Shown here: in pieces, positions 1 to 64,000 of the stretch | Position numbering within the stretch: position 1 is the first letter of the stretch | Layout: each line of letters opens with the position of its first letter | Assembly (NCBI RefSeq): GCF_000524475.1 | Contig: NZ_BAVQ01000016.1 | Span: 1 to 64,000, forward strand | Source: Tomitella biformata AHU 1821 | GTDB lineage: Bacteria > Actinomycetota > Actinomycetes > Mycobacteriales > Mycobacteriaceae | DNA: 64,000 bases | Direction of reading: 5' to 3' | Notes under the pieces: generated by a model | Told to the model about the DNA's origin: nothing | Seen by the model: only the letters and a program-made list of their open reading frames with translations | The model's database searches: none | Position numbers and translations under genes: made by a program

Positions 1-54
1 AGCCCGCCCCCGCCGCGCCGCCCGCGCAGCCCGCCCCCGCCGCGCCGCCCGCGC
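1..54. repeat. 27-bp perfect tandem duplication
   Basis: Bases 1-27 and 28-54 are identical. Because 27 is a multiple of three, the duplication stays in frame and adds nine residues to the Pro/Ala-rich linker of the capsid gene. More copies may lie to the left of the window. Confidence 0.9.
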
Positions 55-986
55 CGGCCGCACCGGCCGCACCGATCCCGTTCGCCGCCGCGCCCGCCAG
101 CCTGACCGCGTCCGCCGCCCGCATCCCGCGCACCCTGTCCAACGTCCTCGACACCCTGCACGCGGTGCGCGGCGGATCGCCGGACCTGACCGCCGCCCTG
201 GCCGATATCACCCGCTCCGCGAACCCGTGGGTCTCCCCAGACGGCTGGGTCGGCGAGCTGTGGTCCGGCCTATCCTTCCAGCGCGAGATCGTCCCGCTGC
301 TGACCCACGCGCCGCTCGCGCACTGGCAGATCACCGGCTGGCGCTGGGTCAACAAGCCCACGGTCGGCGACTACGCCGGCGACAAGGCCGAGGTGCACAC
401 CAACCTGCCGACCACCGAGTCCGTGTCCGTGGAGGCCGCCCGCCTGGCCGGCGCGCACGATATCGACAGGAAGTTCTTCGACTTCAACGACGCCGAGTTC
501 ATCCGCGCCTACTTCGCCGCGATGACCGAGTCCTACGCGATGCAGTCCGACGCGAAGGCCGCCGCGTTCGTCCTCGCCTCGGCGACCGCCGCCGGCGACG
601 CGCCCGACCTGCTCCGCGCCGTCGCCCGAGGCGCACGCTCGGTCAAGCAGAAGTCCCGCGCCAAGGCCACCTACGCCCTCGTCAACGACGTGGACATGGA
701 ATCGCTGCTGGACTTCACCAAGCTCGACGTGCCCGAGTTCCTGGGCCTGCTCGGCATCGAGCCCGACAAGTTCGTGCAGACCTCGCAGGTGCCCGCCGGC
801 ACCGTCATCGTCGGCGCGAAGCCCGCCGCGACGTTCTACGAGCTGGGCGGCTCCCCGATCCGCGTGGAGACCGTCAACCTCGCGCACGGTGGCCGCGACG
901 CCGGCGTGTTCGGCTACTACGCCACCCTGCTGCACAACGCCAACGGCATCGCCAAGGTCACCTACACCCCGCCGGTCACGGCGTGA
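1..986 (+). CDS. Phage major capsid protein, C-terminal part (5' truncated by window)
   Basis: The reading frame is open from base 3 to the TGA at 984-986, so 327 residues are visible and the start lies upstream. The visible N-terminus is a Pro/Ala-rich low-complexity segment of about 30 residues. A globular domain follows, with text typical of actinophage capsids (SANPWVSPDGWVGELWSGL, then ITGWRWVNKP). The Pro/Ala stretch looks like a linker to an upstream domain, possibly a maturation protease or scaffold fused to the capsid; this is inferred because the upstream part is outside the window. A GTG at 165 is a poor start because the frame stays open to its left. The stop overlaps the GTG of the next gene. 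Position before connector and tail genes fits a siphovirus head module. Confidence 0.7.
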   Translation, partial: PAPAAPPAQPAPAAPPAPAAPAAPIPFAAAPASLTASAARIPRTLSNVLDTLHAVRGGSPDLTAALADITRSANPWVSPDGWVGELWSGLSFQREIVPLLTHAPLAHWQITGWRWVNKPTVGDYAGDKAEVHTNLPTTESVSVEAARLAGAHDIDRKFFDFNDAEFIRAYFAAMTESYAMQSDAKAAAFVLASATAAGDAPDLLRAVARGARSVKQKSRAKATYALVNDVDMESLLDFTKLDVPEFLGLLGIEPDKFVQTSQVPAGTVIVGAKPAATFYELGGSPIRVETVNLAHGGRDAGVFGYYATLLHNANGIAKVTYTPPVTA

Positions 987-1309
987 CCACCCCCGCCCCG
1001 GCCCCGTTCACCGCCGAACAGGTCCGCCAATACCTCCGCCTCGACGCCGGCGTGGACACGGACCTGCTCGAGGGGACCACCGCCGCCGTGATCGACCTCA
1101 TCGGCGGATGGAAAGGCGACCCCGCCGTGTGGCGGCCCAAGTGGACCCAGGGCGGGATCATGCTCGCCGCCCGCCTCTACCGCCGCCGCAACAGCCCCGC
1201 CGGCGTCGAGTCGTTCGGCGATATGGGCACCGCCTACGTCCAGCGCAACGACCCCGATCTCGCGCTGCTCCTGGACCTGGGCCGCTATACCGCCCCGGCG
1301 GTCGGCTGA
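983..1309 (+). CDS. Phage head-tail connector (gp6-like)
   Basis: This is a 108-residue protein starting at GTG 983 inside the capsid stop (GTGA overlap), which implies translational coupling. The small helical layout (FTAEQVRQYLRLD near the N-terminus, then GGIMLAARLYRRRNSPAG) is that of gp6-like head-tail connector proteins. These form a ring under the portal after DNA packaging. It sits directly after the capsid gene, where such connectors normally lie. Longer in-frame extensions upstream run through the capsid gene in a shadow frame and were not used. Family assignment is by residue pattern and position only. Confidence 0.65.
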   Translation: MTTPAPAPFTAEQVRQYLRLDAGVDTDLLEGTTAAVIDLIGGWKGDPAVWRPKWTQGGIMLAARLYRRRNSPAGVESFGDMGTAYVQRNDPDLALLLDLGRYTAPAVG

Positions 1310-1674
1310 TGGCCTTCACCCCCGCCCTCGACGTGCCCGCCGTGATCGGCGGCGTCATCGACGAGCTGAAATCCGCCGGCCTGTCCGCGACCGCCGAGCC
1401 CGCCGACCTGAACCCGCCATGCGCGTGGGTCGCCGTGGACAAGGTGGAGCACTCGCTCCTATGCGGCGGCGGCGTGGTCCGCGTCCGCATCTACCTCATC
1501 GCACCCGACGTGGGCACGATGCAGGCCCACCGCACCCTGTCCGAAATGCTCGACAAGGCCCTGACCGTCATCGACCCCGATCAGGACACAGTCCTGGACG
1601 AGGGCATCCGGCTCCCCGCCGGCGGCGGCCCGCTCCCGGCCTACATGGTCACCGCCGAGATTGAAACCCCCTAA
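1309..1674 (+). CDS. Phage head-tail joining or tail terminator protein
   Basis: This is a 121-residue protein starting at ATG 1309, overlapping the previous stop by one base (TGATG). I do not recognise a strong motif. The size, the alternation of helical and strand segments, and the position between the connector and the tail tube gene fit a head-closure or tail-terminator protein. These cap the tail tube and join it to the head. The function is inferred from gene order, not from residues. Confidence 0.5.
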   Translation: MAFTPALDVPAVIGGVIDELKSAGLSATAEPADLNPPCAWVAVDKVEHSLLCGGGVVRVRIYLIAPDVGTMQAHRTLSEMLDKALTVIDPDQDTVLDEGIRLPAGGGPLPAYMVTAEIETP

Positions 1675-1692
1675 GACACAAGGAGATTCACC

Positions 1693-2106
1693 ATGGCTGC
1701 GAACAGCTACAAGATGGGCCCCGGCACGCTGACGATCGGCGAGACCGGCACGCTGCAGGATATGTCCTGCCAGATCACCAGCGCCAAGCTCTCGCCTGAC
1801 AAGGACGCCGAGGACGACCTGAACGTGCTGTGCGGCGACGTGGTCCCCGGCGAGGTCACCTACACATGGACCCTCAACGGCACCCTCGTCCAGGACCTGT
1901 CCCCCGACGGCGTCAACCTGTGGTCGCTGACCAACGCCGGCGCGCAGCTCCCGTTCACGTTCACCCCCAGCACGGCCGTGGGCCAAGCGTTCGCCGGCAT
2001 CGTCACCGTGGACCCCCTGGAGATCGGCGGCGACGTCAAGACCAAGCCCACCGCAGACTTCGAGTGGTCCCTCGTGGGCCAGCCCACCGTCACCCCGATG
2101 GCCTAG
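1693..2106 (+). CDS. Phage major tail tube protein
   Basis: A 137-residue protein with a good ribosome binding site (AGGAG at about 1681-1685) ahead of ATG 1693. The sequence is beta-rich with many Thr, Gly and Val residues (MGPGTLTIGETGTLQDMSCQ, then a long run of strands ending in DFEWSLVGQPTV). This is typical of short actinophage tail tube subunits, which polymerise as hexamer rings around the tape measure. The strong ribosome site fits high expression. It precedes the chaperone and tape measure genes as expected. Confidence 0.65.
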   Translation: MAANSYKMGPGTLTIGETGTLQDMSCQITSAKLSPDKDAEDDLNVLCGDVVPGEVTYTWTLNGTLVQDLSPDGVNLWSLTNAGAQLPFTFTPSTAVGQAFAGIVTVDPLEIGGDVKTKPTADFEWSLVGQPTVTPMA

Positions 2107-2108
2107 CC

Positions 2109-2489
2109 ATGGCGCAGGCCGTCGTGTCCGTCGAGGGCGGACGTCAACTCCGCGCGTCGATGCGACGCGCCGGCGTGGACGTGACCCAGCTCAAAGAGAC
2201 CCACAAAGAGGTCGCCGGCGTCGTCACCCGCGCAGGCCAGCCGAGCACCCCGCGCCGCTCGGGCAAGCTCGCCAGCTCCGTGCGCCCCGGCGCGACACAG
2301 ACCGCCGCGATCGTCCGCGCCGGCGGCGCGCGCATCCCCTACGCGAACGCCATTCACTGGGGATACAAGAAACGGAACATCGCGGCGCAGCCGTGGCTCT
2401 CCGACGCAGCACGGAAAGAAGAACCGCGCTGGTTCGGCATGTACACCGAAGAAATCGAAGCAATCCTGAACACCATCAGAGGAATCTAA
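2109..2489 (+). CDS. HK97 gp10-like phage protein
   Basis: A 126-residue protein starting two bases after the tail tube stop. The pattern TRAGQPSTPRRSGKLASSVRP, followed by GARIPYANAIHWGYKK and PWLSDAARKEEPRW, matches HK97-gp10-like tail completion proteins: basic N-terminal helix, then a strand with Y.N.IHWG, then P.L..A. These usually lie before the tail tube gene. Here it lies after the tube gene and before the chaperone, a slightly unusual order. Confidence 0.75.
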   Translation: MAQAVVSVEGGRQLRASMRRAGVDVTQLKETHKEVAGVVTRAGQPSTPRRSGKLASSVRPGATQTAAIVRAGGARIPYANAIHWGYKKRNIAAQPWLSDAARKEEPRWFGMYTEEIEAILNTIRGI

Positions 2490-2490
2490 T

Positions 2491-2754
2491 ATGTCCGCAC
2501 TGATTGTCACCATGGACACCGGCGAGAAGCTGACCGTGGAAACCCGCAACCCCGACCGCATCGCGTGGGACCGCACCAGCCGCAAACACAAGTGGGGTCC
2601 GTTCTCCGAGTCCCCGTTCATCGGCATGACGTTCCTCGCCTGGGCGGGCCTGACCCGCACCAAGCAGGTCGACTGCACGTGGGAGGAGTTCTCCGAGACC
2701 CGATGCGTCGATATCGAATCCGACGATGAGGACGATGCGGCGGACCCTATCTAG
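2491..2754 (+). CDS. Phage tail assembly chaperone, short form
   Basis: An 87-residue acidic-tailed protein starting at ATG 2491, directly after the gp10-like gene. Its place just before the tape measure gene is that of the G/GT-type tail assembly chaperones of siphoviruses. These bind the tape measure and recruit tail tube subunits. The acidic end (ESDDEDDAADPI) lies at the point where a second reading frame opens, as expected for a frameshifting chaperone. I see no conserved motif that would prove the family. Confidence 0.6.
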   Translation: MSALIVTMDTGEKLTVETRNPDRIAWDRTSRKHKWGPFSESPFIGMTFLAWAGLTRTKQVDCTWEEFSETRCVDIESDDEDDAADPI

Positions 2755-2894
2755 ACGGGTCGCACACCCGTCTGCTCATCGCGCTCTCCGTCGCGACGCA
2801 TATCCCGCTCCGCGATCTGGTGGAGCTGACCGACGACGAGATCGCGACCTATATCGACGTGATCACCGAGGCCTCTGAGGCCGCGAAAGGATAG
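2730..2894 (+). CDS. Tail assembly chaperone frameshift extension (-1 frame)
   Basis: The -1 frame relative to the gene at 2491 is open from just after a TGA at 2727-2729 to a TAG at 2892-2894. It encodes a credible helical protein segment (GPYLDGSHTRLLIALSVATH, then ELTDDEIATYIDVITEASEA). It has no good start of its own. A -1 slip between about 2730 and 2754 would join it to the short form. CCCT at 2745-2748 would let a prolyl tRNA re-pair one base back. This is the standard layout of siphovirus G-T frameshift proteins. The slip site itself is inferred. Confidence 0.6.
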   Translation, partial: GRCGGPYLDGSHTRLLIALSVATHIPLRDLVELTDDEIATYIDVITEASEAAKG

Positions 2895-5044
2895 TGGCTG
2901 TGGCGAACAAGACGGCAATTCTCGCCATCAAGATCATTGCCGACGCCGCCGGCGCGTCACGCGGGCTGGACGAGACCGCCTCGAAGTTCGACAAGTTCGA
3001 GTCCATGGCGGGCCGCGCGGCCATCGGCGTGACCGCCGTCGTCGGCGCGCTCGCCGCCGTGGGTAAAGCGGCGTTCGATGAGGCGTCCGCGCTGCAGCAG
3101 TCCGCCGGCGCGGTCGAGTCCGTGTTCGCGGCCCAGGCCGAGGCCGTGGACAAGCTCGCCGCCGGCGCGGCCCAGACCGTGGGCCTGGCCACGTCCGAAT
3201 ACAGCCAGTTCGCCGCCGTCGTCGGCTCCCAGTTCAAGAACCTCGGCGTGCCGATGGACGAGGTTGTCGGCACCACCGACGCCCTGATCGCGAAGGCCGC
3301 AGACCTGTCGGCGATGTTCGGCGGCACGACCTCCGAGGCCGTCGAGGCGCTCTCTAGCCTGTTCCGTGGCGAGACGGACCCGATCGAGCGCTACGGCGTG
3401 TCCATCAAGCAGTCCGACGTGAACGCCCGCCTGGCCGCGCAGGGCCTGTCCAAGCTGGAGGGCGAGGCGAAACGCAACGCCGAGACCCAGGCCCGCCTGG
3501 CCCTGCTCAACGAGCAGACCGCCGCCGCCACTGGCCAGTTCGCCCGCGAGTCCGAGACCGCCGCTGGCGCGCAGCAGCGCATGTCCGCCGAGGTGAAGAA
3601 CGCGAAGGCCGCTCTCGGCGAGGCGCTGCTCCCCGTCGTCGCCGGCGTGGCCACCGAGCTGGGGAAGATGGCCACCTGGGCGAAGGAGAACACCGACACC
3701 CTGCAAAAAATGGCCCTCGTCGTGCTCGGCGTCGCGGCCGCCGTGTACGCCGTGAACGCCGCCCTGAAGCTGTACCACGCGCTGATGGCCCTCGTGAACG
3801 GCGTCAAGTGGCTGATCGTCAAGGCCCAGGCGATGGGCGCGGCGATCGCGTCCGGCGTGTCCTGGGCGGTGTTCTACGTCCAATACGCGGCGATGATGGT
3901 CGGTATCGGCGTCCAGTCCGCCGCCGCTTGGCTGACCGCGAAGGCCCAAGCCGCCGGCGCGGCGATCGCGTCCGCCGCCGCCTGGCTGACCTTCCGCGTC
4001 CAGTACGCCGCGATGATGGTCGGCATCGGCGTGCAGTCCGCCGCCGCCTGGGCCGTCGCGAAGGCGCAGGCGATCGGCTCGGCGATCGCGTCCGGCGCCG
4101 CCTGGCTGACCTTCCGCGTCCAGTACGCGGCCACCATGGCCGCGATCGGCGTCTCGGCCGCCGCCACCTGGCTGGCCGCCAAAGCCCAGTCCATCGGCTC
4201 CGCGCTCGCGTCGGCCGCCGCGTGGGTCGCCTCGTCCGCTTCGACCGTCGGCGCGCTCGCGCTGCAGGGCGCGGCGTTCCTCGCGCAGAAGGTCGCAATG
4301 GCCGCCGGCGCGGTCGCCACCGGCGTCATGACCGCCGCGCAGTGGGCACTGAACGCCGCGCTGAACGCGAACCCGTTCGGCCTGATCGTGATCGCGATTG
4401 TCGCCGTGATCGCCGTGATCGTGCTCCTGTGGAACAACTGCGAGACCTTCCGCAACGTCGTCACCGCCGTGGCGTCGGCGGCCGCCGCCGTGTGGCAGTG
4501 GGTCGTGGACGCGGTCTCCGGCGTCATCAACTGGGTCGGCCAGCTGCTCGACAAGGTCGGCGGCGTCGGCGGCATCTTCGAGGGCGCGATGAACATCGCC
4601 AAGGGCGCGGTGGACCTGCTGCTGGCCCCGATCCGTGCCGTGATCGACCTGGTGTCCTCGCTCATCGGCTGGATCGGCCGGATCAAGTTCCCGTCCCCGC
4701 CGTCGTGGATCTCGGACCTGTTCGGCGCGGGCGGCGCGGATGGGCTCAACATGGTGCCCGCTGCCCTGGACTACACGAGGTTCTACCCGGCCGCCCCGGC
4801 CACGTTCGCCGCCCCGCAGCCCGAGCTGACCGCCGCGGCGTCCCCGCTCGCCGGCCTCGCCAGCCTCGCCGGCGGCGGCGGCACCACCAACGTCACGAAC
4901 GTGAACATCACCGTGGACGGCTCCGGCATCGTGGACCCGCGCCGTGTCGCCGCCGAGATCCGCGACGTGCTCGCGCTCGACGCCTCGACGCGCGGACTCA
5001 CCCCCGCCTCGATGGGCCGCTCCACCCGATCCGGAATCAGGTGA
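2894..5044 (+). CDS. Phage tail tape measure protein
   Basis: A 716-residue protein starting at GTG 2894 on the last base of the upstream TAG. It begins with a helical coiled region, then has a long hydrophobic alanine-rich centre, and ends in a Gly/Ser/Thr-rich tail with the strand TTNVTNVNITVDGS. Residues about 310-450 are four tandem 40-residue repeats (core AKAQ..G.AIAS..AWL..., then VQYAAMM). Tape measure proteins set tail length and pass through the tube. Size, hydrophobic segments and position after the frameshifting chaperone make this call safe. The length predicts a short tail of roughly 100 nm by the usual residue-to-length rule. Confidence 0.9.
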   Translation: MAVANKTAILAIKIIADAAGASRGLDETASKFDKFESMAGRAAIGVTAVVGALAAVGKAAFDEASALQQSAGAVESVFAAQAEAVDKLAAGAAQTVGLATSEYSQFAAVVGSQFKNLGVPMDEVVGTTDALIAKAADLSAMFGGTTSEAVEALSSLFRGETDPIERYGVSIKQSDVNARLAAQGLSKLEGEAKRNAETQARLALLNEQTAAATGQFARESETAAGAQQRMSAEVKNAKAALGEALLPVVAGVATELGKMATWAKENTDTLQKMALVVLGVAAAVYAVNAALKLYHALMALVNGVKWLIVKAQAMGAAIASGVSWAVFYVQYAAMMVGIGVQSAAAWLTAKAQAAGAAIASAAAWLTFRVQYAAMMVGIGVQSAAAWAVAKAQAIGSAIASGAAWLTFRVQYAATMAAIGVSAAATWLAAKAQSIGSALASAAAWVASSASTVGALALQGAAFLAQKVAMAAGAVATGVMTAAQWALNAALNANPFGLIVIAIVAVIAVIVLLWNNCETFRNVVTAVASAAAAVWQWVVDAVSGVINWVGQLLDKVGGVGGIFEGAMNIAKGAVDLLLAPIRAVIDLVSSLIGWIGRIKFPSPPSWISDLFGAGGADGLNMVPAALDYTRFYPAAPATFAAPQPELTAAASPLAGLASLAGGGGTTNVTNVNITVDGSGIVDPRRVAAEIRDVLALDASTRGLTPASMGRSTRSGIR
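3822..4301 (+). repeat. Four 120-bp in-frame repeats in the tape measure gene
   Basis: The segments beginning near 3822, 3942, 4062 and 4182 align at an exact 120-base spacing. Each encodes a 40-residue unit with AKAQ, then AIAS or ALAS, then AAW. The fourth copy is the most diverged. Since tape measure length sets tail length, such repeats change tail length in whole steps. Confidence 0.85.
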
Positions 5045-5048
5045 CCTG

Positions 5049-6572
5049 ATGGGCTGGCATATCACCCCCACGCTGACCATCGGCGGCGTGCCCGTCGAGT
5101 GTGATCCCTCGCTGCTCGACCTCGCGCCCCTGGCACTGGACGATATTGTCACGACCTGGGGGCGCACCGACTACCTGGCCGACGCCGAGCCGGCCTCGGC
5201 CCGGCTGGCCGTGATCGACGCGACCGGGCACTGGGGGCGGCGCGTGCGCGACGGCACCGCGCTCGGCCTGGCCGTGATCTTCGGCTGGTCCGGCACCCCG
5301 ACCGGCCCCACCACCGGCGACCCGATCACCGGCACCCTGTTCCGTGGCCGCACCGCCCATGTCGATGCTCGCCGGACCGCGAACACGACCGCCACCGGCG
5401 CGCGTGTCTGGCAGGTCGAGATCACCGCCGCCGACATGACCGCCGACCTCGGCAACATGATCACCTTCCCCGAAACCTGGCCGTCCGAGTCGATGCTCGC
5501 CCGCGCTATCCGCATCAAATCCCTTGCCGCGCAGTCACAATCAGGCATTGGAGACTTCTACTTTTGGCCCGGCTACGTCGAGGCCACGACGTGGCCCCTT
5601 GACGTGGCGAACAAGACGGCGCTCGACCTGTGCGCCGACTTCTACCGCAGCATGGGCGCGGACACCTACAGCTACGACCCCGAGACCCAGGACATACGCC
5701 AGTCGATCCGGCTCTCGCAGCCCATGGCCATGCGCCTGGCCACGTTCGACACCGGCACCGGCGCAGTCATGCTCATGTCCTCCGACGTGACCGTGGACGG
5801 CATCGTGTACCCCGGCATCGGACTCTCCGGCTGCGAGCTTGCCGCCGAGCTGGCGCTGACCGCCTCGCGCGATACCGATATCAACACCCTGGAATGCCAG
5901 TGGAAAGACTTCTCCACCGGGTACGGCGACTGGACCACCGTGCGCTCCGAGGTCGTGCCCGGCGACTCCCGCCGCGCCCTCGCGTGGACCAGCTGGCTCG
6001 ACAACGGCACCACGATAGACCCCACCCTCGATAACGTCTGGGACAAGGTGCGCTCCGAGGCCCGCACGCCCCGGCACCCCGTCGTGACCGCCAAGCCCGG
6101 CCACGAGTTCATCACCGAGGGCCTCGCCCGCTGGCTCCTGCAGGGCTGTGAGAACACGCGCAGCGCGTATCTCAATGGCGACGAGCTGCACCGCTGGCTC
6201 TACGAGGGCATATCGGGCACCCCGCCCCTGTACTCCCCGCTCGGCGGCGTCGTCACGTACACCGCCAAGCGTGGCTGGGCGATCGCGCTCGACGTGCAGA
6301 TGATGGACACCACCACGCCCGTCGGCGCGGCCGCCGCGATGACGTGGGCCGGCATCCGGCAATACCGCTGGACCACGACCACGCCCTCGGTGCCGTGGTG
6401 GTGGTTCCCCAAGCCCGCGCCGGTGCCGGTGATGTCGCCGACCCCCGAGCGCGACCTGACGTGGGGCGCGCCGGCCGAGGGCGCAGGCTACCGCTTCGAC
6501 CGCTCCACCACATGGGGCGACCTCCGGCACCTCGCCGCCGACACCCCCGAGATCCACGAAGAACTCGACTAG
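5049..6572 (+). CDS. Phage minor tail protein (baseplate or distal tail)
   Basis: A 507-residue protein starting at ATG 5049, four bases after the tape measure stop. It opens with MGWHITPTLTIGGVPVECDP, a beta-rich start seen in distal tail and hub proteins. It continues with mixed strands and Trp-rich segments (WTTTTPSVPWWWFPKPAP). Position immediately after the tape measure is that of the distal tail or baseplate hub protein. No enzymatic domain is visible. The exact role is inferred from position. Confidence 0.65.
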   Translation: MGWHITPTLTIGGVPVECDPSLLDLAPLALDDIVTTWGRTDYLADAEPASARLAVIDATGHWGRRVRDGTALGLAVIFGWSGTPTGPTTGDPITGTLFRGRTAHVDARRTANTTATGARVWQVEITAADMTADLGNMITFPETWPSESMLARAIRIKSLAAQSQSGIGDFYFWPGYVEATTWPLDVANKTALDLCADFYRSMGADTYSYDPETQDIRQSIRLSQPMAMRLATFDTGTGAVMLMSSDVTVDGIVYPGIGLSGCELAAELALTASRDTDINTLECQWKDFSTGYGDWTTVRSEVVPGDSRRALAWTSWLDNGTTIDPTLDNVWDKVRSEARTPRHPVVTAKPGHEFITEGLARWLLQGCENTRSAYLNGDELHRWLYEGISGTPPLYSPLGGVVTYTAKRGWAIALDVQMMDTTTPVGAAAAMTWAGIRQYRWTTTTPSVPWWWFPKPAPVPVMSPTPERDLTWGAPAEGAGYRFDRSTTWGDLRHLAADTPEIHEELD

Positions 6573-6583
6573 GAGACACCCCC

Positions 6584-7168
6584 ATGCCCACCACCCCCGT
6601 CTACGGCATCCCGTACCCGTCCGAGGGCGACCCGATCTATGAAGGGGCGCAACAGATGCGGGCGATGGCCCTCGGCATCGACGCCGCCCTGGCCGCCGCC
6701 GAGATACCGCCGACCACCGCCTCCGAGATCGCCTCGTGCTCGATGACCCGCTCGACTAACCTCTCAATCCCCAACGGCGCGGACACCTTCGCCGCGTGGA
6801 CTGTGACCGAGTGGGACACCAAGCCCGGCGGCGTCGCGATGGCCTCAGCCTCGGGCATCTACGCCCGCACCGCCGGCATCTACCGCGTGAGCGCGTTCGC
6901 CGCGTGGGAGACAGACGGTTTCAACGAGATCATCGCGCTGACCCGCACCCGCTCCGGCATCTCCACGCTGCTGCTCGCCGAGGGCGACGCGTCCGCAGCG
7001 TGGTTCCGGGGGCACTCGCTCTCGACCGAGCTGGCGCTACAGGCCGGCGACCTGATCCGGCTCCGCGCTACCCAGACCTCGGGCACCGCCCGCAACCTCG
7101 GCACGGCATGGATCGGCGGCGCGGCATGGCCGCGCCTATCGGTGACGTTCGTCCGGCCGACGCCCTAG
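6584..7168 (+). CDS. Phage minor tail or fibre-like protein
   Basis: A 194-residue protein with an AGGAG site (6571-6575) ahead of ATG 6584. The N-terminus (PTTPVYGIPYPSEGDPIYEG) resembles the start of many phage tail fibre or appendage proteins. The remainder looks like a jelly-roll C1q/TNF-like domain (GIYARTAGIYRVSAFAAWE, then LALQAGDLIRLRATQTSG), suggesting a trimeric receptor-binding tip. It is the last structural gene before the integrase, and its TAG stop shares CTAG (7165-7168) with the integrase stop on the other strand. Receptor binding is inferred. Confidence 0.6.
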   Translation: MPTTPVYGIPYPSEGDPIYEGAQQMRAMALGIDAALAAAEIPPTTASEIASCSMTRSTNLSIPNGADTFAAWTVTEWDTKPGGVAMASASGIYARTAGIYRVSAFAAWETDGFNEIIALTRTRSGISTLLLAEGDASAAWFRGHSLSTELALQAGDLIRLRATQTSGTARNLGTAWIGGAAWPRLSVTFVRPTP

Positions 7169-8034
7169 GCGGCCCGGTAGGGGTCGAGCCGGTCGACCGC
7201 GCCGCGTCGGCCGGCCTCCGGCACCTTCGTGTAAATCTGGGTCGTCGCGATCGACTGGTGGCGCAGCAGCTCCTGCACCGCGCGCAGGTCCGCGCCGTCC
7301 TCCAGCAGCGTGGTCCCGTACCAGTGCCGCAGGCTGTGCGCGGTCCCCCGCACCCCGGCCCGCCGCATCGCCTGGGACACAATCTGGCTGACCGACTTGC
7401 GGTGCACGTGCTGGCCGGCGCGGGTAACCGGCGCCGGAAACCAGAATCCGTGGCGCGGCATCAGGTCCGCGTAGGCGAGCAGGATGCGGTGCACCGGGAG
7501 CACCTTCGTGCGGCCGCCCTTGCCGATCACCGTCATCTGCTGGCGCGCGAGGTCGATGTCCTCGCCGCGAAACTTCGCGATCTCGTGCGCGCGCAGGCCG
7601 GCGAGCGCGGCGAGCAGGATCATCAGCCGCGTGCGGCGGTGCATGTTGATCGAGAGCAGGCGCATCAGCTCCGCGTCGGCGACCGGGCGGGCGATCCGGT
7701 CGGGGGCGCGCGGCGTGCCCACGCGGATCATCGGATTGTCGTAGCGGTGGCCCTGCAGCTGCAGCCAGCCAAACCACTGGGCGACGTAGGAGTGGTACGT
7801 CACGTGGGTGCCGGCGGACCAGTGATCGGCGTGCGCGGCGAACCAGCGGACGATCTCGACCGGCTCCAGGAGCGCCGCGAGGCGGCCGGTCTCGCGTTCC
7901 AGGTTGCGGATCACGCGGGTGCGCTCGGCGATGGTGATAGGAGAGCGCCGGGCGGCATGCTGCCAGACCTCCCATTCAGAGATCAGGGGCATGTCGGAAG
8001 GTCTACCAGCCGAAATCACAGGCGTTGAAATCAC
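7165..8034 (-). CDS. Tyrosine recombinase integrase
   Basis: A 289-residue tyrosine integrase. An N-terminal helical DNA-binding region of about 110 residues leads into the catalytic domain. The active-site set is visible: Arg in LAGLRAHEI, then HSLRHWYG (His-x-x-Arg), then LLRHQS, and the nucleophile Tyr in TTQIYTKV near the C-terminus. It catalyses site-specific integration into the adjacent tRNA-Thr attachment site. The start at 8034 has no clear ribosome site and overlaps a palindrome at 8029-8046. ATG 7992 (MPLISEWEVWQ) is a credible alternative giving 275 residues. The gene converges on the last tail gene, and its stop shares CTAG with it. Confidence 0.93.
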   Translation of the reverse strand: MISTPVISAGRPSDMPLISEWEVWQHAARRSPITIAERTRVIRNLERETGRLAALLEPVEIVRWFAAHADHWSAGTHVTYHSYVAQWFGWLQLQGHRYDNPMIRVGTPRAPDRIARPVADAELMRLLSINMHRRTRLMILLAALAGLRAHEIAKFRGEDIDLARQQMTVIGKGGRTKVLPVHRILLAYADLMPRHGFWFPAPVTRAGQHVHRKSVSQIVSQAMRRAGVRGTAHSLRHWYGTTLLEDGADLRAVQELLRHQSIATTQIYTKVPEAGRRGAVDRLDPYRAA

Positions 8035-8046
8035 ACTCGTGTGATT
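8012..8046. promoter_or_regulatory. Palindrome and direct repeat upstream of the integrase
   Basis: An 18-bp perfect inverted repeat (AATCACAC-TC-GTGTGATT, 8029-8046) sits over the first possible integrase start. Nine of its bases, GAAATCACA, also occur as a direct repeat at 8012-8020 and 8027-8035. This could be an operator for a phage repressor or arm-type sites for the integrase. Function is inferred. Confidence 0.5.
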
Positions 8047-8095
8047 CGGTCATGCCACTAGGTGTGACTTCGGTCGGAAGGGGTGAATCGTGCCT

Positions 8096-8137
8096 CTTGT
8101 AATCTGCAGGTCGCCGGTTCGAGCCCGGCTGGGGGCA
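8096..8137 (+). other. Orphan 3' half of tRNA-Thr(TGU): phage attachment site
   Basis: The sequence starts at an anticodon loop CTTGTAA (anticodon TGT). It continues through the 3' anticodon strand TCTGC, a variable loop, a T arm (GCCGG, loop TTCGAGC, CCGGC), a 3' acceptor strand TGGGGGC and discriminator A. No CCA is encoded. Bases before 8096 do not form the 5' half: the 5' strand needed, GCAGA, is absent. This is what a phage integrating at a tRNA anticodon loop leaves at its far end, so the intact gene should lie at the left end of the element, outside the window. Confidence 0.85.
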
Positions 8138-8149
8138 CAGCACGAACGA

Positions 8150-8176
8150 GCGGGGCATCCTCTTCACGGAGGGCGC
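8150..8176 (+). terminator. Hairpin terminator behind the tRNA remnant
   Basis: AGCGGGGC...ATCCTC pairs with GAGG...GCCCCGCT around a short loop and is followed by a weak T-rich stretch (TCGCTTTTCCC). It probably terminated the original tRNA-Thr transcript before phage insertion. Confidence 0.6.
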
Positions 8177-8299
8177 CCCGCTTCGCTTTTCCCGGTCTCA
8201 GATCGCTAAACCCCTGCTCAGATAGGATGAGCCTCGATGTGGGGTGTCGGCGACGCCCCGAGCTGATTCCGGGGCTGTCCCCCAGAGCGAGGAGCGTCA

Positions 8300-9949
8300 A
8301 TGCGCTGGGCTGCCCACACCCGAGGTTTGCTTCCCACCAAAGGTGATTGGTCCCCGGTTCGCACCACCTGGCGGCCGGACGTCACGGCAGGCCTGACGGT
8401 CGGCATCATCGCGCTCCCACTCGCCCTCGCGTTCGGCGTGAGCTCGGGCGTCGGGGCCGCGGCGGGGCTCGTCACCGCGATCGTCGCGGGCGCGGTCGCC
8501 GCCATCTTCGGCGGCTCCAACGTCCAGGTCTCCGGCCCGACGGGCGCGATGGTCGTCATCCTCGCCCCGATCGTCGCCACGCACGGGGTGGGCGCCGTGG
8601 CCCTGCTGAGCCTGATGGCCGGCACGCTCGTGCTGTTGATGGGCGCGCTGGGCCTGGGCCGGTCGGTGGCCCTGATCCCCTGGCCCGTGGTCGAGGGCTT
8701 CACGCTGGGCATCGGCGTCATCATCTTCCTGCAGCAGGTCCCCATGGCCACGGGCACCGAGGTGGCGGCCGGACAGAACACCGTCGTCGCGGCGGCCGAG
8801 GCCATCTCCGTGGCCCAGTGGCCGACGGTGGCGATCACCATCGGCCTCGTGTTGCTGGTGACCGCCATCGTGATCGGCCTGCCCCGCTGGCGCTCTGCCA
8901 TCCCGGCCAGCCTGATCGCGGTGGTCATCGCCACGGTCGTCGTCGAACTGCTGAATCTCGACATCCCCCGGATCGGAGCGCTGCCGAGCTCCCTGCCAAG
9001 CCCGACGCTGCCGCCCATGTCGCCCGCGATGATCCAGTCGCTGCTGATCCCCGCCTTCGCCGTGGCCGTGCTGGCCGCGATCGAGTCACTGCTGTCCGCC
9101 CGGGTCGCCGCGAGCATGGCCGAGACCGGCTCATACAACCCCGACCGCGAGCTGGTGGGCCAGGGCCTGGCGTCCGTCGCATCGGGCCTGTTCGGCGGGA
9201 TGCCCGCCACCGGGGCGATCGCCCGCACGGCCGTCGCGGTCCGCAGCGGCGCCCGGACGCGCTTCGCGGCGCTGTTCCACGCGATCGTTTTACTCGCCGT
9301 CGTCTATCTGGCGGCGGGCATGGTCGGCAAGATCCCCCTGGCGGCGCTGGCCGGGGTGCTGATGGTGACGGCCAGCCGGATGAGCAGCCGCGCGACGGTC
9401 CGCTCAATCCTGCGCACCACCCGCTCCGACGCTCTGGCATTCGTCGTCACCGCGGTCATCACCATCGCGTTCGACCTCATCTTCGCGATCCTCATCGGGG
9501 TGCTGGTCGCGGTGTTCTTCGCGCTGCGGACCGTGGCCGAGCAGTCTGGCGTCACCCGGCTCCCCGCCTCGGAGTCGCCGGCCGACGGCGACGAGCACAT
9601 CGCCGTATTCCGGCTCGCCGGCGCGATGTTCTTCGGCGCCTCCGAGCGGGTGCTAACGGATGTCAGCGCCGTGACCGGGGTGCGGGTGGTGATCCTGCGG
9701 CTGGACCAGGTGCGGATGCTCGACGCGTCGGGCGCGCATGCCCTGGTCGAGATAGTCTCCGGCCTCGAGCGGCGCGGCAAGACCGTGCTGCTCGACGGCG
9801 TCCAACCCCGTTTCCAGCAGGTGACAGACGCGGTGGGCCTATTCGACTCGCTGCGGCATGAGAACCACATGTTCCGCGACTACGAGCTAGCGCTGGCCCA
9901 CGCGCGCAGCCATATCGCCCGCGAGGAGCCGGCACCCGACCCCAGCTGA
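8300..9949 (+). CDS. SulP-family anion transporter with STAS domain
   Basis: A 549-residue membrane protein. The N-terminal part has the SulP signature region (WRPDVTAGLTVGIIALPLALAFGVSSGV, with the conserved Pro/Gly substrate segment) and 10-12 hydrophobic segments. Residues about 430-540 form a cytoplasmic STAS domain (VVILRLDQVRMLDASGAHALVEIV). SulP proteins take up sulfate or bicarbonate, often with sodium or protons. The substrate cannot be told from sequence. It lies just right of the phage attachment scar and is probably the first chromosomal gene after the tRNA. It stands alone and converges with the luciferase-like gene. Confidence 0.9.
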   Translation: MRWAAHTRGLLPTKGDWSPVRTTWRPDVTAGLTVGIIALPLALAFGVSSGVGAAAGLVTAIVAGAVAAIFGGSNVQVSGPTGAMVVILAPIVATHGVGAVALLSLMAGTLVLLMGALGLGRSVALIPWPVVEGFTLGIGVIIFLQQVPMATGTEVAAGQNTVVAAAEAISVAQWPTVAITIGLVLLVTAIVIGLPRWRSAIPASLIAVVIATVVVELLNLDIPRIGALPSSLPSPTLPPMSPAMIQSLLIPAFAVAVLAAIESLLSARVAASMAETGSYNPDRELVGQGLASVASGLFGGMPATGAIARTAVAVRSGARTRFAALFHAIVLLAVVYLAAGMVGKIPLAALAGVLMVTASRMSSRATVRSILRTTRSDALAFVVTAVITIAFDLIFAILIGVLVAVFFALRTVAEQSGVTRLPASESPADGDEHIAVFRLAGAMFFGASERVLTDVSAVTGVRVVILRLDQVRMLDASGAHALVEIVSGLERRGKTVLLDGVQPRFQQVTDAVGLFDSLRHENHMFRDYELALAHARSHIAREEPAPDPS

Positions 9950-9978
9950 GGGCCGCAGACTCCACCGAGACCTGTCGG

Positions 9979-10950
9979 CTAGCGGAGCAGCGCCCGCAGA
10001 GACTCATCCGAGGCCCGCAGCGCGTGGCGGTCATACGTGGAGGTCGAGGCCAGCAGCTCATCGGCGCCGGTGCGCTCGGCCAACTCCTCAAGTTGCCTGC
10101 GCACCGTGGCCGGGGATCCAAGCACCGCGGCGTCGAGCGAGGACTCCACCCGCGCACGCACCTGGCTCGTCCAGTGCTGGGCCAAAATCGCGTCCACGCT
10201 CTCCAGCGGGCCGAACTCGCCGACTTGGCGCGACCTCGCCATCGCCCACGCCTCGGGGAGCGCCAAATCGCGAGCGGCCCCGTCGTCATCGGCGAGCGTG
10301 ACATCGAGCGAGATGATCACGTGCGGCGCCGCAGCGCTCGTCGATGGCCGGAAGTCCCGGCGGTAGGCGACGAGGATGTCGGCGAGCGCGTCCTTGCGTA
10401 AGACCGGCCCGCCGATCACCACCGGTAGCCCCAGGCGGCTGGCGATCTGGATGCCGGCGCCGGTGGCCAGCAAGAACATCGGGATCGCCGCATCGGTGAC
10501 GGTGCGCGGCCGCACCGTCACCGATGCGGTGTCGTCGAGATAGGAGCGGAGCTCTCCGATATCGGCCTCGAAATCGGATGCGCGGTGATCACGCAAAGCA
10601 TCGCGGACCGGCTCGGTGAACCCCCGCGACCGACCGATGCCGAGGTCTATGCGATCCGGGTGGAGGGCAGCCAGCATCTGGAACTGCTCGGCGACCACGT
10701 AGGGCTGATGGTTGGGCAGCATGACGCCGCCCGAGCCAAGCCGGATCCGGTCGGTCCGCGCGCCGATCGCCGCGAGCAGCACCGCCGGCGAACCGCTCGC
10801 GACGCCGGGCACCGAGTGGTGCTCGGCCACCCAGAATCTCTCATAGCCCATCGCCTCCGCCCAGACCGCGCGGTCGACTGAGCCGGTGAGGCCCTCCGCG
10901 TCGGGTCGACCAGCCCTGGTTCGGGATCTATCAAGGAGAGAGAGCTTCAC
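9979..10950 (-). CDS. LLM-class flavin-dependent oxidoreductase (luciferase-like)
   Basis: A 323-residue bacterial luciferase-like protein. It has WAEAMGYERFWVAEHHSVPG, the LGSGGVMLPNHQPYVVAEQF segment and RIDLGIGRSRG, which are typical of the MsnO8/YhbW-like branch of the LLM class. These use FMNH2 or F420 for oxidation reactions; the substrate is unknown. The start was set at GTG 10950 (VKLSLLDRS), which matches the usual N-terminus LSLLDRS. A very long antisense frame continues far upstream through the Clp gene and is not real. It is divergent from clp, with about 160 bases between. Confidence 0.9.
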   Translation of the reverse strand: MKLSLLDRSRTRAGRPDAEGLTGSVDRAVWAEAMGYERFWVAEHHSVPGVASGSPAVLLAAIGARTDRIRLGSGGVMLPNHQPYVVAEQFQMLAALHPDRIDLGIGRSRGFTEPVRDALRDHRASDFEADIGELRSYLDDTASVTVRPRTVTDAAIPMFLLATGAGIQIASRLGLPVVIGGPVLRKDALADILVAYRRDFRPSTSAAAPHVIISLDVTLADDDGAARDLALPEAWAMARSRQVGEFGPLESVDAILAQHWTSQVRARVESSLDAAVLGSPATVRRQLEELAERTGADELLASTSTYDRHALRASDESLRALLR

Positions 10951-11071
10951 GCCTGGTCCAACCGAAGTGCATCCCGGAACCTTCCACCAAACCCCCAAAT
11001 GCCGATACCTGAGTGCCCCACGCTCACCTGCGGTTTGGGCCGCGGGAATTATCCAGCGCACAACGCGGTTA

Positions 11072-11092
11072 GTTGAGTCAGTAACACTCAAG
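11072..11092 (+). promoter_or_regulatory. HAIR operator (HspR-associated inverted repeat)
   Basis: TTGAGT (11073-11078), a 7-base spacer CAGTAAC, then ACTCAAG (11086-11092). This matches the consensus CTTGAGT-N7-ACTCAAG except for one base. It lies 18 bases upstream of the Clp start, so heat-shock repression by HspR is likely. HspR itself is not in the window. Confidence 0.88.
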
Positions 11093-11109
11093 CTCGAGGA
11101 GGATCCCAT

Positions 11110-13587
11110 ATGCCCGTCAACTACGGCTCCGGCCGCGATAACGACGCCTACGATCTGTTCTCCCAGTACCTCGCCCGCATGGGCGGCGGCGCGCGCCGGT
11201 TCGACATGTCCAAAGTGGCGGACCCGGACACCCGCCAGCTGATCGGCGTGGCACTGCGTGATGCCACCACCCACGGGGCCCGCGAGGTCGACGCGCTGCA
11301 CATCCTGCGCGCGCTGACCGCCAACCCCGGCGCCGCCGAGCTGCTCGGCCGCGCCGGCATCAATCCGACCGAGCTCGCCGGCCTGGCCAAGAACAGCCTG
11401 CCCGCCGGCATGGCGCACCGCGGGGCCGTCGGCTTCGGCGCCAGCGCGGGCGAGGTCCTCAGCGAGTCCTGGCGCGCGGCCCAGGCCTTCGGCAGCGAGC
11501 GCGTCGCCCCCGAGCATGTGCTGTTGGCGCTGGTCATGTCCCCGGACACGACGGCCGGCCGCCTGCTCAACGAGGCGGGCCTGACCCCGGAGCGCCTGCA
11601 GCAGCTCGCCTCCGGGCAGGAGCCGGACGACGCCGAGGAGGCCCAGTCGGCCACACCCAACCTGGACAAGTACGGCGTGGACCTGACCGAGCGAGCCCGC
11701 GGCGGCCATATCGACGCGGTGATCGGGCGCGCCCAGGAGATCGAGCAGACGGTCGAGATCCTCATGCGTCGGACCAAGAACAACCCGGTGCTGATCGGCG
11801 AGGCAGGCGTCGGCAAGACCGCCATCGTCGAGGGCCTGGCCCTGCGCATCGCCGAGGGCGACGTGCCCGAGGTGCTGCTGGGCAAGCGCGTCGTCGCCCT
11901 GGACCTGCCGGGCATGCTGGCCGGCGCGAAGTACCGCGGCGACTTCGAGGAGCGCATGACCGGGGTGCTCGACGAGATCTCCGCGCACGCCGGCGAGATC
12001 CTGCTGTTCATCGACGAGCTGCACACCATCGTCGGGGCCGGCGGGGCCGAGGGCGCGGTCGACGCGGGCAACATGCTCAAGCCGAAGCTGGCGCGCGGCG
12101 AGCTGCACGTGATCGGCGCGACCACCCTGGACGAGTACCGCAAGCACATCGAGAAGGACCCCGCGCTGGAGCGCAGGTTCCAGCCCGTGCAGGTCGACGA
12201 GCCCAACGAGCAGGACGCCATCGCGATCCTGTCCGGGCTGCGCGGCGCGTACCAGGAGCACCACGGCGTCACCTACACCGACGAGGCGCTGACGGCGGCC
12301 GTCGAGCTGTCCGTGCGGTACCTGCCGGATCGCCGCCTGCCGGACAAGGCCATCGACCTGATGGACCAGGCCGGCGCGCGGAAGCGCCTGGCGCGCACCG
12401 ACGTCGGCGCGCTGACGGAGCAGCTGGACCTGCTCACCGTGGAGAAGGACGCGGCCGTCGCCGCCGAGGACTACGAGGCGGCGGGCACGCTGCGGGATCG
12501 CATTGCGAAGCTGCAGTCGCGCATCAACCACCCGACAGGCAAGGGGGACGGTCCGTCCGAGATCACCGCCGAGGACATCGCGCAGATCGTCGCGCGGGCC
12601 ACCGGCGTGCCCGCCAGCCAGATGACGGAGCAGGACAAGGACCGCCTGCGCCGGCTCGAGGACGAGCTGCACCAGCGCGTCATCGGGCAGCACGACGCGG
12701 TGGCGGCGATCGCGCGGGCGGTGCGGCGTAACCGCACCGGGATGGCCGATCCGGGCCGCCCCGTCGGTAGCTTCCTGTTCCTTGGCCCCACCGGCGTCGG
12801 CAAGACGGAGCTGGCGAAGGCGTTGGCCGCCAACCTCTTTGGCGACGACGACAAAATGATCCGCCTGGACATGAGCGAGTTCGGCGAGCGGCACACGGTC
12901 AGCCGTCTGGTCGGGGCTCCTCCCGGCTACGTCGGCTACGGCGAGGCGGGACAGCTCACCGAGCAGGTCCGCCGCAACCCGTACTCGGTGGTGCTGCTCG
13001 ACGAGGTGGAGAAGGCGCACCCGGACGTGTTCAACCTGCTGCTGCAGGTGCTCGACGACGGCCGCCTCACCGACGGCCAGGGCCGCACCGTGGACTTCAC
13101 GAACACGGTGCTGATCATGACCAGCAACCTGGGCTCGGACATCATCTCGTCCCGCTCGGGCGGCATCGGCTTCGACACTGGCGGCCGCGATGCGGACGGC
13201 CAGCTCGAGGACAAGCCGCTGCGCGACCGGCTGATGGGGCGGCTGCGCGAGTCCTTCCGGCCCGAGTTCCTCAACCGGATCGACGAGGTCGTGATCTTCC
13301 GCAAGTTGGAGCACGCACAGCTGCACCAGATCACCGACCTGCTGCTGACCGACAGCCGGAACCGGCTGGGCGCGAAGAACATCGAGATCGAGTTCACCGA
13401 CGCCGTGGTCGATTGGCTGGCAGAGCGCGGCCACCAGCCCGAGTTCGGGGCGCGGCCGCTGCGCAGGACCATCCAGCGTGAGATCGACGACCGGCTGGCG
13501 GACCTGCTCATCGAGGAGCGCCTACATGACGGCGAGAAGGTGACCGTCGTGGTCACCGACGACGAGCTGGAGCTGCAGGTGAGCTGA
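11110..13587 (+). CDS. ClpC-like AAA+ unfoldase (HspR-controlled)
   Basis: An 825-residue Hsp100 protein. Residues about 20-170 are a double Clp_N repeat. The first AAA+ module has Walker A GEAGVGKT near residue 231. A short linker with a UVR-like motif ([17 protein letters not shown]) lies near 450 in place of the long ClpB coiled coil. The second AAA+ module has GPTGVGKTE near 558. IGF near residue 685 ([10 protein letters not shown]) matches the ClpP-docking loop, so it probably feeds substrates to ClpP. A strong purine-rich ribosome site lies at 11096-11103. The N-terminus [19 protein letters not shown] differs from housekeeping ClpC1, so I read it as an accessory heat-shock ClpC-like paralogue. 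Confidence 0.88.
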
Positions 13588-13619
13588 CGCCGCTCGACGG
13601 ACCGAGTAGAAGGACGAGA

Positions 13620-13655
13620 GCTGGCGGGCGGCCCCGAGGTGGGTCGCCCGCCAGC
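13620..13655. terminator. Bidirectional hairpin between clp and the aldehyde dehydrogenase
   Basis: GCTGGCGGGCG at 13620-13630 pairs perfectly with CGCCCGCCAGC at 13645-13655. It lies between the convergent clp and aldehyde dehydrogenase genes. No clear T tract is seen, as is common for high-GC actinobacterial terminators. Confidence 0.7.
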
Positions 13656-13659
13656 CGTG

Positions 13660-15048
13660 TCAGGCCCCCACCCACACCGTCTTCGCGTTGCAGAACTCCT
13701 TGATGCCGTGCGCAGCCAGCTCGCGGCCGTAGCCGGAGCGCTTGACCCCGCCGAACGGCAGGCCCGGATAGGAGGTGGTCATGCCGTTGATGAACACGGC
13801 CCCCGCCTCGATCTCGGCGATGAACCGCGCCTGCTCATCGGAGTCTTGCGTCCACGCGTTGGAGCCGAGCCCGAACTCCGTCGCGTTCGCGAGCTCGATG
13901 GCCTCCTCGATGCCGTCGACCCGGTACAGCGAGGCGACGGGCCCGAAGACCTCCGCGCCGTGGATCGCCATACCCTCGGCGATGCCCGCGATAATGGTCG
14001 GCGGGTAGAACCAGCCCGGCCCATCCGGTCGCGTGCCGCCGCACAGGGCCGTCGCCCCCTTTGCCAGGGCGTCGTCGACGAGCTCCTCGACGTCCAGCCG
14101 GCCCTGCTCGGTGGCGAGGGGCCCGACATCGGTGCCAGGGTCCATCGGGTCCCCCACCGTCAGCGCCGCCATGCGTGCGGTGAACTTCGCCGCGAACTCC
14201 TCGTAGACGTCCGCGTGCACGATGAAGCGCTTGGCCGCGATGCAGGATTGCCCGTTGTTCTGGGTCCGCGCGGTGACGCCGACCGCCACGGCCTTATCCA
14301 GGTCTGCGGACGGCATCACGATGAACGGGTCGGAGCCGCCGAGCTCCAGGACCGTGTGCTTGACCTCGTCGCCGCAGATCGCCGCGACCGAGCGGCCTGC
14401 GGGCTCGGATCCGGTGAGCGTCGCGGCCTTGACCCGCGGGTCCCGCAGGACAGCCTCGACGGCGTCCGAGCCGATGAGCAGCGTTTGGAAGCAGCCGTCG
14501 GGGAAGCCCGCACGCCGGAACAGCTCCTCGATGTACAGCGCGGTCTGCGGCACGTTCGACGCGTGCTTGAGCAGGCCCACGTTGCCAGCCATCAGCGCGG
14601 GCGCGGCGAAGCGGATCACCTGCCATAGCGGGAAGTTCCACGGCATGACGGCCAGCACCACGCCCAGCGGTTGATAGCGGGTATACGCCGCCACCGCGCC
14701 GACGGAGTCCGCGTCGCCCGGCTCATCCGCGAGGAAGGCCTCGGCGCGTTCCGCGTAGAACCGCATGCCCGCCGCGCACTTGCGGGCCTCGGCCGCAGCG
14801 GACGCGAGGGTCTTGCCCATCTCGGCGGTCATGACGGCGGCAATCTCGTCGGCGTCCGCATCGAGGAGGTCCGCGGCTGTGGACATGAGGCGGGCTCGAT
14901 CGGCAAAGCTCGTCTGGCGGTAGGCAAGCCAGGCCCGGTGCCCCCGCGCGATCCGCTCTACAGTCTCATCGGCCGTGTGCGCGTCGAAGGACCGCAGCAC
15001 CTCGCCGTCGGCCGGATTCACACTGGTGATCGTTGTCGCGGCTGCCAT
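13660..15048 (-). CDS. NAD(P)-dependent aldehyde dehydrogenase, succinate-semialdehyde type
   Basis: A 462-residue aldehyde dehydrogenase. It shows the nucleotide-binding and catalytic set: MPWNFPLWQVIRF, ELGGSDPFIV with the general base Glu, and NNGQSCIAAKRF with the catalytic Cys. The C-terminal end (INGMTTSYPGLPFGGVKRSGYGRE) resembles the succinate-semialdehyde dehydrogenase branch (GabD/Sad). It would oxidise succinic semialdehyde to succinate in GABA breakdown or a TCA bypass. Start ATG 15048 was chosen because GGAGG lies just upstream; a longer frame starting at 15108 lacks this. No gabT is adjacent. Confidence 0.87.
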   Translation of the reverse strand: MAAATTITSVNPADGEVLRSFDAHTADETVERIARGHRAWLAYRQTSFADRARLMSTAADLLDADADEIAAVMTAEMGKTLASAAAEARKCAAGMRFYAERAEAFLADEPGDADSVGAVAAYTRYQPLGVVLAVMPWNFPLWQVIRFAAPALMAGNVGLLKHASNVPQTALYIEELFRRAGFPDGCFQTLLIGSDAVEAVLRDPRVKAATLTGSEPAGRSVAAICGDEVKHTVLELGGSDPFIVMPSADLDKAVAVGVTARTQNNGQSCIAAKRFIVHADVYEEFAAKFTARMAALTVGDPMDPGTDVGPLATEQGRLDVEELVDDALAKGATALCGGTRPDGPGWFYPPTIIAGIAEGMAIHGAEVFGPVASLYRVDGIEEAIELANATEFGLGSNAWTQDSDEQARFIAEIEAGAVFINGMTTSYPGLPFGGVKRSGYGRELAAHGIKEFCNAKTVWVGA

Positions 15049-15228
15049 GGGGATCCTCCCTTTGTTTCCGTGGGTCTGTCCCGAGCGTGCCACGAAATAC
15101 CTACTCATCCCCCTTCATCGCCCCGAACTGCCATAATCGGCGAAGGTGTGCTGACGCGCAGCATTGGCGATGGTTACCCGTTGGTAGACTTGGCGCTTCT
15201 GAGCCGCCGACGTGCTCTTCCCCTCCAA

Positions 15229-15244
15229 CCTACGGTGCCGTAGG
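15229..15244. promoter_or_regulatory. Perfect inverted repeat upstream of desA (candidate operator)
   Basis: CCTACGG-TG-CCGTAGG is a perfect 7-base-arm palindrome 35 bases before the desaturase start. The spacing and symmetry fit a TetR-type operator for a lipid-responsive regulator. The regulator is not identified. Confidence 0.55.
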
Positions 15245-15279
15245 GTGCGAGGTGGCAGGCAACGAAACTGGAGGAATCG

Positions 15280-16230
15280 ATGACCCGCGAGATGACCCAA
15301 CTCGAGCTCTTGACCGAGCTGGAGCCGTTGGTGGAGACCAACTTGAATCGGCACCAGTCCATGGCCAAGGAGTGGCACCCCCATGACTATGTGCCGTGGG
15401 ATGAGGGCCGCAACTTCGCCGCGATGGGGGGCATCGACTGGGATCCTGAGCAGTCGCAGCTGGATCCGACGGCCAAGGCCGCGATGATCACCAACCTCCT
15501 CACGGAGGATAACCTGCCCTCCTACCACCGCGAGATCGCCACGAACTTCTCCCTCGACGGACCCTGGGGCACCTGGGTGGGCACGTGGACCGCGGAGGAG
15601 AACCGGCACGCGATCGTGATGCGCGACTACCTCGTGGTGACCCGCGGCGTCGACCCCGTCGCCCTTGAGCGCGCCCGCATGCAGCACATGATCACGGGCT
15701 ACAACCCGGCGACCAACAAGGACATCCTGCACTCGGTGGCCTACGTGACGTTCCAGGAGCTGGCCACCCGTGTGAGCCACCGCAACACCGGTCGCGCCTG
15801 CGGGGACCCCATCGCGGACAAAATGCTCCAGCGCGTGGCGGCCGACGAGAACCTGCACATGGTCTTCTACCGCAACCTCTGCGAGGGCGCGCTGGAGCTG
15901 ACGCCGAACAAGGCCGTCGAGGCAATCTCGAACATCCTTGAGGTCTTCGAGATGCCCGGCTCCACCATGCCGGACTTCCGTCGCAACGCCGTCCTCCTGG
16001 CGAAGGGCGGCATCTACGACCTGCGCCAGCACCTGGACGAGGTCGTCCAGCCAGTCCTACGCAAGTGGCGCATCTTCGAGCGCGACGACTTCACCGGCGA
16101 GGGCGAGCGCGCCCGCGACCGCATCGGGGCCTTCGTCGCGGACCTCGAGGCCAAAGCCACCAAATTTGAGGAGTCCCGCGCCCGGGCCCTCGAGCGCGAT
16201 CGCAAGCGCGCCGAGGCCGTGTCGGTCTAG
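15280..16230 (+). CDS. desA: Acyl-ACP desaturase (DesA type)
   Basis: A 316-residue soluble di-iron acyl-ACP desaturase. The two iron-binding helices carry EENRH (about residue 108-112) and DENLH (about 190-194). The length and the C-terminal helical tail match mycobacterial DesA1/DesA2. It would introduce a double bond into an ACP-bound fatty acid, for membrane lipids or for mycolic acid precursors. Start ATG 15280 has GGAGG just upstream. A palindrome lies in the promoter and a strong terminator follows. The M. tuberculosis homologue (Rv0824c) also neighbours a dus gene and an LCP gene. Confidence 0.92.
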   Translation: MTREMTQLELLTELEPLVETNLNRHQSMAKEWHPHDYVPWDEGRNFAAMGGIDWDPEQSQLDPTAKAAMITNLLTEDNLPSYHREIATNFSLDGPWGTWVGTWTAEENRHAIVMRDYLVVTRGVDPVALERARMQHMITGYNPATNKDILHSVAYVTFQELATRVSHRNTGRACGDPIADKMLQRVAADENLHMVFYRNLCEGALELTPNKAVEAISNILEVFEMPGSTMPDFRRNAVLLAKGGIYDLRQHLDEVVQPVLRKWRIFERDDFTGEGERARDRIGAFVADLEAKATKFEESRARALERDRKRAEAVSV

Positions 16231-16241
16231 AGAGTTCCCCC

Positions 16242-16283
16242 AGCGCTGCCCGGCCGGATTCTGGCCGGGCAGCGCTGTTTTTT
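16242..16283 (+). terminator. Rho-independent terminator of desA
   Basis: A 14-bp perfect stem (AGCGCTGCCCGGCC, loop GGATTCT, complementary arm ending at 16276) is followed by GTTTTTTATT. This is the clearest intrinsic terminator in the window. Confidence 0.95.
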
Positions 16284-16441
16284 ATTGCAGATGGACAACG
16301 AGTCACTCCGCGAACTGCAACAGGGTCTCCACCACGACGAGCCTGTGGACAGGCAATGGCGAATCCACCCAGGGCCGCGCACCGAGTAGCGTGGTCGGCA
16401 CGTATTGCGGCCCCGCCGCGGGGCCCACAGGGAGCCTGCCG

Positions 16442-16597
16442 ATGCCCACATCGCATGATCAAAGATTGCGCGTACACAACCTGCCCGTCTCCGTCAACGG
16501 TTACAGCGCCGGGCCCGACCAGAACGAGGACCGCCCTCTCGGGCGTGGCGGCGAACGGCTGCTGGAGAACCTCGGCACCGGAGCCGACGGGTACTGA
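16442..16597 (+). pseudogene. Truncated DHFR-family (RibD C-terminal-like) remnant
   Basis: A 51-residue frame from ATG 16442 to TGA 16595-16597. It reads LRVHNLPVSVNGYSAGPDQN followed by PLGRGGERLLENL. This closely resembles the first 45 residues of dihydrofolate-reductase-family (RibD C-terminal domain) proteins, which are normally 180-210 residues. The rest of the domain is absent downstream in any frame that I can see. It is probably a decayed gene or the scar of a deletion between desA and the next gene. Confidence 0.6.
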
Positions 16598-16752
16598 TAT
16601 GTATTGAGTAGGCCTTCACTCATGTGCTACTGGCCAGGCGCTGATCGAGGTTTCGCAGCAGCGCTCGTCGCTATGGCGACCCCCCTGGTCCTCCGGCAAA
16701 ACTCTCCACAAATCCCATATGGTTGCCCGTCCACTATTCGGTAGGAGACCCC

Positions 16753-19020
16753 ATGCCCAGTCCTGCCCGTGAACGACTCGCCCGCCTCCTCGCAGGAACA
16801 GTTGTGGCAAGGGCGGACAGCGCCATCGTGCATTTGCCGGGGGACGTCCTCACCATGGAGGTCGCGGGGCTGGGCCGCGTCGACACCCCGATCCGCGCCG
16901 CCCAGGCGAAGAAGCTGATCGGGGCCGCTCGGCCGGTTCAATACGGCCATGGCGAGGACACGCTCACCGACACCACAGTGCGCGACAGCTGGGAGATCAC
17001 GCCCGATCAGGTGCGGCTCGGCGGCCCCACGTGGCAGTCGCATCTCGACGCGGCCCTAGCAGACCTCAGCGAGACCCTCGGCCTGCCCGCCGGCTCCCGG
17101 CTGACCGCGCAACTGCACTCCCTGCTTATCTATGGCAAGGGACAGTTCTTCCTCCCCCACCAGGATTCCGAGAAGCACGACGACATGGTCGCCAGCCTGG
17201 TCGTCACGCTGCCGTCGACCTACACTGGCGGAGAACTCGTCGTCGACGACGCCGGCCATGAACAGGTCTATCGCGGCTCACGGACCGACCTGGTGCTCGT
17301 CGCCTACTATGCCGACCGCCGGCACGAGGTCCGCCCCGTCCGCTCGGGCCACCGCGTCACCTTGACCTTCAACCTGCTCCTCGACCGGCACGCCGCCACC
17401 CTCGCACTCGGGCCTACGGAGCAGCTCGCGGCCAGCCTCACCGAGCACTTCACCTCCCCTGCCACCACCACATACGGCCGCGAACTCGGCGTGCCCACGC
17501 GACTCGCCTTCCTGCTGGACCACGAGTACACCCAAGCCGGCCTGCGCGGCGGCCGCCTCAAGGGTGCGGACGCGAAGCGGGTCAAGCTGCTGCGCGCCGC
17601 CGCGGAGCAGGCAGGCTGCGAGAGCGTCCTCGCCCAGGCCGAGATCCAGGAGACCTGGCAAGTCCGGCCCGGCGGCGGCTCGTGGGGCGACGACTGGGAC
17701 AACGATTGGGACGACGAGCCCCAGGATGAGGACCCCGAACAGCACGACCTCGACGGCGACTACGAGCTCGACTACCTGGTCGTCGACGAGATGACTCTGT
17801 CCTGGTGGACCACCCCCGACGGACCCGGCGCGGAGAAGATTCAACTCCGTCTGGACGGCGAAGAGGTGTGCATGGTGACGCCGACGAAGTCGCTGACCCC
17901 GTACGAGTCCGAGTACGAGGGCTACATGGGCAACTACGGCCACACCGTCGAGCGGTGGTACCGGCGGGCCGCTCTGGTCATGTGGCCGAGGGCGTCGACG
18001 TTCGCGGTGCGCGCGGAGGCTGGCTCGGGGTGGGCGCTCGAGGAGCTCCAGCGCCAGATCGACGCCGGAAAGCTCGACGGCGCACGCGCGGATGCCCTGG
18101 CGCTCAGGCCGTTCTGGACCGGTGTGGACTCCGCACTGCGCCTGCCCGCCCTGCGGGTCGCGGTCGGGTTGGCCGACCCTGCCGCCGCTCGGGTGGTCGC
18201 GGCGCCATTCCGCCTGGAGTCGCTGACGGCCGAGCACGCCCCGATACTGGCGGAGATCGCGCGGGCCTACGGCGACCCGTGGCTGCGGACGCTCCTCGGA
18301 GACTGGGACATCTCCATCCGGATCGGCGTGCCGGGCCGCTGTGCCTGGGCAGCAGAGTCCCTGCCGCCGCTGTGCAAGAAATTGCGTGATCTAGACGCGC
18401 ACGCGATCGCCACCGGCCTCGTGGACCGCGTCTGGGGCAGGCTGCGGAGCCAGATCGACGCGGGGCTCGCGCAAGTGGACCCCGAACGCCGACGCATGGG
18501 TTTGGCCCGGTTGGCGGAATTGCTGGCTCAAACGCTTGCTGCGGCGTCCGACGAGCAGGGCGTGGCCATCGCCGTGTCACTCCGCGCCGACGGGGATGAC
18601 GTGCTCGCCCTGCTCATCCCGATGCTGCGGGCTCATCGGCCGCCGCCGCACCCCGCTGTTGTCGCCATCGCCAGCGATTGCCGACACCGACTGGCCCTGC
18701 TCACCGAGGCCCCGGCGCGAGCCAAGGATGATTGGTCTATCGCCTGGTCCGCGTGCTCCTGCGACCTCTGCGTGCGGCTCTCCGGATTCCTCGGCGCGGC
18801 CCACCAGACCACGCTCGAGTGGCCGCTCGCCAAGGCCGGCCGCCAGCATATCCACCAACAACTCGACGAGGCGGGCCTGCCGGTGCGACACACCACCCGA
18901 CGACAGGGCAGCCCTTACACCCTGGTCCTGACCAAGACGAGGGACCTCTTCCGCCGCGAGCAGACTGCCCGCGAGCAGTCGCGGACCGGCCTCGCGTGGC
19001 TGGCGTCCGCATTCGGGTAG
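16753..19020 (+). CDS. Large 2OG-Fe(II) oxygenase-like protein
   Basis: A 755-residue protein starting at ATG 16753 behind GTAGGAG. Residues about 110-220 form a prolyl-hydroxylase-like double-stranded beta helix. The iron ligands are His and Asp in FFLPHQDSEKHDD and His in YADRRHEVRPVRSGHR, with an Arg for 2-oxoglutarate. The remaining 500 residues match nothing I recognise. They include an acidic Asp/Trp-rich run (about residues 315-345) and a CSCDLC motif near residue 672. It could hydroxylate a protein or nucleic acid substrate; the target is unknown. A longer start at 16723 is possible but lacks a ribosome site. Confidence 0.7.
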   Translation: MPSPARERLARLLAGTVVARADSAIVHLPGDVLTMEVAGLGRVDTPIRAAQAKKLIGAARPVQYGHGEDTLTDTTVRDSWEITPDQVRLGGPTWQSHLDAALADLSETLGLPAGSRLTAQLHSLLIYGKGQFFLPHQDSEKHDDMVASLVVTLPSTYTGGELVVDDAGHEQVYRGSRTDLVLVAYYADRRHEVRPVRSGHRVTLTFNLLLDRHAATLALGPTEQLAASLTEHFTSPATTTYGRELGVPTRLAFLLDHEYTQAGLRGGRLKGADAKRVKLLRAAAEQAGCESVLAQAEIQETWQVRPGGGSWGDDWDNDWDDEPQDEDPEQHDLDGDYELDYLVVDEMTLSWWTTPDGPGAEKIQLRLDGEEVCMVTPTKSLTPYESEYEGYMGNYGHTVERWYRRAALVMWPRASTFAVRAEAGSGWALEELQRQIDAGKLDGARADALALRPFWTGVDSALRLPALRVAVGLADPAAARVVAAPFRLESLTAEHAPILAEIARAYGDPWLRTLLGDWDISIRIGVPGRCAWAAESLPPLCKKLRDLDAHAIATGLVDRVWGRLRSQIDAGLAQVDPERRRMGLARLAELLAQTLAAASDEQGVAIAVSLRADGDDVLALLIPMLRAHRPPPHPAVVAIASDCRHRLALLTEAPARAKDDWSIAWSACSCDLCVRLSGFLGAAHQTTLEWPLAKAGRQHIHQQLDEAGLPVRHTTRRQGSPYTLVLTKTRDLFRREQTAREQSRTGLAWLASAFG

Positions 19021-19040
19021 TCGGCCCGGGTTCCGGCACA

Positions 19041-20207
19041 ATGGAGGCCGTGACTTCCCTGGAGACCCGCCCGGCCCTGAAGATCGGGCCCTATGAGCTG
19101 AGCAGCCCCGTCATCCTCGCGCCCATGGCTGGCGTGACCAACGTGGCGTTCCGAACGCTCTGCCGGGAGCTCGAGGAGGAGAAGACCGGCTCCACCGCAG
19201 GTCTGTACGTGTGCGAGATGGTCACCGCGCGTGCGCTGGTGGAGCGGCATCCCACCACGATGCACATGACGACGTTCGGCCCAACCGAGACACCGCGCTC
19301 ACTGCAGCTGTACACGGTCGACCCCGCAACCACGTATGACGCGGTGCGAATGATCATCGACGAGGACATCGCGGACCACATCGACCTCAATTTCGGCTGC
19401 CCTGTGCCGAAGGTCACGCGCAAGGGTGGCGGCTCCGCCCTGCCCTATAAGCGCCAGCTCTTCCGGCAGATCGTGGCGGCCGCCGTACGAGGCGCCGGCG
19501 GCAAAGCGCCCGTGACCGTGAAGTTCCGCGTGGGTATCGACGACGACCACCACACGCACCTCGACGCGGGCCGGATCGCTGCGGAAGAGGGCGCGGCGGC
19601 CGTCGCGCTGCACGCCCGGACGGCGGCGCAGCGCTACTCCGGCGAGGCCGACTGGTCGCACATCGCCGCGTTGAAGGAGCACGTCACCACCGTGCCGGTC
19701 CTCGGCAACGGGGACATCTTCAGCGCGCAGGACGCGGTGCGGATGATGGCTGAGACCGGTTGCGACGGGGTTGTCGTCGGGCGCGGCTGCCTGGGCCGTC
19801 CCTGGCTTTTCGCCGAGCTCAGCGCCCACCTGAACGGCCGCGAGATCCCGACGCCGCCCAACCTCGGCGAGGTCACGCGCATCATGCGCCGGCACCTGGA
19901 GCTGCTGATCGCGCACCATGGCGAGGTCAAGGGCTGCCGGGAGATCCGCAAGCACATCGCCTGGTACCTGCGGGGCTTCCCGGCCGGCTCGGACCTGCGG
20001 GTGGCGATGGCGACGGTCACCAGCCTGGACCTGTTCGACGAGCATTTGGCGCAATTGGATCCGACGGTCCCCTTCCCCACAGACGGCGAGGGCCCGCGCG
20101 GTCGCCAGGGCTCCCCCGGCGCCGTCGTGCTCCCCGAGGGCTGGCTAGATGATCCCGAGGATGACACCGTCCCCCACGGCGCCGACGTCATGAACTCCGG
20201 CGGCTGA
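19041..20207 (+). CDS. dusB: tRNA-dihydrouridine synthase
   Basis: A 388-residue flavoprotein that reduces uridine to dihydrouridine in tRNA D loops. It has the Dus signature LAPMAGVTNVAFR near residue 30, the catalytic Cys in DLNFGCPVPKVTRKGGGSAL, HARTAAQRYSG, and the FMN phosphate-binding GNGDIFS followed by VVVGRGCLGRPW. Start ATG 19041 is used; GTG 19050 is also possible. The gene follows the oxygenase closely. The M. tuberculosis counterpart (Rv0823c) sits between desA1 and an LCP gene, as here. Confidence 0.93.
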   Translation: MEAVTSLETRPALKIGPYELSSPVILAPMAGVTNVAFRTLCRELEEEKTGSTAGLYVCEMVTARALVERHPTTMHMTTFGPTETPRSLQLYTVDPATTYDAVRMIIDEDIADHIDLNFGCPVPKVTRKGGGSALPYKRQLFRQIVAAAVRGAGGKAPVTVKFRVGIDDDHHTHLDAGRIAAEEGAAAVALHARTAAQRYSGEADWSHIAALKEHVTTVPVLGNGDIFSAQDAVRMMAETGCDGVVVGRGCLGRPWLFAELSAHLNGREIPTPPNLGEVTRIMRRHLELLIAHHGEVKGCREIRKHIAWYLRGFPAGSDLRVAMATVTSLDLFDEHLAQLDPTVPFPTDGEGPRGRQGSPGAVVLPEGWLDDPEDDTVPHGADVMNSGG

Positions 20208-20328
20208 GCGTCGCACTGGCCGAACGCGATTTCGGCGCGATCATCAAAGATCAGTACTATTACGCGGATACGCTGTTTACGTCGCCGAGTATTTGCGGTC
20301 CCGGCAGCCCAGACTGGAGAGGTAGGCA

Positions 20329-22269
20329 GTGACAGACGACCATCGCACGCCTACGCCTTGGGAACGACCGCTCTCCAAGATCCGCGACGAGACTCCCACC
20401 GACGAGCCCACGGCGGCGAGCACCCCCCGCTCCCGCCGGCGCCGATCAGAGGCCGCGGGCACAGGCGTTGGAGAGCGGCTGACCGTCGCCGAGTTGCTGC
20501 AGCGCGTCGGCTTGCCCGACGACCAGCCCACGCGCAGCCATGCCGCGGACGAAGCGTCCACACCTGAGCAGCCTGCGACGCCCGATGCTCCAGCCCCAGT
20601 TTCCCCAGCCCCGACTCCCCCGGCCCCGACTCCCCCGGCCCCGCCGAGAGCCGTCTGGCTCAACCAGGGAGTGGCGGACCAGGCGTCCGCGGGCGCACCG
20701 CCCCCACCGTCGAAGGCCGGCCCGGAGAAGGTCACCGGCTCTGAGGACCCGCCCGCGCGGCCCCGATTGTCGGCCCAGAAGAAGGTGCAGCGCGGCGGCA
20801 TGATCTTGGTGGCGCTCGTCTCGATCCTCGCGGTGACGATGACCGGCCTGGTCTGGGGCTATCTGCGACTCGCGGACGGCGCCTACACGCAGATCGCCGC
20901 GCTCGACCAGAACTCCGACGATGTGCGCGACGCCGCTGGCCAGTACGGCGACGAGACTTACCTGATCGTGGGCACCGACAGCCGCGCCGGCGCGAACGGC
21001 GAGATGGGCGCGGGCACCACCGAGCAGGCTGGCGGAGCGCGCTCGGACACCGTGATCGTGGTCAATATCCCGGCCGACCGCAGCCGTGTTGTCGCCGTGT
21101 CCTTCCCCCGCGACCTCAATGTGAATCGTCCGTCGTGCTTCGCTTGGGACAACGAGTTGGGCGACTACACCAAGGATTTGCTCTCCTCCGAGACCGACGT
21201 CAAACTCAACAGCGTGTACCAGGATGGCGGGCCGAAGTGCCTGGTCAAGGTCATTCAGAAGATGTCCGGCCTGCAGATCAACCACTTCGTGGGCATGGAC
21301 TTCGCAGGCTTCGAGCAGATGGTCAACACTATCGGCGGCGTCGAGGTGTGCACCACCGAGCCACTGGTCGACGAGGAGCTCGGCACCGTCCTCGGCGATA
21401 CCGGCACGCAGACCATCAGCGGCTCCACCGCGCTGGACTATGTGCGCGCCCGGAAGGTCGAGTCCGAGGGCAACGGCGACTATGGCCGGATCAAGCGCCA
21501 GCAGGTGTTCCTGTCCTCCTTGCTGCGCACCGCACTGTCCAACAAGGTGCTGTTCGACCCAGGCAAGCTCAACGGCTTCATCAACGAGTTCACCAGCTCG
21601 TCCTTCGGCGACAACCTCGACACGCAGGCGCTGATCACCCTCGGCCGTTCGCTGCAGCGCGTGGAGGCCGGCAAGGTCACGTTCCTCACCGTCCCCACCG
21701 CGGGCACCAACGACTGGGGCAACGAGATTCCCCGATCCTCGGACATCAGCAGCATCTTCGACTCGATCATCGACGACAAGCCCCTGCCCGGCGAGCAGGC
21801 GGACACCCCCGCCGAGAGCCAGGACGAGTCGGCCCCCGAGGCGGCGGCGGACGCCGTCCAGGTCCACGCCGTGTCGCCCTACTCAGTCTCCGTGCAGGTC
21901 AGCAATGCGTCCGGATTCGACGGCGTCGCCACCGCCGCCGCTGACAAGCTCGGATCCTACGGTGTCCAGATCTATAACATCGGCAATTACTCGACCCCGG
22001 TCACCAGCACCATCGTCCAGTTCTCCGGCGACAACGAGGCCGAGGCGGCGACAATCGCGTCGATGATTCCCGGCGCAAAACTGCAGCGCACGACGGGCCT
22101 GGGCAACTTCGTCGAGGTGGTCCTCGGCAGCGACTACAACGGTCTCGTGGTGGCCCCGGCAGATCCGGGGGACGTCCTCAGCCCGGTGTTGGAGAGCGAC
22201 ACCGAGGCTGGATCCTCGATCCCCCTCGACGTCAGCATCACCAACGCTGCCGACGTCACGTGCGCCTGA
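20329..22269 (+). CDS. LCP (LytR-CpsA-Psr) family protein with LytR_C domain
   Basis: A 646-residue membrane-anchored protein. Residues 1-150 are a disordered, Pro/Ala-rich cytoplasmic tail. A transmembrane helix spans about 157-178 (MILVALVSILAVTMTGLVWG). The LCP catalytic domain follows (YLIVGTDSRAG, then ARSDTVIVVNIP and SFPRDLNV, with Asp/Arg residues that bind polyprenyl pyrophosphate). A LytR_C domain (VQVSNASGFDGVATAAADKL) ends it at about 520-610. LCP proteins in Mycobacteriales ligate arabinogalactan to peptidoglycan. GTG 20329 is the start. It is an Rv0822c counterpart by position. Confidence 0.92.
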   Translation: MTDDHRTPTPWERPLSKIRDETPTDEPTAASTPRSRRRRSEAAGTGVGERLTVAELLQRVGLPDDQPTRSHAADEASTPEQPATPDAPAPVSPAPTPPAPTPPAPPRAVWLNQGVADQASAGAPPPPSKAGPEKVTGSEDPPARPRLSAQKKVQRGGMILVALVSILAVTMTGLVWGYLRLADGAYTQIAALDQNSDDVRDAAGQYGDETYLIVGTDSRAGANGEMGAGTTEQAGGARSDTVIVVNIPADRSRVVAVSFPRDLNVNRPSCFAWDNELGDYTKDLLSSETDVKLNSVYQDGGPKCLVKVIQKMSGLQINHFVGMDFAGFEQMVNTIGGVEVCTTEPLVDEELGTVLGDTGTQTISGSTALDYVRARKVESEGNGDYGRIKRQQVFLSSLLRTALSNKVLFDPGKLNGFINEFTSSSFGDNLDTQALITLGRSLQRVEAGKVTFLTVPTAGTNDWGNEIPRSSDISSIFDSIIDDKPLPGEQADTPAESQDESAPEAAADAVQVHAVSPYSVSVQVSNASGFDGVATAAADKLGSYGVQIYNIGNYSTPVTSTIVQFSGDNEAEAATIASMIPGAKLQRTTGLGNFVEVVLGSDYNGLVVAPADPGDVLSPVLESDTEAGSSIPLDVSITNAADVTCA

Positions 22270-22312
22270 CCGACCCCCTTTCCACTCCGTCGGCGCGGTC
22301 CCGCCTCCTACC

Positions 22313-22345
22313 ATTCACCGCGAATTCACTGCGAGCCCACCATCT
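22313..22345 (+). promoter_or_regulatory. PHO-box-like direct repeats upstream of phoU
   Basis: Two 11-base units, ATTCACCGCGA (22313-22323) and ATTCACTGCGA (22324-22334), are followed by a weaker GCCCACCATCT. They fit the actinobacterial PHO box of 11-base direct repeats related to GTTCACC. The site lies 29 bases before phoU. PhoP binding is inferred. Confidence 0.6.
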
Positions 22346-22374
22346 GGACAGAATCGCTCCGTAGCATCAGGGCT

Positions 22375-23043
22375 GTGCGTACTGCCTACACTGATCAAAT
22401 CAGCGAACTGTCCAGCAATCTCGCGGCGATGTGCAAGCTCGCGGAGACTGTGATGGACCAAGCCACCGGTGCCCTCCTGCAAGCAGATGAGGAGCTCGCC
22501 CGCCAGGTGCTCGACACGAGCCCCGAATTCGACCGCCTGGACGCCGACTGCGAGGAGCGCGCCTTCGCGCTGCTCGCGCTGCAGGCCCCCGTGGCGGGTG
22601 ATCTGCGGCAGATTGTCAGCGCGATCCAGCTCGTCACCGACCTGCGCCGGATGGGGGCGCTGGCGGCCCACATCGCGAAGATCGTGCTGCTCCGCCATCC
22701 GCAGAAGGTCCTGCCCGAGGTGGTCAGCGGCTACTTCGCCGAGATGGGCCGCATCGCGGTATCGCTCGCCGACGCCGCCACCGAGGTCCTCATCAGCCAC
22801 GATCCCGAGCGTGCGAACGGCCTGCAGGACGAGGACGACGCGATGGACGACCTCCACAAGCACCTGCTCGGTGTGCTGATGAACCCGGAGTGGGAGCACA
22901 GCGTCGCCGCCGCCGTCGACATCGCGCTGCTCGGCAGGTTCTACGAGCGCTACGCGGACCACGCCGTCCAGGTGGCCCGTCGGGTCGTCTACCTTGCCAC
23001 CGGGACCATGCCGGACCAGATCGTCGACCACGAGCTCCTCTAG
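22375..23043 (+). CDS. phoU: Phosphate signalling protein PhoU
   Basis: A 222-residue protein of two PhoU three-helix bundles. Each has a metal-binding region (D.....AF.LLALQ.P.A.DLR near residue 60-85; [19 protein letters not shown] near 195). PhoU keeps the SenX3/PhoR-type kinase off when phosphate is plentiful and limits Pst uptake. GTG 22375 is the start, with little leader. The gene stands apart from pstSCAB, about 6 kb from pstS and on the opposite strand, as with mycobacterial phoY2. PHO-box-like repeats suggest feedback by PhoP. Confidence 0.93.
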
Positions 23044-23057
23044 ACCGCACCACCCCC

Positions 23058-23087
23058 AGAACCGCCAGCCTCCCGGTTGGCGGTTCT
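23058..23087. terminator. Bidirectional terminator between phoU and helR
   Basis: AGAACCGCCA (23058-23067) pairs with TGGCGGTTCT (23078-23087) around a 10-base loop, between the convergent phoU and helR genes. On the plus strand it is followed by GCTATATCT. Confidence 0.75.
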
Positions 23088-23088
23088 G

Positions 23089-25332
23089 CTATATCTCCGC
23101 TGTGCCCCGCACCGGGACCGCACCGGGACCGCACCGACTCGTGAGGATGACCAGCCGCTGGGTCGCACGGGTCATGGCGACGTAGCGGTCCACCGCCCCC
23201 GCTATCCCGTCACCGAATCCCTGCGGGTCCACCAGGATGACCAGGTCGAATTCCAGGCCCTTCGACAGCTCCGGGGTCAGGCGCCGGACGCGGTCGGGCT
23301 GGGGCAGAGCCAGGATTGGCTGCCCAGCGCTGATCACGCACGCGATCCCCTCGGCGTTCGCGGCCAGCCAGTCCCCCAGGATCGTGCCCAGCTCCGACAC
23401 GGCTCCGTGCGTGACGGGGATGTCGCTGCTGCGGATAGAGGTGGGCACGTTGGCGTCGGGCAGCACCGCCCGGATCACCGGTTCGGCCTCCGCCATGACT
23501 TCCGCCGGGGTCCGGTAGTTGATGCTCAGGGAGGCCACGTGGACCTGGGACAGGCCGATCCGCGTCAGCCGTTCCTGCCAGGATTCCGTGAACCCGTGGC
23601 GGGCCTGCGCGCGATCCCCCACGATGGTGAAACTCCGGGACGGGCAGCGCAGGAGCAGCATCTGCCACTGCGCGTCGGTCAGCTCCTGGGCCTCGTCCAC
23701 GACGATGTGCGCGAACGGGCCGGCGAGGGGGTCGGTATCCGCACGGCCGTAGTCGTTGCCGACCAGCAGATCCTGCAGGTCCTGGTGCCGCAGCTGCGTC
23801 ATCAGGCCCTCGCCGTCGTCGTACTCGTGGGCGGAGATGAGGTCGCCGATCACCTTGGCGCGTTCCTCCCGCTCGGCGGCGACGGCGAGATTGCGTGCCC
23901 GCAGCCGCCGCGACGCCGCCGGGTCGCCGAGCCGCTGCCGCGCCGCGTCCAGCAGGGGCAGGTCGGACAGCGTCCAGGCCATGGGGTCCGCACGCTGTAG
24001 CCGGCGGACGTCGTCGACGTCTAGCCAGGGGGCGCATTTACGCAGGTAGGCGGGCACCGACCACAGATCCGCGACGAGGTCGGCCGCCTCGATGAGCGTC
24101 CATGCGTTGTCGAGCGCCGACCGCAGCTCGTCGTTCTCCCCCAGCCCCCGCCGCAGCTGGGCGGCCGACGCCTCGCCGCCGTGGGTGTCGATCAGGCGGT
24201 GCTTGTCGACCAGGATCGTGAGCAGCAGCTCCCAGATCTGCTCGCGCGCCGCATTGTGCGGGGTGCCAGGCTCTGGGGCCGCGAACGCCTCCTCCCAGTC
24301 GTCGGGGCTCAGCCAGACCTCGCCCCAGTCGGTGCCGACCGTCATGCCTGTGGCGGGTGGCTGCTCGTAGAACGCGACGGCGGCCTCGATCGCCCGCACC
24401 AGCTCGGCGGTGGACTTCAGGCGCGCCACCGCGGGGTTGTCCTCGGCTCGGGCAGCCGCGCCCTCCGTCACGAGGTCCCGCAGGGTGCACAGCGCGACGC
24501 CCTCCTCGCCGAGGCTGGGCAAGACGTCCTCGACATAGGCCAGGTATGGCTGGTGGGGGCCGATGAACAGCACGCCGTGTCGCAGCCGCGGGTCGGAGTA
24601 GAGCAGGTAGGCGGCGCGGTGCAGCGCGACGACCGTCTTGCCCGTGCCTGGCCCGCCGTCGACGACGAGCGCGCCGCGCGAGCCCGCCCGGACGATCGCG
24701 TCCTGGTCGGCGGCGATCGTCCCGAGGACATCGCGCATCCGGGCCGACCGGTTGGCGCCCAGGCTCGCGATGAACGCGGACTGGTCGTCGAGCGCGGCGG
24801 AGGAGGCGAGGCCTGCGTCCTCGAGGCCCTCGGCGGTGAACACCTCGTCCCAGTAGTCCGTGATCCGCTCCCCGCTCGCGGCGCGGAGCGTCCAGCGGTA
24901 CCGGCGCCGCCGCGCGAGGCCCATCGGGTTGGCGTGGGTCGCGCCGAAGAACGGCTCGGCCGCCGGGGACCGCCAGTCGAGCAGCAGCTGCGCGCCGGCG
25001 CTGTCGAGCAGGCCCAGGCGCCCGATGTACACCGGCTCGGGGTGGTCTGCACGGATGAAGTGCCCCAGGCACAGGTCCAGCCCGTGGCGGCTGAGGGCGC
25101 GCAGCTCGGCGGACAGCCGGTGGATCTCGAGGTCCCGGTCCAGCGCAGCCTGGCCCACGCCGCCCGGGGCTCTGCGCGCCGCGTCGAGGCGGGTGGTCAG
25201 GTTGGCCATGGATCGCGCCAGGCTCTCGGCGATGGCCGCGAAGTGCCGCTCGTCGTCGGCGATCAGCCGCGGGTCGGTTTTGGCGGATAGATGGTCGGGC
25301 AGGTCGAACGCGCTCGCTGTCAGGTGCTTCAC
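23089..25332 (-). CDS. helR: RNA polymerase recycling ATPase HelR (HelD class II)
   Basis: A 747-residue superfamily 1 helicase-like ATPase. An N-terminal coiled region (about residues 30-90) leads to a UvrD-like core. Walker A is GGPGTGKT near residue 226 and Walker B lies around IVVDEAQELTD. Motif TIVGDRAQARHGF and the C-terminal YVAMTRATQRLVILTS motif complete the SF1 set. The layout and text (FFGATHANPMGLARRRRYRW, DAIVRAGSRGALVVDGG) fit the HelD/HelR group rather than UvrD DNA helicases. HelR displaces rifamycins from RNA polymerase and frees stalled enzyme. GTG 25332 is the start. A rifamycin-associated element lies just upstream, supporting this call. Confidence 0.88.
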   Translation of the reverse strand: MKHLTASAFDLPDHLSAKTDPRLIADDERHFAAIAESLARSMANLTTRLDAARRAPGGVGQAALDRDLEIHRLSAELRALSRHGLDLCLGHFIRADHPEPVYIGRLGLLDSAGAQLLLDWRSPAAEPFFGATHANPMGLARRRRYRWTLRAASGERITDYWDEVFTAEGLEDAGLASSAALDDQSAFIASLGANRSARMRDVLGTIAADQDAIVRAGSRGALVVDGGPGTGKTVVALHRAAYLLYSDPRLRHGVLFIGPHQPYLAYVEDVLPSLGEEGVALCTLRDLVTEGAAARAEDNPAVARLKSTAELVRAIEAAVAFYEQPPATGMTVGTDWGEVWLSPDDWEEAFAAPEPGTPHNAAREQIWELLLTILVDKHRLIDTHGGEASAAQLRRGLGENDELRSALDNAWTLIEAADLVADLWSVPAYLRKCAPWLDVDDVRRLQRADPMAWTLSDLPLLDAARQRLGDPAASRRLRARNLAVAAEREERAKVIGDLISAHEYDDGEGLMTQLRHQDLQDLLVGNDYGRADTDPLAGPFAHIVVDEAQELTDAQWQMLLLRCPSRSFTIVGDRAQARHGFTESWQERLTRIGLSQVHVASLSINYRTPAEVMAEAEPVIRAVLPDANVPTSIRSSDIPVTHGAVSELGTILGDWLAANAEGIACVISAGQPILALPQPDRVRRLTPELSKGLEFDLVILVDPQGFGDGIAGAVDRYVAMTRATQRLVILTSRCGPGAVPVRGTAEI

Positions 25333-25355
25333 GCTGGCAATTCTGCGGGGCCGAC

Positions 25356-25374
25356 GGGCCTTGCCACAAGCCCC
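25356..25374 (-). promoter_or_regulatory. Rifamycin-associated element (RAE)-like palindrome
   Basis: On the minus strand the 19 bases read GGGGCTTGTGGCAAGGCCC. This is a near-palindrome almost identical to the rifamycin-associated element as I recall it (GGGGCTTGCGGCAAGGCCC-like). It lies 23 bases ahead of the helR start. A possible -10 (TTATAG, 25383-25388) lies just upstream. It predicts induction by rifamycins. Confidence 0.82.
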
Positions 25375-25416
25375 CCACCAGGCTATAAATTGAAGGTGGA
25401 AGGAAGTTCGGGCTTG

Positions 25417-26193
25417 CTAGCCGAACCGTCCGGAGATGTAATCCTCCGTGGACTTCTGGCTCGGGTTGGAGAAGATCTGCTCGGTGTCGTCGATCTCCAC
25501 CAGCTGACCGGGCTGGCCCACGCCGGCGAGGTTGAAGAACGCCGTCCGGTCGCTCACCCGCGCCGCCTGCTGCATGTTGTGGGTGACGATGATGATCGTG
25601 AACTGCTCCTTGAGCTCGGTGATCAGCTCCTCGATGGCGAGCGTGGAGATCGGGTCCAGCGCCGAGCAGGGCTCGTCCATCAGCAGCACGTCCGGCGAGA
25701 CCGCGATCGCGCGGGCGATGCACAGGCGCTGCTGCTGGCCACCGGAGAGGCCGCCGCCGGGCTTGTCGAGGCGGTCCTTGACCTCTTGCCACAGGTTCGC
25801 GCCCCGCAGGGACTTCTCCGCGACCTCGTTGAGCTCGGACTTGTTGCGCATGCCCTGCAGCTTCAACCCGGCGACAACGTTGTCGCGGATCGACATCGTG
25901 GGGAACGGGTTGGGCCGCTGGAAGACCATGCCGATGGTGCGCCGCACCGCGACCGGGTCCACGTCGCGGCCATAGATGTTCTCGCCGTCGAGCCGGACGC
26001 TGCCCTCGACGCGGGCGCCCGGAGTGACCTCGTGCATGCGGTTGATGGTGCGCAGCACCGTGGACTTGCCGCAGCCGGACGGCCCGATGAACGCCGTCAC
26101 GCTGCGCGGGGGCACCGACAGGGTCACGTCCGCGACGGCCTGGAAGCCGCCGTAATAGATGTCGAGGTCAGTGAGGTCAATCTGCTTGGTCAT
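25417..26193 (-). CDS. pstB: Phosphate ABC transporter ATP-binding protein PstB
   Basis: A 258-residue ABC ATPase with Walker [10 protein letters not shown] near residue 34, signature [16 protein letters not shown] and Walker [14 protein letters not shown]. The short length and [12 protein letters not shown] identify PstB. It powers high-affinity phosphate import with PstA, PstC and PstS. It is the last gene of pstSCAB, 30 bases after pstA. Its position next to mshD corresponds to M. tuberculosis phoT, but here the full pst operon is present at this place. Confidence 0.97.
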
Positions 26194-26223
26194 GAGGGTT
26201 CCTTTACAGAGTCGGCAAGACGG

Positions 26224-27150
26224 TCAGCGGGACCGGACGGTGGAGAACCGGGCGATGAGCTTGGCGCCGATGTTGAGCACCGCCACCAGGAGGATCAGCG
26301 TCAGTGCGGCACCCCACAGCCGCTGCAGTCCGACCGAGCTGGGGTTGTTCATCTGGTCGATCATCACGCCGGGCAGGGTGCCCATCTCGCCGCCGAACAG
26401 GTCGAAGTTGATGAAGGGCGCGTAGCCCACCAGGATCAGCAGCGGGGCGGTCTCGCCGAGCACGCGGGCGATGGCGAGCATCACGCCGGTGACGATGCCG
26501 GGCAGCGCGGTCGGGAGCACCACGCGCAGGATCGTCTTCCACTGGGGCACGCCCAGGGCATAGGACGCCTCGCGCAGGTCCGCCGGCACGATCCGCAGCA
26601 TCTCCTCCGTGGAGCGCACCACCATCGGGATCATTAGCAGCACCAGTGCCAGCGAGACGGCGAAGCCCGACCTGGGCAGCCCGAACGTCACCACCCACAG
26701 CGCGTAGATAAACAGCGCGGCGACGATGGACGGGACACCGGAGAGGATGTCCACCATGAAGGTGGTCACCTTCCCGAGCCGCGACGGGCCCGCGTACTCG
26801 ACGAGGTAGACCGCGACGAGCAAGCCCACTGGGATCGCGATGACCGCACATGCCAGTCCCTGGACCAACGTGCCGACGATCGCGTGGTAGACCCCGCCGC
26901 CAATCGCGGTGGAAGTCAGCCCGCTGAGGGAGTTGGTGAACCAGGTGGAGCTCAACATCGCGGGCAGGCCCTTGGCCACCACCGTCCACAGCACCCAGGC
27001 CAGTGGGATCAGCGCCACCAGCACCGACGCGGAGACCAGGACGGTCGCCACCTTGTCGGTGCCGATTCGTCGGCGGCTCGTAGTGGTGAAGGCGCTGGCG
27101 GGCACCCGGTTCCGCTTCGGCGCTGTCAAGGTCAGACCGTCGATACTCAT
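26224..27150 (-). CDS. pstA: Phosphate ABC transporter permease PstA
   Basis: A 308-residue permease with six predicted membrane segments. The cytoplasmic coupling loop is LREASYALGVPQWKTILRVVLPTALPGIVTGV, the EAA motif. It forms the phosphate channel with PstC. Its start overlaps the pstC stop by four bases (27147-27150, ATGA), so the two are translationally coupled. Confidence 0.96.
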   Translation of the reverse strand: MSIDGLTLTAPKRNRVPASAFTTTSRRRIGTDKVATVLVSASVLVALIPLAWVLWTVVAKGLPAMLSSTWFTNSLSGLTSTAIGGGVYHAIVGTLVQGLACAVIAIPVGLLVAVYLVEYAGPSRLGKVTTFMVDILSGVPSIVAALFIYALWVVTFGLPRSGFAVSLALVLLMIPMVVRSTEEMLRIVPADLREASYALGVPQWKTILRVVLPTALPGIVTGVMLAIARVLGETAPLLILVGYAPFINFDLFGGEMGTLPGVMIDQMNNPSSVGLQRLWGAALTLILLVAVLNIGAKLIARFSTVRSR

Positions 27151-28256
27151 GAGTTATTCCTGCCCCGGGCGACAACCATCCTGGCGGCCGCGTTGACGAC
27201 GAACGTGAGGGCGAACAGGACCAGGCCGGCTGCGATATAGGCGCCAGCCATGGTGTTGTCGGTGAACTCCGCGTAGCCGAGGGCGATCTTCGAGGCGATC
27301 GTCGCGCCGCTGTCGAACAGCGACCAGCCGAACTTCGCGGAGGTGGTCTGGAGGATCAGGTACAGGGCCATGGTCTCGCCGAGTGCACGGCCGAGGCCCA
27401 GCATCGAGGCGCTGACGAAGCCGGACTTGCCGAACGGCAGCACGGCCATCCGCACAACCTCCCAGCGCGTCGCGCCGAGCGCCTGCGCGGCCTCGATGTG
27501 CTCCTTGGGCGTCTGCGCGAACACCTCGCGGGTCACGCCGGTGATGACCGGCATGATCATCACGGCGAGGACGATGCCAGCGGTGAACACCGTGCCGCCG
27601 CCAGAGATCGAGCCCGTGCCGGTCGCGAACAGCGGGAACCAGCCGAAGGTGGAGTTGAGCCAACTCGAGAACGGGGACAGCACCGGCGCGAGCACCAGCA
27701 GGCCCCACAGGCCGTAGACCACGGACGGCACCGCGGCCAGCAGGTCCACCGCGTAGGAGAGCGGGCCGGCCAGCCGGCGGGGCGAATACCGCGAGAGGAA
27801 GATCGCGATGCCCAGCGACGCCGGCATGGCCAGCGCCAGCGCGAACACCGACACCAACACCGTGAGCTGGAACAGGTCCAGCACGCCGAAGGCGAACGCG
27901 TTGATGTTGGTCGTCGACCACTCACGCGAGGTCAGGAAGTTGACCTGGTTGAGCTTCAGCGCGGGGATGGCGCGCCAGATCAGGAAGCCGCCAATGGCCG
28001 CGACCACGACGCTCATGGCTATCGCCGAGCCCTTGGTCAGGAACCGGAACACCCGGTCCCCCTGCTGCACCGGCGAGGACTTGCCGCCGCCTCGCCGGTG
28101 CCCGCCTGTCCCAAGGGACCCGCCCGTGCCCTTCGGCCCGCCGGGGCCCGCAAGCCGGCCGGGGCCGCCCGCATCTGCCGTCACGCCGTCGGGCACGGTG
28201 CTCGCGTTCGAATCGGACACAGTCACACCGTCCCGTCCGTTGGCCGTCGTCGTCAT
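27147..28256 (-). CDS. pstC: Phosphate ABC transporter permease PstC
   Basis: A 369-residue permease. It opens with a Gly-rich cytoplasmic tail of about 65 residues (GGPGRLAGPGGPKGTGGSLG), longer than usual. Membrane segments and the coupling loop HIEAAQALGATRWEVVRMAVLPFGKSG follow. It pairs with PstA. It lies 28 bases after pstS. The Gly-rich tail is low complexity and probably disordered. Confidence 0.95.
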   Translation of the reverse strand: MTTTANGRDGVTVSDSNASTVPDGVTADAGGPGRLAGPGGPKGTGGSLGTGGHRRGGGKSSPVQQGDRVFRFLTKGSAIAMSVVVAAIGGFLIWRAIPALKLNQVNFLTSREWSTTNINAFAFGVLDLFQLTVLVSVFALALAMPASLGIAIFLSRYSPRRLAGPLSYAVDLLAAVPSVVYGLWGLLVLAPVLSPFSSWLNSTFGWFPLFATGTGSISGGGTVFTAGIVLAVMIMPVITGVTREVFAQTPKEHIEAAQALGATRWEVVRMAVLPFGKSGFVSASMLGLGRALGETMALYLILQTTSAKFGWSLFDSGATIASKIALGYAEFTDNTMAGAYIAAGLVLFALTFVVNAAARMVVARGRNNS

Positions 28257-28284
28257 GTCAACTCCCAGCTCGCAGTGGTCAGAA

Positions 28285-29406
28285 CTAGGAGATGGCCGTG
28301 ATGGCGTCGAGCAGCGTCGTCTTCATCGCGTCGGGCAGCGGGACGTAGCCCAGCTCCGCCAGGCCCTGCTGGCCCTGGTTGGCGGCGACGGTGAGGAAGG
28401 ACTTCACGGCCGTCGCCTTCTGCGCGTCGTAGCCCTTGCCGCAGACGACCTCGTAGGTGGCCAGGACCAGCGGGTATGCGCCCTCTTCGCTGGTGCCGTA
28501 GATCGAGGTGAGGTCCAGCGCCAGGTTGTTGGTGCCGGGCTCCAGGAACTCCGCGCCCTCGATCGCCTTGGCCGCGGAGGCCGAGTTCAGCTCCACCACG
28601 GAGTTGCCGTTGTGGATCTTCGCGACCTGCAGGCCCGACTGGTCGGCGAAGGACTGCTCGACGTACGTGATGGAGCCGGCCGCGGTGCCAACCGCCTGCG
28701 CGACGCCCGCGGAGCCCTTGGAGCCGTTGCCGACGCCGCCCACGAAGTCGGAGCCCGCGCCCTTGGTCCACTCGGCCTTGGCGGCGGTGCCCAGGTAGGT
28801 CTGGAAGTTATCCGTCGTGCCGGACGAGTCGGAGCGGTAGACCACGTCGATCTTCTGGTCCGGCAGGCTCACGCCCGAGTTCAGCGCGGCGATCGCCGGG
28901 TCGTTCCAGTTGGCGATCTCGCCACCGAAGATCTTCGCGAGGGTGGGCGCGTCCAGCACAAGGCCCTCGACCCCGTCGAGGTTGTAGGCGATGGCCACGG
29001 GGCCGAACACCAGCGGCAGGTTCCAGGCCTCGCCCGCGTCGCAGCGCTGGCCGGCCTCGGCGAGCTGGTCGCTCTTCATCGCCGAGTCGGAGCCCGCGAA
29101 GTCGATCTGGTTGGCGACGAACTGTGTGCGCCCGTCCCCCGAGCCACTCGCGGTGTACGCGACGTTGACGTTCGTGCCCTGCGACTGGCAGGCCGCGATG
29201 TAGGCGGTGGTGAACTGGTCCATCGCGTTCTTCTGCGCCGACGAGCCGGCCCCGGACAGTGTCTCCGCACCGCTGCAGTCCACCGAGGCGCTGGCGGCGT
29301 CGGTCGTCGTTCCGGTCGCGGCGTTGTTATCGCTGCCACAGGCCGCAAGGCCGAGCGCGGTCACGGCGAAGAGGCCGACAAGTGCGGGCGTGCGTGAGAA
29401 TTTCAC
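28285..29406 (-). CDS. pstS: Phosphate-binding lipoprotein PstS
   Basis: A 373-residue periplasmic-type binding protein. It has a lipoprotein signal peptide (hydrophobic run, then LAACGSDNN; lipidated Cys near residue 23). The phosphate-binding loops are visible as SGAGSSAQKNAM, TASGSGDGRTQF and YRSDSSGTTDNF. It delivers phosphate to PstCA. GTG 29406 is the start, behind GGAGGATCC. A three-unit PHO box lies upstream, so induction under phosphate limitation is expected. Confidence 0.96.
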   Translation of the reverse strand: MKFSRTPALVGLFAVTALGLAACGSDNNAATGTTTDAASASVDCSGAETLSGAGSSAQKNAMDQFTTAYIAACQSQGTNVNVAYTASGSGDGRTQFVANQIDFAGSDSAMKSDQLAEAGQRCDAGEAWNLPLVFGPVAIAYNLDGVEGLVLDAPTLAKIFGGEIANWNDPAIAALNSGVSLPDQKIDVVYRSDSSGTTDNFQTYLGTAAKAEWTKGAGSDFVGGVGNGSKGSAGVAQAVGTAAGSITYVEQSFADQSGLQVAKIHNGNSVVELNSASAAKAIEGAEFLEPGTNNLALDLTSIYGTSEEGAYPLVLATYEVVCGKGYDAQKATAVKSFLTVAANQGQQGLAELGYVPLPDAMKTTLLDAITAIS

Positions 29407-29485
29407 GTTTGGATCCTCCGGGTGAATGGGCGGCGCGGTGCCACCGATTTGAACCGTAGGAGCTTGAAATGGCCGGCGACCCCCA

Positions 29486-29518
29486 ATTAGGTGAACGCCA
29501 GGCGAACTCGGGTGGAAC
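29486..29518 (-). promoter_or_regulatory. Three-unit PHO box upstream of pstS
   Basis: On the minus strand three contiguous 11-base units read GTTCCACCCGA, GTTCGCCTGGC and GTTCACCTAAT. Each starts with GTTC and has CC at positions 6-7. This is the direct-repeat pattern bound by PhoP in actinobacteria. The array abuts the mshD stop codon and lies about 80 bases before pstS. Confidence 0.82.
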
Positions 29519-30426
29519 TATGCGTTGTCGCTGGTCAGGCCATACGCAACATCTGCACGATACCTGCTGAAGCCCAGCCGTTCATAGGTTCTCAGCGCCG
29601 GCCCGTTATCGCCCTCGACGTAGAGCAGGACGGTCTCCAACCCCAGCCCGCGCAGATGGCGCAGCCCGGCCAAGGTCAATGTCGCGCCGAGCCCGCGGCC
29701 CTGTGCCGTTGGGTCGATGCCGACTACATAGACCTCGCCCAGGGCTGGCTCGCCCGCGTGCACCTTGGTCCAGTGAAAGCCCAGCAGCCGCTCCGGCTCG
29801 GCCGCGTCGAACGCCAGGAAGAGCCCTGCGGGGTCGAACCAGGCTTCCGCGCGCTGGTCGATCAGGTCCTGCGCGCTCATCGCCCCCTGCTCCGGATGCC
29901 ACTCGAATGCGGCGGCGTTCACGCGCAGCAGCTCCGCGTCGTCCCCGTCCTGATAGGTGCGCACGACGACGGAGTCGGGGATGGTCAGCTCCGGCAGCTC
30001 TGGGGTGGTGAGCTCGCGGCGCAGCTGCAGCAGCTCGCGCAGCGGTGTCAGCCCCAGTCGAGCAGCGACCGCCTGCGCAGCGGGCAGGTTGCCGTGCGCC
30101 CAGGCCCGGGTGTGCGGCCCACCCTCGCGCAGCGCCATCTCCACCAGCTTCGTGCCCAGGCCCTTGCCGCGCTCGGCGGGCAGCACGTATGCCTCGGCCG
30201 TCGCGTTCGCCAGCCCGGCGTGTTGCACATTGGCGTAGCCCAGCAGCTCGGGGCCGGTCGCCAGCAGCAGGTGCTGCGCGCCCGCCTGCTCCAGCAGGCC
30301 CCGCAGCGGGCCATCCCCCACCGGCGCGACGCCGTCGGCGGCCTCCGCGGCGGCGACACCGGCCGTGATTTTACTGGCGACCACCGGGGATACAGAGTCA
30401 ATCGTGTAGATCACTGGCGCGGACAT
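29518..30426 (-). CDS. mshD: Mycothiol synthase MshD
   Basis: A 302-residue tandem GNAT protein that acetylates Cys-GlcN-Ins to give mycothiol. The N-terminal GNAT half is degenerate. The C-terminal half has VYVVGIDPTAQGRGLGATLTLAGLRHL, the acetyl-CoA-binding R/QxxGxG/A motif, and ends with YERLGFSRYRADVAYGL, typical of MshD. It marks the organism as a mycothiol-producing actinobacterium. It lies 14 bases after glnR and is probably co-transcribed with it. Confidence 0.95.
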   Translation of the reverse strand: MSAPVIYTIDSVSPVVASKITAGVAAAEAADGVAPVGDGPLRGLLEQAGAQHLLLATGPELLGYANVQHAGLANATAEAYVLPAERGKGLGTKLVEMALREGGPHTRAWAHGNLPAAQAVAARLGLTPLRELLQLRRELTTPELPELTIPDSVVVRTYQDGDDAELLRVNAAAFEWHPEQGAMSAQDLIDQRAEAWFDPAGLFLAFDAAEPERLLGFHWTKVHAGEPALGEVYVVGIDPTAQGRGLGATLTLAGLRHLRGLGLETVLLYVEGDNGPALRTYERLGFSRYRADVAYGLTSDNA

Positions 30427-30440
30427 GCGCGGTCCTATCT

Positions 30441-31127
30441 CTAGCTTGGGTCGCGGGGCTTGCTGCCCGGCGCGGGCACTGCTTTATAGCCCACATTACG
30501 GACGGTGCCGATCAACGACTCGTACTCGATGCCCAGCTTGGCTCGCAGACGCCGCACGTGCACGTCCACGGTGCGGGTGCCGCCGAAGTAGTCGTAGCCC
30601 CAAACCTCGTGCAGCAGTTGCGCCCGGGTGAACACGCGGCCTGCGTGCTGGGTCAGGAACTTAAGGAGTTCGAACTCCTTATAGGTGAGGTCGAGCGGGC
30701 GCCCGCGCAGCCGCGTCGTGTACGTGGCCTCGTCGATTACCAACTCCCCCATGGTGATGATGGTGGACTCGGGCTCGTCGCCGCCGCGGCGGCCACCGAA
30801 CAGCCGCAGGCGCGCGTCGAGCTCTGCTGGGCCGATCGTGGTGAGCATAAAATCTGCCACCGACCAGTCCGCTGTGAGCGCGATCAGCCCGCCCTCGGTG
30901 ATCACCAGCAGCACCGCGGTGTCGGGGGCATTATCGGCGAATAGTCGGCACAGCGTGCGGGCGCTGGCCAGGTCCACCCGCGCGTCGATGATGACGGCGT
31001 CGATGCCGCCCACCTCGGTCAGCGCGGACGCGGTCATCGCGCCCACCGTGGCAGTGTGGGCCAGCAGCGACAACGCTGGCAGCACAGCGCCGGGATCCGC
31101 CTCAGCGGTCAACACAAGCAGCTCCAT
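30441..31127 (-). CDS. glnR: OmpR-type orphan response regulator, GlnR-like
   Basis: A 228-residue protein with an atypical receiver domain (residues 1-115) and a C-terminal winged helix ([20 protein letters not shown], then [15 protein letters not shown] and TVRNVGYK). No kinase gene adjoins it. The receiver retains an Asp (VIIDARVD) but lacks a typical acidic pocket, as known for GlnR. GlnR controls nitrogen assimilation genes. The position beside mshD equals that of M. tuberculosis Rv0818. Start ATG 31127 has GGAGGG upstream; an earlier in-frame ATG lacks it. Confidence 0.85.
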
Positions 31128-31262
31128 GTGCCCTCCCGCCGCCGTCCGACGCCCGAACACAACGCCGGGCCACCATTAGATTAACGGCCCGCGTCCCCGC
31201 TCCGCTCGTCACGGTTCACTGGCCGCTACGGCACGCGATCTGGAGTCGGTCACAATAGAGGG

Positions 31263-32099
31263 GTGCGGAAACTGATCATCACCCTCGTCTCGCTCGTGGC
31301 CCTCGCGCTCGTCGTCGACTTCGGGGCCGCGACATTCACCGAATATCGCGTGTCCCGGGCGATCCGGCACGGGGCGAGCCTCGGCGACGATCCCGCCGTG
31401 ACCGTGTCCGGCTTCCCGTTCCTGACGCAGGTCCAGGGCGGCACCCTCGACGCCGTCACCGTCCGCGCGCGCAACGTGCCCAGCGAGGTCGTGGGGCAGC
31501 TCCTGGTGGAGACCCGTTTCGAGGGCGTGCACCTGCCGAGCTCGTCCTGGATCATCGACACCGACGCTCCGATGCAGGTCAACCGGGCCGAGGGCCGAAT
31601 GATCATCGGCCAGACCGCGCTCGGCCAGTTGCTCGGCGTGCCGGACCTGGAGCTGTCCGCGCCCCCGTCCGACAAGTCTGACGGCACCGGCGGCTCCGGC
31701 GGTGCGGGCCTGGTCAACCTCGGCCCCGCCATCAGCGCGAACGCGGTGCTGCTGACCGGCACCGTCCAGGTCGGCGAGGACGAGAAGGGCCCCATCCGCC
31801 AGCAGGTCTCCGTGCTGGCCCGCCTACTGCTGGTCGACGACAAGGTGCACATCATCCCGTCGGCCGTCTATCAGCCGCAGGCGCATGATCCAGCCTCAAC
31901 GGATGAGATCATTCCCACCCTGGACATGGCCGGGCCGCAGTTCGCCGCCACCATCAACGCCGACGACCTCCCGTTCGGCATCACCCCCACCGGCGTGCGC
32001 GCGTCCGGCTCGGAGCTGATCATCGAGGGCGCCGACGAGGACGTCACCCTCCAGCTGGGCGAGCTGCTCAAGCTCACGCCCACCCCCACCGTCGAATAG
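31263..32099 (+). CDS. lmeA: LmeA-like exported protein (DUF2993)
   Basis: A 278-residue protein with an N-terminal hydrophobic signal or anchor (KLIITLVSLVALALVVDFGA). A DUF2993 domain follows (HGASLGDDPAVTVSGFPFLTQVQGGTLDAVTVRARNV). LmeA proteins act in the periplasm in lipomannan elongation and were reported to bind or cleave phospholipids. The position beside glnR fits Rv0817c. GTG 31263 is the start, with a possible -10 (CACAATAGAG region) close by, so the mRNA may be nearly leaderless. It is divergent from glnR. Confidence 0.85.
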   Translation: MRKLIITLVSLVALALVVDFGAATFTEYRVSRAIRHGASLGDDPAVTVSGFPFLTQVQGGTLDAVTVRARNVPSEVVGQLLVETRFEGVHLPSSSWIIDTDAPMQVNRAEGRMIIGQTALGQLLGVPDLELSAPPSDKSDGTGGSGGAGLVNLGPAISANAVLLTGTVQVGEDEKGPIRQQVSVLARLLLVDDKVHIIPSAVYQPQAHDPASTDEIIPTLDMAGPQFAATINADDLPFGITPTGVRASGSELIIEGADEDVTLQLGELLKLTPTPTVE

Positions 32100-32106
32100 G
32101 CGCCCC

Positions 32107-32538
32107 ATGCCGAACGTCCTGATCCTCCTCGCCGCCATCGCCGTCGCCCTGGCGATCGGCTTCGCGCTGCGCGCCCGCAGCGGCCGCGTTCGTGCGGTGG
32201 CAGCGCCGCCCTCCGCCGGAGGCCAACTGCTCCGCGACGCCGGGATCAGCGCCACCGGCCCCACCATCCTGCATTTTTCCGCGACCTGGTGCGGGCCATG
32301 CGCCGCGGTGCGCCGGGTCGTCGCGAACACCACCGCCACGCTCGCTGACGAGGGCCGCACTGTGCTGGACCTAGAATTGGACATCGATGAGAACCCTTCT
32401 CTTGCAAGGGAATTGAAAGTCTTGTCACTGCCGACCACGTTCCTCTACGATGAGTCGGGCACCCTCCACCACCGCATTCCCGGCGTACCGCAGGCCAACG
32501 CACTGCTATCCGCGATGCGCCAGATTCCCCAGCCCTAA
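32107..32538 (+). CDS. thiX: Thioredoxin-like protein with N-terminal membrane anchor
   Basis: A 143-residue protein. One membrane helix (residues 2-20) is followed by a thioredoxin fold with active site ATWCGPCAAVRR (Cys at about 62 and 65) and the cis-Pro loop LSLPTTFLYD. It probably reduces disulfides at the membrane; the side depends on topology. It lies seven bases after lmeA and upstream of the sulfurtransferase operon, matching the thiX-cysA2 order of mycobacteria. Confidence 0.88.
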   Translation: MPNVLILLAAIAVALAIGFALRARSGRVRAVAAPPSAGGQLLRDAGISATGPTILHFSATWCGPCAAVRRVVANTTATLADEGRTVLDLELDIDENPSLARELKVLSLPTTFLYDESGTLHHRIPGVPQANALLSAMRQIPQP

Positions 32539-32585
32539 GCCCCCCTGCTGGCGCATTCCCAACTAATAGGGGTAACGTCGGCCTC

Positions 32586-32672
32586 GTGCAAAACCGCCCC
32601 GAGCTGATGCTCACCCGACGCCGTGCAGTAGATCTGTGCCGCCTCGCGGGCTGTTGCTGTTCCTGTCGCTGA
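32586..32672 (+). promoter_or_regulatory. Cysteine-rich leader peptide (attenuator uORF)
   Basis: A 28-codon ORF from GTG 32586 to TGA 32670-32672 encodes MQNRPELMLTRRRAVDL followed by CRLAGCCCSCR. Four of the last six codons are Cys (TGT TGC TGT TCC TGT CGC). It lies 156 bases before the DUF4395-sseA-sseC operon. Short polycysteine uORFs with LTRRR-AVDLC text control such operons in mycobacteria: ribosome stalling at Cys codons when cysteine is scarce exposes the downstream ribosome site. Too short for standard gene calling, but the residue pattern is very specific. Confidence 0.88.
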
Positions 32673-32793
32673 TCGACTCGCCACTTCTCTGGCACTTTTA
32701 GAACTGCGTGTGATCCGTCCTTCTGACGGCTCCAGTTCACCATCGACATCGATCCCGGTTTAACGCCCACCCTGGCTCATACCCACCGTGCGC

Positions 32794-32811
32794 AGCTTGC
32801 CGATCCAAGCT
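32794..32811 (+). promoter_or_regulatory. Hairpin next to the ribosome site of the sulfur operon
   Basis: AGCTTG (32794-32799), loop CCGATC, then CAAGCT (32806-32811). It ends two bases before the AGGAG at 32813-32817 of the DUF4395 gene. It could be part of the structure that hides the ribosome site when the leader peptide is fully translated. Inferred. Confidence 0.45.
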
Positions 32812-32828
32812 CAGGAGCATGTGCCGTC

Positions 32829-33302
32829 ATGGCCACATCCATCAACACCTCTTCAACCACCACCGCGCACGATTCCGCGAGGCCCCAGGTGGACGTCCGC
32901 GGCCCCCGCTTCGCCGCCTGGGTGACCACCGCCGTGCTCGCGATCGTCCTGCTGACCGGCGCCTGGTGGCTGCTGGCCGCGCAGGCCCTCGTGTTCGCGA
33001 TCGGCGCGGCACTCGGCCCGCGGCGCAGTCCGTACGGACTGCTCTTCGCGTCGCAGATCGCGCCGCGCTTACAGCCGGCCACCGAACGCGAGCCTGTCGC
33101 CCCGCTGCGATTCGCTCAGACCGTCGGCTTCGTCTTCGCGGCGGTCGGCGTGCTCGGCTACGCCACCGGCCACCCCCTACTCGGCGCTATTGCCACCGCA
33201 TTCGCGCTGGTGGCGGCGCTGCTGAACGCGGCATTCGGGTTTTGCCTCGGATGCCAGCTCTACCCCCTGATCGGCTACCTCCGGCGTATTCGGTCCGCGT
33301 AG
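32829..33302 (+). CDS. DUF4395 membrane protein
   Basis: A 157-residue protein with four hydrophobic segments (TTAVLAIVLLTGAWWLL, then LVFAIGAAL, FVFAAVGVLGY and TAFALVAALLNAAFGFC). The C-terminal GFCLGCQLYPL places a CxxC motif at a membrane face. DUF4395 proteins often neighbour rhodanese genes, so a role in sulfur transport or thiol redox is likely but unproven. ATG 32829 follows AGGAG at 32813. It is the first gene behind the cysteine leader peptide. Confidence 0.85.
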   Translation: MATSINTSSTTTAHDSARPQVDVRGPRFAAWVTTAVLAIVLLTGAWWLLAAQALVFAIGAALGPRRSPYGLLFASQIAPRLQPATEREPVAPLRFAQTVGFVFAAVGVLGYATGHPLLGAIATAFALVAALLNAAFGFCLGCQLYPLIGYLRRIRSA

Positions 33303-33325
33303 CAACACCACCCGAAAGGAAAATC

Positions 33326-34159
33326 ATGGCCCGCTCCGACGTCCTGGTCAGCACCGACTGGGCAGAGCAGAACATCAATACCGGAGGCATCGTCTTCGTC
33401 GAGGTCGACGAGGATGCCAGCGCCTACGACACCGGCCACATCGAGGGCGCTGTCAAGCTCGATTGGCGCAAGGATCTCCAGGACGCGGTCCGTCGCGACT
33501 TCCTGGACCAGAAGCAGTTCGGTGAGCTGCTCTCCGCCAAGGGCATCTCCAACGACGACACCGTCGTGCTCTACGGCGGCAACAACAACTGGTTCGCCGC
33601 CTACGCCTACTGGTACTTCAAGTACTACGGCCACCAGAACGTCAAGCTTGTCGACGGCGGCCGCAAGCGCTGGGAGCTCGACGCCCGGGCGCTGTCCGCA
33701 GACGCCGTCAACCGCCCCACCACCGAGTACGTGGCGCAGGCGCCGGACCTGAGCATCCGCGCCTACCGCGACGAGGTCATCGACTCCATCGGAGCGAAGA
33801 ACCTGGTCGACGTCCGCTCGCCCGGCGAGTTCTCCGGCGCGATCTCCGCACCGGCGCACCTCCCCCAGGAGCAGGCTCAGCAGCGCGGCCACATCCCCTC
33901 CGCTATCAACATCCCGTGGAGCGCGGCAGCCAAGGAGGACGGCACCTTCAAGTCCGACGAGGAGTTGACGGAGCTCTACGCGGCCAAGGGCTTCGACGAC
34001 GCCAAGGAGACCATCGCGTACTGCCGCATCGGCGAGCGCTCGAGCCACACCTGGTTTGTCCTCCAGGAGATCCTGGGCAAGCAGAATGTCAAGAACTACG
34101 ACGGCAGCTGGGTCGAATACGGCTCTCTCGTCGGCGCACCCATCGAAAAGGGAGAGTAA
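33326..34159 (+). CDS. sseA: Thiosulfate/3-mercaptopyruvate sulfurtransferase (SseA/CysA2-like)
   Basis: A 277-residue tandem rhodanese. The N-terminal half (DTGHIEGAVKLDW, VVLYGGNNNWFAAYAYW) is inactive. The C-terminal half has the active site YCRIGERSSHTWF with the catalytic Cys. It moves sulfane sulfur from thiosulfate or mercaptopyruvate to acceptors, serving cysteine and sulfur-cofactor synthesis. ATG 33326 follows AAAGGA. It lies 23 bases after the DUF4395 gene and four bases before sseC, so the three form an operon under the cysteine leader. Confidence 0.95.
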   Translation: MARSDVLVSTDWAEQNINTGGIVFVEVDEDASAYDTGHIEGAVKLDWRKDLQDAVRRDFLDQKQFGELLSAKGISNDDTVVLYGGNNNWFAAYAYWYFKYYGHQNVKLVDGGRKRWELDARALSADAVNRPTTEYVAQAPDLSIRAYRDEVIDSIGAKNLVDVRSPGEFSGAISAPAHLPQEQAQQRGHIPSAINIPWSAAAKEDGTFKSDEELTELYAAKGFDDAKETIAYCRIGERSSHTWFVLQEILGKQNVKNYDGSWVEYGSLVGAPIEKGE

Positions 34160-34163
34160 GAAC

Positions 34164-34469
34164 ATGTGCGGAGCACCCATCCAGTCCCAGACCCTTCCCG
34201 CCGGCGTGAACACCGAGACGGAGACCGTCATCACCGGTCGCGTCCTGGCCGCTGACGGCCAGCCCGTGGGCGGCGCGTTCGTGCGCCTGCTCGACGTCTC
34301 CGGCGAGTTCACCGCCGAGGTCGTGGCGTCGGCCACCGGCGATTTCCGCTTCTTCGCGGCCCCCGGCGCGTGGACCCTTCGGGCCCTCTCGTCCGCCGGC
34401 AACGGCGACGCCAGCATCGCCCCCGCAGCGCCCGGTGTCCATGAGACCACCGTGACCGTCGCGGCCTGA
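34164..34469 (+). CDS. sseC: DUF1416 protein SseC
   Basis: A 101-residue protein beginning MCGAPIQSQTLPAGV. A single beta-sandwich follows (ETVITGRVLAADGQPVGGAFVRLLD, GDFRFFAAPGAWTLRALS). DUF1416 proteins of this type pair with CysA2/SseA in actinobacteria and are thought to take part in sulfur metabolism. It starts at ATG 34164, four bases after sseA. The conserved Cys2 could be functional. Confidence 0.92.
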   Translation: MCGAPIQSQTLPAGVNTETETVITGRVLAADGQPVGGAFVRLLDVSGEFTAEVVASATGDFRFFAAPGAWTLRALSSAGNGDASIAPAAPGVHETTVTVAA

Positions 34470-34477
34470 CAGCAGCA

Positions 34478-34524
34478 CCAGCGCAAAGCCCCGGCGGCAC
34501 TTTGCCGCCGGGGCTTTGCGCTGG
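34478..34524 (+). terminator. 22-bp perfect hairpin after sseC
   Basis: Bases 34478-34499 pair perfectly with 34503-34524 around the three-base loop CTT. No T tract follows. It would end or attenuate transcription of the sseA-sseC operon before the small membrane peptide gene. Confidence 0.85.
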
Positions 34525-34616
34525 CCCCCGTTCCCGATGCCTCTGATTCAGTGATCTACCGATATAGTGCAAACTGCCGGCGCAGGACGCGTCGACATAG
34601 GCGATAGGATGAGCGC

Positions 34617-34724
34617 GTGGAAATCTTCTTTACAATTCTCCTGGCCCTTACCAGTGTCCTCATCCTGTGGTTCTCGGTCTACGTGATCTACCGACTGGTC
34701 ACCAACGAGACCCCCGAGCTGTGA
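34617..34724 (+). CDS. 35-residue membrane microprotein
   Basis: A 36-codon ORF, GTG 34617 to TGA 34722-34724. It encodes [20 protein letters not shown] followed by [16 protein letters not shown] single 23-residue membrane helix with a short polar C-terminus is evident. Its TGA overlaps the GTG of the next gene (GTGA), so the two are translationally coupled. No known family. The codon use and coupling argue that it is real. The possible -10 (TATAGT, 34563-34568) upstream would give its own promoter after the terminator. Confidence 0.7.
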
Positions 34725-35359
34725 GCGAGTCGGAGCCGCAGGTGGAACGCGGTTCCGCCAATAGGGCCGTGAACGAGGCGGCCGCCCGCGCCGAGCAGAC
34801 CGCCGACCGCAACATCCCCACCCTCGGCGGGATCCCGGTGCCCCTGGACACCGCGAACCTGCGGCTGGGCCCCAATCTGCACGACGCATTGCTCGCGCTG
34901 CTGCCCCTTGTGGGTGTGTGGCGCGGCGAGGGCGAGGGCGACTCCCCCGAGCTCGGCGTGCACCGCTTCGGCCAGCAGATCATCATCTCGCACGACGGCG
35001 GCGACTACCTGAACTGGGAGTCGCGCTCCTGGCTGCTCGATGAGGCCGGCGCCTTCGTCAAGCCCACCTACCGCGAGTCCGGCTATTGGCGCATCAGCGA
35101 GGACGACGTCCTCGAGGTGCTGCTGGCGCACAGCTCCGGCCTGGTCGAGATGTACTACGGCGCGCCGCGCGATCAGACGTCGTGGGAGATGGCCACCGAT
35201 GTGGTCATCCGCAGCGCCACCGGCCCCCAGTTCGGCGGCGCGACCCGCCTCTACGGCATCGTCGAGGGCGGCGACCTCGCATATGTCGAGGAGCGCGCGC
35301 TGGGCGAGGCCGAGCGCAAGCCCCATATCTCGGCGCGGCTCACCCGCTACGTCGGCTAG
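34721..35359 (+). CDS. FABP-like / nitrobindin-type beta-barrel protein (Rv0813c-like)
   Basis: A 212-residue protein. An N-terminal extension of about 60 residues precedes a ten-strand barrel: [15 protein letters not shown] (the GxWxGxGxG nitrobindin motif), [27 protein letters not shown], and a C-terminal [13 protein letters not shown]. The His near the end is the position of the heme ligand in nitrobindins. It may bind heme and react with peroxynitrite or bind a fatty acid. Start GTG 34721 overlaps the microprotein stop. It is the Rv0813c counterpart. Confidence 0.85.
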
Positions 35360-35463
35360 CGAAGCCCCCCAGACGCGCGCCGAGAATCCGCAACTGCAGA
35401 CGACACGCCGGACTGGATCTGCAGTGCCGCATTCTCGACGAGGACTGCCCCCGGTGGCCCGCT

Positions 35464-37137
35464 TTAGGTCGTGAGCGCCGCGACCTCGATGACCTGGTCC
35501 GCCGCAGTGCCAGCTGGCAGCTGGTGCGTCACGAGGATAACGGTGCGCTCGGCCGCCAGCAGCCCCGAGCCGCGGTCCAGCAGCGCCCGGAGCAGTGCCT
35601 CCCCCGCCGACGCGTCCAAGTGCTCGGTCGGTTCGTCGAGCAGCAGGACCCGTGCGGGCGACAGGATCGCGCGCGCCAGCAGCAACCGGCGCCGCTGCCC
35701 GCCGGAGACCGCCGCGGCGCCGCCGTCGAGAGTGGTGTCGAGGCCCTCGGGCAGCTCTGCCAGCCAGTCCCCAGCGCCGACGGCATCGAGCGCCGCCAGC
35801 ATCTCCGCGTCGGTGGCGTCGCCTCGTGCGACCCGCAGGTTCTCCCGCACCGTCGTCTCGAAGATATGGGCGTCCTCGGCGAAGAAGCCGACGGCCCGGC
35901 GCAATCCCGACTCGTCATACTCGTCGACTGCCCGGCCGGCCAGGAGCACCCGGCCGCCCAGTGGCTCGAGGAGGCCGGCGAGGGTCATCAGCAGCGTGGA
36001 CTTCCCGGCGCCGCTGGGCCCGGTCACCGCGATGCGTGCGCCGGACTCCGCGGAAAGCCCTAGGGGCGTAGCCAGTTCCGGCCCGCCCGGCCAGCCCCAC
36101 ACCAGATCTTCGGCGGTCAGATGGGCGGATTCGACGGGGCGGCCGGGGCGCAAGTCCTCGGGCCCGGCCGCGTCGAGCAGCGCCATGATCCGGCTGGCTG
36201 CCAGCCGCGAGCGGGTCAGCTGCACGGCGGCGTCGGGCAACACGCCGGTGGCCTCGAATGCGGCGAGGGGCACCAGGACCAGGATGGCGAGCGACATGGG
36301 CGACATGGTCCCGCCCGCGTAGAGCGAGATGCCCACCAGCAGCGCGCCCAGCACCGCGGCGCCGATGGCGAGCGGGGTCGCGGCACTGGCCCAGGCGGCG
36401 GGCCGGGCGGCGCGGTCGACCGCCGCGACATACGCGCGCTGGTCGCGGTCGGCGCGGGCGAGTGCGCCGTCCAGCCATCCCGCGACCCGCAGCTCCGCGC
36501 CATGGTCCAGGGCCAGCAGCGCCGATGCGCTGTACTCGGTGGCGGCGGCGGAGCCCGCGTGCTCGGCCGCCGCGGCGGCGCGGGCCGCGAGCAGCGGAGC
36601 GCCGACCCCGGCGAGGAGCAGCGCCGCCGCGAGGATGAGCGCCCCGGCAATCGAGATGGGCGCCACGATGCCGACGGCCGCGAGGCTCATCGCGATGGCG
36701 ACGGCGATGGGGATCAGTGCCCGCACGACGACGTCGCCGAGCGTGTCGACGTCCGCACCAGTTCGCGCGAGCAGATCGCCACGATGGAGCCCCGCCACGG
36801 CATCCGGCCGCCCGTGCGCAAGAGTCCGGTAGATCCGCTCGCGGATGGCGGTGGTGCCGCGCAGCGCGGTGTCGTGGGTGGCGAGTCGCTCAAGGTAGCG
36901 GAAGACGCCGCGCGAGATGCCGAGCGCGCGCACCGCGACCACCGCGACGGTCAAGTCCAGCACGGGCGGCATCTGCCAGGCGCGGGTGATCAGCCAGGCG
37001 GACAGCGCCGCGAGGGCGAGGGCGCTGCCGAGCGTCGCGATGCCCGCCGCCACGGCGGCCAGCACTCGGCGCGGCGACAGCTCCAGGAGCGCGATGGCGC
37101 GGACCAGCGGGTCAGTGCGCAGTGTCTTAGACCGCAT
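35464..37137 (-). CDS. cydC: Thiol ABC exporter subunit CydC
   Basis: A 557-residue ABC half-transporter. It has six membrane helices in residues 1-300, Walker A GPSGAGKST near 360, signature VSGGQRRRLLLARAIL and Walker B VLLLDEPTEHLD. With CydD it exports cysteine and glutathione or related thiols and is needed for cytochrome bd assembly. Start ATG 37137 overlaps the cydD 3' end by 11 bases. It is the last gene of cydABDC. Confidence 0.95.
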   Translation of the reverse strand: MRSKTLRTDPLVRAIALLELSPRRVLAAVAAGIATLGSALALAALSAWLITRAWQMPPVLDLTVAVVAVRALGISRGVFRYLERLATHDTALRGTTAIRERIYRTLAHGRPDAVAGLHRGDLLARTGADVDTLGDVVVRALIPIAVAIAMSLAAVGIVAPISIAGALILAAALLLAGVGAPLLAARAAAAAEHAGSAAATEYSASALLALDHGAELRVAGWLDGALARADRDQRAYVAAVDRAARPAAWASAATPLAIGAAVLGALLVGISLYAGGTMSPMSLAILVLVPLAAFEATGVLPDAAVQLTRSRLAASRIMALLDAAGPEDLRPGRPVESAHLTAEDLVWGWPGGPELATPLGLSAESGARIAVTGPSGAGKSTLLMTLAGLLEPLGGRVLLAGRAVDEYDESGLRRAVGFFAEDAHIFETTVRENLRVARGDATDAEMLAALDAVGAGDWLAELPEGLDTTLDGGAAAVSGGQRRRLLLARAILSPARVLLLDEPTEHLDASAGEALLRALLDRGSGLLAAERTVILVTHQLPAGTAADQVIEVAALTT

Positions 37138-38812
37138 GGGCCACCTCCTGTGCCCGGACCTCAACCACTTCGTCCGCGATGGCGAGCACCGCGGGACGGT
37201 GCCCGACGATGACGACCGTCGCCCCGGCCCGAGCCCGCGCGGTGAGCGCGCCGAGCACGACGGCCTCGGCCGCCGCGTCGAGGTGGGCGGTGGGCTCGTC
37301 GAGCAGCAACACGGGTGCGTCGGAGAGCAGGGTGCGGGTCAATGCGAGCCGCTGGCGCTGCCCCAGAGAAATCCCCTCGCCGCCGGCGCCGACGAGGGTG
37401 TCCCAGCCGTCCTTCGTCTCGGCCAGGACGATGTCGAACCCCGTCCGCGCGCAGGCGGCGGCGACGCGCGGGTCCGCGACGTCTGCCCCCAGGTTTTCGG
37501 CGAGTGTCCCCGGGATCAGCGCGGGGCGCTGTGGCAGCCAGGCGAGATTGGCCCACCAGGATTGCGGGTTGAGCTCGGCGATGTCGCGGCCGCCGATGAG
37601 CACGCGGCCCTCGTCGGGCGCGGTCAGGCCCAGTACCGCGGCCAGGGCGGTGGACTTGCCCGCGCCGTTCGCACCGGTCAGCACGGTCACCAGGCCGGGC
37701 TGACAGGACGCGTCCAGGCCGTGCGGCGCCAGCCCGGAGCGCGCGTGGACACCCAGCCCCTCGAGCCGGATTGCGACGGGACCGGGGGAAACATGGTGTG
37801 TGCCAAAGGCTTTCGCGGGCAACTCCTCGAGTGCCAGAAAGGCCTCGTCGGCAGCGGCCACCCCGTCCTCGGCCGCGTGGAACTGGGCGCCAATCGCCCG
37901 CAGCGGGAGGTAGACCTCGGCCGCGAGGATCAGTGCGATGACACCTGCCGCCAGGCCCATGCCGCCGTAGACGAGGCGCAGGCCGATACTCACCGCGACC
38001 AGCGCCACACACAGTGTCGCGAGCAACTCCAGGACCATCGCAGAGAGGAAGGCATAGCGCAGGGCTGCCATCGTCGAGCGGCGGTGCGCCTCGCCGAGCT
38101 CGCGCACCCGCGCCGCCGGACCTCGCTCCCGGCCGAGGGCCCGCAGGGTGGGCAGCCCAGCCAGCAGGTCCAGGAGCTGGGCGGACAGCCGCGTCATCGT
38201 CTCCAGGCGAGCGCGAGCGGTGCCGCGGGTGAGGAGTCCGATGAGGATCATGAAGATCGGCACCAGCGGCAGGGTCACGAAGATGATGACTGCGGACGTG
38301 AGGTCTTGCAGTGCGATGACGAGCAGGGTCGCCGGGGTCACCGTCAGCGCCAGGCCGAGGGCCGGCAGGTAGCCGGTCAGGTAGGGCCGGAGTCCGTCGA
38401 GTCCTCGGGTGAGGACGGTCGCGAGACGCTCGCGCCGGGGGGCGAGCGCCCTCGGATCGGCGGCTGCCGCGGCTTCGAGGACCTGCCCCTTGAGCTCCGC
38501 GACGACGTCCAGCGCGGCGCGGTGCGAGTAGCGCGTCTGCGCCCAGGTGGAGCCAACCCGCACGGCGACCGCCCCCGCCAGCACCAGTAGCTGCGTGGTC
38601 CACGCCGCGACCGTGCGGGCGGCCGGGTCGGTGATCACGCCGGCGAGGATCGTGCCGATCATCAGCGCCGAGACGATCACCGCCGCGGCCGTCACCACCC
38701 CCACGCCGACCGTCAGCATGAGGTAGCCGCGGGCGGCCCGCGAGTGCCGCCACAGTCGCGGGTCGACGGGCCCGCGGCTGCCAGACTCTGAGCTCACGGC
38801 TTCTGGGCTCAC
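37127..38812 (-). CDS. cydD: Thiol ABC exporter subunit CydD
   Basis: A 561-residue ABC half-transporter with Walker A GANGAGKST, signature ISLGQRQRLALTRTLL and Walker B VLLLDEPTAHLD. GTG 38812 was chosen because it overlaps the cydB stop (GTGA, 38809-38812). A second GTG lies 15 bases further in. The partner is CydC. A very long antisense-compatible frame runs upstream through cydB but is not real. Confidence 0.94.
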   Translation of the reverse strand: MSPEAVSSESGSRGPVDPRLWRHSRAARGYLMLTVGVGVVTAAAVIVSALMIGTILAGVITDPAARTVAAWTTQLLVLAGAVAVRVGSTWAQTRYSHRAALDVVAELKGQVLEAAAAADPRALAPRRERLATVLTRGLDGLRPYLTGYLPALGLALTVTPATLLVIALQDLTSAVIIFVTLPLVPIFMILIGLLTRGTARARLETMTRLSAQLLDLLAGLPTLRALGRERGPAARVRELGEAHRRSTMAALRYAFLSAMVLELLATLCVALVAVSIGLRLVYGGMGLAAGVIALILAAEVYLPLRAIGAQFHAAEDGVAAADEAFLALEELPAKAFGTHHVSPGPVAIRLEGLGVHARSGLAPHGLDASCQPGLVTVLTGANGAGKSTALAAVLGLTAPDEGRVLIGGRDIAELNPQSWWANLAWLPQRPALIPGTLAENLGADVADPRVAAACARTGFDIVLAETKDGWDTLVGAGGEGISLGQRQRLALTRTLLSDAPVLLLDEPTAHLDAAAEAVVLGALTARARAGATVVIVGHRPAVLAIADEVVEVRAQEVAHAV

Positions 38813-39849
38813 GGCTGCTGCCGCAGCGGCAGGCCGATCGACTCCGGGATGTGGTGCGAGGAGATGCGCTGGCGGAACACCCAGTACGTCCAGCCCTGGT
38901 ACCCGATCACCACCGGCCCCATGAGAGCCATGGCCCAGGTCATCACCTTGAGCGTGTACGGGCTCGAGGACGCGTTCTCGATGGTCAGGCTCCACGCCGG
39001 GTCCAGGGTGGACGGCATGACGTTCGGGAACAGCGAGCCGAACAGCAGCACCCCCACCGCGAGGATCGCGACGGTGGTCAGCGTGAACGCCCACCCCTCC
39101 AGTGCCGCCCTGGTGAGCGCGACGACGCCGATCAGAGCGGCCGCCGCGAGCAGCACGGGGATCCACGTCCACGCCTTGCCGTGGGCCAGCTGGGTCCACA
39201 GCGCGAACGCGCCCGCCACCGGGACCGCCGGGATCGCGAGGCGTGCGGCGAGCCGCACCGCGTCGGCCCGCACCTCGTGGCCGGTCTTCAGGGCGAGGAA
39301 TACCGCGCCGTGCAGCGCGAAGACCAGCGCGAACGTCACCCCGCCCAGCAGCGCGTACGGGCTGAGCAGGCCGAAAAAGCCTGTGGTGACCTCCTTGTCC
39401 GCGTTGATGTCGACTCCCCGCACGATGTTGGCGAACGCGACGCCCCACAGGACGGCGGGCACCCAGGATCCGATGGCGATGCCCTGGTCGCAGCGGCGGC
39501 GCCATTTCTCGTCGTCGATCTTGCTGCGGTACTCGATGGCGCACACCCGCAGGATCAGCGCCACCAGGATCAGCAGCAGCGGCAGGTAGAACCCGGAGAA
39601 CAGCGTCGCGTACCACTCGGGGAACGCGGCGAACATCGCGGCGCCCGCGGTGATCAGCCACACCTCGTTGCCATCCCACACGGGCCCGATGGTGTTGAGG
39701 ATGACGCGGCGGCGCGTGTCTGCCTCTGTGGACTTGCCGCGCCCCAGCACCGACATCAGCATGCCGACACCGAAATCGAAGCCCTCCAGCACGAAGTACC
39801 CGGTGAAGAGCACCGCGATCAGCACAAACCACAACTCTGGCAATCCCAT
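38809..39849 (-). CDS. cydB: Cytochrome bd ubiquinol oxidase subunit II CydB
   Basis: A 346-residue membrane protein starting MGLPELWFVLIAVLFTGYFVLEGFDFGVGML, the CydB signature. The conserved Asn/Trp segment is GPVWDGNEVWLI. Nine membrane helices follow. It forms the bd oxidase with CydA and uses menaquinol to reduce oxygen at low oxygen levels. It lies nine bases after cydA. Confidence 0.97.
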   Translation of the reverse strand: MGLPELWFVLIAVLFTGYFVLEGFDFGVGMLMSVLGRGKSTEADTRRRVILNTIGPVWDGNEVWLITAGAAMFAAFPEWYATLFSGFYLPLLLILVALILRVCAIEYRSKIDDEKWRRRCDQGIAIGSWVPAVLWGVAFANIVRGVDINADKEVTTGFFGLLSPYALLGGVTFALVFALHGAVFLALKTGHEVRADAVRLAARLAIPAVPVAGAFALWTQLAHGKAWTWIPVLLAAAALIGVVALTRAALEGWAFTLTTVAILAVGVLLFGSLFPNVMPSTLDPAWSLTIENASSSPYTLKVMTWAMALMGPVVIGYQGWTYWVFRQRISSHHIPESIGLPLRQQP

Positions 39850-39858
39850 GGCAGTCTC

Positions 39859-41427
39859 CTAGTACGCGAATGTCAGCTGGGTGGGCTCGTCCGGATCGGC
39901 GTCCGGACTCGGCTTCTCAGCGCCGGGCGGGATCTCGTCGTGCTTGGACGGGCCCTCAATGGCATGGCGGCGGATCAGCCAGAACCACACGACCCCGAGC
40001 GCCGCATAGACCACGGTGAACGTCACCAGCGAGGTGACGACGGTCCACGGCGAGTGGTTCGAGACGCCCTGGTCGACGGTCAGCCGGATCATGTCCACGC
40101 CCGTCGGGTTCGGGTGCACCACCCACGGCTGGCGGCCCATCTCGGTGAAGATCCAGCCGGCGCTGTTCGCGAGGAACGGCGTCGGGATCGCGGCGAGCGA
40201 GAGCCAGGCGAACCATTTCTGGTCCGGGACCCGGCCCCGACGGGTGACCCACAGCCCCGCGACGGCCAGGATCGCGGAGCCCGCGGCCAGGCCGATCATC
40301 GCGCGGAAGGACCAGTAGGTGACGAACAGGTTGGGCCGGTAGTTGCCGGGGCCGAACTGCTCCTCGTACTGCGCCTGCAGGTCCTCGACCCCCTGCAGCT
40401 CGACGCCGCTGAACTTGCCCTCCGCCAGGAACGGCAGGACGAACGGGATCTTGAGGATGTGGCTGACGCTGCCGCAGTTGTTGTGCGTGCCGATCGTCAG
40501 GACCGAGAACTCCGGGTCCATCTCCGTGTGGCACAGCGACTCTGCGGAGGCCATCTTCATGGGCTGCTGCTCGAACATAAGCTTGGCCTGGGTGTCGCCG
40601 GTGACTATCAGGCCCGCCCCCGCGAGGACCATCACCAGGAGGCCGAGGCGGGCCGCAGGCCGGTGCATGGTGCGGGCGTCACGCTCGAGCTTGTCGGCGG
40701 GCGCCGGGTCCTGGCCGGGCAGCTCCGCCAGCACATCCGCACCCACCCGGCGTGCCTTGTGGGCCGCGCGCATGTTGCGCACCATCCACCAGCCGCAGAT
40801 GCCGGCGACGAAGGTGCCCGCCGTGAGGAACGCGCCCGCGACGGCGTGCGGGAACGCGGCCAGCGCGGTGTTGTTGGTGAGCAGCGCCCAGATGCTGGTC
40901 AGCTCCGCCCGTCCGGTCTCGGGGTTGTAGACGGCGCCGACGGGGTGCTGCATGAACGAGTTGGCGGCGATGATGAAGAACGCCGACAGGTTCACGCCGA
41001 TCGCGACCAGCCAGATCGTGGCCAGGTGCACCAGCTTGGGCAAGCGGCCCCAGCCGAAAATCCACAGCCCGATGAACGTGGACTCTAGGAAGAACGCGAC
41101 GAGGCCCTCCAGCGCGAGCGGCGCGCCGAACACGTCGCCGACGAAGCGCGAGTACTCGCTCCAATTCATCCCGAACTGGAACTCCTGCACGATGCCCGTC
41201 GCGACGCCGAGCGCGAAGTTGATCAGGAACAACTTCCCAAAGAACTTCGTGAGCCGATACCAGTGGTCCTTCTTCGTGATCACCCACATCGTCTGCATAA
41301 TCGCGATCATCGGGGCCAAGCCGATGGTCAGCGGCACCAGGATGAAGTGGTAGACCGTCGTGATCCCAAATTGCCATCGGGACAGATCCAAGGTGTCCAA
41401 AGCACGCTCCAAGCCGTCGATAGCCAT
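39859..41427 (-). CDS. cydA: Cytochrome bd ubiquinol oxidase subunit I CydA
   Basis: A 522-residue heme subunit. It has SRWQFGITTVYHFILVPLTIG with the heme-ligand His, then EFQFGMNWSEYSRFVGDVFGAPLALEGLVAFFLESTFIGLW, and the quinol-binding Q-loop. A second segment (GRQPWVVH) is also conserved. The Q-loop is short, as in actinobacteria. Start ATG 41427 (MAIDGLERALDTLDLSRW) is preferred over an earlier ATG that adds a Pro-rich run. The operon is cydABDC. A dyad at 41486-41502 lies upstream. Confidence 0.96.
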   Translation of the reverse strand: MAIDGLERALDTLDLSRWQFGITTVYHFILVPLTIGLAPMIAIMQTMWVITKKDHWYRLTKFFGKLFLINFALGVATGIVQEFQFGMNWSEYSRFVGDVFGAPLALEGLVAFFLESTFIGLWIFGWGRLPKLVHLATIWLVAIGVNLSAFFIIAANSFMQHPVGAVYNPETGRAELTSIWALLTNNTALAAFPHAVAGAFLTAGTFVAGICGWWMVRNMRAAHKARRVGADVLAELPGQDPAPADKLERDARTMHRPAARLGLLVMVLAGAGLIVTGDTQAKLMFEQQPMKMASAESLCHTEMDPEFSVLTIGTHNNCGSVSHILKIPFVLPFLAEGKFSGVELQGVEDLQAQYEEQFGPGNYRPNLFVTYWSFRAMIGLAAGSAILAVAGLWVTRRGRVPDQKWFAWLSLAAIPTPFLANSAGWIFTEMGRQPWVVHPNPTGVDMIRLTVDQGVSNHSPWTVVTSLVTFTVVYAALGVVWFWLIRRHAIEGPSKHDEIPPGAEKPSPDADPDEPTQLTFAY

Positions 41428-41485
41428 TGCTGGCTCTGCCGGGGCGGGCACGACCTCGTTGACGGGCCGTGCCGCACAATGCAAT

Positions 41486-41502
41486 TACTACCACCCGTAG
41501 TA
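41486..41502. promoter_or_regulatory. Inverted repeat upstream of cydA (candidate BlaI/CopY-like operator)
   Basis: TACTAC-CACCC-GTAGTA, a 6-base-arm dyad about 60 bases before cydA. It resembles the TACTAC...GTAGTA sites of BlaI/MecI/CopY-type repressors, but with a five-base rather than four-base spacer. The regulator is not in the window. Confidence 0.45.
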
Positions 41503-41647
41503 GGGGTGTCGCCGCACTTTGAGGCGGAGGTCTCATCCATCTCGCTACTCCTCTGCGCCGCCCGCGCAACACCGCTAGGGTCCTCCTAGTCGGCCTCTCG
41601 TCGACCAGGGGAAGCATGAGACAAAATCGCCGGAGGCTGCGCCAACC

Positions 41648-44158
41648 ATGACCCGATTCGCCGATCCCACACGGTGCCCAGACTGCGGCGGGCCCCTCCA
41701 GCCTCGCGCCGCGCGCTGCCAGGTGTGTGGGCTGCCGCTGAGTGGCGAACTGCCCGGGGAGCTGTTCGCGACGCTGCGCCAGGCGGACGCAATCCTCGTG
41801 CAACTCCGCCAAGCAGCCATCTCCCCCAGCGCCGCCCCAGCCCCCACCGCTCCCGGCTCCCCGCAGGCGCCGTTCGTCGGTCCGTCCTTCCCGTCCTACC
41901 CCGTTCATTCGCAGCCCGCGCCCACCCCCGCCGCGCGTCCGGCCACCGGCTTGTCCTCCGCCACCGTGCCGCGGATCCTGCTGGGCCTCGGCGCGTTATG
42001 CCTGGTGGTGGCGGCGCTGATCTTCCTGGCGGTGACGTGGTCCGCGTTGGGGATGGCCGGGCGCACCGCAATATTGCTGGCGCTGACCGCTGCCGCGTTC
42101 GGCGGCGCCCAGTCCTTCGCCCGCAAGCCGCTGCCCGCGGCCACCGAGTCCTTCACGGTGGTCGGCCTCGCGTTCGCCGCCCTCAGCCTCGCGGGCGCGG
42201 CGAACGCCGGCTGGCTGCCAGAGATGGGCGGCGGCCTCTTCACTGCGGCCCAGGGCGCATTGCTGCTCGTCCTCGGCGCCGCCACCGCGGAGGCCGCCCG
42301 CCGCGTGCCCGGCACGCTCTTGTACAGCGGCGAGCTCGCGCTGGGCCTCGGCGCGGTCTTGGTCGTCCTCGGCGCCGTGCTCGCCGCCCCAGGCCACTTC
42401 GAGGTGGTGCTCGTCGTCGCAACCCTCGTGGCGGCAGGCACGGCCGCGATCTGCCGCCGCCCGCTCAACCCGTTGCGCCGCGTCCTGTTCCTCGTCCTCG
42501 CGGCCACGTGTTGGCTGGCGCTTGCGCTCGGCGGCCTGGTCCGCGCCGCTCTGCACCGGGGCCTCGACGGTTTGTGGGCGCATGGCAACGTGTGGCCACT
42601 GCTGGCCGCTGCCCTCCTAGCCGCCGCAGTGGTCGCGATCACGCGGGCGCCGCTGGCCACGCGGGTCGGCGCCGCCACCGTGGCCGCCACCCTGGCCTGG
42701 ATCGCGCTCTGGCTGCCGATCTCCGCCCTCGACAGCGCCACCGCGGCCGTCGCCGCCGCCATGGTGCCGCTGCTCCTCGCCGCCGCGGCGACCCACCTCA
42801 CGCCGGCCCCGTGGCGGGTGGCCGCCGCCGTGCCGCTCGCCCTCTCCGCCGCGGTCCCCGCCATCACGGCGCTGGTCCTGGCCGCGACGGCAGTGAGCCG
42901 AGTCGAGTCGTTCACCCCCTGGACGGCCTCCTTCGGGGCCCACTTCCCCGCCGCCAACCCGCCGGTGTCAGCGCTGCTGCTGGTCCCGCTGGTCCTCTCC
43001 TTGCTGATCGCCGCCAGCGCCGCCGCCCGGCTGGTCCTGGACCGGCTGCCACGGCTCTCCCGCGGCGCCGTGCCCATCACCGCGGGGCTGGCGCTGTTCG
43101 CCATCGCGACCATCGCCCACGATCCGGTCCCCGTCGCCCTCGTCGTGGGCCTGACCCTGTGTGTCGGCATCGGCGTGGCCGCCTGGTCCCTGCTCGGCGA
43201 CCACGAGCGCTGGCTCTGGCTCGCCGCCGCGATCCTGGCGCTGGCCCTGTGGCTGTCCTCACCCGGTGTCTGGTTCACCGCCATCACCTTGTCCGTCATC
43301 GCCGCGTTGGCCGCCACGGTGGCGCTGCGTACGCGCAATACCGGACTCCGCACGGCCGGCGACGCCATCCTGCCGCTGGCGCTGGCCGGCGCGCTCTGGC
43401 TGCTCGCCGATATCGCCGGGCTCGTCCCGGGCGCCCGCGCGCTGATCATCCTCGTGGTGCTCGCCGCCCTGGCAATCGGGCGGCCGCGCCCGGCGGGCGA
43501 GATCGCATCCACCTGCGCCGTGTTCCTGGCCATCACGGTGGCCGCCGCCCAGACCGCGTTCGCGTCCGCCCACAGCGGCCAGTCCGCGTTGACCTGGCTG
43601 GCGATCAACCTCACGGTCTGCGGCGCGCTCGTCGGGGTCCACTCGCTGGTGACCGCGAACCGTCCCCGCCGCTGGCTGGCCGGGACCATCCTGCTCCTCG
43701 CGACGTGGATCCGGCTGGGCGAGATCGGTGTGACCGCACCCGAGGCGTACACGCTGCCCGCCGCGCTGGTCCTGCTCGCGGTCGGCCTGTGGGCGCTACG
43801 CAGCCGCCCGCACGAGCGGACGCACCGGGCCCTGGCCGCTGGCCTGCTGCTCGCCCTGGTCCCAAGCCTGCTGTGGTCCTTCGCGGACCCGGTCTCGCTG
43901 CGCGCCCTCCTGCTGGGCCTGGCCTGCGTCGCCCTGGTGCTGGCGGGCGCCCAGTTCTCGTGGGGCGCGCCGCTGGTCTACGGCGCCGCCGTGGGCGCCG
44001 TCCTGGTGCTCCGCGAGGCCGCGCCGTGGGCCGCCCAGGTCAATCCGTGGATTGTCACCGGCGTGATCGGCTTGCTTCTCACCGCGGTCGGCATCACGTG
44101 GGAGCAGCGGCTGCAGGAGCTCAACCGCTCCCGCGGCTATCTCGCACGACTGCGCTAG
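41648..44158 (+). CDS. Zinc-ribbon polytopic membrane protein (SCO7613-like)
   Basis: An 836-residue protein. It starts with a zinc ribbon ([19 protein letters not shown], four Cys) and a helical segment. A Pro/Ala linker leads into about 24 hydrophobic segments ([25 protein letters not shown] onwards). The layout matches actinobacterial SCO7613 C-terminal-domain membrane proteins, whose function is unknown. A second 834-residue frame over the same DNA lacks hydrophobic order and is a shadow. It is divergent from cydA. Confidence 0.8.
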
Positions 44159-44170
44159 CGGGCAGCCTGG

Positions 44171-45049
44171 TCAAATAGCGGTGGCCACCATCGACTTGAT
44201 CTGCTCGTCGAGCGTCGGCGTCGCCAGCGCGAGGCCGTTGACGGTGTGCACCGTGATCGCCAGCGCAATCGAGGACAGCATCCACACACCGTCCGCCGCG
44301 ATCAGGTCGGCTGGACGCAGCGGACCATAGGCGCAGCCCAACCCCCGGCGCTCCGCCTCCTGGAACAGCGCGCGCTGGGTGGTGCCCGCGAGAATCCCCT
44401 GCTCGGGCGGCGGCGTGAGCAGTTGCCGCCCCCGCGCGATCACCACCGTCGAACGCGGCCCCTCCAACACATTGCCCTCGGCGCTAACGAAGATCACATC
44501 GTCGGCCCCCAATCTCTCCGCGTGCCGCACCGCCGCCATGTTCACGGCGTAGGACAGCGTCTTCGCCCCCAGCGGCAGCCACGGCGACGACGCCGCCAAC
44601 TCGGTGGAGTAACCGCGCTCCAACGTCACCGCCGCAACCCCGGACTCGCGCACTCGCCGCGTCCGCTCTGGCAGCGCCGACACAGACAAATACGCCGTGC
44701 TGCCGAGCACGCTCTCCCGGCCCCGGCTGAGCACAAGCCGCAGCACTCCCTCCTGGGCCCCGCCCCACGCCCGCGCGGCGGCTGTCGCGGCCTTGGCCCA
44801 CACGTCCAGGTCCGGCGCAGGCAGCTCCAGGATGGCCGCCGAGCGCGCCAACCGCTCCAGGTGGGCGGGCAGTTTCCGGGCCAGACCGCCGCGCACGAGA
44901 ATCGTCTCGAAGACCCCGTCGCCCCGCAGCGCGGCCTGATCATCCGCGTGCAGCAGCGGCGCGTCGGGGTCCTGGCGGGCACCGTCCAGCGTCATCAGCA
45001 CCGTCTTGGGTTCGCCCCCGGAATCCTTCTGCACTCCCACGTCAGCCAT
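44171..45049 (-). CDS. PLP-dependent class IV aminotransferase (ADC lyase-like)
   Basis: A 292-residue fold-type IV PLP enzyme. It has RGDGVFETILVRGG, the catalytic Lys in LPLGAKTLSYAVNMAAVRHA, EGNVLEGPRSTVVIARG and the C-terminal GTTQRALFQEAE. It could be 4-amino-4-deoxychorismate lyase (folate synthesis) or a branched-chain or D-amino acid aminotransferase; sequence alone does not decide. ATG 45049 (MADVGVQKDS) is chosen as the start. It is divergent from ygfZ, the Rv0812/Rv0811c arrangement. Confidence 0.85.
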   Translation of the reverse strand: MADVGVQKDSGGEPKTVLMTLDGARQDPDAPLLHADDQAALRGDGVFETILVRGGLARKLPAHLERLARSAAILELPAPDLDVWAKAATAAARAWGGAQEGVLRLVLSRGRESVLGSTAYLSVSALPERTRRVRESGVAAVTLERGYSTELAASSPWLPLGAKTLSYAVNMAAVRHAERLGADDVIFVSAEGNVLEGPRSTVVIARGRQLLTPPPEQGILAGTTQRALFQEAERRGLGCAYGPLRPADLIAADGVWMLSSIALAITVHTVNGLALATPTLDEQIKSMVATAI

Positions 45050-45107
45050 GCCGCCAGCGTAGTGCCCGAGGTCCACCGCTCCCCCGGGAACCAGCCACGA
45101 CACTAGG

Positions 45108-46280
45108 ATGGATGCCGTGGCCGCAACATCTGATAGCAAAATCCCGTCCGCCCCATCCGCCAGCGCAGCGCCCCCCAGCGAGTATCACAGCCCGCTCCTC
45201 TCCGAGCCGGGGGCGATTCCGCTGCCCCCCGGCGCCATTGACGAGGGCGTGGCCTGGCATTACGGCGATCCCTTCATCGAGCAGCGGGCGGCGGCCAGCG
45301 CCCTCGCCGTGGTCGACCGCTCCCATCGCGCTGTCATCAGGATCGCTGGGGATGACCGCCTCACCTGGCTGCACTCGCTCACCAGCCAGGACTTGGCGCA
45401 GCTGCCCGACGGGGCCAGCGCGGAGAGCCTCCTGCTGGATGTGAACGGCCGGATCGAGGAGCATTTCGTCCTCTCCGACCGCGACGGCGCGTCCTGGCTT
45501 GACACCGAGGCCTCCCACGGCGCCTCGCTGCTGGGCTACCTGACGAAGATGGTGTTCTGGTCCAAGGTCGAGCCCGTCGGCACCGACGAGCTGGCGCTGT
45601 TGAGCCTGCTGGGCCCCGACCTCGACTCCCCCGCCCTCGCCGCGCTCATCACCGTGCCCACCGAGGACTACGCCACCGCGCCCCTGCCCGACGGCGGCTT
45701 CGTCCGGCGCATGCCATGGCCCGGCGGCGGTTCCCTGGACCTGCTTGTCCCCCGCGCGCAGCTCGTCTCGTGGTGGCGCACCCTCGCCAGCATCGCGAAG
45801 CCCGCCGGCATCTGGGCCTACGAGGCCCTCCGGGTGGAGTCGCTGCGGCCCCGCCTGTCTGTGGATACGGACGAGCGCACCATTCCGCACGAGGTCTCCT
45901 GGATCGGCGGCCCCGCTGATGGGGGCGCGGTGCACCTGGACAAGGGCTGCTACCGCGGCCAGGAGACTGTGGCCCGCGTGCACAACCTCGGCAAGCCGCC
46001 GCGGCATCTGGTGCTGATCCACCTCGACGGGACCGCGGACGGGCGCCCCGAGACCGGCGATGATGTCACCGCCGCCGGGCGCACTGTCGGCCGCGTCGGC
46101 ACCGTGGTGGAGCACCACATGCTGGGCCCCGTCGCGCTCGCCCTGGTGCGCCGCGCGCTGACGGCGGACACCGAGCTGACCGCCGGCCCCTGCGCCGCGT
46201 CCATCGACCCCGACTCGATGCCGAAGCACGACGAGTTCCAGGCCGGCCGGGCCGCCGTGGATCGGCTTCGCGGACGCTAG
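45108..46280 (+). CDS. ygfZ: Folate-binding YgfZ-like protein
   Basis: A 390-residue tetrahydrofolate-binding protein related to GcvT. The hallmark KGCYRGQE motif is present near residue 282 (LDKGCYRGQETVARVHNLG). YgfZ helps assemble or repair Fe-S clusters in enzymes such as MiaB. ATG 45108 or GTG 45117 could be the start; the first 45 residues are low complexity. Adjacent genes match mycobacterial order. Confidence 0.9.
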   Translation: MDAVAATSDSKIPSAPSASAAPPSEYHSPLLSEPGAIPLPPGAIDEGVAWHYGDPFIEQRAAASALAVVDRSHRAVIRIAGDDRLTWLHSLTSQDLAQLPDGASAESLLLDVNGRIEEHFVLSDRDGASWLDTEASHGASLLGYLTKMVFWSKVEPVGTDELALLSLLGPDLDSPALAALITVPTEDYATAPLPDGGFVRRMPWPGGGSLDLLVPRAQLVSWWRTLASIAKPAGIWAYEALRVESLRPRLSVDTDERTIPHEVSWIGGPADGGAVHLDKGCYRGQETVARVHNLGKPPRHLVLIHLDGTADGRPETGDDVTAAGRTVGRVGTVVEHHMLGPVALALVRRALTADTELTAGPCAASIDPDSMPKHDEFQAGRAAVDRLRGR

Positions 46281-46458
46281 CGGCCAGCCCACACGCTGGC
46301 CGGATGCCAGCCTGGCCAGGCCCTTGCCGACACCGCGGGTATCCGGTGGCGGCACTTCCGACGCGGGCAGGCTAGAGTGTGTGTCAGGAACAGACCCATA
46401 ATTGAACGGGGCCGCCACGATCCCCAGGCCGCCCCGTCATTGAATGAAGGGGGCAGTC

Positions 46459-46659
46459 ATGGGCCGCGGCCGCGCGAAGGCAAAGCAGACCAAGGTTGCA
46501 CGGAAACTGAAGTATTCTTCTCCGACAACCGATTTCGACAACCTGCAGCAAGAACTCGCAGGATCGTCCCCGGCTAAGGGCCTCTTCGACGAGGACCGGT
46601 CGAGCCAGGGCGGACCATCGACGTCGGATTCTGACGACTACGACAAGTGGAGTGGCTGA
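46459..46659 (+). CDS. DUF3073 small protein
   Basis: A 66-residue protein: MGRGRAKAKQTKVARKLKYS, then TTDFDNLQQELAG and an acidic end DSDDYDKWSG. This is the conserved actinobacterial DUF3073 (Rv0810c type). The basic N-terminus and acidic C-terminus suggest nucleic-acid or ribosome contact, but no function is known. ATG 46459 lies behind GAAGGGGGC. Confidence 0.93.
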   Translation: MGRGRAKAKQTKVARKLKYSSPTTDFDNLQQELAGSSPAKGLFDEDRSSQGGPSTSDSDDYDKWSG

Positions 46660-46796
46660 GCTCCTCCTGCCGGGCTGACTGCGCCGCCGTTCTCCAGGCG
46701 CGCTGCCCACACCTGATAATCACTCGGAAGACGTCGAACTGCCGTACCTAGGCGTTCGGCGTCTTTCGTGTTCCTGAGAGTCCTCGCGTCGTGCGA

Positions 46797-46838
46797 ATAA
46801 AGCTGGGCCCCACCGTGCACGGTGGGGCCCAGCTTTAT
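46797..46838. terminator. Bidirectional palindromic terminator between DUF3073 and purM
   Basis: A 42-base perfect palindrome with a GC-rich stem, ATAAAGCTGGGCCCCACCG and its complement, around TGCA. The ends are A- and T-rich on both strands, so it can end both the DUF3073 and the purM transcripts. Confidence 0.92.
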
Positions 46839-46848
46839 CATCGGTGGC

Positions 46849-47952
46849 TTAGAAGCGGGGGTGGTTGCCCACGAGCCAGGCGCGCTCTGCGGCCTCGCCG
46901 TCGCTCTTGCCGACGGTGCCAAGGACCCAGCTGTCGATGTGCCGGGCTGTGAGGACTGCCAGGGCCCGGTCGACGTCGCCGGGGGCGACCACGGCGACCA
47001 TGCCGACACCCATGTTGAACGTGGCCTCCATCTCGGCGCGCTCCACCCGGCCGCGCTGCTGGATAACCGAGAAGACCGGCGCCGGAGTCCAGGAACCGCG
47101 ATCGAGCTCCGCCACGAGGCCGTGGGGCAGCACACGGCCCAGGTTGCTGGCCAGGCCGCCACCTGTCACGTGCGAGAAGGTCCGGACCTCGGTCTCGGCA
47201 ACAAGCGCGAGACAGTCCTTGGAGTAGATCGCGGTGGGCTCGAGCATCTCCTCGCCGAGGGTGCGGCCGAACTCCTCCACGTGCCCTTCCAGTGGCATCC
47301 GGGCGATGTCCAGGAGCACCTTCCGGGCCAGCGAGTAGCCGTTGGAGTGCAGGCCCGACGAGCGCATCGCGATGATGACGTCGCCGGGGCGCACGCGGTC
47401 GGGACCCAGCAGCGAGTCCGCCTCGACGATGCCGACGCCGGTGCCCGAGATGTCATAGGCGTCGTCGGCCATCAGGCCGGGGTGCTCCGCGGTCTCGCCG
47501 CCGAGCAGCGCACAGCCGGCGAGCACGCAGCCGTCCGCGATGCCGCCAACGATCTCCGCGACGCGCTCCGGGACGACCTTGCCGATGGCGATGTAGTCCT
47601 GCATGAACAGCGGCTCCGCGCCGCACACCACGAGGTCGTCCACCACCATCGCGACGAGGTCGATCCCGATGGTGTCGTGCTTGTCCATCGCCTGCGCGAC
47701 GGCGATCTTGGTGCCCACGCCGTCGGAGGACGAGGCCAGCACCGGCTCGCGGTAGCCGCCCTTGAGGGCGAACAGCCCGGCGAAGCCACCGATCCCACCG
47801 ATCACCTCGGGCCGGGTCGCCTTCTTCACATGCGTCTTGAACAACTCGACAGCACGGTCGCCGGCGGCGATATCCACGCCGGCATCTGCGTACGATGCCC
47901 CGGCGTGGGCGCTAGCGGAGGTGGACTCCTCGGACAGGGAGTTGTCGGTCAT
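46849..47952 (-). CDS. purM: Phosphoribosylformylglycinamidine cyclo-ligase PurM
   Basis: A 367-residue AIR synthetase. It has SYADAGVDIAAGDRAVELFK at the start, then GVGTKIAVA, GIDLVAMVVDDLVVCGAEPLFMQDYIA and LLGGETAEHPGLM, all PurM motifs. It closes the imidazole ring to make aminoimidazole ribotide in purine synthesis. Start ATG 47952 (MTDNSLSEES) has CGGAG upstream. ATG 47970 is an alternative. Confidence 0.96.
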   Translation of the reverse strand: MTDNSLSEESTSASAHAGASYADAGVDIAAGDRAVELFKTHVKKATRPEVIGGIGGFAGLFALKGGYREPVLASSSDGVGTKIAVAQAMDKHDTIGIDLVAMVVDDLVVCGAEPLFMQDYIAIGKVVPERVAEIVGGIADGCVLAGCALLGGETAEHPGLMADDAYDISGTGVGIVEADSLLGPDRVRPGDVIIAMRSSGLHSNGYSLARKVLLDIARMPLEGHVEEFGRTLGEEMLEPTAIYSKDCLALVAETEVRTFSHVTGGGLASNLGRVLPHGLVAELDRGSWTPAPVFSVIQQRGRVERAEMEATFNMGVGMVAVVAPGDVDRALAVLTARHIDSWVLGTVGKSDGEAAERAWLVGNHPRF

Positions 47953-48029
47953 CAGGAACGGCTCCGGCATCGTGATAGGTAAGAAATTGGCAGACTTGCA
48001 CACCTACGGTACCGGAGCGCCAATTCCGG

Positions 48030-49013
48030 CTAGCTCTTGGCCAGTGCCGCATAGTCGACGCCCGTGAGCTCCACCGACTTGTCCCAGAGCTCCGCGGCGA
48101 GGGCGGGGTCGGCGGACTCCTTGCTGCGGTCCGCGTAGGCCACTGGACCACGGATACCGCCGAGCTGCCGCGGGCCCAGATAGTCGCCGTTGCGCACGTC
48201 CGGCATGCCCGCCGCGTATAGCAGCGAGTAGTCCGACTCCTCCACGTCGTTCGCGAAGCTCATCATCACGTACCGGAAGTACTGGCGGATATTGAAGGGC
48301 CCGGGCATGACGGTCTTGTAGCGGTCCGTACCCACCGAACCGGGGTGCGCGGCGACCGAGAGCGCGGCCCAGCCGGCCTGCTCGAACCTGCGGGCCAACT
48401 CCGCCGCGAAGAGCATGTTCGCTAACTTCGACTGGGAGTAGGCGCCCATCCCCGAGTACTTCCGCTTCTTATAGCTCACGTCCGCAAGATCGAGCTGGGC
48501 GTCGTGGTGGTCGATGCTGCCGTGCGTGATCACCCGCGCGGCCGCGGCCCGGTGCAGCAGCGGCAGGAGCAGTCCGGTGAGGGCGAAGTGTCCCAGGTGG
48601 TTGACGGCGAAGTGCAGCTCATGCCCGTCGGCAGTCTCGGTGTGCATGATGCCCATGACGCCGGCGTTGTTGATCAGCACGTCGACCTTCTCCCGCAGAT
48701 CCGCCAACTGCGCGGCGCTCTCGCGGATGCCGGCGGGGTGCGCCAGATTCAGGGGGATAAGCACGGGTGTCCCGGCCGGGCCGACCTCCTTGACCCGCTC
48801 CAGCACCATCTCGCCGCGCTGGAGGTTGCGGCACATCAGCACGATATCCGCGCCGGCCGTGGCCAGAGAGATCGCCGCGCGGGAGCCAATGAAGCCGTTG
48901 GCGCCGGTGACCACGACGGTCTTGCCGGTCAGATCCGGCAGATCCGTCGGACTGAAATTCGCGACCTGCAGGGCCTCTGGCCGACTGGCCGCGACCTTGT
49001 CAGTTGGTGCCAT
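48030..49013 (-). CDS. Short-chain dehydrogenase/reductase
   Basis: A 327-residue SDR. It has the cofactor motif TGANGFIGSRAA near residue 35, NNAGVMG near 110 and the catalytic YSQSK near 193. The Ser of the triad is probably in ITHGSID. The sequence resembles retinol-dehydrogenase/WW-domain-oxidoreductase-like SDRs. The substrate is unknown. It lies between purF and purM, an insertion relative to the mycobacterial order. Confidence 0.85.
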   Translation of the reverse strand: MAPTDKVAASRPEALQVANFSPTDLPDLTGKTVVVTGANGFIGSRAAISLATAGADIVLMCRNLQRGEMVLERVKEVGPAGTPVLIPLNLAHPAGIRESAAQLADLREKVDVLINNAGVMGIMHTETADGHELHFAVNHLGHFALTGLLLPLLHRAAAARVITHGSIDHHDAQLDLADVSYKKRKYSGMGAYSQSKLANMLFAAELARRFEQAGWAALSVAAHPGSVGTDRYKTVMPGPFNIRQYFRYVMMSFANDVEESDYSLLYAAGMPDVRNGDYLGPRQLGGIRGPVAYADRSKESADPALAAELWDKSVELTGVDYAALAKS

Positions 49014-49121
49014 CTCAACCACCCCATCGACTGGTTTTGAGATCCAGTCTAGCGCCCAGGGCAAGCCCCGCACCGGTCGTACGCTTGGTCTACCAGCGCC
49101 GATGCGGGGTGGCGGGACGGT

Positions 49122-50723
49122 CTAGGCGTTCGCCTTATCGGACTCGGATGTCGCTGTGCGCTCGAGCATCGAGTCCACCACGTGCTTGCCCAGGTTCGCG
49201 CCCGGGGGCAGATCCAGGGGGTAATGGCCGGTGAAGCAGGCAGCGCACAGCTTGTCGGCCGGCTGCTCGGTCGCCGCGATCATGCCGGCGGTGGAGATGT
49301 AGCCGAGAGAATCCGCGCCGATAGACCGGCGGATGCCGTCCACCATGTCGTCGATCGACGGCTTGCCAGTGCTGTTCTCAGAGGCCAGCTCCGCGACGTC
49401 CGCGCCATTCGCGATGAGCTCGGCAGGCGAGGCGAAGTCGATGCCGTAGAAGCATGGCCAGCGCACCGGCGGCGACGCGATCCGCACGTGCACCTCGAGG
49501 GCGCCGGCCTCGCGCAGCATCCGCACGAGCGCGCGCTGGGTGTTGCCGCGCACGATCGAGTCATCCACCACCACGAGTTTCTTGCCCTTGATGACCTCGC
49601 GCAGCGGGTTGAGCTTGAGCCGGATGCCAAGCTGCCGGATGGTCTGACTGGGCTGGATGAAGGTCCGCCCGACATACGCGTTCTTGACCAGTCCCTGGCC
49701 GTAGCTGATGCCGGAGCCCTGCGCATAGCCGATCGCGGCGGGGGTGCCGGACTCTGGGACCGGGATCACCAGATCACCGAAGTCCGCGGGATGTTCCACG
49801 GCGAGGCGGCGGCCGATCTCGACGCGCGTGGCATGCACGGAGCGGCCGGAGATGACGCTGTCCGGACGAGCGAGGTAGACGAGCTCGAAGACGCAGCCCT
49901 TGCGGTCGGCCTCGGCGAAACGCGAGGAGCGCACGCCGTCGGCGTCGATGGCGAGCAGCTCGCCGGGCTCGATCTCGCGGACGAAGGACGCGCCGACGAT
50001 ATCTAGCGCGGAGGTCTCGCTCGCGACGACCCAGCCCCGCTCGAGGCGGCCCAGGCACAGCGGGCGGACGCCGTGCCGATCACGCGCGGCGTAGAGGGCG
50101 TTCTCGTCCATGAACGTCAGACAGAAGGCGCCGCGCAGCTTCGGCAGCAGCTCCATCGCGGCCTGCTCGATGGTTCTGTCCGCGGCGGCGTGCGCCAACA
50201 GGGAGCCGACGAGGTCCGAGTCGGAGTCCCCGGAGCCGGCCTGCCGACGGCCGATGATCCCGTCGCGGCGCGCGTCCGCCGCGAGCTGGGCGGTGTTCAC
50301 CAGGTTGCCGTTGTGGCCCAGTGCGAGACCGGTGCCGGCCGCGGTGGTGCGGAAGATGGGCTGCGCGTTCTCCCAGCTGGTCGCGCCCGTCGTGGTGTAT
50401 CGGGTGTGGCCGATGGCGACATGCCCGTCCATGGAGGCGAGGGTCTGCTCGTCGAAGACCTGCGAGACCAGTCCCAGGTCCTTGAACACCAAGACCTGCG
50501 AGCCGTCGGCGACCGCAATGCCCGCGGCCTCTTGGCCGCGGTGCTGCAGGGCGTACAGGCCGTAATAGGAGAGCTTGGCGACGGTCTCGCCGGGCGCCCA
50601 AACGCCGAAGACCCCGCACTCTTCCTTGGGGCCCTGCTCGCCCTGGTCGTCGAGATCCACCGGCTGCGAAGCCCCGATGACGTTGTCCTGCTGGGTGGTC
50701 GTCGAATCGACGTCAATCACCAC
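49122..50723 (-). CDS. purF: Amidophosphoribosyltransferase PurF
   Basis: A 533-residue enzyme for the first step of purine synthesis. A short propeptide precedes the nucleophile Cys in KEECGVFGVWAPGE, which implies self-processing. The glutaminase domain has QHRGQEAAGIAV. The PRPP-binding loop is VVVDDSIVRGNTQ near residue 390. GTG 50723 follows a GGAG. It belongs to the purL-purF-purM minus-strand block. Confidence 0.97.
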   Translation of the reverse strand: MVIDVDSTTTQQDNVIGASQPVDLDDQGEQGPKEECGVFGVWAPGETVAKLSYYGLYALQHRGQEAAGIAVADGSQVLVFKDLGLVSQVFDEQTLASMDGHVAIGHTRYTTTGATSWENAQPIFRTTAAGTGLALGHNGNLVNTAQLAADARRDGIIGRRQAGSGDSDSDLVGSLLAHAAADRTIEQAAMELLPKLRGAFCLTFMDENALYAARDRHGVRPLCLGRLERGWVVASETSALDIVGASFVREIEPGELLAIDADGVRSSRFAEADRKGCVFELVYLARPDSVISGRSVHATRVEIGRRLAVEHPADFGDLVIPVPESGTPAAIGYAQGSGISYGQGLVKNAYVGRTFIQPSQTIRQLGIRLKLNPLREVIKGKKLVVVDDSIVRGNTQRALVRMLREAGALEVHVRIASPPVRWPCFYGIDFASPAELIANGADVAELASENSTGKPSIDDMVDGIRRSIGADSLGYISTAGMIAATEQPADKLCAACFTGHYPLDLPPGANLGKHVVDSMLERTATSESDKANA

Positions 50724-50836
50724 TGATTGCTCCCTAAGCGCCGGGTGTGAGATGCCTCAACAGTCTACGGGTACCGCAGACCACGCAATACCCGCCATGG
50801 CGTCGGACTCCTCACATACTGGGACGTGAATGCCAG

Positions 50837-51223
50837 TCAGAGCGGCACAATCGGCAGCCAATGCGCGATCTCGGACGCCCGCGAGCCCGACGCGTCCACC
50901 TGCCCGCGCGCCGCGAGCGCGTCGAACTCCGCCAGGCCGGCCGCCAGGAGCAACCAGGACCGAGGATCCACCTCCACCACGTTCGGCGGCGTGCCGCGGG
51001 TGTGCCGCAGGCCCTCGACGCATTGGACCGCGACGAACGGCGGCACCCGCACCTCGACGCTGCCGCCCGGCGCGATCGCGGCTAGGGACCGCGCGGTCAG
51101 CCGCACCGCCTCCGCCAGCTCCGCGCGGGCGGGGGCCTCAGCTCCGACCTCGTCGCGCAGCCACGGCGCGATCGCGAGCATCGCGGCGCGCACTGCGGCG
51201 GGGTCCGGCGCCTTCCGACTCAT
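50837..51223 (-). CDS. Sterol-carrier-like protein (Rv0807 type)
   Basis: A 128-residue protein. The C-terminal half (PGGSVEVRVPPFVAVQC, then HTRGTPPNVVEVDPRSWLLLAAGL) has the SCP2/maleylpyruvate isomerase-associated strand and helix pattern. It is found next to purF in Mycobacteriales and its role is unknown. Start ATG 51223 sits in a 17-base tandem duplication that links it to the upstream gene. Confidence 0.75.
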   Translation of the reverse strand: MSRKAPDPAAVRAAMLAIAPWLRDEVGAEAPARAELAEAVRLTARSLAAIAPGGSVEVRVPPFVAVQCVEGLRHTRGTPPNVVEVDPRSWLLLAAGLAEFDALAARGQVDASGSRASEIAHWLPIVPL

Positions 51224-51253
51224 TTCTCGGGGCCCATCATTTCTCGGGGCCCT
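51220..51253. repeat. 17-bp tandem duplication across a start/stop junction
   Basis: TCATTTCTCGGGGCCC plus one base occurs twice in tandem. On the minus strand each copy carries ATGA. One copy holds the stop of the alpha/beta hydrolase, the other the ATG of the sterol-carrier-like gene. Confidence 0.85.
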
Positions 51254-53000
51254 GGGTCTCCATGGCCGTGCGGAGCAGCACCCGCGTGCGCTCGGTGTCC
51301 GCACTGGTCCAGCCGTCCGGCGCCGCCACCGCGGCCCAGCCGTCGAGCACCTGGGTGCCGTAGTTGTGGCCGTGACCGTCGGTGACGCCGGCCGCGTTGC
51401 CGAGGTCGGCGCTAACCTGCCAGAACGTCACGATCGGGAACCAGCGCATGCTCGGCAGGCGATCTTGCCCGGGCGCTTCCCGCAGCCAGTCCGGGCGCTG
51501 GAACAGCAGCTTGGTCGACCACCACACCACGGGGTCCGAAGCGTGCTGGAGGTAGAGCACTCGGGGCTCGAGCCACTCCCCCACATTCGGGTCGATGTTC
51601 TCGCCATTGTTGGCGAACCGCACGACGAGGCCGTCCGAGTACTGCGGCCGCACCATGGGGCTGCCAGGATCGCGGCGCTTCACCAGCTCGCCCCACAGCC
51701 GGTTGGAGTTCGGCGGGCCCACCCACAGCACCCCGTCCACCTCGTCGCGGATTTCCGCAAGGGAGTCGAAGGCCCCCTCGCCGGACTGGGTGCCGAGGCT
51801 CTCGCCGTAGACGAACAGCTTCGGCCGAGTGGCCTCAGGCAGCCGGGCCCACTCCCCCTGCACCCGCTCCACCAGCATCTTACCCGCGGCCGCGGCGGCG
51901 GGCCGGTCTGCCAGGAACGAGATGGCGCTCGGTTGATAGGAGTACTGCGCGGCAACGATGGCGGTGTCCCCGCCGTAGAGCAGCTCGACGGCTTGGGCGG
52001 CCGTCGGGTTCACCCAGCCGGTGCCCGTGCTGGGGACGAGGATCAGCGCCGCCCGCTCAAACGCGCCGGTCCGCTTGAGCTCGGCCATGAGCAGGTCCAT
52101 GCGCTCCTCCGCGGTGGGCGCGGACTCCAGGCCGACATAGGCGCGCACCGGCTCCTTCGCCGGCGCGCCGGTCCGCGTCGCCAGGTCCTCCGCATCCCAG
52201 CCGCGGGCCACGAAGTTGCGCCCCTCGTAGCCGAGCGTGTCCCATTCCGCGAGCGAGGCGGGGCTGCCGGAGCGCTCGCTGGCCGTGGGCTGCTCGATGC
52301 CCTCGGCCGTCGTGTCGTTGAAGTTGCTGAAGATCCGGTTGGTGATGTTGAACGCCACCTGCACCAGGACGCCGTTGACGAGCATCACGAACAGCACCGC
52401 GACGATGGCCGCTCCGAACGTGGTCGCGACCGGCTGCGGCACCTTCGTGAACCGGTTGATGCCCTGGGCGACCCAGCGCACGAGGTCGCGCAGCACGCGG
52501 GCGATGGTGAGCACCACTGCGGCCACCAGCAGGGTTACCAGCCCGGTGCGGATATAGCCGGTCGTCGTGGTGCCCTCGGACTCCATGATGACGGCGAGCT
52601 CGCGCTGCCAGCCCGCGGATGCGATGAGCATGGACAAGACGGTGATGACGCCGAGCACGGCGAGCACCAGCCGAATCGCAACCAGCCAGCCCTGGGGCAG
52701 CGGCCACCAGCTCTGCCGCGCCAGGATCCAGCGGTTGACCGCCCAGCCGACGACCACGCCGAATCCGTAGCCGATCGCGGCATTCAGCCCGCCGATCAGC
52801 CCCTGGAACATCCAGTCGCGCGGCAGCAGCGACGGGGTCAGCGACCAACAGAAGAAGAACGCCGCGAACACCAGCCCGGTGGTGTCGAATCGAAGTAGAC
52901 CCAGCAGCCATCGGCCAGCACGCCGCCAGCGCGGCCGGGCGCCGAGAACCTCGGCGTCCGGGAGCGCTGGCGGGGTATCGGCTGCGGGGTTCTCCGACAT
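51237..53000 (-). CDS. Membrane-anchored alpha/beta-hydrolase family protein
   Basis: A 587-residue protein. Residues 40-210 hold four or five membrane helices (GLVFAAFFFCWSLTPSLLP, LIGGLNAAIGYGFGVVVGWAV, LVLAVLGVITVLSMLIASA and others). The C-terminal 340 residues form an alpha/beta hydrolase domain with GESLG (nucleophile Ser) in KLFVYGESLGTQSG. This two-part layout is a known actinobacterial family of unknown substrate; lipid hydrolysis or transfer is possible. It begins nine bases after purL. Confidence 0.85.
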   Translation of the reverse strand: MSENPAADTPPALPDAEVLGARPRWRRAGRWLLGLLRFDTTGLVFAAFFFCWSLTPSLLPRDWMFQGLIGGLNAAIGYGFGVVVGWAVNRWILARQSWWPLPQGWLVAIRLVLAVLGVITVLSMLIASAGWQRELAVIMESEGTTTTGYIRTGLVTLLVAAVVLTIARVLRDLVRWVAQGINRFTKVPQPVATTFGAAIVAVLFVMLVNGVLVQVAFNITNRIFSNFNDTTAEGIEQPTASERSGSPASLAEWDTLGYEGRNFVARGWDAEDLATRTGAPAKEPVRAYVGLESAPTAEERMDLLMAELKRTGAFERAALILVPSTGTGWVNPTAAQAVELLYGGDTAIVAAQYSYQPSAISFLADRPAAAAAGKMLVERVQGEWARLPEATRPKLFVYGESLGTQSGEGAFDSLAEIRDEVDGVLWVGPPNSNRLWGELVKRRDPGSPMVRPQYSDGLVVRFANNGENIDPNVGEWLEPRVLYLQHASDPVVWWSTKLLFQRPDWLREAPGQDRLPSMRWFPIVTFWQVSADLGNAAGVTDGHGHNYGTQVLDGWAAVAAPDGWTSADTERTRVLLRTAMETQGPEK

Positions 53001-53009
53001 CTACGACAG

Positions 53010-55298
53010 TCAGCCGAACAGCGCCGGCAGCGTCGCCTCGAACGTCTCCCGAAGCTCGGCGAGAGTGATGGCGAACTGGTCCTGGACCTCGACGGAGTCC
53101 GACCCCTGATCGACGACGCCGATGCGGGTGCACGGCATCTGCCGGGCCTCGCACATAGCCACGAAGCGGCTCTCCTCGGTGCGCGGCACGGCGACAAGCG
53201 CGCGGCCGGCGGACTCGGAGAATAGGTGCGTGAACGCGTCGGCGCCCTCGGGCAGCAGGATGCGGCAGCCGGTCTCGCCGGCCAACGCGGCCTCGACGAC
53301 GGCCTGCATCAGGCCGCCCTCGGACAGGTCGTGCGCCGCGCTGATCAGACCATCGCGGCTGCTGGCGATGAGAATCTCGGAAAGCAGGCGCTCGCGCTCG
53401 AGGTCGACCTTCGGCGGGACTCCGCCGAGGTGGTCGTGGACAACCTGCGACCAGATAGAGCCGTCCAGCTCGTCGTGCGTGTCGCCAAGCAGCATCAGCG
53501 TCTCGCCGGGCTCAAGGCCCAGGCCCGTCGGGATGCGGCGGTGCACGTCGTCGATAACGCCGAGCACGGCGACCACGGGGGTCGGCAGGATCGGAGTCGA
53601 GCCGGTCTGGTTGTAGAGGCTGACGTTGCCGCCGGTGACCGGGATGCCCAGCTGCGCGCAGCCGTCCGCGAGGCCGCGCACAGCCTCTGCGAACTGCCAC
53701 ATCACGCCGGGATCCTCGGGCGAGCCGAAGTTCAGGCAGTTGGAGACGGCCTTCGGCGTCGCGCCGGTGGTGGAGACGTTGCGGTAGGCCTCGGCCAGTG
53801 CGAGCTGCGCGCCGGCGTACGGGTCGAGCATCGTGTAGCGGCCCGACGCGTCGGTGGCCAGGGCGATGCCGCGGCCCGTCGCCTCGTCGATGCGGATCAT
53901 GCCGGCGTCAGCGTGCTCGGCGAGGACGGTGTTGCCGCGCACGTAGCGGTCATACTGCGAGGTGATCCACTTGCGGCTGCACAGCTGCGGCGACGCGATC
54001 ATCGTCAGCACCGTCGCGCGCAGTTCCTCGGGGGTCTGCGGGCGGGCCAGGCTGGCGGTGGTGTTCGCGACCAGCGCGTCCTGGCTCGCGGGGCGCGCGT
54101 ACGGGCGGTTGTAGACGGGCCCGTCCTCGGCGAGGGTGCGCGGCGGGGCGTCGACCACGATCTCGCCGTGCCAGGTGATGACGAGGTTGTCACCGTCGGT
54201 GACCTCGCCGATGTCGGTGGCCAGCACGTCCCACTTCTTGCAGACCGCCATGAACGCGTCGACGTTCTCCGGGGTCACCACGGCGCACATGCGCTCTTGG
54301 GACTCGCTGGAGAGGATCTCGGCGGGGGTCATGCCCGTGGCGCGCAGCGGCACCCGCTCGAGGTAGATGTGCATGCCGCCGTCGCCCGCCGAGGCGAGCT
54401 CGGACGTGGCGCAGGCCAGGCCGGCGCCGCCGAGGTCCTGGATACCGACGACGAGGTCGGCCGCGTACACGTCGAGGCAGCACTCGATGAGGACCTTCTC
54501 GGCGAACGGGTCGCCGACCTGCACAGCGGGGAGGTTCTTGCGGCCCTGCTCCTCCTCGAAGGATGCGGAGGCCAGCACGGAGACGCCGCCGATGCCGTCG
54601 AGGCCGGTGCGCGCGCCGAACAAGATGATGCGGTTGCCCAGGCCCGAAGCGAATGCCAGGTGCAGGTCCTCGACGCGCATGACGCCGGCGCACAGCGCGT
54701 TGACCAGCGGGTTGCCACCATAGGAGGCGTCGAAGATGGTCTCGCCGCCGATGTTCGGCAGGCCCAGGCAGTTGCCGTAGGAGCCAATGCCGGCCACGGC
54801 GCCCTCGACGACGCGGCGCGTGTCCGGGGCGTCCGCCGCGCCGAAGCGCAGCTGGTCCATCACGGCGATCGGGCGCGCGCCCATGGCCATGATGTCGCGG
54901 ACGATGCCGCCGACGCCGGTCGCGGCGCCCTGGTGCGGCTCGATGTACGACGGGCTGTTGTGGCTCTCAACCTTGAACGTGACCGCCCAGCCGTCGCCGA
55001 CGTCCACGACGCCCGCGTTCTCGCCGATGCCCGCGAGCATGGAGGAGCGCATCTCGTCGGTGGTGGTCTCACCGAAGTACTTCAGGTGCACCTTGGAGGA
55101 CTTATAGGAGCAATGCTCGCTCCACATGATCGAGTACATCGCCAGCTCCGCCTCGGTGGGGCGGCGGCCGAGGATCTTCCTGATCTCGGCGTACTCGTCA
55201 TCCTTGAGGCCCAGCGCGCGGTGCGGCTGCTCGAGGTCGGAGGTCGCAGCGGCGTTGGCAACGGTATCGACCTGCGTGGCAGGAATTCCTGAAGACAC
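53010..55298 (-). CDS. purL: Phosphoribosylformylglycinamidine synthase subunit PurL
   Basis: A 762-residue small-type PurL. It has [22 protein letters not shown] near residue 50 (catalytic His), then [25 protein letters not shown] and [16 protein letters not shown]. With PurQ and PurS it makes FGAM using ATP and glutamine. PurQ and PurS are not adjacent here. GTG 55298 is the start. It leads the minus-strand purine block. Confidence 0.97.
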
Positions 55299-55498
55299 TG
55301 GGAGTCGGGTCCCTTCCCTGGATGAGAATCTGTGGGGCTATCTGGCGGGCACTTCGGCGGCAAGGGCCTGGCCAAAGTCTAGCGGTGCCCGTCCTGCGCC
55401 TTTGTGCTGGCACGGGTGGCCGCCACCACTGTCGCCCGCAGACCCTGCGGATAGGGTTCCGGGGCACTGCAATCCGCCCGTCTTGAACTGGAGTTCCG

Positions 55499-56431
55499 AT
55501 GTCCGCCGAGCTGTCCCCGAGCCGTTCCCAGCGCGTCGCCGTGCCGCTCACCCCGGCCGCGATTTTCCTCGTCGCGACCATCGACGACGGCGGCGAGGAC
55601 CGCGTCCGCGCGCTGCTCAAGAACGTGCACGGCATGGAGCGCGCCGTGTCCTTCCGGCTGCCCAGCGCCAGCCTGGATCTGGTCACCGCTATCGGCTCGG
55701 CGGCGTGGGACCGGCTCTTCGACGGTCCCCGGCCCTCGTTGCTCCGCGAGTTCCCCGCGCTGCGCGGCGGCGTCCACACCGCCCCGTCGACCCCGGGCGA
55801 CCTGCTCTTCCACCTGCGGGCGATGAGCCTGGACGCGTGCTTCGAGTTGGCGCACCAGATCCTCACGGAGCTCGCCGGCGCGGTCACCGTGGCCGAGGAG
55901 GTGCACGGCTTCCGGTACCTCGAGGACCGCGACCTCATCGGCTTCGTCGACGGCACCGAGAACCCGACGGGCCCGGGCGCCGTCGCCGCGGTCACGATCG
56001 GCTCGGCGGACCCGACGTTCGCGGGCGGCAGCTATGTCCACACCCAGCGCTATGTCCACAATATGCCGGCCTGGGCGGCTGTTCCCGTCCCCGAGCAGGA
56101 GCGGGTGATCGGGCGCAGCAAGGCCGACGACGTCGAGATGGCCGCAGACGTCAAGCCCGCCAACTCGCATGTGGCGCTCAACGCACTCAAGGACGAGGAT
56201 GGCGCCGACCTCGAGATCCTGCGCGCGAACATGCCCTATGGGCGCCTCGGCGGCGAGATGGGCACGTTCTTCATCGGCTACTGCGCCACCCCCGCGATCA
56301 CCGAGAAGATGCTGGCGAACATGTTCCTCGGCGACCCAGTCGGCAACCACGACCGGCTGCTGGACTTCTCCACCGCCGTGACCGGCTGCGCATTCTTCGC
56401 CCCCAGCGCGGACTTCTTCGAGGCTCTGTAG
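55499..56431 (+). CDS. DyP-type heme peroxidase, free (no targeting tail)
   Basis: A 310-residue dye-decolorising peroxidase. It shows GFVDGTENP (distal Asp), the proximal heme His in PANSHVAL, and the Arg-containing MPYGR. It oxidises dyes or phenols with hydrogen peroxide. It ends ...SADFFEAL and lacks the encapsulin-binding tail found in the second DyP, so it is probably cytosolic. ATG 55499 follows GGAG. It lies divergent from purL. Confidence 0.93.
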   Translation: MSAELSPSRSQRVAVPLTPAAIFLVATIDDGGEDRVRALLKNVHGMERAVSFRLPSASLDLVTAIGSAAWDRLFDGPRPSLLREFPALRGGVHTAPSTPGDLLFHLRAMSLDACFELAHQILTELAGAVTVAEEVHGFRYLEDRDLIGFVDGTENPTGPGAVAAVTIGSADPTFAGGSYVHTQRYVHNMPAWAAVPVPEQERVIGRSKADDVEMAADVKPANSHVALNALKDEDGADLEILRANMPYGRLGGEMGTFFIGYCATPAITEKMLANMFLGDPVGNHDRLLDFSTAVTGCAFFAPSADFFEAL

Positions 56432-56537
56432 CGACGCTGCCGGCCGCGGGCCCGTCGAGGTCGCCGCTAACTCTTCGAAGTCGCCGCGGTTGTCTAGAGA
56501 GGCCGCGGTTGCATCCACAGCCTCTCCGCGAAGCCGC

Positions 56538-56594
56538 GGTGAACTCGCGTGACGGGGGTGAACTCGCGTGACGGGGGTGAACTCGCGTGACGGG
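56538..56594. repeat. Three perfect 19-bp tandem repeats
   Basis: GGTGAACTCGCGTGACGGG occurs three times in a row between the free DyP gene and the aminopeptidase gene, with no spacers. Flanking DNA (56459-56540) carries related GCCGCGGT words. No coding sense is evident. Confidence 0.9.
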
Positions 56595-56607
56595 AGCGCC
56601 GGGGCGG

Positions 56608-57915
56608 CTAGGGCGTGAGGAACGCCGCCAGCGCGTCGGCGTACATCGACACATCGGCGGAGCCCATGAGCTCGCGCGCGGAGTGCATCGCCAGCTGCGG
56701 CGCGCCGACGTCCACGGTGGTGATGCCCGTGCGCGATGCCGTGATGGGGCCGATGGTCGAGCCACAGGGCAGGTCCGCGCGGTGCACATAGCGCTGCAGC
56801 GGCACCCCGGCCCGATCGCAGGCGAGCGCGAACTCGGCGGCGCCCGTCGCGTCGCTGGCATAGCGCAGATTCTGGTTGACCTTGAGCACTGGCCCGCCGC
56901 CCACCCTGATGGTGTGCGCGGGCTCGTGGCGGTCCGGGTAGTTCGGGTGTGTCGCGTGCGCCATGTCGCCCGACGCGCACATCGAGCCGGCGAGCGCGCG
57001 CAGATACTCGTCGCGGCCGCCACCACGTCCCAGCACGACGCGTTCCAGCGTCGTGTTCAACAGCTCCGAGAACGCGCCGCGGGCGGACATGCTGCCGACC
57101 TCCTCGTGGTCGAATAGCACCAGCACCGGGTCGGCCTCCGTCTGCCGGTCCAGCGCGGAGAGCAGCGCCTGCAGGCCCGCGTAGCAGGTTGCCAGATTGT
57201 CCAGCCGCGGCGCGCTGACCAGGTCTTCACCGAGCCCGACGACGGCGCTTGGCACGAGGTCGTGGGTCATCAGCTCCCAGCCCAGCACGGCGTCCGGCTC
57301 CACCCCCACCTCGTCGGCGAGGTAGCCGAGGAACTGTTTCGGCGCGCGCCCGAGGCCCCAGATGGCGTTGAGGTGGCGCTGTGGGTTCAGCTCGACGCCC
57401 TTGCGCACTTCCGCCAGGTGGATGGCCAGCTGCGGGACCCGCAGGATCGGCTTGTCGATGCGGACGAGGCGGTGCTCGATCCGCTCCCCCGCGCGCACCG
57501 CGAGCCGCCCGGAGATGCCGAGGTCGCGGTCCAGCCAGGAGTTCAGCCACGCGCCGCCGTAGGGCTCGAGGCCTACCATCTGCCAGTCCGCGGAGTTGAG
57601 GTCCGGGTGTTGCTTGACCCGCAGGTTGGGGCTGTCGGTGTGCGCGCCGATGATCCGGAACGGGCGAGCGGGCCACCCCTCCTCGGTGGCCCAGGCGATC
57701 AGAGAGCCGCCGCGGATCAGGAAATATCGTCCCGCCGCCGCCGGCCACTCCTGCGTCTCCGTCAGCTCGGTGAAGCCGTTATCCCGCAGTTGCGCGGCGA
57801 CCGTCTCGCATGCGTGGAACGGCGATGGCGACGCGTCGATGAACGCGCATAGCCCCTCTGCGCTGGCGGCAGTCAGATTCTGGCCAGGCGTGGGCTGCGG
57901 GGAGGTGGTTGGCAT
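56608..57915 (-). CDS. M18 family aminopeptidase (PepC-like)
   Basis: A 435-residue aspartyl aminopeptidase-like zinc enzyme. Metal ligands appear in [41 protein letters not shown] and [11 protein letters not shown]. It removes N-terminal residues from peptides. The start ATG 57915 ([11 protein letters not shown]) was selected from a longer frame. The homologous gene lies beside DyP in mycobacteria (Rv0800). Confidence 0.94.
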
Positions 57916-57922
57916 GGTCGCA

Positions 57923-58687
57923 TCATGACAGGCCGGGGTCCACGTCACAACGACATGGCACCTCCACGTCAGAGCCCTCCACGTCGGAGCCCTCGCCGCC
58001 GGCCTGGCGCAGGCGGACGCAGCAGTACCCGTCCTCGGGGTCGAGGTCGGCACGGTAGTCCGCGGCGCCAATCCCGTCGACGACGCCGTCGAGCAGGTCC
58101 AGGTTCATCCCGCAGACCAGCTCGGTGTGCTGCGCGGCGAGCGCGTGGAACGGGCAGTTCCCGAGGCGGATAACGTCGGCCTCCACCCGCGGCTCGAAGC
58201 CGAAGCGGGCGAGGCAGCCCAGCAGGTCCCCGCCCCGCGCGTCGACCCCGATCTCGCGGCCGAGCTCGCGTGCCCGACGGCTCAGGATGGTGCTGGGCGA
58301 CTCCCCGCCCGCGGCCCTGTCCGCCTCGACGATGGTGCCGACAAGCAGTTGGCCCATCAGCTCGTACTGCCGGCCGGGCAGGCTCACCTCGATCTCCCGG
58401 TCTGAGCGGCGATAGAGCTTCGACGGCCGCCCAGACCCCGGCCCGGTGCGTCCGGTGAGCCGGGCGAATTCGGCAGTCAGCAGCCCCTCATCGACCAGTT
58501 TGTCGAGGTGGAACGCGGCGGTGGACCTGGTCAGGCCCAGCGCCTCGGCCGCCTCGTCGCGCCCCACCGGGGCCCGCCGCTCCTCGACATAGTCGTAGAG
58601 CCGACGGCGGACGGGCTCGTCGAGCGCCGCGATCGCCGACACGTCACCGCGTTGCAGATTCGCGCTTGCCTTCCGCTGGTATTCCAT
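57923..58687 (-). CDS. Winged-helix regulator with Cys-rich sensor domain
   Basis: A 254-residue regulator. An ArsR/DeoR-like winged helix fills residues 10-80 ([39 protein letters not shown]). The C-terminal domain has [25 protein letters not shown] and EVPCRC, giving six Cys in all. This resembles the MetOD1/SufR-like group that can bind an Fe-S cluster or metal. It is divergent from the DoxX-like/folE genes and probably represses them. ATG 58687 is chosen because GAGGG lies just upstream. Confidence 0.8.
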
Positions 58688-58713
58688 GTCCATCCCTCGA
58701 TTGTAAAACATAA

Positions 58714-58748
58714 TCCGGTTGACGAAACCTCCGGAAAGGTTCTAACAT
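58714..58748 (+). promoter_or_regulatory. Promoter and candidate operator of the DoxX-like/folE pair
   Basis: A -35 TTGACG (58719-58724), 18-base spacer and -10 TAACAT (58743-58748). The -35 lies in a dyad: TCCGG (58714-58718) and CCGGA (58731-58735), with GGTT and AACC inside. The divergent regulator probably binds here. Confidence 0.6.
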
Positions 58749-58779
58749 CAATATTAACCACTTTTAGAAAGGAACCGTC

Positions 58780-59292
58780 ATGACCAGCACTGACAGGCCC
58801 TCCATCTCCACCCTGAGGTCCGACCCGGGATATGCGGCGTTCTTCGTACTCCGCTCGGTCTTCGTAGTCGCCCCGATCCTTTTCGGCCTCGACAAGTTCT
58901 TCAACCTCATGACCGACTGGCCGCATTACCTGGTGCCGTGGATTGACACCGCCCTGCCAGGTGACGCGCAAACGGGGATGTACATCATCGGCGTCATCGA
59001 GATCGTCGCCGGCCTGCTCGTCGCCGTCGCCCCTCGCATCGGCGCCTGGGTCGTCTCCCTGTGGCTGGCCGGGATCATCGTCAACCTCGTCACGTTCTCA
59101 GCGTTTTACACGCTGTCCGATTACGACATCGGATTCCGGATGTATGACGTGGCGCTGCGCGACTTCGGCCTCCTTATCGGCGCCGTCGCTCTTGGGCTCC
59201 TCGCCAACAAGTACGCGGCGAACACCATCGGGCTGACCAATAACCACAAGGCCGTAGGTCAGGTCACCACCAGTGCGACCGCCGCCTCATGA
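58780..59292 (+). CDS. DoxX-like membrane protein
   Basis: A 170-residue protein with four membrane segments (FFVLRSVFVVAPILFGLDKFF, MYIIGVIEIVAGLLVAVAP, WVVSLWLAGIIVNLVTFSAFY and DFGLLIGAVALGLLA). This is the DoxX/DUF-type four-helix layout linked to redox or thiol stress. AGAAAGGA precedes ATG 58780. The stop overlaps the folE start by four bases (ATGA), so the two are coupled. Confidence 0.75.
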   Translation: MTSTDRPSISTLRSDPGYAAFFVLRSVFVVAPILFGLDKFFNLMTDWPHYLVPWIDTALPGDAQTGMYIIGVIEIVAGLLVAVAPRIGAWVVSLWLAGIIVNLVTFSAFYTLSDYDIGFRMYDVALRDFGLLIGAVALGLLANKYAANTIGLTNNHKAVGQVTTSATAAS

Positions 59293-59927
59293 CCATCAAC
59301 ACAGCGGCTCAGGCTCCACGCCACCCGACGGAGCCTGCGGCCGCGGCCACCAGCGCCGAGGTCATCCGTCCGGACAGCCGCATCGACCTGCGCGCCGCCG
59401 AACGGGCGATGAGCGATCTCCTCCTCGCGCTCGGCAGGGACCCAGGCGATCCGCATGTGGTGGACACGCCCCGCCGCGTCGCGCGCTACTTCCGCGAGAT
59501 GTTGGAGCCCGCGACGTTCACCCTGACCACATTCCCGAACGACGGCGAATATCACGACATGGTCCTCGTCCGCGATATCGAGTTCACATCGCTGTGCCAA
59601 CACCATCTGGTCCCCTTCCGTGGCATCGCGCACGTGGCGTACCTCCCGGGCGAGCGGGTGGTGGGACTGTCCAAGTTGGCGCGGGTCGTCGACCATTTCG
59701 CCCGCGACCTGCAGACACAGGAGCGGCTGACCACACAGATCGCGGACTTCCTCCAAGAGCGTCTGCAGGCCGACGGCGTGGCCGTGCAGTTGGAGGCCGA
59801 GCACCTGTGCATGTCCATGCGCGGCGTGCGATCTGCCAGCGCCCGCACCACAACGTGTGCGCTACGTGGCCAGCTGGACACCAACCCGACCCTTCGAGGG
59901 GAGTTCCGCGCAGCGGTCAGACCTTGA
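59289..59927 (+). CDS. folE: GTP cyclohydrolase I FolE
   Basis: A 212-residue enzyme making dihydroneopterin triphosphate from GTP, the first step of folate synthesis. It has the zinc and catalytic motifs FTSLCQHHLVPFRGIAHVAYLP (Cys, His) and EAEHLCMSMRGVR (Cys). The position is not the usual ftsH-folE-folP locus, so this is probably a second, regulated copy; I cannot see the rest of the genome. It is coupled to the DoxX-like gene and lies 81 bases before the DyP-encapsulin operon. Confidence 0.94.
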   Translation: MTINTAAQAPRHPTEPAAAATSAEVIRPDSRIDLRAAERAMSDLLLALGRDPGDPHVVDTPRRVARYFREMLEPATFTLTTFPNDGEYHDMVLVRDIEFTSLCQHHLVPFRGIAHVAYLPGERVVGLSKLARVVDHFARDLQTQERLTTQIADFLQERLQADGVAVQLEAEHLCMSMRGVRSASARTTTCALRGQLDTNPTLRGEFRAAVRP

Positions 59928-60008
59928 CCACCGGACCCGCGACAATTGTCAGGGGGTTCCCCTAGTGTGGGCGTGGCGAGTTAACACACCGACTGCAAGG
60001 GGAACTGA

Positions 60009-61082
60009 ATGGCAGACCCGCAATCCGGGACCACGGCGCAGTCCTTGTCCGCACGGCAGCAGGCCGCGATACCGCAGGCGGTCACGACGGCTCTGACGCC
60101 GGCGGCAATCTTCCTGGTCGTGACAGTTGAGAGCGGCGGCGAGGATGCCGTCCGCGACCTGCTACCCACGCTGGCGAGCCTGCGCAAGACCTCCGGGTTC
60201 CGCGTTCCCGAGGCGGAGCTCGAGGTCGTGGTCGGCATCGGCGCACGGCTCTGGCCCCGCCTATTCTCCGCCGTGCCGCCGGCCGAGCTGCACCCGTTCA
60301 CCCCGCTCGACGGCGACCGGCACAGCGCCCCGAGCACCCCCGGGGACCTGCTGTTCCACCTCCGCGCGAACAGCCTCGACGCGTGCTACGCCCTAGCCAC
60401 GCAGATCATGGGCAAGCTGCGCGGCAATGCCACCGTCATTGACGAGGTGCACGGTTTCCGGTACTTCGACCGCCGCGACCTGCTGGGCTTCGTCGACGGC
60501 ACCGAGAATCCCGACGGGCAGGCCGCGGTCGACGCCACCACCATCGGCGATGAGGATCCGCAGTACCGGAGCGGCAGCTACGTCATCGTGCAGAAGTACC
60601 TGCACGATATGTCCGCCTGGGATGCCCTCTCCATCGACGAGCAGCAACGCGTGATCGGCCGCACCAAAGCCGACGATGTCGAGTTCGACGATCCGCCGGC
60701 AAACTCCCATGTGGCGCTCAACAGCGACATCACCGATGACGCCGGCAACGACCTGGATATCCTCCGCGTGAACATGCCGTTCGGGTCGATTGGGGAGGAT
60801 GAGCACGGCACCTATTTCATCGGCTATGCGGCGCGCGCCGACACCATCGAGCGCATGCTGCGCAACATGTTCCTGGGCGATCCGCCCGGCAATTACGACC
60901 GGATCCTTGACTTCTCCACCGCGGTCACCGGCAGCCTCTACTTCGTGCCCACGGTGGATTTCCTAGACAAGCTTCCGCCCGCCCCGGGCACCTCGGACGC
61001 ACCTGAGGCCAGCTCGGCCAGCACTCCCCCATCCGACGGTTCCCTGGGAATCGGCAGCCTGAGAAGGAGCACCAACCGATGA
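60009..61082 (+). CDS. DyP-type peroxidase with encapsulin cargo-loading peptide
   Basis: A 357-residue DyP peroxidase. It has GFVDGTENP, proximal His in PANSHVALN and MPFGS in place of MPYGR. After the core, a flexible Pro/Ser/Ala linker (about residues 320-340) leads to DGSLGIGSLRRSTNR, the encapsulin cargo-loading peptide. The enzyme is thus packed inside the shell. The stop overlaps the encapsulin ATG (61079-61082, ATGA). Compared with the free DyP at 55499 it is 47 residues longer, almost all tail. Confidence 0.96.
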   Translation: MADPQSGTTAQSLSARQQAAIPQAVTTALTPAAIFLVVTVESGGEDAVRDLLPTLASLRKTSGFRVPEAELEVVVGIGARLWPRLFSAVPPAELHPFTPLDGDRHSAPSTPGDLLFHLRANSLDACYALATQIMGKLRGNATVIDEVHGFRYFDRRDLLGFVDGTENPDGQAAVDATTIGDEDPQYRSGSYVIVQKYLHDMSAWDALSIDEQQRVIGRTKADDVEFDDPPANSHVALNSDITDDAGNDLDILRVNMPFGSIGEDEHGTYFIGYAARADTIERMLRNMFLGDPPGNYDRILDFSTAVTGSLYFVPTVDFLDKLPPAPGTSDAPEASSASTPPSDGSLGIGSLRRSTNR

Positions 61083-61876
61083 ACAACCTGCACCGCGACC
61101 TGGCCCCCATCACCCCGGCCGCCTGGGCCGAGATCGAGGAAGAGGCGAGCCGCACGTTCAAGCGGAACATCGCCGGCCGTCGCATCGTGGACGTGGTGGG
61201 CCCGGCCGGGTTCGAGCTGGCCGCCATCGGCACCGGCCACACCGCCGCCATCGACGCCCCCACCGAGGGCGTCCAGGCCCGCTTGCGCACCGCCCAGCCT
61301 GTCGTGGAGTTACGGGTGCCCTTCACCGTGACCCGCGCCGCAGTCGACAACGTAGAGCGCGGCGCGAAGGACTCCGACTGGGATCCAGTGAAGGAGGCCG
61401 CCACCACGATGGCGCTGAGCGAGGACCGCGCGATCTTCGAGGGCTACGCGGCCGCCCAGATCACCGGCATCAAGCAGGCGTCCTCACATGATGTGCTGGC
61501 ACTCCCGACCGATCCGCTCGACGCGCCGAATGCCCTGGCCCAGGCCCTGACCAAGCTGCGACTGGCCGGAGTGGACGGCCCCTACTCGGTGCTGCTCGAC
61601 GCCGAGGCGTACACCCTCGTGAGCGAGACCTCCGACCACGGGTATCCGGTGCGTGATCAGCTCGACCGCCAGATCGAGGGCGACATCATCTGGGCTCCGG
61701 GCATGGACGGCGCGCTGGTGGTGACCACCCGCGGCGGGGACTTCGAACTGCAGATCGGGCAGGACCTGTCCATCGGCTACACCTCGCACGACGCAGAGAG
61801 CATCGAGCTGTACCTCCAGGAGACGTTGACGTTCATCGTCTACTCGGACGAGGCTGCGGTCCCGCTCACCCGCTGA
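61079..61876 (+). CDS. Encapsulin shell protein (family 1, CFP29/linocin type)
   Basis: A 265-residue shell protein with HK97 fold. It starts MNNLHRDLAPITPAAWAEIEEEA, then GRRIVDVVGPAGFELAAIGTG, and ends FIVYSDEAAVPLTR. Family 1 encapsulins of this size form 60-subunit, about 24 nm cages. It is translationally coupled to the DyP cargo gene, so shell and cargo are made together. A strong terminator follows. Confidence 0.97.
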   Translation: MNNLHRDLAPITPAAWAEIEEEASRTFKRNIAGRRIVDVVGPAGFELAAIGTGHTAAIDAPTEGVQARLRTAQPVVELRVPFTVTRAAVDNVERGAKDSDWDPVKEAATTMALSEDRAIFEGYAAAQITGIKQASSHDVLALPTDPLDAPNALAQALTKLRLAGVDGPYSVLLDAEAYTLVSETSDHGYPVRDQLDRQIEGDIIWAPGMDGALVVTTRGGDFELQIGQDLSIGYTSHDAESIELYLQETLTFIVYSDEAAVPLTR

Positions 61877-61895
61877 GCTGGGACCGCGCGATCGA

Positions 61896-61942
61896 ACGGC
61901 CCGCAGAACTCGACGCATCACGCACCGAGTTCTGCGGGCCGT
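61896..61942 (+). terminator. Terminator of the DyP-encapsulin operon
   Basis: A perfect 17-bp stem (ACGGCCCGCAGAACTCG at 61896-61912 with its complement at 61926-61942) around a 13-base loop. Confidence 0.85.
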
Positions 61943-61977
61943 ATCCGTCTGCCACCGACCGGTCATCGACACCGCGA

Positions 61978-62007
61978 TTGGTCACTTAGGCAACCCTCAA
62001 TTAACAT
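61978..62007 (+). promoter_or_regulatory. Promoter with IdeR/DtxR-like iron box
   Basis: A -35 TTGGTC (61978-61983), 18-base spacer and -10 TAACAT (62002-62007). The spacer and -10 hold TTAGGCAACCCTCAATTAA (61986-62004), which matches 12 of 19 positions of the DtxR/IdeR consensus TTAGGTTAGGCTAACCTAA. Iron-dependent repression of the uptake genes is likely. Confidence 0.6.
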
Positions 62008-62087
62008 CTCTCCTCGGTGCTCGTCTCCTGCCTCGACAGGCCGCTCGGGTCGCCACCCCTGCCCTGCCCGACGAAGGACGACCACCC

Positions 62088-63134
62088 ATGCGAAAATCCA
62101 TCCGCGCAGCCGGCGCGCTCGCCGCCCTCACCGTGGCCGGCAGCCTGCTCGTCGCCTGCGGCGCATCCGAGACCGTCCAGGAGCGCGCGGCCACCGCCGG
62201 CGAGGGCTCCACCAGCTACCCGCTGACGCTCGAGAACTGCGGCGAGACCGTGACCGTCGACGCGGCCCCGCAGCGCGTCGTCTCCCTGGACCAGAACTCC
62301 ACGGAGATCCTGCTGTCCCTCGGCCTCGAGGACCGTTTGGTCGGCTCCGCGGCCTGGACGGACCCGATCCGCGAGAACCTGGCCGCGGCGAACTCCGCCG
62401 TGCCCCGGCTGTCCGACAACGCGCCCACCTACGAGGTGGTCTTGGACACGGATCCGGACTTCATCACCGCATCGTTCGGCCGCCACTTCAAGCAGGGTGG
62501 CGTGGCGGAGCGGACTCGATTGGCGGAGACCGGCATCGAGACATACCTGTCCCCCACCGACTGCGACAACGGCCTGAGCGTCAACGGCGGCAACACCCGC
62601 ACGACGCCCCTGACCATGGACACGCTCTACCTGGAGATCGCCGAGCTCGCGGAGATCTTCGACGTGCAGGAGCGCGGCGCCGAGTTCATCAGCGAGCTCC
62701 AGGGCCGGATGGCCGCCGCGACCGGAGTAATCGACGCGTCGGACGTCAGCATGGCGTTCTGGTTCGCCGACACCAAGAGCCCGTACATCGCGGGCGGACT
62801 CGGTTCGGCCAGCCTGCTGGCCACGTCCGTCGGCGCGACCAACGTGTTCGCCGCGACCGCCGACGACTGGCCCGCGGTGGGCTGGGAGACCATGGTCGAC
62901 ATGGACCCCGACGTCCTCGTCCTCGGCGACCTCGCCCGCAACCGTTTCCCCGGCGACCTCCTCGCGGACAAGATCGCGTTCCTCGAGTCCGACCCGCTGA
63001 CCATGACGATGCCCGCCGTGCAGAACAAGCGGTACATCTCGCTCCACGGCGCGGAGATGAACCCCTCCATCCGCACCGTCGACGGCGCCGAGAAGATGGC
63101 GTCCGGCCTCCAGGAGCTGGGACTGGGCTCCTGA
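62088..63134 (+). CDS. ABC transporter substrate-binding lipoprotein (iron-siderophore type)
   Basis: A 348-residue periplasmic binding protein of the FepB/BtuF class. It has a lipoprotein signal (RAAGALAALTVAGSLLVACGAS; lipidated Cys near residue 24). The class III helix-backbone fold shows APQRVVSLDQNSTEILLSLGLEDRLVGSA and NRFPGDLLADKIAFLES. The ligand may be a ferric siderophore, heme, cobalamin or related cofactor. The iron box upstream favours iron. Confidence 0.85.
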   Translation: MRKSIRAAGALAALTVAGSLLVACGASETVQERAATAGEGSTSYPLTLENCGETVTVDAAPQRVVSLDQNSTEILLSLGLEDRLVGSAAWTDPIRENLAAANSAVPRLSDNAPTYEVVLDTDPDFITASFGRHFKQGGVAERTRLAETGIETYLSPTDCDNGLSVNGGNTRTTPLTMDTLYLEIAELAEIFDVQERGAEFISELQGRMAAATGVIDASDVSMAFWFADTKSPYIAGGLGSASLLATSVGATNVFAATADDWPAVGWETMVDMDPDVLVLGDLARNRFPGDLLADKIAFLESDPLTMTMPAVQNKRYISLHGAEMNPSIRTVDGAEKMASGLQELGLGS

Positions 63135-64000
63135 CCGCCACGGCCGAACTGGCGAAGTCCGCACCCACCGCGCCCACTGGATCCGGCGGGACCCAGATCC
63201 GGTGGGTCCGCACGACCGCCCTCGTCGCAGGCGGGCTCGCACTGCTCGTCGTCTCGGTGCTCATCGCCATGACGCTCGGCCCCGCCGACGTGTCCCTGGT
63301 CAACGTCCGGGACGTGGTCCTGAACCATCTGGGCCTCGCCGACATCCCCGTCCGTGTGTCCAAGGACGCGATCGTGTGGCAGGAGCGCCTGCCCCGGGCT
63401 CTCGTGGCCGCGGCGTGCGGGATCGGGCTCGGTATCTGCGGCGTCATCATGCAGTCCCTGCTCCGCAACCCCCTGGCCGATCCGTTCGTCCTCGGCATCT
63501 CCTCCGGCGCCTCCACCGGGGCGGTGGTGGTGGGCGTGCTCGGCATCGGCAGCTCCGCGCTCGGGTTGTCCGGCGGCGCGTTCATCGGCGCGCTCGTCGC
63601 CTTCGCCCTCGTGTTGTTCCTGGCGCACCTCGCCGGCGGCAGCAATGACCGGGTAATCCTCGCGGGCGTCGCGAGCACCCAGCTTTTCGCTGCCCTCACG
63701 TCGTTTGTGATCTTCGCGTTCGCGGACTCGGACGAGACGCGGGGCGTCATGTTCTGGCTGCTCGGCTCGCTCGAGGGCGTCCGCTGGAACGATGTGGTCC
63801 TGTGCGCGGTAGTGGTCGCGATCGGCACCGTGATCTGCCTCCGCCAAAGCCACGTGCTCGACGCGTTCGCGTTCGGCAACGAGGTGGCGGCCTCTCTCGG
63901 CATCAATGTGCGGCGAACCCGAATCTTCCTTTTGGTCGTCACGGCGCTGATCACCGCGACCCTCGTCAGCGTGGCAGGGGCAATCGGGTTCGTCGGCTTG
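63131..64000 (+). CDS. FecCD-type ABC permease, N-terminal part (3' truncated by window)
   Basis: An open frame from about 63131 runs off the window end; 290 codons are visible. It has the FecCD signature RLPRALVAAACGIGLGICGVIMQSLLRNPLADPFVLGISSGAS, then multiple membrane segments, DAFAFGNEVAASLGINVRRTR and GAIGFVGL. It forms the membrane channel for the preceding binding protein. No ATG, GTG or TTG precedes the conserved N-terminus in frame. The likely start is CTG 63131, overlapping the upstream TGA as CTGA. GTG 63257 would cut into the first membrane helix. Confidence 0.88.
   Translation, partial: MTATAELAKSAPTAPTGSGGTQIRWVRTTALVAGGLALLVVSVLIAMTLGPADVSLVNVRDVVLNHLGLADIPVRVSKDAIVWQERLPRALVAAACGIGLGICGVIMQSLLRNPLADPFVLGISSGASTGAVVVGVLGIGSSALGLSGGAFIGALVAFALVLFLAHLAGGSNDRVILAGVASTQLFAALTSFVIFAFADSDETRGVMFWLLGSLEGVRWNDVVLCAVVVAIGTVICLRQSHVLDAFAFGNEVAASLGINVRRTRIFLLVVTALITATLVSVAGAIGFVGL

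Follow-up and report, generated by a model that had tools for sequence, protein, structure and literature searches.

We found that a short, cysteine-tailed open reading frame (ORF) of Tomitella biformata AHU 1821, located just ahead of DUF4395-sseA-sseC, is most probably (about three chances in four) a cysteine-responsive attenuator on a leaderless mRNA, in which a switch between its Cys tract and the Shine–Dalgarno (SD) site downstream would control translation of the three genes. The step at which attenuation acts is probably translational. What is new here is that leaders preceding different genes share the peptide motif RRxxDLxR together with a nearly fixed UGU codon nine residues past its Asp. 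The ORF, its family, its conservation, the constraint on its peptide and the preference for UGU were obtained from the sequence of the 64,000-nt stretch of DNA analysed here (the window) and from comparison with other genomes. The features of the locus are collected in Table 1.

The 28-codon Cys-tailed ORF proposed in a preliminary description of this DNA is real. It begins with GTG, has the sequence claimed and encodes VQNRPELMLTRRRAVDLCRLAGCCCSCR, with Cys at four of its last six codons (TGT at 32652, TGC at 32655, TGT at 32658 and TGT at 32664) and a fifth Cys at codon 18 (TGC). Frames of at least 12 codons with at least four Cys among the last six numbered 1 of the 1395 stop-terminated frames in the six frames of the window, and such frames occurred with a mean of 0.03 and a maximum of 1 in 30 first-order Markov controls. 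The TAACGT element, at its distance from the GTG, has the signature of a leaderless promoter and suggests that the transcript starts at the GTG itself. The place given to the ORF, ahead of DUF4395-sseA-sseC, was likewise borne out: the leader stop lies 156 nt before the DUF4395 ATG, and the operon genes match Pfam models. One thioredoxin-like gene and one LmeA-like gene are found 5' of the leader. Past sseC, a 35-codon ORF (34617–34721) without a Pfam match resembles a small one-helix membrane protein. A second open frame of 446 codons (32819–34159, ATG at 32819) spans DUF4395 in frame with sseA and is probably a side effect of the high GC content.

Table 1. Coordinates of the leader, the regulatory elements and the downstream genes in the window
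Feature	Position	Strand	Remarks
TAACGT, candidate -10 element	32573..32578	+	7 nt ahead of GTG; leaderless start predicted
Leader peptide ORF	32586..32672	+	28 codons, GTG start, TGA stop at 32670; Ms5788A family
Codons for TRRRAVDLCR, conserved peptide motif	32613..32642	+	Asp16 at 32631-32633; third positions vary, residues kept
Cys tract CCCSC	32652..32666	+	peptide end CCCSCR
Cys25 codon UGU	32658-32660	+	family-wide Cys, nine residues past Asp
5' arm of predicted closed-state helix	32659..32675	+	partner 32801-32818, SD included
C-rich spacer from leader to SD, possible Rho loading region	32673..32810	+	C 0.37, G 0.20
Hairpin AGCTTG-CCGATC-CAAGCT	32794..32811	+	predicted open-state structure
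AGGAG, SD site of DUF4395	32813..32817	+	
DUF4395 membrane protein gene	32829..33302	+	PF14340, E 1.4e-46
sseA/cysA2-type rhodanese (thiosulfate sulfurtransferase)	33326..34159	+	PF00581, E 2.6e-34; name by position and kinship
sseC (DUF1416)	34164..34469	+	PF07210, E 8.3e-42

Scored with its first residue entered as M, the leader peptide reached 45.9 bits against NCBIfam NF042933 ("Ms5788A family Cys-rich leader peptide"), a narrow pass at a cut-off of 45; against the general leader model NF042934 it reached 37.6 bits (cut-off 27). Scores against NF042933 ranged from 36.6 to 54.9 bits for five leaders of other loci, one of which passed. The pass makes our leader an additional member of a named family, and the kinship with mycobacterial polycysteine uORFs that had been suggested for it is supported by this score, by the expected operon type downstream, by the leaderless signature and by conservation in relatives. 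The further claim that the gene would escape normal annotation is doubtful, because an NCBI annotation model exists and the peptide passes it. A Pfam search of six leader peptides matched no model, and a single match to a known RNA family was far below its gathering score and was taken as chance.

The Ms5788A family, which comprises uORFs before cysA2 (Msmeg_5788) in mycobacteria, is alike in profile, Cys-rich end and position at a cysA2/sseA operon, as well as in the leaderless-type start predicted for our leader, while the spacer, the tail and the predicted RNA pairing are particular to the Tomitella genome. For the orthologous leader before Msmeg_5788 in M. smegmatis, the available part of PMC4633059 reports ribosome occupancy and proposes a cysteine-linked role. 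Extracts of PMC9031893, PMC9094748 and PMC13236596 cite Canestrari 2020 for regulation by such ORFs in a cysteine-dependent manner, which PMC9031893 places in M. smegmatis. The existence of the general model NF042934 implies that the peptide motif itself had already been noticed; a fixed UGU or a role of the nascent peptide in these leaders was described in none of the titles and abstract openings of the literature searched.

A DUF4395 match was present in 49 of 61 relatives. The first comparison set held 30 DUF4395 loci (our own included, every one read), of which 25 had LTxRRxVDLxR in a short upstream frame and 28 a looser form of the pattern. Together with a second set of 55 named loci taken from genome contigs, a motif-bearing leader was found at 53 of 85 pooled loci (28/30 plus 25/55), two of the 53 being duplicates. 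Named loci with the motif include records of Rhodococcus, Nocardia, Amycolatopsis, Kutzneria, Saccharopolyspora, Frankia-type organisms and Nanopelagicaceae; by the looser pattern 30 named loci lack it, Microbacterium and Agromyces records among them, and one locus (L028) has no leader upstream of DUF4395. TANNNT stands 6–8 nt ahead of the chosen start at 50 of the 53 motif-bearing loci, and at 7 nt in 43, a count that is biased upward because starts were picked with the same criterion.

Two observations were made alongside this comparison. Four leaders from AT-richer relatives (L057, L058, L067 and L087) keep FTKRRVID, end only in CMC or CIC and have a TAAAAT element 6–7 nt before ATG; in these putative leaders the motif outlives the Cys run. 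In leaders upstream of DUF4395, the residue before the RR pair (CGA at 32616–32618 in the window), if it is Arg, is mostly encoded by CGA or CGT and never by CGC across 30 distinct sequences; CGC is the usual codon of the two Arg that follow.

Leaders of the general type also precede other genes. Our genome holds three NF042934 matches at E<0.001, two of them above cut-off (the studied leader included). One of the others, G000:C44:105942 (L033), reads VTRSVLTRRLHLDLVRVAGAACCRCRCCCC and lies before an SCO4226-like gene, which adjoins an acyl-CoA dehydrogenase-like gene with a Pfam score below cut-off; this suggests that the operon of these two genes also serves sulfur metabolism. A match of the same peptide to TIGR03602 (20.8 bits, cut-off 35) was ascribed to its Cys run. 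The third leader precedes a nitrite/sulfite reductase gene (nirA) and scores 40.7 bits against NF042936, below the cut-off of 45. Leaders of the Ms4527A family (NF042936, before nirA) and of the general model share with ours RRxxDLxR followed by Cys; they differ in that many have one or two Cys, the genes downstream are others and tract–SD pairing is mostly absent.

At least 50 of the 61 relatives gave an NF042934 match at E<0.001, at least 42 of them above cut-off. Among 198 genomes drawn across the phylum (our own and near relatives included) at least 15 did so, at least 12 above cut-off, these counts being lower bounds with at most 42 candidates scored per genome. None of 14 controls matched at E<0.001 among the candidates scored; when E was relaxed to 10, matches appeared in ten of these controls, none above cut-off. 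Another family, f18, has seven large genomes (G083, G165, G186, G219, G229, G240 and G251) with at least 4–11 matches each. For leaders ahead of other genes, 58 of 62 loci were read, the remainder being L035–L037 (10–12 bits) and L133, which lies at the same place as the L027 leader.

Pooling the DUF4395 set with the other-gene loci gave 97 distinct leader sequences, and a Cys nine residues past the Asp (Asp+9) is found in 96 of them (53/53 before DUF4395 and 43/44 before other genes), one leader (L143) being anchored on Gly in place of Asp. The codon of this Cys is UGU in 86 of the 96. The remaining Cys positions of the same leaders use 70 UGU versus 140 UGC, and crude long ORFs at the same loci use 152 versus 594, a ratio that gives an expectation of 26.7 UGU at the key place, to be set against the 85/95 counted before one leader (L146) was re-anchored; the 70:140 tally, as well as the within-leader codon pairs and single-Cys counts that follow, also predate this re-anchoring. 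Cys codons are 11 UGU versus 97 UGC in the DUF4395 genes and 13 versus 91 in the window ORFs. When Cys occurs at both Asp+2 and Asp+9, the former is UGC and the latter UGU in 46 leaders and the reverse in none, with both UGC in 8 leaders and both UGU in 2. A single Cys from the motif onward is seen in 19 of the 97 leaders; it is at Asp+9 in all 19 and is encoded by UGU in 18.

Because part of the pool came from a profile that includes the Cys, the count was repeated on 30 loci located by the sulfite reductase gene alone, from the same relatives and with leaders partly shared with the pool. RRH[VI]D[LFY]xR occurs in a short frame upstream of this gene at 29 of the 30 loci. Cys stands at the same distance in 27 of these 29 and is UGU in 25 of the 27, while the sulfite reductase genes themselves use 5 UGU versus 191 UGC. 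None of the leader counts represent independent events, because the sequences are related. Residues are kept at a fixed distance from the putative stall codon and synonymous sites are free, with L009, L134, L156 and L157 as exceptions. Across the leaders compared, constraint in the family falls most heavily on RRxxDLxR and one UGU at Asp+9, rather than on how long the Cys run is.

Cysteine may be sensed through a single UGU codon, decoded once a conserved segment of the nascent chain has been made, and not merely through a Cys run. With this UGU in the A site, the conserved segment would lie about 8–13 residues up the exit tunnel, and the ribosome would become unusually sensitive to the supply of Cys-tRNA or to a sulfur-dependent modification that this tRNA requires for efficient reading of UGU. 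The exit tunnel narrows near that distance, a single tRNA serves both Cys codons, and modification of the Cys tRNA may depend on sulfur. A broader proposal, which we make tentatively and at somewhat less than even odds, is that actinobacterial cysteine leaders are nascent-chain-assisted single-codon sensors in which the Cys run would be an optional amplifier and the RNA outputs would be operon-specific, the window leader being the poly-Cys version.

The same leaders can be read as plain codon-run attenuators, in which the number of Cys codons alone matters and the peptide motif is incidental, a reading that we hold possible and lean against. Leaders with at least four Cys in the tail are common in the own family, and in the nirA set two leaders, L156 and L157, have an intact motif and Cys elsewhere, with none at the key place. 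The clearest case against a strict requirement for the motif is L009, from the same genus, where three insertions (1, 1 and 4 nt) have eliminated RRxVDLCR from a diverged leader that keeps its start and its Cys-rich end in frame (tail GACCRSCR). A codon count does not, however, account for leaders with only one Cys from the motif on (19/97), for the motif at 29 of 30 regions 5' of the sulfite reductase gene, which were found independently of any leader, or for motif residues that are kept although third positions vary; the Val position uses all four codons.

The spacer of L009 is predicted to fold into a GC-rich stem with six T after it, just 5' of the SD. The intrinsic-terminator scan of this locus found none, and the mismatch and loop of the stem may exceed the limits of the scan. 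L009 may have moved to transcription attenuation or be decaying, or the change may be an error of the draft genome, whose assembly is 81% complete.

Conservation of the motif at the peptide level would also suit a trans-acting small protein for which the place before the operon is secondary. This is very improbable: across the wider family the downstream genes differ, the leaders are variable in length and at both ends, their constant feature is a place just 5' of sulfur-type genes, and NCBI models the family as a leader.

For the window leader, we infer the following course of transcript initiation, ribosome stalling, RNA switching and response to cysteine. A leaderless mRNA would start at the GTG of the leader. 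When Cys-tRNA is ample, ribosomes would clear the ORF, and the 5' arm would pair with its downstream partner and mask the DUF4395 ribosome site. When Cys-tRNA is scarce, a ribosome would halt in the tract, most critically at the Cys25 UGU according to the family comparison, and would cover the 5' arm. The hairpin ahead of the SD would then form, the ribosome site would open and DUF4395-sseA-sseC would be translated.

Folding with the leader free pairs the SD with 32660–32664 (P about 1.0) and leaves the hairpin at P 0.08. Placing a ribosome over the tract raises the predicted P of the hairpin to 0.95–0.97 and makes the SD 0.24–0.42 free, i.e., a partial opening, and we assign the hairpin to the open state because of this rise upon occupation of the tract. 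The preliminary description had placed a hairpin before the DUF4395 ribosome site; the hairpin is present, but it is predicted to form only with the tract occupied. In these foldings the SD is opened to a similar extent by a ribosome that sits on the stop codon and by a stalled one, so the switch would need a stall that outlasts termination.

The folding sets comprised 51 loci after duplicates were dropped (L042 and L090, equal to L014 and L012), 50 of them with an assignable SD (L021 has none) and 49 with a spacer long enough for shuffling; the own-family subset (n=27) was hand-picked, partly by the taxonomy of named genera. Spacers were shuffled 25 times per locus and 150 times for the window, where 5% of the shuffles reach the window's SD:tract pairing. 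Mean P(SD:tract) is 0.50 versus 0.36 for shuffled spacers at the 27 own-family loci (p 0.007) and 0.38 versus 0.29 at the 49 loci (p 0.017), the rows being related in both comparisons. Pairing of at least 0.5 is reached at 19 of 50 loci and, between tail and SD, at 9 of 39 other-gene leaders with script-assigned downstream starts; a single tract–SD helix as the family-wide output is unsupported by these counts. When tails were re-encoded synonymously (500 per locus), the median fraction pairing as well or better was 0.62, and 1 of 50 loci had a fraction of 0.1 or less. It follows that tract–SD pairing is largely a by-product of composition, and the idea that tail codons are tuned for it is unsupported.

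Pairing of this kind has a precedent in the LEU element of actinobacterial leuA, in which, according to an extract of PMC1262725, repeated copies of the sensed codon are proposed to base-pair with a downstream SD. The LEU element differs in sensing leucine and in its pseudoknot, and an experiment cited in that extract finds the Leu codons unneeded. Cys codons of a leader ORF are also the proposed sensor in uORFC-8-2 before cysS of Rhodobacterales, as described in part of PMC8632094; its tandem Cys codons are mostly UGC, it has an intrinsic terminator and it belongs to alphaproteobacteria.

No intrinsic terminator (GC-rich stem plus T run) was found in 32400–32900 of the window, which is consistent with Rho-dependent transcription attenuation as another route to the same response. 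With ample cysteine the ribosome would leave at the stop, Rho would load on the C-rich spacer and transcription would end, and a ribosome stalled in the tract would shield the spacer; the direction of the response is unchanged and the output step differs. This alternative stays live because C exceeds G in the spacers of 27/27 own-family loci, and the C-over-G bubble of the window spacer is matched by 3% of the window's 140-nt pieces. Still, an excess of C over G in the sense strand is no specific mark of Rho sites, and the predicted closure of the SD by the free leader is unneeded for Rho control. For the cys leaders of mycobacteria, Rho was put forward in 2005, and the portion of PMC1262725 available has its own authors calling the case weak and finding the sites not conserved. 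The candidate cys leaders of Mycobacterium, P. acnes and B. longum cbs in that portion resemble ours in a short ORF, a Cys run near the stop and no terminator hairpin, and differ in that the authors favour Rho-dependent termination. We consider Rho control unlikely in the window, and translational attenuation is the reading we prefer.

These results extend a known type of cysteine attenuator to one more genome. What unites leaders of sseA-type operons, sulfite reductase and other genes is one UGU at a fixed distance from the motif; the RNA output differs between them. The genomes of family f18, with many leaders before varied genes, offer a route to candidate sulfur genes of unknown function. 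If the single-codon reading is true, cysteine attenuation in these bacteria would depend in part on the nascent peptide, beyond the mere number of hungry codons.
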